In this document: positions 1 to 25,815 of the stretch, in pieces | Numbering within the stretch: the stretch's first letter is position 1 | Layout of the letters: every line of letters starts with the position of its first letter | Origin: a virus | Direction: 5' to 3' (one strand) | DNA length: 25,815 nucleotides | Virus record (IMG/VR): IMGVR_UViG_3300027969_000391 | Location: 1-25,815 of that record | Notes under the pieces: model-generated | What the model was told of the DNA's origin: nothing | Databases searched by the model: none | Seen by the model: the letters and a program-made list of their open reading frames with translations, nothing else | Translations under genes and position numbers: made by a program

Positions 1-1173
1 ATAATATGGGTTTCTCAATTGTTAGACGGTACATCCGTTGACCCGTTAGATTTTGCTAGCGCTGAAGGTTCACCTGACGGCGTAGTTGCGCTCATATCCG
101 ATCACCGTGAGTTATGGGTATTCGGTACGGATTCTGTAGAAGTTTGGTATGACTCAGGCGCTGCCGACTTTCCTCTAACACGTATTCAAGGCGCTTTTAA
201 TGAGATTGGTTGCGTTGCACCATTTTCAGTTGCTAAGTTAGACAACGGCTTATTTTGGCTAGGCACAGACGCCCGTGGTCAAGGTATTGTCTACCGTGCT
301 AACGGCTACACAGGCGTTCGGGTTTCTACCCATGCAATTGAGTGGCAAATACAACAGTACGGCAATATATCTGATGCAGTAGCGTATACCTATCAGCAAG
401 ACGGTCATGCGTTTTATGTAATTAGTTTCCCAACAGGCAACGCTACGTGGGTTTATGACGTGTCTACGCAGGCGTGGCATGAGCGCGCAGGTTTTACTGA
501 CGGCAATTTTACAAGGCACCGTAGCAATAACCAATGTAACTTTGGCGGTACAATTATTGTCGGTGACTTTGACAACGGCAATATTTATCAACTTGATTTA
601 GAAACTTACGCCGATAACGGGCAACCTCAAAAATGGTTACGTTCTTGGCGCGCTTTAATGCCAGGGCAAAATAACTTTAAACGTACCGCACAACATACTT
701 TGCAACTTAATGCTGAAACAGGCGTTGGGTTAGAGCTATACCCAGCATACGACGCTGAAGATTTAATAACAGAAGATGGCAAAGAAATTACGGCTGAGTA
801 CATACAACTTAGTTTAGCTACGCAAGCTGGATTAGAATTAACTACAGAAGCTAATGATAATTTTGAAATTATAGGTACTAACACAACCAGTAATGATATT
901 AACGGGTATATTTTAGCAACTAATGGATATGACGCTGCGCCTGGATATAATCCTCAAGCTATGTTGCGTTGGTCAGATGATGGTGGCCACACATGGTCAA
1001 ATGAACATTGGTCGTCAATGGGTAAGATTGGTCAATATGGATTCCGTACTTTTTGGCGTCGGCTTGGTATGACTCTTAAACTGCGTGATCGTGTTTATGA
1101 AGTGTCAGGCACCGATCCAGTAAAGATAGCCATTACCAACGCTGAAATATTGTTGTCGCCAACTAATGCCTGA
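1..1173 (+). CDS. P22 gp10-like packaged-DNA stabilisation / tail accessory protein (5' partial)
   Basis: The reading frame is open from base 1, so the true start lies upstream; about 390 residues are visible, against roughly 470 in P22 gp10, so perhaps 80 N-terminal residues are missing. The segment with ISDHRELWVFGTDSVEVWYD, then FPLTRIQGAFNEIGCVAP and LDNGLFWLGTDARGQGIVYR is the hallmark of the phage stabilisation (gp10) family. In P22 this protein joins the tail machine after DNA packaging, helps plug the portal and links the tail tube to the needle and tailspikes. The C-terminal part (WSDDGGHTWSNEHW) also fits. The gene overlaps the fibre gene by 8 bases, and ejection-type genes follow, as expected in a P22-like tail module. 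The TTG at 19 is an internal codon, not a start. Confidence 0.9.
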   Translation: MIWVSQLLDGTSVDPLDFASAEGSPDGVVALISDHRELWVFGTDSVEVWYDSGAADFPLTRIQGAFNEIGCVAPFSVAKLDNGLFWLGTDARGQGIVYRANGYTGVRVSTHAIEWQIQQYGNISDAVAYTYQQDGHAFYVISFPTGNATWVYDVSTQAWHERAGFTDGNFTRHRSNNQCNFGGTIIVGDFDNGNIYQLDLETYADNGQPQKWLRSWRALMPGQNNFKRTAQHTLQLNAETGVGLELYPAYDAEDLITEDGKEITAEYIQLSLATQAGLELTTEANDNFEIIGTNTTSNDINGYILATNGYDAAPGYNPQAMLRWSDDGGHTWSNEHWSSMGKIGQYGFRTFWRRLGMTLKLRDRVYEVSGTDPVKIAITNAEILLSPTNA

Positions 1174-2068
1174 TCCAATTAACATTACGCAGATTCCTGC
1201 GCCTAGAGTTGAGTTAATAGATCCACGTACAGGTTTAATGTCACGGGAGTGGTTTAGGTTCTTTAATAACATTTATTCAATTGTAGGCGCTAACTTAGGT
1301 ATTGTTCAAATACCAAATGGCGGTACAGGACTAAGTAGTTACCCTACTAATGGTCAGTTATTAATTGGTAACACAGCAGGGCAAAAATATGATTTAAGAA
1401 CTTTGACGGCTGGCACAGGTATAACCATTACCAACGGCGCAGGTAGCATAACTATTGCTGGCACAGGTGGTACGGTTACTAGCGTGTCTGTAGTGTCTGC
1501 TAATGGCTTTGCTGGTACGGTAGCTACAAGCACTACTACACCTGCTATTACACTAACTACGACTGTTACAGGTATTCTTAAAGGCAACGGTACAGCAATT
1601 AGCGCAGCAGTAAGCGGTACAGACTACGCACCAGCTACAAGTGGCACGTCTATTCTGTACGGCAATGGCGCAGGTGGGTTTAGTAATGTCACCGTAGGCA
1701 CAGGGTTAACTTTTGCAACTGGCACGTTAAGCACAAGTGGCACCGTAACAACAAACGCACCAGTTACCAAAACGGCTAATTTTAGTGTAGCATCTACAGA
1801 TACATGGTTAATAAACAATAAAACAGGCTCTACTTGCACGGTTACGCTACCGTCGCCATCGGCTAACACAGGGCGGGTTTTATATTTTATTAACTATCAG
1901 AATCAATCGTTAGTGTCAGCGTCTAGTAATGTTGTGTCAAGAGCAGGCGGCGCTGCGGGTACAGCCATACTAGATAACGTAGCAGGTAATTGGGCGACCA
2001 TTGTGTCAGATGGCACAAACTGGATTACAACGCAAGCAGCAACGTACAACAACTTATTGTTAGAATAA
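1166..2068 (+). CDS. Probable tail fibre / receptor-binding structural protein
   Basis: A 300-residue protein whose ATG overlaps the gp10-like stop by 8 bases. The first 40 residues (IPAPRVELIDPRTGLMSREW, then FRFFNNIY) match a short N-terminal segment seen in many phage fibre proteins and probably anchor the fibre to the virion. Residues about 48-180 are low-complexity Gly/Thr/Ser repeats (GGTGLSSYPTNGQLLIGNT, GTGITI, GILKGNGTAISA) typical of trimeric beta-structured fibres. The last 100 residues (GRVLYFINYQNQSLVSASSN, DGTNWITTQA) look like a globular C-terminal head. I see no hydrolase motif, so it looks like a fibre rather than an enzymatic tailspike. Role in host binding is inferred from position and composition. 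Confidence 0.75.
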   Translation: MPDPINITQIPAPRVELIDPRTGLMSREWFRFFNNIYSIVGANLGIVQIPNGGTGLSSYPTNGQLLIGNTAGQKYDLRTLTAGTGITITNGAGSITIAGTGGTVTSVSVVSANGFAGTVATSTTTPAITLTTTVTGILKGNGTAISAAVSGTDYAPATSGTSILYGNGAGGFSNVTVGTGLTFATGTLSTSGTVTTNAPVTKTANFSVASTDTWLINNKTGSTCTVTLPSPSANTGRVLYFINYQNQSLVSASSNVVSRAGGAAGTAILDNVAGNWATIVSDGTNWITTQAATYNNLLLE

Positions 2069-2069
2069 T

Positions 2070-2603
2070 ATGCAAATTGAGATGAACGTCACTTACGGAC
2101 AAGGGTTTTTGCCTACACTACCTATGTTTGCAAATATGGGTTTGACTAAGATTAACGTAACGCCTGATAAGATTGTTAAGTTGCAAGATGAGTTGCTTAA
2201 AATGGAACAAGCAGACATTGTAACTGAGCATACTTTTATACCAAATGTATACGAAAGAAAGATTACTGTACCGCCTTGGTGTGTATTAACGGGGGCAGCG
2301 CATAAAACAGATTACAAAGTTCGGCTAGAAAAGGGTACAATTGCTGTTAATATTGGCACAGAAGTAAAAATATTGACTGCGCCATGCGAATTTAATGCTT
2401 GTGCTGGTGAACAACGTGTTGGCCGTGTATTTGAAGATGAGGTGATTTGGGTAGATATTTACGCAAATCTTGATGATTGTAAAGATATAGCAGTCCTAGA
2501 AGATCGACTTTATGTTGTGCCTGAATGTGGGTTAGGGGAAAATAGAGTTAAACAATTAGCGACAACAAACACAGCTAAACTTGTTAATGAGGGAGAAATA
2601 TAA
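2070..2603 (+). CDS. Unknown virion-module protein, beta-rich, possibly cupin-like
   Basis: 177 residues, starting one base after the fibre stop and overlapping the next gene as TAATG. I do not recognise the family with confidence. It has an N-terminal stretch of about 60 residues with a short amphipathic helix (KIVKLQDELLKMEQ), then alternating short beta-like strands (ERKITVPPWCVLTGAAHK, KGTIAVNIGTEVKILTAP, EDEVIWVDIYAN) that resemble a small jelly-roll or cupin barrel. There is no cupin metal motif that I can place. Five cysteines are scattered through the second half. Its place between fibre and ejection genes suggests a minor virion or assembly role. Confidence 0.6.
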   Translation: MQIEMNVTYGQGFLPTLPMFANMGLTKINVTPDKIVKLQDELLKMEQADIVTEHTFIPNVYERKITVPPWCVLTGAAHKTDYKVRLEKGTIAVNIGTEVKILTAPCEFNACAGEQRVGRVFEDEVIWVDIYANLDDCKDIAVLEDRLYVVPECGLGENRVKQLATTNTAKLVNEGEI

Positions 2604-3598
2604 TGGCAGGATGGGTAGCAGCATCAATAGGTGGCGCAGCCTTAATAGGCGCTTATTCATCTAACCGAGCATCTAGCTCGCAATCACAAGCGGCGGGTGA
2701 GGCTACACAAGCGCAGCGAGAGATTGCTGATCAGCAAACTGCGCTTCAACGTGAACAATATCTAAAACAACTTGAGTTAAACGCGCCTTTTAGAGAAGCT
2801 GGCCTTACTGGTCAAAATATGTTGCTAGCGCAGTTGCAAGGCCCATACGGTTCAGCCAAATTTGGCGGTGTGCCAGGCTACGACCCAGCTTCTGCTATGA
2901 GGAATTTTAGTGGCGTTGCAGGTTACGATCCAGCGTCTGCCATGAAAAATTTTAGTGCAGCCGATTTTCAAACTGATCCAGGCTATGCGTTTCGTCTATC
3001 CGAAGGTATGAAAGCTCTTGACCGCACCGCAGCGTCAAGAGGTGGGCTATTATCTGGCGCTACTCTTAAAGGAGCGCAGCGCTATGGATCTGATTTAGCA
3101 TCGCAAGAATACGGCAATGCGTACAATCGTTTTCAAGCTAATCGTGCCACGCAATCGCAAGAATATCAAAATGCGTTTAACCGCTATCAAGCCGAACGTG
3201 CGGCTCAAGAACAAAACTACGGTAACGCTTTTAATCGTTTTCAAGCGGAACGATCAAACACGCTTGCACCATTGCAAAGTTTAGCTGGCGTTGGACAATC
3301 AGCTACGCAACAAGCGCAACAAGCGTCACAAAACTTTGCTACAGGAGCTGCTAATACATTAGCTAATTATGGCAACGCTCAAGCTAGTAACATTATTGGC
3401 TCAGGTAACGCAAGAGCATCTGGTTACATGGGTGCGGCTAATGCGTTAAGTAGCGGTGTAGGCCAAGGGTTAAATTTTTATCAAAATCAAAATTTAGTAA
3501 ATCAATTACAAGCTAACCGTAATGTAGGTGGCGGTGGGGGCGGATATATTATGCCTGAACCATATTCATATGGCGGCGCAGATGCCTACTCAATGTAA
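2603..3598 (+). CDS. Ejection / DNA transfer-like protein with internal repeats
   Basis: 331 residues; the ATG overlaps the previous stop as TAATG and GGGAG lies upstream. The opening AASIGGAALIGAYSSNRAS, followed by a Gln/Ala-rich helix (QREIADQQTALQREQYLKQL) and NAPFREAGL, is the form seen in phage proteins annotated as DNA transfer protein p32-like. Such proteins are carried in the capsid and ejected to help DNA cross the envelope. Residues 89-103 and 104-118 are a near-perfect 15-residue duplication (GVPGYDPASAMRNFS / GVAGYDPASAMKNFS). Residues 169-222 hold three 18-residue helical repeats with the core NAxNRxQAxR. The C-terminus is Gly/Asn-rich. Family call is by sequence style and location. 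Confidence 0.75.
   Translation: MAGWVAASIGGAALIGAYSSNRASSSQSQAAGEATQAQREIADQQTALQREQYLKQLELNAPFREAGLTGQNMLLAQLQGPYGSAKFGGVPGYDPASAMRNFSGVAGYDPASAMKNFSAADFQTDPGYAFRLSEGMKALDRTAASRGGLLSGATLKGAQRYGSDLASQEYGNAYNRFQANRATQSQEYQNAFNRYQAERAAQEQNYGNAFNRFQAERSNTLAPLQSLAGVGQSATQQAQQASQNFATGAANTLANYGNAQASNIIGSGNARASGYMGAANALSSGVGQGLNFYQNQNLVNQLQANRNVGGGGGGYIMPEPYSYGGADAYSM
2867..2956 (+). repeat. 45-bp tandem duplication in the ejection protein gene
   Basis: Two in-frame 45-bp units (2867-2911 and 2912-2956) encode GVPGYDPASAMRNFS and GVAGYDPASAMKNFS. The DNA has diverged mostly at codon third positions while the peptide is kept, so the duplication is old and held by selection on the protein. Confidence 0.85.
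3107..3268 (+). repeat. Three 54-bp units coding an 18-residue helical repeat
   Basis: Units at 3107-3160, 3161-3214 and 3215-3268 encode EYGNAYNRFQANRATQSQ, EYQNAFNRYQAERAAQEQ and NYGNAFNRFQAERSNTLA. The aromatic and Asn/Arg positions are fixed, which suggests a repeated helical surface. An 18-residue period is five alpha-helical turns, so each repeat presents the same face. Confidence 0.85.
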
Positions 3599-3613
3599 TT
3601 TTAAGGACTAATT

Positions 3614-4885
3614 ATGGCAACTATTGATCCAAGTATAGCAATGGGGTACAAGCCCATTCAAATTGAAAATCCATTAAATCAATTGGCGGCAATGACGCAA
3701 ATTCAAAGTGGGCAACAAGGCCAACAACTTAATGCGTTAAAAATAAAAGAAGCGGAACGTGAACTTAGCGAAAGTGAAGGCGTCCGTAATTATTTAGCAA
3801 GCGCCGATTTAAACACGCCTGAAGGTAGAGGTGGATTACGCCAGTTTGGGCAAAAAGGTTTAGCGTATGAAAAATTATTGGCTGACCAAGAAGAAGCGGC
3901 GTTAAAGCGTACTAAACTTAAAGGTGAAATTAGCGAGCAAGATAGGGTTGAAAGTAGAGAAAACTTTAAAAATTTATTGTTTAATACTTCTGATGAAAAT
4001 GTTTTAGCACATCTTCAAGACAGTATTAAAAAAGGTAAAATAACCCCTGAAGCCGCCCAACAACAATGGGCGTCTGTAGCGGGGATGACACCTGAACAGC
4101 GTAAACAACACTTTACAATGTTAAGTCTTAAAGCAGAAAAATATTTTGAATTGAATAAACCACAAGTTTTTCAAGAAAATCTTGGTGGAGTTAATCGCGT
4201 GTCTACAATACCTGGCCTGGGCGGCGCTCCAACAGTTGTAAGTGAAGCTAAAAGAACTCCAACGCCAGGCGAGTTATTAGTTAATCAACGTGAACAACAA
4301 CGAATAAATCTTGGTGAGCGTCGAGATATTGTTGCTAATACAACTACAGACGCCGCGGGTAATGTTACCCAATTTAATAAATTTGGTGAGGTTGTTGGTA
4401 AAGTTAACGCAGCGGGTAAACCTAGCGCTACGTTTGAAAAAGCAGCTAATGTTAAATCCGAGTTACAAAAAAATCTTGGTACAACAATTACAGAACTTAA
4501 AGACGCAATTAAACCAGGTGGGCTTCTTGAGGAATCAACCGCTAGTGGCGCAGGTAAAGTTTTAGACGCGGCGGGTAATTTTGTTGGCTACGCTACTAAA
4601 GGATCTATTGCCGCTGCATCACTAGCGCCGATTGCTGATATGGCACTTAAAATGGTACCGCGCTTTGAAGGCCCACAATCTGACAAAGATACGGCGTCTT
4701 ACAAAGAGGCTGCCGGTCAGTTGGCTAATTCAGCGTTACCTGTTGCAACACGAAAAGCAGCCGCAAAAACTATTATACGGATAATGGAAAATCGTAAAAA
4801 CCAATTTACTACCGAAGGTATGATAAACGAAGGTATTAGTAGCGGTGGCCCAGCATTACCACCTGGCTTTACTGTTGATAAATAA
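3614..4885 (+). CDS. Probable internal virion / ejection protein
   Basis: 423 residues with AAGGA 8 bases before the ATG. I do not recognise a named family, but the order (fibre, DNA-transfer-like protein, this, large Ala-rich protein) matches the ejection block of P22-like phages. The first 130 residues are Gln/Glu/Lys-rich and probably helical (LKIKEAERELSESEGVRNYL, AYEKLLADQEEAALKRTKLK). The middle is Gly/Pro/Asn-rich. Residues about 320-345 (ATKGSIAAASLAPIADMALK) form a weakly hydrophobic, Ala-rich segment that could touch membrane. The C-terminus is Gly/Pro-rich and ends GPALPPGFTVDK. There is no enzyme motif. Confidence 0.6.
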   Translation: MATIDPSIAMGYKPIQIENPLNQLAAMTQIQSGQQGQQLNALKIKEAERELSESEGVRNYLASADLNTPEGRGGLRQFGQKGLAYEKLLADQEEAALKRTKLKGEISEQDRVESRENFKNLLFNTSDENVLAHLQDSIKKGKITPEAAQQQWASVAGMTPEQRKQHFTMLSLKAEKYFELNKPQVFQENLGGVNRVSTIPGLGGAPTVVSEAKRTPTPGELLVNQREQQRINLGERRDIVANTTTDAAGNVTQFNKFGEVVGKVNAAGKPSATFEKAANVKSELQKNLGTTITELKDAIKPGGLLEESTASGAGKVLDAAGNFVGYATKGSIAAASLAPIADMALKMVPRFEGPQSDKDTASYKEAAGQLANSALPVATRKAAAKTIIRIMENRKNQFTTEGMINEGISSGGPALPPGFTVDK

Positions 4886-4896
4886 CAAAGGTTGAT

Positions 4897-6858
4897 ATGG
4901 CACTTCAAACCGCAACCAATCCACAAACAGGTGAGCGTGTCGCTTTAATCGGCGACCAATGGCAACCTATTAAGGAATCCGCAACCAATAAAGAAGGCGT
5001 TAAAGCCTTTTTAATTGGTGATAAATGGCTAACTGATCAGCCTGCGCCAGTTGAAGAAACACGCGCTAACGTAGGCGCTGAAGTACCAGCCTGGGGTAAA
5101 GAATATCCTAAGATATATTCAGCGGCTGTTAAAGCACGTCAAATTGCAGGCCCTAGCGTAGAGATGTTAGGTGGTGTAATTGGCGGTACTATTGGCGCAG
5201 GCGCAGGTACTCTAGCAAGTCCAACACTTGTAATTAATCCTGTTACTGGCGGTGTTGCTGGTTCAGCGTTAGGGTACGGTATTGCTAAAGAAGGTTTGGA
5301 AGCTGCCGATGTAGCGTTAGGACTTAGGCCTTCACAAACAGTTGCACAAAGATTACCCGCCGCTGCAACTAATGTTGCTGAAGGTGCAACATACGACATA
5401 TTAGGTAGGACTGTTGTAGGCCCTGCAATTAACAAATTAGTTAACTTAGGTTCTTCTGCATTGGGTAAAGTAGCAGACATTAACCAGTTACCTAAACAAT
5501 TGGCCGGAAGAATAGCTAGAGAATCATTTGAAACACCTGCTAACGTACAGGCAGGCCGTAATGCGCTACAACAATCTGTACAAGCAGGACAAAACTTAAC
5601 AGCTCAACAAGCATTGGCACAAGGTGGAATAGTTGCACCTGGCACCCAAGCGGTATTACAAAAAGTACAAGCAAAAGTTGCACCGTCAATTCAGGCTACC
5701 AAAATGCTTGAAGATGAAGCTGCGCGTATGTCAACCATTAAAAATATTACGCCTGATATTGACGCTGCGGTTACTGCAAGACGTATGGCGTCTAAACCGT
5801 TGTATGAGGCGGCGGACGCGGCTGTTGTTCCTATTGATGCGGATATATCAAGTATTCTAAGTCGGATGCCAGACGGCACGCTAGCAAAAGCAGCCGAAAT
5901 TGCTAAGATGGAAAACCGGCCATTTATTATGGGTAAAGCAGGTGCAGGCACGCCAATTGCTACAGGTGATGTAGATATGTTTGGTAAGCCAATTATGATT
6001 ACCCCAGGTGCTAAAGCAGGTAATATGACTGGCGAAACCATGCACTATATCAAACGTGCATTAGGTGACGTAGCGTATGGCCCAACAGCTACAACAGGGA
6101 TTGGTCAAGACGCGCAACGTGCAGCTCGCACATTATTAGACGATTACGTTAAAGTTTTCGAAACTAAAGTGCCTGAATACGGTCAAGCCCGTCAAATCTT
6201 TTCGGATATGTCAGCGCCTGTTAATCAAGCGCAAGTGCTTAAAGAAATGGTATCTGTGTTGGAAAAGCCAGGTGGGGGCGAGCGTATTGGGCCATTCTTA
6301 AATACTTTAGGGCGTGGCGAAGAAGCTATGCTTAAACGTGCCGGTGGTCGTGGTGGCCCACGCTTTGAAGCGCTTAATGAAGTATTAACACCTGACCAGT
6401 TAAAAGTAGTAAAAGAAGTTGCAAAAGAACTAGAAACACAAGCATCTGTAGGTAAGCAGATCTCGCAAGGTCAGCAACGCGCCACAGAATTGCTTAAAGA
6501 TGAGTTACCTAACTATCGTTTGCCTAACGTGTTTAACGTAATTGCAACAACAGCCAATAAATTTTTAGATACTTTAGGCGTCAAAGTAGGTAAAAAGACC
6601 CTTATTGAGCTAGCTAAAGCAGGTGAAACAGCTAAATCGTTTGATGAGCTATTAGCTACATTACCCGCGCAAGAGCGTAGTAAAGTGTTAAAAGCAATAA
6701 ATGACCCTGCAACATGGAAAGCCGTTGTACCCGCTACAGGTAAAGTAATGATGGGTATTGAAGGCAGATTAAGTACACCAAATGCTACCGTGACGCTAGG
6801 CGAACCAACTAACGCATTAGCCCCCAAACAACAAAACCAAAACGCACTTGCAAGGTAA
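4897..6858 (+). CDS. Large Ala-rich ejection-type protein
   Basis: 653 residues, ATG preceded by AAAGG. It opens with two copies of a short beta motif (VALIGDQWQPI, then AFLIGDKWL). Residues about 87-130 are very Gly/Ala-rich and hydrophobic (GGVIGGTIGAGAGTL, GGVAGSALGYGIAKE), as in membrane-inserting glycine-zipper segments of internal virion proteins. The rest is long, mostly helical and Ala/Lys/Glu-rich, ending in a compact domain (TANKFLDTLGVKVGKKT to LPAQERSKVLKAINDPATWK) that recurs in phage injection proteins. It probably enters the host envelope with the DNA. No transglycosylase motif is visible. The function is inferred from context and composition. Confidence 0.65.
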   Translation: MALQTATNPQTGERVALIGDQWQPIKESATNKEGVKAFLIGDKWLTDQPAPVEETRANVGAEVPAWGKEYPKIYSAAVKARQIAGPSVEMLGGVIGGTIGAGAGTLASPTLVINPVTGGVAGSALGYGIAKEGLEAADVALGLRPSQTVAQRLPAAATNVAEGATYDILGRTVVGPAINKLVNLGSSALGKVADINQLPKQLAGRIARESFETPANVQAGRNALQQSVQAGQNLTAQQALAQGGIVAPGTQAVLQKVQAKVAPSIQATKMLEDEAARMSTIKNITPDIDAAVTARRMASKPLYEAADAAVVPIDADISSILSRMPDGTLAKAAEIAKMENRPFIMGKAGAGTPIATGDVDMFGKPIMITPGAKAGNMTGETMHYIKRALGDVAYGPTATTGIGQDAQRAARTLLDDYVKVFETKVPEYGQARQIFSDMSAPVNQAQVLKEMVSVLEKPGGGERIGPFLNTLGRGEEAMLKRAGGRGGPRFEALNEVLTPDQLKVVKEVAKELETQASVGKQISQGQQRATELLKDELPNYRLPNVFNVIATTANKFLDTLGVKVGKKTLIELAKAGETAKSFDELLATLPAQERSKVLKAINDPATWKAVVPATGKVMMGIEGRLSTPNATVTLGEPTNALAPKQQNQNALAR

Positions 6859-6860
6859 TT

Positions 6861-7058
6861 ATGGAAGCCGAAAACAATACACGAATTAGCGTGCATGAGG
6901 CAGTATGCGCGGAACGATATAAGCGCATTGAAGAATCGTTTGAGCGTGGCGCTAAACGTATGCAACGAATTGAGTATATGTTGTACGCATTAATGGTCGT
7001 TACGTTCTTTGGTAAAGACACTTTTATGGAGTTATTACAAGCTGTAGTAATTAAATAA
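6861..7058 (+). CDS. Small membrane protein at the start of the lysis cassette
   Basis: 65 residues beginning 2 bases after the ejection gene; GCAAGG lies upstream. The first 35 residues are charged and helical (VHEAVCAERYKRIEESFERG), followed by one short hydrophobic segment (YMLYALMVVTFFG) near residues 39-51. Family not recognised. Its stop overlaps the next small membrane gene as TAATG, so it is translated with the lysis genes and may modulate holin action, though nothing proves this. Confidence 0.6.
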   Translation: MEAENNTRISVHEAVCAERYKRIEESFERGAKRMQRIEYMLYALMVVTFFGKDTFMELLQAVVIK

Positions 7059-7204
7059 TGGATACCGTAGATATCCTAGCAAAGATATGGCCTCTATTAG
7101 TAGGGTTTGTAACGCTTGTTATTGTGCTTGCCAAAATGGATAATAAAGTGTCTGTTCTTGAAGAAAAAGTAAAAACGCTGTTTGAACTTTGGAATAAAAA
7201 ATGA
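7058..7204 (+). CDS. 48-residue single-span membrane protein
   Basis: ATG at 7058 shares bases with the upstream TAA (TAATG), and the TGA at 7202-7204 overlaps the next ATG (ATGA). The product has one N-terminal transmembrane segment (WPLLVGFVTLVIVLAKM, residues 11-27) and a short charged coiled-coil tail (KVSVLEEKVKTLFELW). It has the same plan as the next gene: one span, then a cytoplasmic or periplasmic coil. The tight coupling on both sides is the best argument that it is real. It may be a holin partner; family unknown. Confidence 0.65.
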   Translation: MDTVDILAKIWPLLVGFVTLVIVLAKMDNKVSVLEEKVKTLFELWNKK

Positions 7205-7470
7205 ATATTCAAGACGTTCTAAAAGCAGTACTCCCAATTGTTGTAGCGTGTTTAGCGTGGCTACTAGGTCAAGTATCAGACTTTTCTACACGGCTGACTA
7301 AAATTGAGGGACAAATGCCTGCCCTAATAACTAAAGAAAATGTGCCGACTGACTCGCCTTTGTCTGCCGAGGCAAGGCATAAACTGAGAAATGAAATTTA
7401 CACAGACATACACCAATTACAAGTTAAGGTGCAGTTACTTGAAGAACGTGAAAAATATGGGAAAAAATAA
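7201..7470 (+). CDS. 89-residue single-span, coiled-coil phage protein
   Basis: Overlaps both neighbours by ATGA-type junctions. An N-terminal transmembrane segment (VLPIVVACLAWLLGQV, about residues 10-25) is followed by TRLTKIEGQMPALITKENVP and a helical tail (LQVKVQLLEEREK). The TRLTxIEGxMPALIT...VPTDSP stretch is a pattern I associate with small proteins next to lysis genes in aquatic phages; its function is not known to me. The layout (one span plus coil) would suit a spanin-like or holin-regulating role, but there is no embedded lipoprotein gene to support an Rz/Rz1 pair. Confidence 0.7.
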   Translation: MNIQDVLKAVLPIVVACLAWLLGQVSDFSTRLTKIEGQMPALITKENVPTDSPLSAEARHKLRNEIYTDIHQLQVKVQLLEEREKYGKK

Positions 7471-7868
7471 TGTTAGGACTTGATGCAATACTTAATATAG
7501 GCGGTAAGTTAATTGATAAGCTAATCCCCGACCCAGAGGCTAAGGCTAAGGCACAGTTAGATTTAGCAACACTAGCCCAGAACGGTGAACTGGCTCAGTT
7601 ACAAGCAGATGTAAGCGAACAACAAGAGGTCACTAAGCGACTTGAAGCAGACATGATGTCAGACTCTTGGCTATCTAAAAACATTCGCCCTATGACGCTT
7701 GTATTCATTCTAATGACATATACAACATTTGCCATGATGAGTGCTTGGGATGTAGAAGTTAATAACAACTATGTCGAGCTGTTAGGTCAATGGGGTATGC
7801 TTATAATGAGTTTTTATTTTGGTGGTAGAACGCTTGAAAAAATCATGGATATGAAAGGTAAAAAATGA
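7470..7868 (+). CDS. Holin of the 3-TM GTA-release type
   Basis: 132 residues. An amphipathic N-terminal part (LDAILNIGGKLIDKLIPDPE, then a Gln/Glu-rich helix) leads into SKNIRPMTLVFILMTYTTFAMMSAW and LLGQWGMLIMSFYFGGRTLE, which carry two to three hydrophobic spans. The S-K-N-I-R-P-M junction and final FGGRTxEKI are typical of the family known as holin of 3TMs for gene-transfer release (PF11351). Such proteins form membrane holes that release the endolysin. It sits two genes before the lysozyme and overlaps its neighbours, which agrees with the call. Confidence 0.8.
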   Translation: MLGLDAILNIGGKLIDKLIPDPEAKAKAQLDLATLAQNGELAQLQADVSEQQEVTKRLEADMMSDSWLSKNIRPMTLVFILMTYTTFAMMSAWDVEVNNNYVELLGQWGMLIMSFYFGGRTLEKIMDMKGKK

Positions 7869-8044
7869 ATATCTTTAAAAGTAAAACCGTCTGGTTTGCA
7901 ATCTTAATCGCTGTATTGTCTATCCTACAAGGCTACGTTGGGCTACTTAGCTCACCAACGCTACAGATGGCAGCAGGCGTATTTATATCTGTAGGTATCG
8001 TAATACTACGATTCTTAACAACACAACCATTGTCTGCAAAATGA
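7865..8044 (+). CDS. Two-span small membrane protein, second holin or antiholin candidate
   Basis: 59 residues, ATG at 7865 overlapping the stop of the 3-TM holin (ATGA) and TGA at 8042-8044 overlapping the lysozyme ATG. Two hydrophobic segments are clear: TVWFAILIAVLSILQGYVGL (residues 8-27) and AAGVFISVGIVILRFL (36-51), joined by a short SSPT loop. The tail is LTTQPLSAK. Small two-span proteins directly before the endolysin are often holins or holin inhibitors. With the 3-TM protein present, a dual holin/antiholin arrangement is possible but not shown. Confidence 0.7.
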   Translation: MNIFKSKTVWFAILIAVLSILQGYVGLLSSPTLQMAAGVFISVGIVILRFLTTQPLSAK

Positions 8045-8577
8045 TTAGCAATTGGGATAAGTCTTTCGATATGGTCATCACCCATGAGGGTGGTTTTACT
8101 AATGATGAGCGTGACCCTGGCAATAAGCTACCAGACGGGCGCAAAGGATGCACCATGTGGGGATGTACTCAAGCCAATTGGGAGAAGTACATCGGGCATA
8201 CTGTTACACAAGATGATATGAAGGCGCTAAAGAAAGAAGATGTTAAACCGTTATACAAAAGAGATTATTGGGATGCCGTTCGAGGTGATGATTTACCTGC
8301 TGGCGTGGATTACGCCGTGTTTGATTTTGCTATTAATGCTGGGCCAGCCGCTGCTCGTAAGATGATACAGAAAGCCCTCGGCGTAACTGCTGATGGTTCT
8401 ATTGGCCCTGCGACCATGAAAGCTATCCAAGATGCAGACGGTAAAGACTTGCTAGACAAGTTCAGCAACAGCAAAGAAGCGTTCTACAAGTCGTTGCCGA
8501 CCTTCCAGACATACGGCAAGGGATGGCTCAAACGTGTTGCTGACGTGCAAACATCCGCGTCAACCATGTTAGCGTGA
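8041..8577 (+). CDS. Endolysin, GH108 lysozyme with C-terminal peptidoglycan-binding domain
   Basis: 178 residues. The N-terminal motif THEGGFTNDERDPG, with the conserved EGG glutamate at residue 16, marks glycoside hydrolase family 108, which cleaves the MurNAc-GlcNAc bond. The usual GGxTxxGI region is replaced by RKGCTMWGCTQANW, a known variation in length and content. Residues 90-125 (DYAVFDFAINAGPAAARKMI, then DGSIGPATMKAI) match the PG_binding_3 domain that accompanies GH108. No signal peptide is visible, so export depends on the upstream holin. Start is coupled to the previous gene by ATGA. Confidence 0.92.
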   Translation: MISNWDKSFDMVITHEGGFTNDERDPGNKLPDGRKGCTMWGCTQANWEKYIGHTVTQDDMKALKKEDVKPLYKRDYWDAVRGDDLPAGVDYAVFDFAINAGPAAARKMIQKALGVTADGSIGPATMKAIQDADGKDLLDKFSNSKEAFYKSLPTFQTYGKGWLKRVADVQTSASTMLA

Positions 8578-8778
8578 CTGCTGCCGAGCCATCTCACGTG
8601 CTTGCAAGCATAACTCAGCGTATTTTTTAGCGGTATCAGGGTGCCAGCCACCCATCAATACGTCACAATTAACTTTCGCTCTATCTTCCCTGCGCGTTAG
8701 CTCGGTCATGCCGACCAAGTAAGTGCAAACAATAATGCCGAATAACGCTACTAAAATAACTACGCCGTCTGTTTTCAT
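8569..8778 (-). CDS. Small membrane protein, last gene of the minus-strand operon
   Basis: 69 residues; its end overlaps the last 9 bases of the convergent lysozyme gene, with no terminator between them. One N-terminal span (GVVILVALFGIIVCTYLVG, residues 5-23) is followed by a charged helical tail with two cysteines (C38 and C57). The start overlaps the stop of the sigma-like gene (ATGA). Family not recognised. Confidence 0.65.
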   Translation of the reverse strand: MKTDGVVILVALFGIIVCTYLVGMTELTRREDRAKVNCDVLMGGWHPDTAKKYAELCLQAREMARQQSR

Positions 8779-8957
8779 ATCACGTCTCCTAGTGAATATT
8801 TCTTTAACAAGTGGTACTTAAACTTCCGTAACGCCATACTTTCAATCTCGCTAACTCGACTACGGGAAAGCCCTAACTCATCTGCAACTTCTTGCTGGCT
8901 CATGTGGCCTTCGTTGTTCTGTGGCACAGGCGCATATTCTTCGTAATCGTCGTCCAT
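8775..8957 (-). CDS. Stand-alone sigma-70 region 4-like DNA-binding protein
   Basis: 60 residues. After an acidic N-terminus (MDDDYEEYAPVPQNN) comes SQQEVADELGLSRSRVSEIE followed by SMALRKFKYHLLKKY. This follows the helix-turn-helix of sigma-70 region 4.2, as in TLEEVG..F.VTRERIRQIEAKALRKLR of RpoD, including the xLRKxK end. Region 4.2 contacts the -35 promoter element and the beta-flap. With no regions 2 or 3 it cannot act as a full sigma factor, so it may work as an anti-sigma, co-activator or repressor. Coupled by TAATG to the gene upstream and by ATGA to the gene downstream. Confidence 0.8.
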   Translation of the reverse strand: MDDDYEEYAPVPQNNEGHMSQQEVADELGLSRSRVSEIESMALRKFKYHLLKKYSLGDVI

Positions 8958-9133
8958 TAGTATGCACCTTTCTTTGGTGCATTAATAACATGGCAGCAAT
9001 ACTTTTCCCCCATCTGTTTAATCATCCTCTTAGCATCCTCGGCTTGCTTTTGTTGTAATAACTCGCATATATCAGGGGTAAATCGCCCTGCCCGAATCAT
9101 TTGCGTGATCATATTCTTGTCGGTATTATTCAT
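8957..9133 (-). CDS. 58-residue unknown protein
   Basis: ATG at 9133 lies within the end of the preceding gene (8-base overlap); the TAA shares bases with the sigma-like ATG (TAATG). The peptide is polar and helical (MIRAGRFTPDICELLQQKQA) with a vicinal Cys pair (KYCCHV) near the end. AAGGAGC lies just upstream as a good ribosome site. No family recognised; gene status rests on the ribosome site and the tight overlaps. Confidence 0.65.
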   Translation of the reverse strand: MNNTDKNMITQMIRAGRFTPDICELLQQKQAEDAKRMIKQMGEKYCCHVINAPKKGAY

Positions 9134-9296
9134 AGTTGCTCCTTGTATTGACTTGTCGATAGGCTTGGATAGCCATACGCAAATCTTGTTTTAATAATTC
9201 TATCTCATAAGTATCCTCTAAAATTCGAGAATACGCTTCTGTTGCAAATTCAACTAAATTGGCGTGTGACCAAGCATAGAAATCAGGTTCGGTCAT
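9126..9296 (-). CDS. 56-residue unknown protein
   Basis: Starts at an ATGA overlap with the gene upstream (9293-9487) and ends overlapping the next start. Acidic helical peptide with WSHANLVEFATEAYSRI and ELLKQDLRMAIQAYRQVN. Family not recognised. It contains the ribosome site of the next gene near its end. Confidence 0.6.
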   Translation of the reverse strand: MTEPDFYAWSHANLVEFATEAYSRILEDTYEIELLKQDLRMAIQAYRQVNTRSNYE

Positions 9297-9487
9297 GGTG
9301 CTATAGCTTCCTTCATAATCTCAATACGCTCACGGCTAACCCGTAAGGTGTTGTACCTCATGTGCAGGCGTTCCATGATGGATGCTCGCTTGAGGCCACG
9401 TCGTTCCTCAATCAGCATAATTAATACTTCAGACTCATTGAGCTGATTCAGTACGGCTTGCAGCTTGCGCCAACTTAGCGGTTTCAT
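9293..9487 (-). CDS. 64-residue unknown basic helical protein
   Basis: I place the start at the ATG ending at 9487 (MKPLSWRKLQ), because GAAAGG lies 7 bases upstream; an in-frame TTG at 9511 has no such site. The peptide is helical, with VLIMLIEERRGLKRASIMER and YNTLRVSRERIEIMKEAIAP. The latter resembles the tail of small phage proteins of unknown role that end in ERxxxxxEA. It overlaps the coiled-coil gene upstream by 53 bases, a large overlap for this operon. Confidence 0.65.
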   Translation of the reverse strand: MKPLSWRKLQAVLNQLNESEVLIMLIEERRGLKRASIMERLHMRYNTLRVSRERIEIMKEAIAP

Positions 9488-9629
9488 CTTCGACCTTTCT
9501 TTGTAGTTCAATTGTTTCAGCAGTAATTTTTTTTAATGATCTAAGCGCAGCGTTGTACTGCCGCGCCCTGATCGTTTCTTCAGCCATCGCCGCCTTTAGC
9601 TTGGCTTTGTATTGTAATAATCTTTTCAC
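9435..9629 (-). CDS. 64-residue coiled-coil protein with GTG start
   Basis: Starts with GTG in a GTGA overlap with the preceding stop. The whole product is one predicted helix or coil (LKAAMAEETIRARQYNAALR, then TAETIELQRKVEDETAKLAQ). Only a weak purine-rich site (GAGAGAGAA) precedes it, so translation probably depends on coupling. Family not recognised. Confidence 0.6.
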   Translation of the reverse strand: MKRLLQYKAKLKAAMAEETIRARQYNAALRSLKKITAETIELQRKVEDETAKLAQAASRTESAQ

Positions 9630-9847
9630 TTCTCTCTCGCTTTCTGTAGTAACGCTTTAGCAAATTTATAGACGTCGCTATACTGGTACGTTTGATCTTC
9701 CGTAAAGATAGAACCTGCAAGGGCTTCTATTTCCGCATCTGTTAGTTCACGCAATTTATAAAGTGGCGTCAATTCAAACATAGGGTTTGGTGGCATTTCT
9801 TTAAAAAGTACGCCACTTTCAGACATATACGCTACTGATTCAGTCAT
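9626..9847 (-). CDS. 73-residue unknown protein with REL-T-EI / LQKAREK module
   Basis: AAGGAG lies 8 bases before the ATG at 9847, a strong ribosome site in a 17-base gap after the 24-residue gene. The C-terminal half (LRELTDAEIEALAGSIF ... FAKALLQKAREK) is a small module common in phage early-region proteins. The same module ends the protein at 9936-10154, so the two are partial paralogues with different N-termini. Confidence 0.7.
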   Translation of the reverse strand: MTESVAYMSESGVLFKEMPPNPMFELTPLYKLRELTDAEIEALAGSIFTEDQTYQYSDVYKFAKALLQKAREK

Positions 9848-9958
9848 GGTTCTTCTCCTTTTGGTTATTTACTGCAATACGAACAACAACATTGACTAGG
9901 TATTCTGTGGCATTTGCTACAAAAAATATTTTGGTTCATTTCTCTCTCGCTTTCTGTA
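9629..9958. repeat. Dispersed 19-bp direct repeat at the 3' ends of two paralogous genes
   Basis: TTCTCTCTCGCTTTCTGTA on the + strand occurs near 9630-9648 and near 9940-9958. It encodes the shared QKAREK ending on the minus strand. It shows that the C-terminal modules of the genes at 9626 and 9936 were duplicated or recombined recently compared with the rest of each gene. Confidence 0.75.
9865..9939 (-). CDS. 24-residue Cys-rich zinc-ribbon-like miniprotein
   Basis: The ATG (9939-9937) overlaps the preceding TGA as ATGA, and the TAA (9867-9865) is 17 bases before the next start. The peptide contains FCSKCHRIPSQCCCSYCSK: a CxxC pair, a histidine, then CCCxxC, which would suit a single Zn(II) or a zinc-ribbon knuckle. 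Six of 24 residues are Cys. The reading frame fits exactly between two genes that would otherwise be separated by 88 bases in an operon without gaps, which is the main support for it being translated. Confidence 0.6.
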   Translation of the reverse strand: MNQNIFCSKCHRIPSQCCCSYCSK

Positions 9959-10154
9959 AAATTTCTCTAATACATTCAAGTTGTAACCATCCAAAATTAT
10001 TAACATCAAAATACTGGTCGTACACTTCTTTTATTTCATCTTCTGTTAACTCACGCAACTCAACTTCTTTAGATAGCCGATTAACTTCTAACATCAACCG
10101 TGCAATCGTACCCTCGGCACTCTCAAGCAATTTAATCAACTGTTGTTCGTTCAT
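9936..10154 (-). CDS. 72-residue unknown protein, paralogue of 9626-9847 at its C-terminus
   Basis: Starts at an ATGA overlap with the helicase stop. An N-terminal coiled-coil helix (LIKLLESAEGTIARLMLEVN, RLSKEVE) precedes LRELTEDEIKEVYDQYFD and IREILQKAREK. The second part matches the module in the protein at 9626-9847; about 19 identical bases at the 3' end of both genes confirm common descent. Function unknown. Confidence 0.7.
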   Translation of the reverse strand: MNEQQLIKLLESAEGTIARLMLEVNRLSKEVELRELTEDEIKEVYDQYFDVNNFGWLQLECIREILQKAREK

Positions 10155-11482
10155 GTTAGTTCCTCCATAGCAATTTCCGATAACGCTTTTTTATCCTTCA
10201 AAGCACCTAAAATGCGCTCCTCAATCGTTTTCGTTGTGATCAGGATGTAAACCCATACATCATGTTTTTGACCGCTTCGGTGCAGTCTGCCGATGGTTTG
10301 TTCGTAATACTCTAGCGACCACGGCAGAGACACAAACACCATCTTGCATCCGCCATGTTGTAGATTTAACCCATGCCCTGCCGATAGCGGGTGAATTAAC
10401 AACAGTTCTATTTCGCCTGCGTTCCAACGGGCAATTGACTGCGGATTATTGATCGTCTGTGCGTTAGGATACCTACGCTTGAGTTCTGCTAGCTCCTCAA
10501 CGTAGTTGTAAACAATAATGGTATTCGCCCGTTGGTTTTCATTCAGCAGCTCATCTAACATATCAAACTTGTGGGTGCTAAACCAAATAGGCGTTTGGGT
10601 GACGTTCATGCGCCCAGGTGTATTGGACGCTGTTGTTTCGGTACTGTAAACAAACCCTGACGACATTTGTTGTAACTTCTGTGTAACAACGGCGGCGCTA
10701 ACTGCCGTAATTTTTTCTTTACCAAACTGCACAACAAAGTCCTTCTTCATCTTCTCATAATGGCTACGGTCAGCCATATCACAACGCATTTCAACGATGT
10801 GTAGCGGTGGTAGTTGATCAGCGTACTCGCCAGCGTCTAACACAAACGTCGCAGGTTTAATCGTGTGCATGACTTCAGGCAGCGCACCCTTGCGTGGCGC
10901 CCACTCGCCAAAGTCTTTGTTCATTAGGATAAAATACTTTTGCATAAAAGCCCCCTTTGACCGCCCTAGTAACTGTTGGTCGATAATCTTACATTGTCCA
11001 AACACATCCTCAAGGCCATTGCTAGTAAACGATCCTGTCAAACCCCAACGTATTTTGATGGGGTCAATAACTTTATTAAGGGCTTTAAAACGTGCGCCTG
11101 ATGGATTTTTTAGCCTAGTCAGCTCATCGAACACGATACCGTCGAAGTCCATGTCGTCTGGCAAGGACTGTAAGTTGTCGTAATTAGTTACAACGACTAG
11201 CGCCTTAGACTCAAACGCTTCTTTGCGTTGCTTTGGTGTGCCTACGGCGACGGCTAACTTCATAAAAGGCGCCCACTTCGGCTGCTCAACAGGCCACACG
11301 TCCGTGCAGACACGTTTCGGTGCAATAACTAGCCACCGAGTCACAACGCCGTTGTACAAACAATCGTACATGGCGCGTAGCGTGATAGCCGTCTTACCTG
11401 CACCAACAGGCGCAAGAATCATCGCACGGTCATGCTCGTACAAAAAATCAGCGGCTATCTCTTGGTAATCACGTAATCGCAT
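10151..11482 (-). CDS. SNF2-like superfamily 2 helicase / DNA translocase
   Basis: 443 residues from the ATG at 11482 (MRLRDYQE), which has AAAAGGA 6 bases upstream; the longer TTG start at 11500 lacks a site. Motifs in order: Q-like RDYQ; Walker A APVGAGKTA (K30); motif Ia LVIAPKRV; motif II VFDELTRLKN, a DEAH variant with DELT; motif III GLTGSFTSNG; C-terminal lobe with motif V HGLNLQHG and motif VI QTIGRLHRSGQKHDV. The RxHRxGQ form is that of SNF2/Rad54-type enzymes, which usually translocate on duplex DNA without strand separation. It forms an operon with VRR-NUC, a pairing common in phages, and probably acts in recombination or fork repair. Confidence 0.9.
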   Translation of the reverse strand: MRLRDYQEIAADFLYEHDRAMILAPVGAGKTAITLRAMYDCLYNGVVTRWLVIAPKRVCTDVWPVEQPKWAPFMKLAVAVGTPKQRKEAFESKALVVVTNYDNLQSLPDDMDFDGIVFDELTRLKNPSGARFKALNKVIDPIKIRWGLTGSFTSNGLEDVFGQCKIIDQQLLGRSKGAFMQKYFILMNKDFGEWAPRKGALPEVMHTIKPATFVLDAGEYADQLPPLHIVEMRCDMADRSHYEKMKKDFVVQFGKEKITAVSAAVVTQKLQQMSSGFVYSTETTASNTPGRMNVTQTPIWFSTHKFDMLDELLNENQRANTIIVYNYVEELAELKRRYPNAQTINNPQSIARWNAGEIELLLIHPLSAGHGLNLQHGGCKMVFVSLPWSLEYYEQTIGRLHRSGQKHDVWVYILITTKTIEERILGALKDKKALSEIAMEELT

Positions 11483-13070
11483 GGTTAATCCTTTTTCCAA
11501 TCCAAGCCACTACAGGTACTGCCCATGAATTACCAAGAGCTTTGTAGCGTGAGCCGTCTGGTGTGTCTTTACCTTTTGGTCTAATGTCCGTATATCCATC
11601 AGGAAAACCTTGTAATCGTTCACATTCTTTTGGGGTTAAACGTCTAACTGCCATGTTTGTATGAATATGTTGGTCTTGATGCGTTGATATAGTAAATACT
11701 TGCTCATCTTTCCCTAAATAACCTTTGCCGCCGCCTTCACAGCCCCCACGCACTTTAAACGCATGAGCTACAAATACTTGTGCATGATGCGATTGTGGGC
11801 TTGGTTGCAATGCACCAATTGAATTAGCAACATCTAATTCCGTGGCGCTAAACGTATTGGCTTTAGCATCTTCACGAACACTATACGCAACTGCATGAGT
11901 TGTTCTTATATCACCTAAATCAAAAGTATTTAATGTATTGGCTAGACCATCATCAACCCATGTTTCAAAATCATCAACCGATTGCGCCCTACGACTTTTT
12001 CTAAATGCTTGTTGAACTATGCCCCCAACGCTTTCTAAAGTTCCCCCACTTGGGCTTTTAATGGTTTGATTAACATCTGAAAGACTTAAATTATACGAAT
12101 CAAAAGCCTGAACCAAAGGTACATTACCCCCACCAGTACCCCATCTTGAGGTAACAGTTGTACAAGTTTCACCCATTTCTTTAACTCGACTATCCGCAGG
12201 ATGATTTTCATACGCTATTAACTTCATCATCGTAGGGTTGCAATCATCCGAACTAATACCTTTGTAATCTCTAGCAGTTAATGGGCCAGTAATGTCCGTA
12301 CAAATCATGTTAAATCCGTCGGCTCGACTGTAGTCGTTGCAGGTTGTTTCGAGGCAGTTAGCAATGCTTGGTATAGCGTCGGTGGTAACTTCTTTCCGCG
12401 TTTCTCGGCTCGGCGCAATATCCCTGCGCACGCCGTCGAACTCAAATAAAACTTCTGCGGGATCGAAGTCGTCTCTAGCACTTGCGATAACAAACACTCT
12501 TTTGCGTCGTTGGGCCAAGCCGAAATATTGGGCATCGAGGACGCGCCACGCAACTGCTCTTTTGGGGCCATCAATAAAACCAGCGTCTGTCCATCTGCCC
12601 CCTGATGGGATGAGCGCATCACTTTCGCCGGCAAGTCCAGCCAAAAAGCACCCAAAGGCGTTGTCTTTGGTGTTGAGGACTCCTGGCACGTTTTCCCAAA
12701 AGATGATGGCTGGACTGGATTGTTGAATAAGTCTAATGTTGTCAATAGCATTTGCAATCTCACAAAAAATTAATGATAAATTTCCACGGCTATCGTCTAA
12801 TGACTGCCGTAGACCCGCTACACTAAAGGCTTGGCATGGTGTGCCGCCACAAAACACGTCTGGCGCTTCTACTTCACCAGACGCAATACGATTTGGCAAC
12901 AATGTCATGTCACCTAGGTTAGGTACTTGAGGATAATGATGTTTTAACACCGCACAAGGGAATGGCTCAATTTCTGATAACCATGCCGCTTCCCATCCAA
13001 GCGGGTGCCAAGCAACACTAGCCGCCTCAATACCACTACATACACTACCGAATCTTATCTTTCCATTCAT
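11469..13070 (-). CDS. Orphan DNA (cytosine-5) methyltransferase
   Basis: 533 residues. Motif I FGSVCSGIEAAS (7-18) binds SAM; motif IV GGTPCQAFSVAG carries the catalytic Cys79; motif VI FWENVPGV (ENV 126-128); motif VIII QRRKRVFVI (187-195); motif IX RRLTPKECERLQGFP (476-490); motif X ALGNSWAVPV (512-521). All key residues are present, so it should be active. The target-recognition region between VIII and IX is about 280 residues, very long, with several repeated beta units (see finding). No restriction enzyme gene is adjacent, so it probably protects phage DNA from host restriction or marks it. It overlaps the nuclease gene by 26 bases and the helicase by 14. Confidence 0.95.
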   Translation of the reverse strand: MNGKIRFGSVCSGIEAASVAWHPLGWEAAWLSEIEPFPCAVLKHHYPQVPNLGDMTLLPNRIASGEVEAPDVFCGGTPCQAFSVAGLRQSLDDSRGNLSLIFCEIANAIDNIRLIQQSSPAIIFWENVPGVLNTKDNAFGCFLAGLAGESDALIPSGGRWTDAGFIDGPKRAVAWRVLDAQYFGLAQRRKRVFVIASARDDFDPAEVLFEFDGVRRDIAPSRETRKEVTTDAIPSIANCLETTCNDYSRADGFNMICTDITGPLTARDYKGISSDDCNPTMMKLIAYENHPADSRVKEMGETCTTVTSRWGTGGGNVPLVQAFDSYNLSLSDVNQTIKSPSGGTLESVGGIVQQAFRKSRRAQSVDDFETWVDDGLANTLNTFDLGDIRTTHAVAYSVREDAKANTFSATELDVANSIGALQPSPQSHHAQVFVAHAFKVRGGCEGGGKGYLGKDEQVFTISTHQDQHIHTNMAVRRLTPKECERLQGFPDGYTDIRPKGKDTPDGSRYKALGNSWAVPVVAWIGKRINHAIT

Positions 13071-13320
13071 CTATTTGCTCCTTAGTCCATAAACACGCAT
13101 ACTTTTGGGATAACCCCGTTACTTCTTCCATAAAAAATTTCTGTAGGGCAGACACTTTCCCGCCTTTTGTTTTTAATTCTACGAACCATGTATCACCGTT
13201 GGGCAGGCACGCAATCTGATCTGTCACGCCACGTTGGTTGATTGACCTAAACTTATAAGTCTTCCCGCCTATTGACATAACCGCCCATTTAAAATAAGAT
13301 TCAATTTCTTTTTCATTCAT
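13045..13320 (-). CDS. VRR-NUC domain nuclease
   Basis: 91 residues, close to a bare VRR-NUC domain. The core GVTDQIACLPNGDTWFVELK plus TKGGKVSALQ gives the PD-(D/E)xK catalytic set: Asp in GVTD, Glu and Lys in ELK, then the conserved Gln after SAL. Small stand-alone phage VRR-NUC proteins are structure-selective endonucleases acting on branched DNA such as Holliday junctions, and often lie beside an SNF2-type helicase as here. There is no ribosome site before its ATG, and a promoter -10 ends only 7 bases upstream, so the mRNA may be leaderless. Confidence 0.88.
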   Translation of the reverse strand: MNEKEIESYFKWAVMSIGGKTYKFRSINQRGVTDQIACLPNGDTWFVELKTKGGKVSALQKFFMEEVTGLSQKYACLWTKEQIDEWKDKIR

Positions 13321-13327
13321 GTAAAAA

Positions 13328-13357
13328 AGTTTAACACATAATTTAAAAGTGTGGTAA
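13328..13357 (-). promoter_or_regulatory. Promoter of the minus-strand nuclease/methyltransferase/helicase operon
   Basis: On the minus strand: -35 TTACCA (13357-13352), 18-base spacer, extended -10 TGTTAAACT with TAAACT at 13333-13328. Transcription would begin near 13321, right at the VRR-NUC ATG. It uses the same bases as the divergent + strand promoter. Confidence 0.5.
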
Positions 13358-13358
13358 A
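13330..13358. repeat. 9-bp inverted repeat between divergent operons
   Basis: TTTAACACA (13330-13338) and TGTGGTAAA (13350-13358) are inverted copies with one mismatch around an 11-base centre. The arms coincide with the -35/-10 elements of the two divergent promoters, so the symmetry may simply be two related promoters back to back, or an operator for a dimeric regulator. Confidence 0.6.
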
Positions 13359-13360
13359 GT
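13331..13360 (+). promoter_or_regulatory. Promoter of the plus-strand replication operon
   Basis: -35 TTAACA (13331-13336), 18-base spacer, extended -10 TGGTAAAGT with TAAAGT at 13355-13360. The start would be near 13367, leaving a leader of about 30 bases with GTAAAGGAAATTAAT before the ATG at 13396. It overlaps the opposite promoter almost completely. Confidence 0.55.
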
Positions 13361-13395
13361 AGAATCTCAAATCAACTAAGGTAAAGGAAATTAAT

Positions 13396-14523
13396 ATGGC
13401 TCAACATTCAAATATCGTCGGTGGCTCAACTGCCAAAAGGGTTATGGGTTGCCCAGGCTCTGTAGCGTTATGCGCTAAGATGCCACCAAGACCAAGTAGC
13501 GTTTACGCTGACTTAGGTACATTACTTCACAATGCAGTAGCACAAGTGCTAGACCAAGGCGTAACACCTGAGTCGTTGCTAGGTATGAAGTACCAAGACC
13601 AAGTGCTGACGCAAGACCATATCGACAACAAACTCCATGTTGCCCTTAATTTACTTAGCGAGATAGACCCTAAGTTAGAAATGGAATACGCCGTGGAGAC
13701 TGAAGTTGGCTTTGGTGACTTCTTACCTGACGTGTTTGGTTCATGTGACTTGCTAGGCCGTATAGGTAATCGGGCTATCGTACTGGATTGGAAGTTTGGC
13801 GATGGCGTAGCAGTCGGCGTAGAAGAAAACGAACAGCTCTTATTCTATGCAGCAGCAGCTATGCGTACACCTTCAGTAGCATGGGTGTTTGATGGCGCAA
13901 CAGAAATCGAGTGCGTTATTGTACAACCACCAAGTGTTAAGCGCTGGATAACAACCGTAGATCGTGTCAAAATTTTTGAAAATAATTTAGTTGCATCCGT
14001 CAAGGAATCACAGAAGAAGAACGCTGGACTAAGCGCTGGTGAGCATTGCCGATGGTGCGCTGCAAAACCAATCTGCCCTAAGATGACAGGCGCAGTTGAC
14101 CGTGCCTTACAGGCTCAGATGGTGAGCCTTGATGCTGATACAATAGGCGCCTACTTAAAGAATTGTGATTTATTAGAACAATGGATTACCGATCTGCGAG
14201 CGTTAGCCCACCAGATGTTAGAAGCAGACAAGCCTGTGCCAGGTTGGAAGTTAGTTAATAAGCGTGCGACACGTCAATGGGCTAATGAAGATCAGGCAGC
14301 AGATGTGTTAGCAAAAGTAATCCCCGAAGCTGAGTTGTATGTAACCAAGTTGATTACACCAGCAGTTGCGGAAAAGGTACTCAAGAAGTTAGGTGATAAA
14401 TTGCCTGACGACTTAGTAATAGCAGTAAGTAGTGGCAGTACGTTGGCACGGGAAGAAGATCCCCGTCCAGCCGTAGTACAAATCGGGAAGCAACTTGTTG
14501 CAGCCCTTTCTAAAATCCAATAG
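13396..14523 (+). CDS. DUF2800-type Cas4/RecB-like Fe-S exonuclease
   Basis: 375 residues with AAAGGA upstream. PD-(D/E)xK features: His45 in LGTLLHNAV, Asp118 in GSCDLLG, Asp131 and Lys133 in VLDWKFG, and Gln147 in NEQLLFYAAAA. Cysteines C19 (with GCPGSVALC) and C218, C221 and C227 (CRWCAAKPIC) give the one-plus-three cluster of Cas4/AddB-type [4Fe-4S] nucleases. In phages DUF2800 proteins stand next to ssDNA-binding and polymerase genes, as here, and probably make single-stranded ends for recombination or replication. It is the first gene of the replication operon. Confidence 0.9.
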   Translation: MAQHSNIVGGSTAKRVMGCPGSVALCAKMPPRPSSVYADLGTLLHNAVAQVLDQGVTPESLLGMKYQDQVLTQDHIDNKLHVALNLLSEIDPKLEMEYAVETEVGFGDFLPDVFGSCDLLGRIGNRAIVLDWKFGDGVAVGVEENEQLLFYAAAAMRTPSVAWVFDGATEIECVIVQPPSVKRWITTVDRVKIFENNLVASVKESQKKNAGLSAGEHCRWCAAKPICPKMTGAVDRALQAQMVSLDADTIGAYLKNCDLLEQWITDLRALAHQMLEADKPVPGWKLVNKRATRQWANEDQAADVLAKVIPEAELYVTKLITPAVAEKVLKKLGDKLPDDLVIAVSSGSTLAREEDPRPAVVQIGKQLVAALSKIQ

Positions 14524-14534
14524 GAACTAAACTA

Positions 14535-15191
14535 ATGTCTAATATAACTACGTTTTCAGCAGCAAATCTACCTTCTGTAACTTCATTATCGACAGCACTC
14601 CGCGCTTTAGAAACCGATGTTGGCGCAGCAGGTGTTGTTATCCTCAAGATGGACAAGACAGGTCATTGGGTGTTCGGTGCAGATCAAACCGAAGTCGAAG
14701 ATGACTCAACATGGGCAGTCAATCCGTTCTCATTTGTGCATGGTTTCATAGCTTGGGGCGACGGTGAGGTGCTTGGCGAGAAGATGGTCAGCGTAAGCCA
14801 GCCATTGCCTGAGTTAGAAGCAGCGCCACCAATGGCTCGTAAAGGTTGGGAGACTCAGGTTGGGATGTCTATGAAGTGTTTAAGTGGCGAAGATAAGGGC
14901 ATGGAAGTCCGTTACACCACAACTTCGGTTGGTGGTAAGCGTTCTGTACAAGCCCTTGCAGTTGCCATCGCCACACAAGTAGACACCGATCCGAAGTTGC
15001 CTGTACCGATTGTTACGCTTGAGAAAGAGCATTACAGTCACAAGTCGTATGGTCGCATTTACACACCAATTTTTAAAATTGCAAGTTGGATGAGTATGAC
15101 CGATGAAGCTGGTACGCCAGCAGAAGAAACAGCAGTAGAAGCAGAAGAAGCGGCAGCGCCTGTAACAACAGCGCGTAGACGTCGCAGCTAA
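14535..15191 (+). CDS. Probable phage ssDNA-binding protein
   Basis: 218 residues, starting 11 bases after the nuclease gene. I cannot name the family from motifs. The position between a DUF2800 nuclease and the DNA polymerase is where phages usually carry their ssDNA-binding protein. The body is mixed beta/alpha (GAAGVVILKMDKTGHWVFGA, SYGRIYTPIFKIASWM). The tail is very acidic (EETAVEAEEAAA), as in SSB proteins that recruit partners, but ends in a basic ARRRRS. Function is inferred. Confidence 0.6.
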   Translation: MSNITTFSAANLPSVTSLSTALRALETDVGAAGVVILKMDKTGHWVFGADQTEVEDDSTWAVNPFSFVHGFIAWGDGEVLGEKMVSVSQPLPELEAAPPMARKGWETQVGMSMKCLSGEDKGMEVRYTTTSVGGKRSVQALAVAIATQVDTDPKLPVPIVTLEKEHYSHKSYGRIYTPIFKIASWMSMTDEAGTPAEETAVEAEEAAAPVTTARRRRS

Positions 15192-15196
15192 AGAAA

Positions 15197-15265
15197 TGGG
15201 GTTAGTCTGTGATTATTCAGTCTAGTACACACAAGTCGAAGAACTAAGAAAACCGACTAGCCCCA
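15197..15265 (+). promoter_or_regulatory. Long-range stem in the leader of the DNA polymerase gene
   Basis: TGGGGTTAGTC (15197-15207) can pair over 11 bp (one G-U) with GACTAGCCCCA (15255-15265), enclosing 47 bases. The right arm ends 7 bases before the polymerase ATG. There is no Shine-Dalgarno sequence there; the bases before the ATG are pyrimidine-rich (CCCCACCTACCT). The stem may control entry of ribosomes or act as an mRNA processing or attenuation site. Confidence 0.45.
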
Positions 15266-15272
15266 CCTACCT

Positions 15273-17243
15273 ATGACAATCCTATATATTGATTTCGAAA
15301 CACGCTCACGCTGTGATCTACCTAGCCGTGGCGTGTATAACTACGCAAGGGATGCTAGCACGTCGGTGCTTTGCCTCTCTTATGCGTTTGATGATGAGGA
15401 AGTGCAGTCGTGGTTGCCTGATCAAGAATTCCCGTGGCAGATTGTTGACCATATCGTATCAGGTGGTCAAATTCGGGCGCATAACGCTGCGTTCGAGCGC
15501 TTGATTATGTGGTACGTCCTCTGCCCAGACAAAGGAATCCCAGAACCGACGACGGAACAGTTCTATTGTACAGCTACTCAGGCGCGTGCCAACTGTGCGC
15601 CAGGCTCGCTTGATGACGTGGGTAGATTCGCAAGCGTGAATATGCGTAAGGATCACCGTGGCAATCAACTGATTCGCTTGCTATCTATCCCCAAAGCCGA
15701 TGGTACATTTAATAATGATGTGACGCTGATGGCTGAGATGGTCGCTTATTGCGAGCAGGACGTTCGGGCAATGCGTGCGATTAGTCAAGCTATGCGTCAA
15801 CTGTCAGATGATGAGCTGTTAGACTATCATGTTAATGAGAAGATTAATGATCGTGGGGTATTGCTAGACAAACCCCTAGCCGAATCAGCGATTAAGTACG
15901 CAAGTGCAGAGTTAATAGAAATAGAGAATTTAGTAGCAGAATTGACAGATGGTGAAATATTAAGCGTGCGGAGTCCACGGATGCGTGAGTGGGTGCTTGC
16001 AAGAGTTGGCGATCAGGCCAAGAAGTTAATGGAAAACTACAAAGATGGTGACAAAAAATACTCAATCGACAAGACAGTTCGAGCTAATTTACTTGTGTGT
16101 GCTGAAGAAAATCCCGATGAAGTACCGCCGCAAGTTGCTGATGTTGTCCAATGCGCGGACGACCTATGGGCGTCTAGTGTCGCAAAATTTAAAAGATTAA
16201 AGGATCTGGCTGATGAAGAAGATAACCGAGTTCGTGGAGCATTTGTCTTTGCTGGTGGCGCAGCCACAGGTCGGGCAAGTAGTTACGGAGCGCAAGTCCA
16301 CAACTTTACCCGAAAGTGTGCCAAGGAGCCTGATGCCGTTAGATCCGCTATGGTTAGAGGCCACTCAATTGTCCCTGCCTTTGGACGACGTATTACCGAT
16401 GTACTCAAGTCAATGCTTAGACCTGCCCTCGTATCCGATAGGGGAAAATCATTAGTCGTTGCAGATTGGGCAGCCGTTGAAGCACGCGTCAACCCGTGGT
16501 TGTCTAACTGTCCAGCAGGCATCAAAAAACTAGACTTATTCCGTACAGGTGAGGATGTTTACAAGGTCAACGCTAGTGCGACGTTCCACGTGCCTGTTGA
16601 TCAGATTACATCCGAGCAGAGGCAGATTGGCAAGGTGCAAGAGTTAGCGTGCGGATTCGCAGGTGGCGTGGGAGCGTTTGCTGCGATGGGTAGGGCGTAT
16701 GGTATTTTGTTGCCTGAACCTGAAGCCAAGCGCATGGTTAATGCGTGGCGTTTGGCGAACCCGTGGTCGATGCCGTACTGGCAAGACCTTGAAAATGCTT
16801 ATACACGGGCGATGCGTAACAAAGGACATGAGTTTAGAGCAGGGCGAGTAACCTATTTATTTGATGGGCAACACTTGTGGTATGCACTTCCAAGTGGGCG
16901 TGTGTTATGCTATCCCTTCGCACGGTTAGATCAAGATGGAGTCAGTTATGCCAAAGCATCGTGGAAACCCGCAGCAGACGCTAAAGAGTGGCCAAGAGCT
17001 AGACTATGGAAAGGACTCGCCTGTGAAAACATTACACAAGCAGTCGCCAATGACTTACTGCGACACGCTTTGCGAGGCTTGGATGATGTGGTTTTGCACA
17101 TCCATGATGAAATTGTGGTCGAGTCAGCAACACCCGAAATAGCAGTACAAATAATCAAAGACGTTATGTGTACCCCACCCGCATGGGCTGAGGGTTTACC
17201 ACTAGACGTAGAGGCAAGCATTATGACAAGGTATGGAAAGTAA
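15273..17243 (+). CDS. Family A DNA polymerase with 3'-5' exonuclease (Leu at position 762)
   Basis: 656 residues. Exonuclease: YIDFETRS gives D7 and E9; AHNAAFE near 69-75; YCEQDV supplies Y149 and D153. Polymerase: GRASSYGAQVHNFTRK (333-348); motif A VADWAAVEAR with catalytic D398; motif B (O helix) SEQRQIGKVQELACGFAGG with R450, K454, L458 and F462; motif C LHIHDEIVVE with H611, D612 and E613. L458 aligns with F762 of E. coli Pol I (Y526 in T7), and F462 with Y766. Single-subunit polymerases of this kind replicate the genomes of T7-like and related phages. The N-terminal 5'-3' exonuclease of Pol I is absent, as usual in phages. Confidence 0.95.
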   Translation: MTILYIDFETRSRCDLPSRGVYNYARDASTSVLCLSYAFDDEEVQSWLPDQEFPWQIVDHIVSGGQIRAHNAAFERLIMWYVLCPDKGIPEPTTEQFYCTATQARANCAPGSLDDVGRFASVNMRKDHRGNQLIRLLSIPKADGTFNNDVTLMAEMVAYCEQDVRAMRAISQAMRQLSDDELLDYHVNEKINDRGVLLDKPLAESAIKYASAELIEIENLVAELTDGEILSVRSPRMREWVLARVGDQAKKLMENYKDGDKKYSIDKTVRANLLVCAEENPDEVPPQVADVVQCADDLWASSVAKFKRLKDLADEEDNRVRGAFVFAGGAATGRASSYGAQVHNFTRKCAKEPDAVRSAMVRGHSIVPAFGRRITDVLKSMLRPALVSDRGKSLVVADWAAVEARVNPWLSNCPAGIKKLDLFRTGEDVYKVNASATFHVPVDQITSEQRQIGKVQELACGFAGGVGAFAAMGRAYGILLPEPEAKRMVNAWRLANPWSMPYWQDLENAYTRAMRNKGHEFRAGRVTYLFDGQHLWYALPSGRVLCYPFARLDQDGVSYAKASWKPAADAKEWPRARLWKGLACENITQAVANDLLRHALRGLDDVVLHIHDEIVVESATPEIAVQIIKDVMCTPPAWAEGLPLDVEASIMTRYGK

Positions 17244-17279
17244 AAAAAACCCCTAGTTTTGGGCTAGGGGTAATTAATT
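17242..17279. terminator. Hairpin between polymerase and primase genes; strongest as a minus-strand terminator
   Basis: ACCCCTAG (17249-17256) and CTAGGGGT (17264-17271) form an 8-bp stem with a 7-base loop. A run of eight A lies on the left, so on the minus strand the hairpin is followed by eight T, a textbook intrinsic terminator. On the plus strand only TAATTAATT follows, a weaker tail that could allow partial read-through to the primase gene. Confidence 0.7.
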
Positions 17280-17297
17280 CACGGAAGGAAACACAAA

Positions 17298-19610
17298 ATG
17301 CACAACTTTTTAGAGTTTATCACGAATTTAGCGCCAAATGGCGAGACTGCCTTGATTGTGCGCCAAAAGCCACAACTAAAAGATGGCGAATTACAGTTGC
17401 ACGCTGACGGCGCTATTAAATGCACATGGCCTGCGTACTTGCCAAGTCAGAAGATGCGTGCGGGTGAGGCGTGGTACATCAATACGGCGTCATTTATCAT
17501 AGACCGTTTTGAGGAAGGACGCGTATCCGCGTCGGCAGCCAACTGCGAGTTCGTTCTCTTTATGATGTTAGATGATATTGGTACAAAGTCGAAAACACCG
17601 CCCCTTGCACCGACATGGATTCTTGAGACAAGCCCTGATAATTTTCAATACGGCTATGCTTTTTCTGAGCAACCCACAAAGGGTGAGTTCACGGCAGCAG
17701 TCAAAGCTATTGCAGCCGCAGGGTACACCGACGCTGGCGCTACTAATGCAGTTCGTAATGTGCGTCTGCCAGGCTCGATTAACCTAAAGCCTGGGCGTGA
17801 TAACTTTGAAGCCAAGCTAGTGGAGTTTCACCCTGAGCGTGACTACACGCTAGGCGACATTTGCACGGCGTTGGGCGTAACGCCTGCGCCTGCTGATACG
17901 AACTACTATGCGCCAATCAGGTTAGCCGACAATGGTGGCGATGATGTGTTAGCATGGATGAATGATCAAGGCATGGTATTGTCGAAGATCAACGGCGAAG
18001 GGTGGTTATCAGTCACTTGCCCTAACAACGCCGAACACACCGATGGCAACCCCGAAGGTCGGTACAAACCCCTAGATCGTAGTTATTGTTGCCTGCACTC
18101 GCATTGTGTCGATTTCGGTAGCCAAACATTTTTAGATTGGGTTGCCGCTAACGGTGGCCCTAAAGTTACACATGGCCTGCGTGACAAATTGATTGCCGAG
18201 GCGATGACTGTTGCGCTTGCCAAGATTACACCTAGCGATATGTTCACCGATGACGCCGATGCCAAGATAGCCGAAGTCGAGCGTAAAGAGTTAGGTCGTG
18301 TCGAGAAGTCCAAGTGGTATGAGCGTTTCGCTTACGTTCAAGACGATGAGTCTTATTTTGATATGCAAGACCGTCGTGAGGTGTCCAGACAGACGTTCAA
18401 TGCGCTATTTCGTCATATCAAGTGTATGTCACTTCATGCGCCTACCACTAGAGTCGAAGCATCTATTTCCTACGATCAGAACAGACAAGCGTCAGGCGCC
18501 AAAGCGCTTGTGGGGATTACCTACGCTGCGGGTGAGACTGTACTCGTAGCCCGTGACGGCGACTTGTACGGCAACCGTTGGCGTGACGCTAGACCTGATG
18601 TGTCTAGTGTCGTTGCGTCTGAGTCGAAAATAGCGTCCTGGTTAGACCATTGCCGTAACCTCATACCTGACCCAACCGAGTTAGAACACTTGTTTGACAT
18701 CATGGCTTGTAAGTTACAAAACCCACAGATTAAGATTAACCATGCCGTCTTGCATGGTGGCGATGAGGGTTGTGGTAAGGACACGATGTGGGCGCCGTTC
18801 ATCTGGGCAGTCTGTGGTTCGCACCTAAAGAACCGTGGCATCATGGATAACAACTCCATCAATAGTCAATGGGGTTATCAACTTGAGTCTGAGATTCTAT
18901 TGATTAACGAACTGAAAGAACCAGACGCCGCCGCCCGTAGGCAGTTGGCGAACCAACTCAAACCAATCATAGCCGCCCCGCCTGAGATGTTACCGATTAA
19001 TCGTAAGGGTTTACACCCATATCAAATGGCTAACCGTGTGTTCGTTTTAGCGTTCTCGAATGACCCTGTTCCAATCTCTTTAGCGTCTCAAGATCGTAGA
19101 TGGTTTTGCGTGTGGAGTTCGTTGCCACGCATGGACGCAAGAGAAGCCAAACAGATGTGGGATTGGTATCGCAACGGTGGGTTCGAATTGATTGCTGCGT
19201 GGTTACTGGCTCGTGATGTGAGCCAGTTCAATCCATCAGCAGCGCCAGCCATGACTGAGTTTAAGGCTAACCTGGTTGAACACGGCATGAGTATGGCAGA
19301 ATCGTTCCTTGTTGAGATGCTACGCGCTCGCAAGGGTGAGTTTGCCAAGGGCGTGATTGGTTCACCATTTCATGCGCTTTGTGATCGTTTGACTGGGTTA
19401 GCGCCCTCTAATGTGAAAATACCGCAAGCAGCTTTGTTACACGCTCTTAAAGAAGCTGGTTGGGTAGACTGTGGGCGGTTGAAGTCGAGAGAGTTTGACA
19501 CCAAGAAACACATCTTTGCCGATCCCGAATTAGCGACTATTCTAAGTAAGTCTGAGCTGAGACGCGCATTAGAGGATGCGCCTACGGCGCAAGTAGTCAA
19601 CACAAAATGA
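17298..19610 (+). CDS. Primase / SF3-like (DUF5906) helicase fusion
   Basis: 770 residues, with GGAAGGAAACACAAA before the ATG. The N-terminal part looks like a RepB/PrimPol-type primase: CEFVLFMMLDDIG with the DD pair at 92-93, APTWILETSPDNFQYGYAF, and VRNVRLPGSINLK. A putative zinc knuckle follows (C241, H247, C264/C265, H267/H269, C270). The C-terminal part has Walker A LHGGDEGCGKDTMW (K494), Walker B-like ILLINELKE (534-541), and a sensor-like VFVLAFSNDPVPI with DRRWFCV, typical of the DUF5906 branch of SF3 helicases. It should prime and unwind DNA for the adjacent family A polymerase. Iterons lie directly after its stop. Confidence 0.88.
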   Translation: MHNFLEFITNLAPNGETALIVRQKPQLKDGELQLHADGAIKCTWPAYLPSQKMRAGEAWYINTASFIIDRFEEGRVSASAANCEFVLFMMLDDIGTKSKTPPLAPTWILETSPDNFQYGYAFSEQPTKGEFTAAVKAIAAAGYTDAGATNAVRNVRLPGSINLKPGRDNFEAKLVEFHPERDYTLGDICTALGVTPAPADTNYYAPIRLADNGGDDVLAWMNDQGMVLSKINGEGWLSVTCPNNAEHTDGNPEGRYKPLDRSYCCLHSHCVDFGSQTFLDWVAANGGPKVTHGLRDKLIAEAMTVALAKITPSDMFTDDADAKIAEVERKELGRVEKSKWYERFAYVQDDESYFDMQDRREVSRQTFNALFRHIKCMSLHAPTTRVEASISYDQNRQASGAKALVGITYAAGETVLVARDGDLYGNRWRDARPDVSSVVASESKIASWLDHCRNLIPDPTELEHLFDIMACKLQNPQIKINHAVLHGGDEGCGKDTMWAPFIWAVCGSHLKNRGIMDNNSINSQWGYQLESEILLINELKEPDAAARRQLANQLKPIIAAPPEMLPINRKGLHPYQMANRVFVLAFSNDPVPISLASQDRRWFCVWSSLPRMDAREAKQMWDWYRNGGFELIAAWLLARDVSQFNPSAAPAMTEFKANLVEHGMSMAESFLVEMLRARKGEFAKGVIGSPFHALCDRLTGLAPSNVKIPQAALLHALKEAGWVDCGRLKSREFDTKKHIFADPELATILSKSELRRALEDAPTAQVVNTK

Positions 19611-19613
19611 ACC

Positions 19614-19682
19614 AAAAAATGGGAGCGTTTGTATGCAAAAAATGGGAGCGTTTTCCTACAAAAAACGGGAGCGTCTCTATGC
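19614..19682 (+). repeat. Three tandem 23-bp iterons after the primase-helicase gene
   Basis: Units at 19614-19636, 19637-19659 and 19660-19682 share A6-(T/C)-GGGAGCGT, then a more variable 8-base end (TTGTATGC, TTTCCTAC, CTCTATGC). The period of 23 is not a multiple of three, so the reading frame differs in each unit and coding is unlikely to maintain it. Spacing and place are as in iteron-type replication origins. Confidence 0.85.
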
Positions 19683-19756
19683 AAGAGTTAAAACAAAGTG
19701 ATTTGTAGGGGCGGCCTTAAAGGGTCGCCTGGTTGATTGATTGAAAAAATAAAAAG

Positions 19757-19781
19757 AAAAGCCCCTTGATTGGGGCTTTTT
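19757..19781. terminator. Bidirectional intrinsic terminator between convergent operons
   Basis: AAAAGCCCC (19757-19765) pairs with GGGGCTTTT (19772-19780) around the loop TTGATT. A T-run follows on the plus strand, and the A-rich left flank gives TTTTCTTTTTATTTTTT on the minus strand. It ends the plus replication operon and the minus accessory cluster. Confidence 0.9.
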
Positions 19782-19798
19782 AGTTGAGGGTTAAGGGT

Positions 19799-19861
19799 TT
19801 ATAAGTCTAGCCAATAAGCGAATATCGTCGCCAATACGATGCCAAGTAAAATAAAAATCAT
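19799..19861 (-). CDS. 20-residue membrane miniprotein
   Basis: The ATG overlaps the preceding TGA (ATGA). Almost the whole product is one hydrophobic span, MIFILLGIVLATIFAYWLDL. It is the last gene before the terminator. Evidence for expression is only the exact coupling and the hydrophobic composition shared with its neighbours. Confidence 0.45.
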   Translation of the reverse strand: MIFILLGIVLATIFAYWLDL

Positions 19862-19968
19862 GTGCTAATTTTCCCATTGTATCTTGCCGCAAATAATTGG
19901 GCGCTAGTTTTATTAGTAAAGCGAATACTATAGTCCTCGCCTTGGATTGTGTAGTGGACGATGTACAT
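19858..19968 (-). CDS. 36-residue soluble miniprotein
   Basis: TAATG-coupled to the gene upstream and ATGA-coupled to the gene downstream. The sequence MYIVHYTIQGEDYSIRFTNK with SAQLFAARYNG looks like a tiny beta-beta-alpha fold. No family recognised. Confidence 0.5.
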   Translation of the reverse strand: MYIVHYTIQGEDYSIRFTNKTSAQLFAARYNGKIST

Positions 19969-20066
19969 TAAAAACCCCCAGTTCTATACATATAAATTGA
20001 CGCCAAAATTAGCGCCATTACAACCATAAATAAGCCGCCCAGTAAATAATCAATCAATGTTTTCAT
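19968..20066 (-). CDS. 32-residue membrane miniprotein
   Basis: TTTAAAGGAAAAC precedes the ATG, a strong ribosome site. One long hydrophobic span (YLLGGLFMVVMALILASIYM, residues 7-26) ends with YRTGGF. Its stop is TAATG-coupled to the next gene. Confidence 0.6.
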   Translation of the reverse strand: MKTLIDYLLGGLFMVVMALILASIYMYRTGGF

Positions 20067-20074
20067 GTTTTCCT

Positions 20075-20146
20075 TTAAATGTATTGGCTTAAAAAAAGCC
20101 CTATGATTACGCCATATAAAACTGGTAACACAAAATTAAGCATCAT
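20075..20146 (-). CDS. 23-residue membrane miniprotein
   Basis: ATG 1 base after the GP88-like stop (TAATATG). The product is one span (LNFVLPVLYGVIIGLFLSQY). The stop lies in the ribosome site of the next gene. Support is from packing and hydrophobicity only. Confidence 0.45.
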   Translation of the reverse strand: MMLNFVLPVLYGVIIGLFLSQYI

Positions 20147-20147
20147 A

Positions 20148-20795
20148 TTAAGCCGCTTTTTTAAGCATAATAATTTTATGCATTGTTTTACCGTGTGCTG
20201 GGTAAGCGATTAATGGAATAGACTTATCATAGCAAGCTCGGCAACCATTGCATTTTCCATCATTGGCATAGGCTTGGCATAGCGTCATTCCCTTGGCAAC
20301 ATCATCCGCCGAGGCAATGATCACTGACCCATGCAATCCCTTAATATATTCGCCCATTACGCTATCGCTCGAAAATCGTACGCTAACATTTTTTAACAAT
20401 TTCATTGACTCTAATACAAGTCTATATTTTGGGAATTTATGCATTCTAGTCGGAAGCCAATGTTTTACCCAAGGGGTACGTTTCATTACTTCGAGAATTT
20501 TCTCGGCTAACCCCAAAGCAAACATATCGCCGCTATCGAACCAACGGAAATAACGGCTAGATTCTAAAGCTTTTACCATATCATCCGCCCAGTCTAACCG
20601 TTGCCAATCTAAGCGATTAAATTCCCTAGGGGCTTTTACATTAGGAAAGCGATAATTGCCATTGACGGCATAACATCCTTTACACGCATCGACCAGTTCG
20701 CCATTTTCAATCGATCCTTGGCAAGTATCCCTCGCTTGCAATGACCAAGATAAAATGCCATCGAGTTTACTTGTTTTACTAAGTTTTACACTCAT
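20148..20795 (-). CDS. GP88-like Cys-rich phage protein
   Basis: 215 residues, with AAAGGAATC upstream. The N-terminus KLSKTSKLDGILSWSLQARD, then TCxG and DACKGCYAVNGNYRFPNV, matches the gene product 88 (GP88) family found in many phages. The cysteines fall in two groups: C25, C38 and C41, then C173, C182, C185 and C188 (CQAYANDGKCNGCRACYD). The second group resembles a ligand set for an iron-sulfur cluster or zinc. RWFDSGDMFALGLAEKI in the middle is also typical. Biochemical role unknown to me. The protein lacks the CxxxCxxC radical SAM motif in the expected N-terminal place. Confidence 0.8.
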   Translation of the reverse strand: MSVKLSKTSKLDGILSWSLQARDTCQGSIENGELVDACKGCYAVNGNYRFPNVKAPREFNRLDWQRLDWADDMVKALESSRYFRWFDSGDMFALGLAEKILEVMKRTPWVKHWLPTRMHKFPKYRLVLESMKLLKNVSVRFSSDSVMGEYIKGLHGSVIIASADDVAKGMTLCQAYANDGKCNGCRACYDKSIPLIAYPAHGKTMHKIIMLKKAA

Positions 20796-20844
20796 AGTTT
20801 AGATTCCTTTACTTTAGTTTATTGATTGCCAAAATAACAATCCC

Positions 20845-20871
20845 ATAAGCATCTACCAGGTAAATGCTTAT
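20845..20871. promoter_or_regulatory. 27-bp near-perfect palindrome, operator candidate
   Basis: ATAAGCATCTACC (20845-20857) and GGTAAATGCTTAT (20859-20871) are inverted copies with one mismatch around a single central A. It lies 7 bases after the stop of the 155-residue gene and upstream of the GP88-like gene on the minus strand. The tiny centre is better for a dimeric DNA-binding protein than for an RNA hairpin, and no T-run follows on either strand. Confidence 0.6.
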
Positions 20872-20878
20872 AGGCTTA

Positions 20879-21346
20879 TTACTCTATATAGTCAGTTAAT
20901 TTAAAAGATTGATTAGCATCTAATTCTTTTAACCATACCTCAAGAGTATCTTTTGACATGGTATGCAAATAAAAATACAAAGCATCGTATAAAACATGGG
21001 GTTCGCATACATTGGCAATATCGGACGCCAACTCTTCGAAATTGACTTGGCTTAACTCAAAATAACCCTCTATCTTTTTTAAACCTTTGGCGGCGATAAA
21101 CCCTTTACAAAATTCGATTAGATTGGCTTTTTTGAAATCATCGAATGGCCCAACGCAATCAATATAATTGCCTGAATTTTGATCATCCTCGGAGGCGTAA
21201 GTACAAAAGCCCCAGTCCTCGCCTTCTGTAGGAATGCTGCAATCATTATTGTTTACGGCAAATATGATGCCATATTCCCTAAAATGTAATTCGTAATGGT
21301 CGCATCCACCACCAGTATAAACTTCCTCGATTTCTATTTTTCTCAT
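20879..21346 (-). CDS. 155-residue acidic protein of unknown function
   Basis: AAAGGAAAACACAAA precedes the ATG. The product is acidic, with a beta-rich N-terminal half (IEIEEVYTGGGCDHYELHFR, EYGIIFAVNNNDCSIP, EDWGFCTYASEDD) and a helical C-terminal half (LYDALYFYLHTMSKDTLEVW). Five cysteines do not form a recognisable metal motif. No family recognised. It lies in the promoter-proximal part of the minus cluster. Confidence 0.7.
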   Translation of the reverse strand: MRKIEIEEVYTGGGCDHYELHFREYGIIFAVNNNDCSIPTEGEDWGFCTYASEDDQNSGNYIDCVGPFDDFKKANLIEFCKGFIAAKGLKKIEGYFELSQVNFEELASDIANVCEPHVLYDALYFYLHTMSKDTLEVWLKELDANQSFKLTDYIE

Positions 21347-21359
21347 TTTGTGTTTTCCT

Positions 21360-21443
21360 TTAGTTTAAGATTAGTTGAAATATTGCTAAGATTAATGGCG
21401 ATACTACTAATAGAGTAATGATTAAAATGTCAGATTGTTTCAT
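21360..21443 (-). CDS. 27-residue membrane miniprotein
   Basis: One span (ILIITLLVVSPLILAIFQLI) preceded by MKQSD; GGAT lies 9 bases upstream as a modest ribosome site. Its stop falls in the strong ribosome site of the next gene, as in other genes of this cluster. Confidence 0.5.
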   Translation of the reverse strand: MKQSDILIITLLVVSPLILAIFQLILN

Positions 21444-21454
21444 GGCTTTTTATC

Positions 21455-21751
21455 CTAATCCCCAGTAAAGTAAAAAATCATGTCATCTATGGCGATTTGG
21501 AAAGCTTCAGAGTTCTTTACTGTTGAGAGTAAGAAATCTTCCGAATGAGGGATTTCGTTTAAGTATTTAAGGATTTCTTCCAAAGCAAAAAATTCGCTCA
21601 AATCACCCCAGTTTTTTAGATCCACATCTTTCCAATTTTGCGAATCGGTTTGTAATTCTTCGAACCTATCCACCAATTCGGAAAACCAAAAATCCGTTTG
21701 ATCGGTAAAATCACACATTGGGTAAAACTGTTTTAATTGGGTTTGTGTCAT
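21455..21751 (-). CDS. 98-residue acidic protein of unknown function
   Basis: I choose the ATG at 21751 (MTQTQLKQFYP), because CAAAGGAAAACACAAT precedes it; a longer in-frame start at 21868 would overlap the next gene and has no site. The product is strongly acidic and aromatic (FTDQTDFWFSELVDRFEELQ, AIDDMIFYFTGD), a composition that resembles small phage inhibitors or DNA mimics, but no family is recognised. A GGGGGC/GCCCCC hairpin lies just upstream. Confidence 0.65.
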   Translation of the reverse strand: MTQTQLKQFYPMCDFTDQTDFWFSELVDRFEELQTDSQNWKDVDLKNWGDLSEFFALEEILKYLNEIPHSEDFLLSTVKNSEAFQIAIDDMIFYFTGD

Positions 21752-21769
21752 ATTGTGTTTTCCTTTGTT

Positions 21770-21785
21770 GGGGGCTTTTGCCCCC
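21770..21785. other. Compact GC hairpin in an intergenic leader
   Basis: GGGGGC-TTTT-GCCCCC is a perfect 6-bp stem with a 4-base loop. On the minus strand it sits between the 59-residue gene and the ribosome site of the 98-residue gene. It has no T-run, so it may be an mRNA stabiliser or processing site rather than a terminator. Confidence 0.55.
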
Positions 21786-21791
21786 ATTTGT

Positions 21792-21971
21792 TTAGTTGAA
21801 TTTAATATGATGTTTAGTATCGGCATATGAGAACTGACGGCGTGAGGCAATCGCTTCACATATTGCACTATTGTGTTTTACTACTTTCCTATCGTGCGGC
21901 GCAAAATATGAGAATGGTACATCGTTTCTTAGTGCTTCCCTAAAAGCTATTTTGTGTAATTTGTTTAACAT
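21792..21971 (-). CDS. 59-residue basic protein of unknown function
   Basis: First gene of the minus cluster, preceded by TAAAGGAAAACAAA and about 40 bases after the predicted transcription start. Basic and His/Lys-rich (FAPHDRKVVKHNSAICEAIA, DTKHHIKFN). Family not recognised. Its position next to a strong promoter suggests early, high expression. Confidence 0.65.
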   Translation of the reverse strand: MLNKLHKIAFREALRNDVPFSYFAPHDRKVVKHNSAICEAIASRRQFSYADTKHHIKFN

Positions 21972-22017
21972 TTTGTTTTCCTTTAATTTAGATTAGTTTA
22001 TTGTGCTGCTAGTATCA

Positions 22018-22045
22018 ATTATACACAAACTAATTAATAGTGCAA
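22018..22045 (-). promoter_or_regulatory. Sigma-70 promoter for the minus-strand accessory cluster
   Basis: On the minus strand: -35 TTGCAC (22045-22040), 16-base spacer, -10 TATAAT (22023-22018), a perfect -10 and 5/6 -35. The start would be near 22011, giving a leader of about 40 bases before the ATG at 21971. This is the best match to the host consensus in the window. Confidence 0.85.
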
Positions 22046-22204
22046 CTTATTTTGTTACATTTATGCAAATAATTTTGATGTGGATAATTTGCATTGTCCA
22101 TGTGGATAATGATGTGGACAATGGCAAATTGATTGAAAGCATTGCCAGACTTCGATGTGGATATTGTGGATAGTTATATTTGACTAATTCAATGAAGTAA
22201 AAAT

Positions 22205-22213
22205 TGGTATATA
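22205..22213 (+). promoter_or_regulatory. Possible extended -10 element inside the array
   Basis: TGGTATATA, with TGn before TATATA, lies in the AT-rich gap. TTGACT at 22180-22185 is 22 bases away, too far for a normal -35. If active it would transcribe the right half of the array towards the terminase genes. Confidence 0.25.
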
Positions 22214-22294
22214 TAGGGTTGCTATTGTTGCGACTTAAAAGTACTTGTCCAAACTGCCCATTTGACCCACGTTTGTCCCTTGCCGTTTGTTCAC

Positions 22295-22355
22295 GGCTTT
22301 TGCCTTTCCCATGTTTGTGGGCAATGTGGACTATGGCTTTTGCCTTGCCCATGTT
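22295..22355 (+). repeat. 21-bp direct repeat at 40-bp period inside the array
   Basis: GGCTTTTGCCTTTCCCATG plus TT at 22295-22315 recurs at 22335-22355 with one change (T to G). Each copy contains one 9-mer of the array, so the array grew partly by duplication of a 40-bp segment. Confidence 0.8.
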
Positions 22356-22502
22356 GTCCACAATTAAAGGCATGGCGCATTAACTAAAAAACGATTGTCC
22401 ATGTTGCCCACATTGCCCATGCCCTCAAAGCCTTATATCTATTGGCTTGTAGGCTTGTGCGGCCCGAAACCCCTTATTTCTGCTGGCTTCCAGGTTTTGC
22501 AT

Positions 22503-22542
22503 GGGGGGGGTAGGGCCGGCGACCGACCGGTCACGCTGCCGG
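22503..22542. other. G-run and GC-rich dyad upstream of terminase; possible packaging (cos/pac) site
   Basis: Eight G (22503-22510), then GGGCCGGCGACC (22513-22524), the palindrome GACCGGTC (22525-22532), and CCGGC (22516-22520) mirrored by GCCGG (22538-22542). The two dyads are nearly concentric. GC content is far above the surroundings. Similar short GC-rich dyads next to the small terminase gene mark cohesive-end sites in some phages; this is inference. Confidence 0.4.
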
Positions 22543-22582
22543 AGGGTTTGCGCAAACTTTTTATTTTTTTATAAAAAATCTA

Positions 22583-22591
22583 TGCTAAGAT
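22583..22591 (+). promoter_or_regulatory. Extended -10 just before the terminase gene
   Basis: TGCTAAGAT places TAAGAT at 22586-22591, 6 bases before the ATG at 22598. No clear -35 stands upstream (AT-rich tract), and there is no ribosome site (TTCCACC), so a leaderless transcript is possible. The element matches the TGnTAArnT form of the two promoters at 13328-13360. Confidence 0.45.
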
Positions 22592-22597
22592 TCCACC

Positions 22598-23080
22598 ATG
22601 TTTGATAACTTTCATTCCTATGTGTATGAGCCACGCAAGCTAGAAGCTACCGAGGCTAGATTGCAACGCATCTACGACGCTGCCAAGTTAGGACTCAAAG
22701 GCGACACACTCGCACTCGCTGCTGGGATGCGCCCTACCGAATATCGACAGCTCACGCAACTAGATCCCATTGCTGAGTACGCTGAACAAAAAGGCAAAGC
22801 CGATGGCGAGATGGAGTTATCAGCAATACTGCACAAAGCCGCAGCCGATGGCGACGCTAAAGCTGCGCTAGAAATCCTCAAGCATCAACATGGCTGGGTA
22901 GCTAAACAACAACTGTCAATAGATGTTGAGCAGCGCATCTCGATCACAGCCGCACTCGAACAAGCGCAACACCGCGTCATCGAAAGCGTGTTCAAACAAG
23001 TGGAAAGCCAACCAACCGACGCCGAAATGCTCCGCGTGAAACCTACGCTTAATACCGAACGCAAACAAAAAGTCGCATAA
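22598..23080 (+). CDS. Terminase small subunit
   Basis: 160 residues, directly before the large subunit (stop and start adjoin). The N-terminal part (ARLQRIYDAAKLGLKGDTLA, LAAGMRPTEYRQL) reads as a helix-turn-helix for DNA recognition. A helical middle (LSAILHKAAADGDAKAALEI, LKHQHGWVAKQQ) resembles the oligomerisation region of phage small terminases, with SIDVEQRISI before a tail that contacts the large subunit. Small terminases bind the pac or cos site and start packaging; here the candidate site lies just upstream. No ribosome site is seen. Confidence 0.8.
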   Translation: MFDNFHSYVYEPRKLEATEARLQRIYDAAKLGLKGDTLALAAGMRPTEYRQLTQLDPIAEYAEQKGKADGEMELSAILHKAAADGDAKAALEILKHQHGWVAKQQLSIDVEQRISITAALEQAQHRVIESVFKQVESQPTDAEMLRVKPTLNTERKQKVA

Positions 23081-24607
23081 ATGCAATCCACTATCTACTC
23101 AGCGCAAGACGAACAAGAGTTAATGTCACGCCTGTGGAGTCCTGCGATTAAGGACAACCCGCTAGCGTTTGTGATGTATTGTTATCCGTGGGCGCAACAG
23201 GGTACGCCGCTAGAGAATTTCACAGGGCCACGCAAGTGGCAACGTGAAATCTTACTGGACATAGCCGAACATATTAAGCAGAATCAAGGCAAGCTGGACT
23301 TTGATGTATTGCGAGAAGCGGTAGCGTCTGGGCGTGGAATTGGTAAGTCAGCGCTAGTCTCATGGCTAGAGCATTGGATGTTAACAACACGAATAGGCGC
23401 AACCGTCATCGTGTCGGCTAACTCGGAATCGCAGCTGCGCTCAGTCACCTGGGCGGAGATCACTAAGTGGCTATCCATGTCAATTAACAGCCATTGGTTC
23501 GAAGTGTCAGCCACCAGAGTGATGCCAGCCAAATGGTTGACTGAGCTAGTCGAGCGGGATTTGAAAAAAGGCACACGGTACTGGGGTGTTGAAGGACGGC
23601 TATGGTCGGCGGAGAATCCTGATGCTTACGCTGGGGTTCACAACTACGACGGGGTGATGGTTATATTCGATGAGGCGTCGGGTATTGATGATTCTATTTG
23701 GGCGGTAACAAGCGGGTTTTTCACAGAGAATACGCCCAACAGGTTTTGGATGGCATTTAGCAACCCACGGCGTAATAGCGGGTATTTCTATGAAGCGTTC
23801 CACTCCAAGCGGGAGTTTTGGAAAAACCGCAACATCGACTCACGCCAAGTCGAAGGTACAGACAAGAACGTCTATGAGCAGATCATCGCTGAGTACGGCT
23901 CGGACTCGGTGCAAGCTCACGTTGAAGTGTACGGTATGTTCCCGAACGCGTCCGATGATCAGTTCATTAGCGTCAACACAGTCGAAGAAGCTATGCAACG
24001 GGAAAAGTACAAGGACAATACTGCGCCTATCATCATTGGGGTTGACCCTGCACGGTTTGGGTCGGACTCAACCGTCATCGCTGTTCGGCAAGGGCGGGAT
24101 GTCATAGCCATCAAGCGGCACAAGGGTGACGATACGATGGAAACCGTCGGACGGGTGATCGAAGCTATCGAGGAATATCAACCGACGCTAGTCAACATCG
24201 ACGAAGGTGGACTAGGAGCTGGTGTAGTGGATAGGCTAAAAGAGCAACGCTATAAGATCAAAGGTGTTAACTTTGGGAACAAAGCAAAGAACAGTATGAT
24301 GTATGGTAACAAACGGGCAGAGATGTGGGGTGATATGCGCGAATGGCTCAAGTCAGCCAGCGTGCCTACGGATCGGTACTTGAAAAGTGATCTGATCTCG
24401 CCCATGATGAAGCCTGATAGCAAGGGAAGCATATTTTTGGAATCGAAGAAAGATATGAGATCAAGAGGGCTGGCGTCACCTGACGCAGCCGACGCTATTG
24501 CGTTGACTTTCGCGTTTCCTGTTGCACATCGGGAATATAAGGGTATAATCCGAAAGAATACGTACCAGAATCAAGGTGCAGTCTCTAACTCTTGGATGGG
24601 GTCATAA
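23081..24607 (+). CDS. Terminase large subunit (ATPase / nuclease)
   Basis: 508 residues. ATPase: Walker A ASGRGIGKS (82-90), Walker B VMVIFDEAS (192-200, D197 and E198), and coupling motif-like FWMAFSNPRR (222-231). RNase H-like nuclease: IIIGVDPARFGSD (D322), VNIDEGGLGAG (D374) and the final acidic set SPDAADAIALT (D468 and D471). These residues make headful or site-specific cuts during packaging. Length and domain order are typical. The gene ends in TAATG with the next gene. Confidence 0.95.
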   Translation: MQSTIYSAQDEQELMSRLWSPAIKDNPLAFVMYCYPWAQQGTPLENFTGPRKWQREILLDIAEHIKQNQGKLDFDVLREAVASGRGIGKSALVSWLEHWMLTTRIGATVIVSANSESQLRSVTWAEITKWLSMSINSHWFEVSATRVMPAKWLTELVERDLKKGTRYWGVEGRLWSAENPDAYAGVHNYDGVMVIFDEASGIDDSIWAVTSGFFTENTPNRFWMAFSNPRRNSGYFYEAFHSKREFWKNRNIDSRQVEGTDKNVYEQIIAEYGSDSVQAHVEVYGMFPNASDDQFISVNTVEEAMQREKYKDNTAPIIIGVDPARFGSDSTVIAVRQGRDVIAIKRHKGDDTMETVGRVIEAIEEYQPTLVNIDEGGLGAGVVDRLKEQRYKIKGVNFGNKAKNSMMYGNKRAEMWGDMREWLKSASVPTDRYLKSDLISPMMKPDSKGSIFLESKKDMRSRGLASPDAADAIALTFAFPVAHREYKGIIRKNTYQNQGAVSNSWMGS

Positions 24608-24882
24608 TGGCTACTAAACACGACAAACCGATACCACGCACAACCACGGGTAAGGGTAAGAACTATAACCCAACTGATAAAGGTGCGGGGATGACCGCCA
24701 AAGGGCGCGCCGAGTACAATGCAAAAAACAACAGTAATTTGAAAGCACCTGCACCGAATCCGAAAACAAAAGCAGATGCTGGTAGAAAAGCATCGTTTTG
24801 TGCGAGAATGTCAGGAGTTGTTAAACACGCTAAAGGCGACGCCCCTCGCGCTAAAGCATCTTTAAAGAATTGGAACTGTTAA
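24607..24882 (+). CDS. DUF6321-like small basic protein
   Basis: 91 residues from the ATG at 24607, which shares bases with the terminase TAA; a start at 24592 would lie inside the terminase gene and has no site. The sequence GKGKNYNPTDKGAGMTAKGR, then NNSNLKAPAPNPKTK and ASFCARMSGVVKHAKGDAPR, matches proteins annotated with the DUF6321 domain, which are common next to terminase or portal genes in aquatic phages. It is basic and probably binds DNA or assembles with the capsid; function unknown. Confidence 0.8.
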   Translation: MATKHDKPIPRTTTGKGKNYNPTDKGAGMTAKGRAEYNAKNNSNLKAPAPNPKTKADAGRKASFCARMSGVVKHAKGDAPRAKASLKNWNC

Positions 24883-25037
24883 TGGCGACTAAACTTGGAC
24901 TTTATGCTAATATTCTTGCTAAACGTGCAAGAATAGAAGCAGGATCTAAAGAGAAAATGCGTAAAGTGGGGGCAAAAGGTGCGCCAACTGCCAAGGATTT
25001 TAAAGATTCAGCTAAAACTGCTAAGAAAGGCAAATGA
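24882..25037 (+). CDS. 51-residue basic phage protein
   Basis: TAATG-coupled to the DUF6321-like gene and ATGA-coupled to the next one. The start MATKLGLYANILAKRARIEA with GSKEKMRKVGAKGAPTAKDF, and a Lys-rich end, is a form often seen beside portal genes in aquatic phages. Function unknown. Confidence 0.7.
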   Translation: MATKLGLYANILAKRARIEAGSKEKMRKVGAKGAPTAKDFKDSAKTAKKGK

Positions 25038-25189
25038 CCATGCCGTTAAAAAAATCAGCTAGTCCTAAAGCGTTTAGGGAAAATGTCAAAGCCGAAATAA
25101 AAGCAGGCAAACCCGTCAAACAAGCCGTGGCAATAGCGTATGCTACCAAGCGCAGCGCAGCTAAACCAGCAGGCAAGATGAAAAAATAA
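25034..25189 (+). CDS. 51-residue basic phage protein
   Basis: ATGA-coupled to the upstream gene; the stop overlaps the portal ATG (TAATG). The sequence ASPKAFRENVKAEIKAGKPV then KQAVAIAYATKRSA resembles small phage proteins with the AIAYxxKR motif that often stand near structural genes. Function unknown. Confidence 0.7.
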   Translation: MTMPLKKSASPKAFRENVKAEIKAGKPVKQAVAIAYATKRSAAKPAGKMKK

Positions 25190-25815
25190 TGGCATACGAT
25201 CAGTCAAACATGAACCTTGTCGGTGAAGTAGCCGACGTCGGTAGTAATCCAACAACCAATGAAGATCCAAAGGATAAGTTATCTACGATGCGCTCACGCT
25301 TTACAACAGCGTTGTCAGCGTATAGCGAATCCCGCGAAGATGAATTAGATGACCTTCGATTTATGGCTGGTTCTCCAGATAATCAATGGCAATGGCCTGC
25401 TGACGTATTGGCAACTAGAGGATCTGTTCAAGGGCAGACCATCAACGCTAGACCTTGCCTCACTATTAACAAACTGCCTCAACACGTCAGGCAAGTTACT
25501 AACGAACAACGTCAAAATCGACCCTCTGGGAAGGTAATTCCTGCCGATGATAAAGGCGACGTTGAAGTTGCTGAAATCTTTGATGGCATGGTGCGTCATA
25601 TTGAGTACATCTCTGATGCGGATGTAGCCTATGATACGGCTTGCGACAATCAAGTCACCTACGGTGAAGGTTATATCCGTATTTTGACCGAATATTGTAA
25701 CGATACAACCTTTGATCAAGACATCCGTATTGGCAGAATCCGTAACGCTTTTAGCGTTTATATGGATCCAATGATTCAAGATCCATGCGGATCTGACGCA
25801 GAATACTGCTTTATT
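25189..25815 (+). CDS. P22-type portal protein (3' partial)
   Basis: 209 residues visible, open to the end of the window. The segment ARPCLTINKLPQHVRQVTNE followed by QRQNRPSGKVIP, then GMVRHIEYIS, TYGEGYIRILTEY, FDQDIRI, NAFSVYMDPMIQDPCGSDAE is typical of P22-like portal proteins (PF16510). Portals form the dodecameric ring through which DNA enters and leaves the capsid. It follows terminase after three small genes, as expected. The P22-type portal agrees with the gp10-like protein at the left edge. Confidence 0.93.
   Translation, partial: MAYDQSNMNLVGEVADVGSNPTTNEDPKDKLSTMRSRFTTALSAYSESREDELDDLRFMAGSPDNQWQWPADVLATRGSVQGQTINARPCLTINKLPQHVRQVTNEQRQNRPSGKVIPADDKGDVEVAEIFDGMVRHIEYISDADVAYDTACDNQVTYGEGYIRILTEYCNDTTFDQDIRIGRIRNAFSVYMDPMIQDPCGSDAEYCFI

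Follow-up and report, generated by a model that had tools for sequence, protein, structure and literature searches.

The three-repeat array behind a phage primase-helicase gene as part of an optional cassette exchanged among related phages

Repeats of iteron type next to a primase gene readily invite the label of an origin, and the locus studied here raises the question of whether three 23-bp units directly behind the primase-helicase gene of a phage are read by that enzyme. The sequence analysed (the window) is a phage fragment, a 25.8-kb virus record of 25,815 nucleotides, that encodes a family A DNA polymerase, an exonuclease, an SNF2-type helicase, a cytosine methylase, the primase-helicase and terminase genes. 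The annotated phages closest to it are MW202483, with 54.5% identity in the primase and 74.2% in the large terminase, and phage DSL-LC05, with 67.0% in the large terminase. A comparison of 143 relatives separated this array from another set of repeats, upstream of terS: the latter follows wing residues of the initiator and the former does not. The coordinates of all features are provided in Table 1.

Table 1. Positions of the repeats, hairpins and genes discussed in the text, numbered along the window.
Feature	Position	Strand	Evidence
Type A repeat unit 1	19614..19636	+	repeat finding, comparison of units
Type A repeat unit 2	19637..19659	+	repeat finding, comparison of units
Type A repeat unit 3	19660..19682	+	repeat finding, comparison of units
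8-bp hairpin 3' of the array	19710..19729	+	DNA fold
Terminator hairpin with T runs on either side, common to both convergent operons	19757..19780		terminator calls, fold
Primase-helicase with RepB_primase and DUF5906 domains and a winged helix at the C terminus; flanks the swapped block on the near side	17298..19610	+	domain matches, predicted models
Primase-helicase codons 729-734 (KSREFD), wing loop	19482..19499	+	co-variation with terS-upstream repeats, predicted models
20-aa hydrophobic micropeptide MIFILLGIVLATIFAYWLDL, allele-linked to array type	19799..19861	-	micropeptide search, allele comparison
36-aa conserved gene (MYIVHYTIQGEDYSIRF...), stop overlapping the micropeptide start; flanks the swapped block on the far side	19858..19968	-	sequence comparison
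Candidate origin upstream of terS, with TGTGGA / TGTCCA-type repeats	22079..22421		co-variation with primase-helicase wing

A preliminary description of the window had reported three units with a fixed GGGAGCG core, starting just past the primase-helicase stop and ending ahead of the terminator, and all of this was borne out. TRF returned a period of 23, 3.1 copies and a score of 95, and the summed pairwise matches among the three units (56/69) were reached by 0/500 dinucleotide shuffles of the stop-to-terminator stretch at any period from 15 to 30. The core is present in each unit (19621-19627, 19644-19650 and 19667-19673), unit 1 begins at the fourth base past the TGA (19608-19610), and the terminator stem follows ~75 bp beyond the array. 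An extra copy of TGGGAGCGTTT was located at 16669, within the DNA polymerase gene; in the window, the type A core was found in the array and in this gene only, with none upstream of terS. Iterons typically span ~17-24 bp, a range that includes these tandem direct repeats of 3 x 23 bp. No large stem-loop was found 3' of the primase-helicase gene, where the window insert folds into the 8-bp hairpin, the terminator and minor stems; at the other loci, this was judged on the array alone.

Conservation of a 29-codon frame (19619-19708) had been named as the sign of a coding origin; the repeats would then be a coding remnant or a short gene. This frame is open in the window and also in the relative L091, there shortened to 25 codons, but an ATG stands at its start in just 2/20 type A arrays, it is cut to 8 codons in 6/20 (five of the six from close relatives), and the unit length of 23 bp is not divisible by 3. 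The frame is not conserved and the array is non-coding; a coding origin was rejected on this test, and we attach next to no probability to it.

Relatives were collected through scans with the window primase and with a distant primase, 80 loci being kept from each, and through pattern scans, which added repeat-bearing loci. After removal of copies, 143 distinct loci were typed from the DNA behind the primase-helicase stop, with 20 assigned to type A, 17 to type B, two to type C and 104 to none, so that an array of any type occurs in 39/143 rather than throughout the replicon family. Type A units measure 23 bp, as in the window, and their copy number varies from 2 to 5 around an unchanged core, as the preliminary description had anticipated; type B units measure 25-26 bp and are TCGAAAAAAGCGTCCCCAAACCTAA-like, and type C units measure 18-19 bp. 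Unit-type likeness by shuffles (n = 1000) came to 35 for A-C and 25 for B-C, which is too weak given three tests, and the same comparison revealed no similarity between A and B. The 19 type A stretches found by pattern all lie just 3' of the primase-helicase gene or, in one contig, of a small ORF after it, including two stretches with no visible primase match (L086, whose contig starts at the stop codon, and L099, a slice of the L118 contig). Type B stretches are likewise placed in 18/18 cases. Arrays precede the terminator, which in array-free relatives with a called terminator lies 3-12 bp past the stop in 46/68.

The array type was then compared with the phage proteins. On a tree of 140 primase-helicases (three of the 143 were left out as short), the array state changes at least 17 times, and the closest relative of the window, L043, carries a type B array at 95.6% primase-helicase identity. 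Within the close clade (8 A, 13 B, 214 variable columns), zero primase-helicase columns separate A from B, and the same applies to all 34 A and B primase rows; the array's repeat type thus does not follow the DNA-binding region of the initiator. Nor were A/B-separating columns found in the close clade for polymerase, exonuclease, nucleotidyltransferase, SNF2, VRR_NUC, or small and large terminase, with row numbers that vary by protein, down to 3 A. In the VRR_NUC protein, four C-terminal columns separate array from none (12 versus 4 rows). Gene content, assessed over 34 genomes for clusters present in at least four, yielded nothing convincing; an 89-aa late gene (3/12 A, 6/10 B, 0/10 none) was discarded as a correlate, its distribution looking like lineage.

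The repeats upstream of terS, analysed at first as a positive control for this test, behaved differently from the array. They were sorted from DNA alone into a class X (TGTGGA/TCCACA-like) and a class Y (TGACAA/TTGTCA-like); of 124 entries, 66 were X, 24 Y and 34 unassigned, some contigs being represented by two entries. Across 78 distinct proteins, primase-helicase residue 731 is R or G in 59/59 X and A or H in 19/19 Y, and is the sole perfectly separating column, a separation stable at six thresholds; residues 734 and 729 follow X/Y closely. On a tree built without residues 690-770, X/Y switches nine times, and supported independent pairs agree in 8/8 (p = 0.0078). Further classes, defined post hoc and with non-independent rows, pair wing KSR..D with TGTCCA (53/59), AS[AH]D.[KTPQ] with TTGTCA (21/22), M[SA]R[DE]Y[PT] with TGACTA (7/7), AS[GS][DE] with TGACC[CT]A (8/9) and GSFEHS with AGCCTAA (3/4), while a mixed A-SR wing group (n = 6) shows no clear pairing, ASRD.T accompanying TGTAAG in two. 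Taken together, such pairings would amount to a naturally occurring series of protein-DNA specificities among phage primase-helicases. Both predicted models place residues 729-736 in the wing, as a loop that connects two strands past a helix-turn-helix, with a pLDDT of ~83-94 in this region and a pTM of just 0.45 for the whole protein. With the C-terminal model, Foldseek returned nothing at E <= 0.001, and the rows from VIA-align were largely winged-helix domains, the best with a Z of 6.6 and an rmsd of 4.0 over 92 residues; such matches may be merely a common arrangement.

Repeat type is thus matched to the DNA-binding domain of the initiator at the terS-upstream array. Because their sequence co-varies with the C-terminal wing, these repeats are the better origin candidate and, judged from sequence, most likely represent the iterons of the primase-helicase that the phage itself encodes. 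They had been labelled DnaA-like, but their probable reader is the phage enzyme and not DnaA. Two origin-like loci had also been proposed: the terS-upstream one is retained as candidate origin, whereas the array behind the primase-helicase gene is not supported as an origin, because the enzyme seems to read the terS-upstream repeats instead. No association was detected between array type A and terS-upstream type, which served as a control.

In satellite phage P4, the primase-helicase likewise ends in a DNA-binding domain, and repeats occur at two loci, ori and crr, which have the same iterons. The window resembles P4 in the enzyme and in its two repeat-bearing loci, but these share no motif by eye. 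According to PMC4234260, which mentions P4 alpha, the origin of plasmid pRN1 lies downstream of its primase-SF3 helicase gene and requires a ~100-nt stem-loop. Both pRN1 and the window encode a primase-helicase with a winged helix at its C terminus and have a non-coding element immediately 3' of that gene, although the latter has just the 8-bp hairpin and the terminator, and its element is optional among relatives. For the PLE of Vibrio, PMC8263062 and PMC7145576 describe co-variation of the RepA DNA-binding domain with the iterons, as well as origin swapping. Such plasmid and satellite origins share with the array the iteron-length tandem direct repeats beside a replication gene, whereas here the co-variation is found at the terS-upstream repeats and is absent at the array. 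The position of the array and the pRN1 precedent would fit a primase-helicase that binds the repeats next to its gene and melts the duplex at that site, as in P4 or pRN1. Neither this reading, in essence that of the preliminary description, nor a standard part of the array in the origin is supported, given the absence of an array from 104/143 relatives, the switching of types between near-identical primases, the lack of any residue that follows the type, and the co-variation of the enzyme with repeats that have, by eye, no motif in common with the array; we consider primase-helicase iterons very unlikely here.

What follows the array type lies on the opposite strand past the terminator, namely an unannotated hydrophobic peptide of ~20 residues that ends mostly in DL or NL and is encoded by a gene of a size usually missed by annotation. 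A filter for it was positive in 65/104 array-free loci (a lower bound, the filter having missed, for example, the B locus L068, seen by eye), as well as in 15 A, 15 B and one C loci. Most close relatives have retained this peptide immediately beyond the terminator, and in the window its start sits within the final codons of the 36-aa gene. Position -5 of the peptide is E, Y or D in 15/15 readable A rows versus 3/79 others, and among eight supported independent pairs 7.7 agree on average and none oppose (median p 0.0078). L119 is an exception, with an A array and a non-polar micropeptide, which brings the tally to 15/16, and polar micropeptides without an array occur in L050, L056 and L067. No A/B distinction was seen in the 36-aa gene. 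Window and L043 are 88.1% identical over the 600 bp upstream and 94.6% over 990 bp from stop+259, with different sequence in between, and the likeness resumes within the 36-aa gene. As the array type tracks the micropeptide allele, and as the similarity resumes inside a gene that does not separate A from B, the exchanged block comprises the array, the terminator and the micropeptide, which move together. The cassette is therefore exchanged as a block among related phages, leaving A, B, C and empty alleles on nearly one backbone, and a swappable non-coding element is tied to a micropeptide gene.

We interpret the three repeats as the type A allele of this optional cassette. Situated where two convergent operons meet, the cassette runs from the primase-helicase stop through the array, its tail and the bidirectional terminator to the end of the opposite-strand membrane-peptide gene. 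In this interpretation, which we hold to be evenly poised between right and wrong, the array would be a putative cluster of factor sites and not a set of primase-helicase iterons. The type A unit is identical across clades whose fourfold sites agree at just 28.6-39.1%, and because it persists unchanged among lineages whose silent positions are saturated, the unit probably serves as a recognition site maintained by selection, although recent transfer may also account for the identity. No RNA folding signal was detected in the arrays relative to shuffled sequence (mean z -0.50 for 20 A and -0.36 for 17 B). Rfam, searched with eight sources, gave nothing at the gathering score, and the sub-threshold matches of the window insert fell mostly on the terminator. 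Searching with an array, blastn found zero matches in the phage collection and chance-level ones only in plasmids, and the exact type A pattern is absent from genome_contigs, a collection in which the hosts may be unsampled. On the basis of unit identity, missing folding signal and missing collection matches, the array was placed, as a best guess, as a site cluster for a factor not encoded by core phage genes, probably a host protein. The site of action might be the 3' terminus of the replication transcript or the junction DNA itself, and the cluster would be inherited along with the micropeptide allele; their linkage may also be mere exchange between conserved flanks. Likeness to CsrA-type GGA loops, boxA, IHF or rRNA was considered by eye alone and rejected, and the literature yielded nothing relevant on the combination found at this junction. 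More speculatively, and with rather low probability, array and membrane micropeptide could be two halves of one allelic module swapped under diversifying selection, e.g. when co-infecting phages compete or when a host factor has to be countered; the primase-helicase would meanwhile follow a separate, readable wing-to-iteron code of several residue/repeat pairings at the true origin upstream of terS.

The remaining explanations compete with the site cluster over the same observations. Functionless hitch-hiking or selfish repeats, i.e. slippage-prone filler recombined between conserved gene ends, would agree with the low-complexity tandem repeats that follow many arrays, and block exchange between conserved flanks would explain the linkage; as the unit is identical between saturated lineages and a few types recur in place of endless variation, we find this unlikely. 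Somewhat less probable still is an RNA decoy, in which the replication mRNA would carry the repeats in its 3' UTR and thereby sequester an RNA-binding protein of the host or imitate a type III antitoxin. The repeats are always on the sense strand between stop and terminator, optional, variable in copy number and of several sequence types, and the pseudo-ToxI of phage phiTE (PMC3475682) offers a precedent of phage tandem repeats with varying copy number. Its unit, however, is a 36-nt pseudoknot, whereas units here have 18-26 nt, that of the window being an unstructured 23-bp unit with no known host counterpart. Type III antitoxins form pseudoknots according to PMC5086642, in contrast to the folding result above, although pseudoknots lay outside that computation; the Rfam outcome and the absence of pattern A from the genome collection, with its possibly unsampled hosts, point the same way.

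A second, accessory origin or replication enhancer recognised by an initiator or nucleoid protein of the host has a similarly small likelihood: iteron-like spacing and unit conservation speak for it, but not every family member has an array, the three unrelated repeat sequences would call for one common host factor or for several distinct ones, and the insert, with 38-43% GC, is not especially A+T-rich. The micropeptide finally brings to mind a par/Fst-like type I toxin-antitoxin module, since a tiny hydrophobic membrane peptide, convergent transcription, a shared terminator and direct repeats are all present, the layout also described for par (PMC7472228). Yet in par both RNAs have to run through direct repeats close to the start of the toxin, where no copy of the 11-bp core of the unit (<=1 mismatch) occurs here, and the peptide is encoded by many array-free phages; this reading is extremely improbable.

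Some minor observations were made around the junction. Highly variable G-rich or CAGCTGG-rich minisatellites lie between array and terminator in L009, L012, L059, L061 and L119, and the contigs L073, L087 and L095 end near this region. In L119, just past 8298, a small ORF of ~69 aa was noted by eye between primase and array, its last codons crossing the first units. Palindromic AGTGNGCGCTCACT-like motifs of a GC-rich clade occur behind the L097 array and upstream of terS in G023, and also upstream of terS in G027. In the convergent operon of the window, the protein encoded at 20148-20795 (minus strand) matches Pfam GP88 (PF17338, E 3.5e-28), and near the corresponding junction of MW202483 (L260 in our set), a small protein at 7083-7379 (minus strand) is annotated as a DnaA helix-turn-helix.

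Follow-up and report, generated by a model that had tools for sequence, protein, structure and literature searches.

In phage P4, primase, helicase and origin binding are combined in one protein, alpha, and the origin (ori1) carries repeated short sites. SaPI5 PriRep1, SaPIbov1 Rep and SCCmec Cch2 are self-loading helicases of the AAA+/SF3 type, fused to a primase in SaPI5, and SaPI Rep and Cch2 were reported to bind iterons downstream of their own genes through a C-terminal domain (PMC7581432). Covariation of initiator and iterons is already known from the PLE satellites of Vibrio cholerae, in which the DNA-binding domain of RepA_N changes together with the iterons of the origin (ori), with swap experiments, and switching was proposed as an escape from an origin-directed nuclease (PMC8263062). 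The NrS-1 phage polymerase (PDB 6k9c, 6k9e) was reported to have an 8-nt recognition sequence that occurs twice in the genome and forms no array (PMC7102993).

The window analyzed here (the whole stretch of 25,815 nt, an IMG/VR virus record) is related to the named phage genomes ctNMl277 (MW202483) and DSL-LC05 (OR003940), which are annotated with P22-type portal, coat and stabilisation proteins. It encodes a primase-helicase and holds, beside the terminase genes, an array of 9-bp repeats (Table 1). This locus is best explained by an SF3 primase-helicase that the phage encodes as its own self-loading initiator and that acts at an iteron origin, in the manner of SaPI Rep and P4 alpha; very probably the array is the replication origin of the phage, bound by the C-terminal winged helix of its own primase-helicase and not by host DnaA. 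No P4 structure appeared in the fold lists, an absence that does not speak against a relation. The likeness to SaPI lies in the helicase type with its fused primase, a C-terminal DNA-binding domain (predicted here), short iterons downstream of the gene (PMC7581432) and a fold match to SaPI5 PriRep1 (7pds/7ola). In contrast to SaPI, the present system occurs in P22-like podophages, has a DUF5906-type helicase, carries its array of contiguous 9-bp sites 2.5 kb away beside the terminase, and comprises, within a single phage lineage, some dozen classes of 9-mer whose differences trace to one wing loop. PLE RepA_N is similar in its covariation with the origin iterons, but belongs to an unrelated initiator family, and its two replicon types compare with the dozen or so iteron classes of the present lineage. 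Among solved structures, that of NrS-1 is most closely related to the helicase part (sequence E 4e-9, fold E 3e-15), with two genome copies of its site instead of an array. A literature search returned no description of such a system in P22-like podophages, of this lineage's origin, of its range of repeat classes or of a wing-loop localisation.

Table 1. Coordinates of the array, the putative initiator and the terminase genes in the window.
Feature	Position	Strand	Remarks
Primase-helicase, 770 aa, proposed array-binding initiator	17298..19610	+	RepB_primase 83-166, DUF5906/SF3 helicase 485-601 (Pfam)
C-terminal domain, residues 655-770, predicted winged helix	19260..19607	+	AlphaFold2 model
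Wing loop, residues 729-735, KSREFDT, segment tracking the 9-mer class	19482..19502	+	Covariation
Left half of iteron array	22079..22173	-	TTGTCCACA-type, mostly minus: 22079, 22101, 22113, 22156, 22165; one + site, 22094
AT-rich gap between the halves, candidate unwinding region	22174..22244		73% AT
Right half of array	22245..22421	+	Mostly + sites, 9-bp tandem: 22245/22254, 22345/22354, 22395/22404/22413; one inverted pair, 22316/22325, minus
Small terminase beside the array, does not track array class	22598..23080	+	Named by position directly before large terminase; no Pfam or PHROGs match
Large terminase	23081..24607	+	99-100% identical between phages of different array classes

Sites and layout of the array

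The original prediction of a dense array of sixteen 9-mers at 22079–22421, beside the terminase genes, proved real, but the sites at 22273, 22287 and 22305 were among the few weak matches. Eleven of the 29 TTRYCCA sites of the 25.8-kb window fell within about 340 bp (22081–22419), and the total of 29 was itself high against shuffled sequences (mean 14.7, SD 3.8), none of which reached it. All eight exact TTGYCCAYR sites of the window lay inside the array. When one mismatch was allowed, 49 such sites were found window-wide against 41 expected, which is no overall enrichment, indicating that the signal is one of local clustering. The two exact complements that had been noted are copies of TTATCCACA at 22079 and 22101, both on the minus strand and the only two that the window contains. 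The pairs arranged head to tail and the triplet, all at 9-bp spacing, were present as claimed.

The array adjoins the small terminase gene and is intergenic, with minus-strand genes on one side and the terminase genes on the other. Its left sites mostly face one way and its right sites mostly the opposite way, and the left half had a similar layout in relatives whose arrays are built from other 9-mers. The gap between the halves, which had been likened to a duplex-unwinding element, was richer in AT than its flanks (73% versus 65% and 52%), but this richness was mild and was not the maximum, as AT content climbed to 80% immediately to the left of the array, starting at about 22010. An AT-rich gap between the array halves was also seen by eye in the sequences of relatives. 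The window and its relatives thus have two iteron sets flanking a mildly AT-rich region, as in origins of the SaPI and P4 type. A class-independent core within the gap (CCTATATA), an idea taken from the window and two plasmids, was not general.

Array classes in related phages

Relatives were collected by TerS and TerL matches, and the array was found beside TerS in many of them, as the original prediction had proposed to check, with its place kept but its 9-mer differing by class. About a dozen different 9-mers were seen upstream of TerS, and many relatives kept the array place and a similar layout yet had no TTRYCCA site there. Read directly, the replacement repeats were TTGTCAAAT/TTGACAATT, ATGACTAAC/ATGACCTAC, ATGACCCAC and others. 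Even among phages with 99–100% identical large terminases, the place and layout of the array were the same and the 9-mer was swapped (TTGTCCACA, TTGACAATT, ATGACTAAC, ATGACCCAA and others). Site logos suggested a WTGWC half common to most classes, with the remaining four bases variable; the commonest spacing, which bears on the filament first suggested, was 9 bp in most classes and 8 bp in the TTGACAATT class. Array detection was heuristic, giving 158 arrays and leaving 46 of 204 loci without one above threshold; wing types such as GSADFHT and ASSDFTT had no array above threshold in the region that the search covered.

Scrambling of the 9-mers in close relatives had been named in advance as evidence against a function. 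It does occur, but as an array-wide exchange of one 9-mer for another with a matching change in the initiator, which strengthens the functional reading. That the class can differ between phages with 99–100% identical TerL argues strongly against host DnaA as the binding partner and makes TerS an unlikely one. The proposal of an origin or titration site (decoy) for host DnaA drew on the two exact TTATCCACA sites, but close relatives share the layout without any DnaA box: TTATNCACA boxes were absent from relatives with arrays of other 9-mers, and the arrays of near-identical phages use sequences lacking such a box. The DnaA-box look is therefore limited to the TTGTCCACA class, and a DnaA site is extremely unlikely.

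In the window, as in the relatives read, the array immediately adjoins TerS, which would suit a recognition array for the small terminase, whether pac, as had also been suggested, or cos. Where the class differs, however, no TerS residue was fixed by array class and TerL was 99–100% identical, so that we consider this function very unlikely. There is next to no probability that the repeats are the coding sequence of a 108-codon ORF on the minus strand, although its frame is open in the window and is partly alignable in same-class relatives: stop codons break it in the relatives G001 and G009, and no counterpart turned up in relatives of other classes. It is not a conserved gene, and the coding explanation fails.

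Other elements were noted around the array. A G-rich element (GGGGGGGTAGGGCC...) between the array and TerS (window 22500–22560) was kept upstream of TerS across array classes, and is possibly a promoter, terminator or packaging signal. Of 158 loci, 62 had the sequence GGGTAGGG in the region of the array, against 12 in control pieces. The locus of DSL-LC05 (L156) had its own TGACCCACTGG-type repeats at the same place upstream of TerS; a search with the primase-helicase of the window gave no match in this genome, which is annotated with another primase/polymerase.

The primase-helicase and covariation of its wing loop

Both a primase and an SF3/AAA+ helicase were present in the putative initiator, based on Pfam and fold matches, and residues 330–770 matched the folds of the NrS-1 CTR, the poxvirus D5/E5 helicases and SaPI5 PriRep1. 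In the AlphaFold2 model, the C-terminal 116 residues had a winged-helix-like arrangement (mean pLDDT 84), in which residues 729–735 sit in a loop between two strands, the predicted wing, and the helix at about 710–720 was well conserved. Foldseek returned no significant PDB match for the C-terminal domain alone; a second look gave weak fold matches, mostly to winged-helix domains (Z < 7), and a PDB sequence search with the C-terminal profile gave nothing credible. No obvious stand-alone or nuclease-fused copy of this domain was found in the loci collected, the short matches looking like genes cut by locus ends. A scan of genome contigs returned six uncultured-genome contigs, with a taxonomy too mixed to name a host.

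In this lineage the array lies about 2.5 kb downstream of the primase-helicase gene, with minus-strand genes between them. For those at 20148–21868 (one GP88 family), hardly any counterpart was seen in the close relatives that were compared. Tandem repeats begin right behind the primase-helicase gene (23-bp × 3.1 at window 19613–19684) and differ strongly between phages, with minisatellites in others (L252, L255, L260, L302, and L304).

Shared gene families were compared between six TTGTCCA and six TTGTCA phages of a group with TerL identity >99%. Class-fixed residues of the primase-helicase in this group were 729, 731, 732, 734, 735, 747, and 748 only, all near the C-terminus, while TerS, TerL, PolA, the SNF2 helicase, the DUF2800 nuclease and a 91-aa nuclease had none. 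Only primase-helicase residues tracked the class switch among families well represented in the closest phages, the class-fixed residues of other families (window 19–1173, 1166–2068, 2070–2603, 2603–3598, and 6809–7021) coming from just two second-class phages. A 69-aa gene at 8569–8778 on the minus strand was rejected as a partner: only two second-class phages carry it, and G013 and G014, which are of different classes, match about equally (38–39%). Given this and its membrane-like sequence, its class-fixed residues were treated as chance. The small protein has two sharply different alleles among close relatives.

Across the relatives, wing types were paired with particular repeats: KSREFDT with TTGTCCACA, ASADFKS with TTGACAATT, M-S-R types with ATGACTAAC, ASGDFQS with ATGACCCAA, HSGKYQT with ATGACCAAA, NSKDY types with ATGACGTCC, GSTELPT with ATAGCCTAG, and ASRDYTT/ASRDHTT with TTGCTTACA. 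Among 86 classed loci, with classes set by regular expressions written after the data were seen, residue 729 differed in 100% of 344 cross-class pairs and in 0% of 368 same-class pairs (N-terminal identity ≥85%; pairs not independent). With the same labels, at least 37 class changes were placed on a tree built from primase-helicase residues 301–700, and about 10 of 11 independent contrasts of the TTGTCCA class with the rest linked K729 with that class, with none opposing (p ∼0.002). A scan of all 158 arrays that uses no labels and was corrected for relatedness by N-terminal distance gave a similar picture, array similarity following the wing loop more closely than any other segment of the primase-helicase: the best 7-residue window was 728–734, with a partial rho of 0.35, against a mean of 0.05 and a maximum of 0.26 elsewhere. 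At N-terminal distances <10%, mean array similarity was 0.65 when the wings were at most one residue apart, and 0.10 when they were at least three apart.

These results point to the predicted C-terminal winged helix as the part of the protein that decides iteron specificity. The wing is not always decisive, since ASGDYPS occurred with TTGACAATT in G019 but ASGDFPS with ATGACCCAA, and G034 and G032 kept K729 and D734, yet CACTAACTT dominates their arrays. When the last third of the primase-helicase gene was compared among G010, G003 and G009, the wing codons of G010 were nearly identical to those of the TTGTCA-class G003 over about 35 nt, with both flanks diverged, as if a very short cassette had moved.

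The proposed origin and its wider occurrence

In the mechanism that we propose, the origin would comprise some 16 iterons, arranged as two halves of mostly opposite orientation on either side of the AT-rich gap, with the 9-mers bound by the C-terminal winged-helix domain of the primase-helicase. Of each site, the shared half, WTGWC in most classes, is probably read by the invariant helix, and the four variable bases by the wing loop with the aid of residues 747/748. Adjacent 9-bp sites would load SF3 helicase subunits to form rings on both sides, the rings would melt the gap, and the fused primase domain would prime synthesis for the PolA-type polymerase of the phage. Binding, ring loading, melting and origin activity are envisaged here by analogy with SaPI Rep and Cch2 (PMC7581432). 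Phages of the lineage would have switched 9-mers together with wings, so that each initiator serves its own origin.

An array for a phage initiator, or replication origin, was among the roles first suggested, and the switching of the 9-mer with the wing of the primase-helicase argues for it at the level of sequence. The GC-skew check recommended for an origin gave no such signal, as cumulative GC skew had no consistent extremum at the array in nine relatives. The distance of about 2.5 kb between array and gene also counts against an origin, unlike the position in plasmids. Plasmids lend an origin separate support: four small ones (from P. mirabilis, E. coli, K. pneumoniae and C. freundii) encode a related DUF5906-type primase-helicase, and in 4/4 the iteron array lay directly downstream of the gene and was the most repetitive stretch found in the locus. 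Cultured phages showed the same position, several Casjensviridae among them: BcepNazgul, PspYZU01, JS26, phiAxp-2 and AXY1 each had an array with its own repeat directly downstream of the related gene, and SS2019XI had a weaker one. In the Vibrio phages MZH0603 and PS25B.1, and in KLEP18-1, PCA1, Saba and Erythrobacter R22L, the stretch directly behind the related gene held no convincing array.

The primase-helicase might instead bind the array as an operator or as a copy-number or partition site, with replication starting elsewhere. Covariation alone points to binding partners and not to origin activity, and since the array is intergenic, control of either side is possible. We nevertheless regard this as unlikely, because class 9-mers outside the array were just scattered, with densities of 0.04–0.65 per kb across the window and those larger relatives that were checked, and because plasmid arrays follow the primase-helicase gene, the expected place of an origin.

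The differences in array between near-identical phages may represent natural switching of specificity, in which the seven-residue wing (plus 747/748) and the iterons co-change repeatedly, by a readable residue-to-base code, and which avoids cross-activation or allows escape from origin parasites; we hold the chances of this to be about even. Such a code is suggested by the arrays, since in most classes the WTGWC half is constant and the classes are set apart by the remaining four bases. Class switching would stop coinfecting replicons from activating each other, or evade satellites or nucleases aimed at the origin.

The lineage would then offer a large natural record in which protein and DNA partners are matched (226 distinct C-termini and 158 detected arrays) and specificity has switched many times on a near-constant background. 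This would make directly testable both how a DNA-binding protein moves between specificities and how a self-loading phage helicase comes to be placed at its origin. By extension, the DUF5906-type primase-helicases of many other phages and of some small plasmids may be initiators that bind an origin, with an iteron array near the gene; such arrays would help to find origins in many unannotated genomes. Among cultured phages, BcepNazgul, Serratia JS26, phiAxp-2 and AXY1 carry arrays of this kind.
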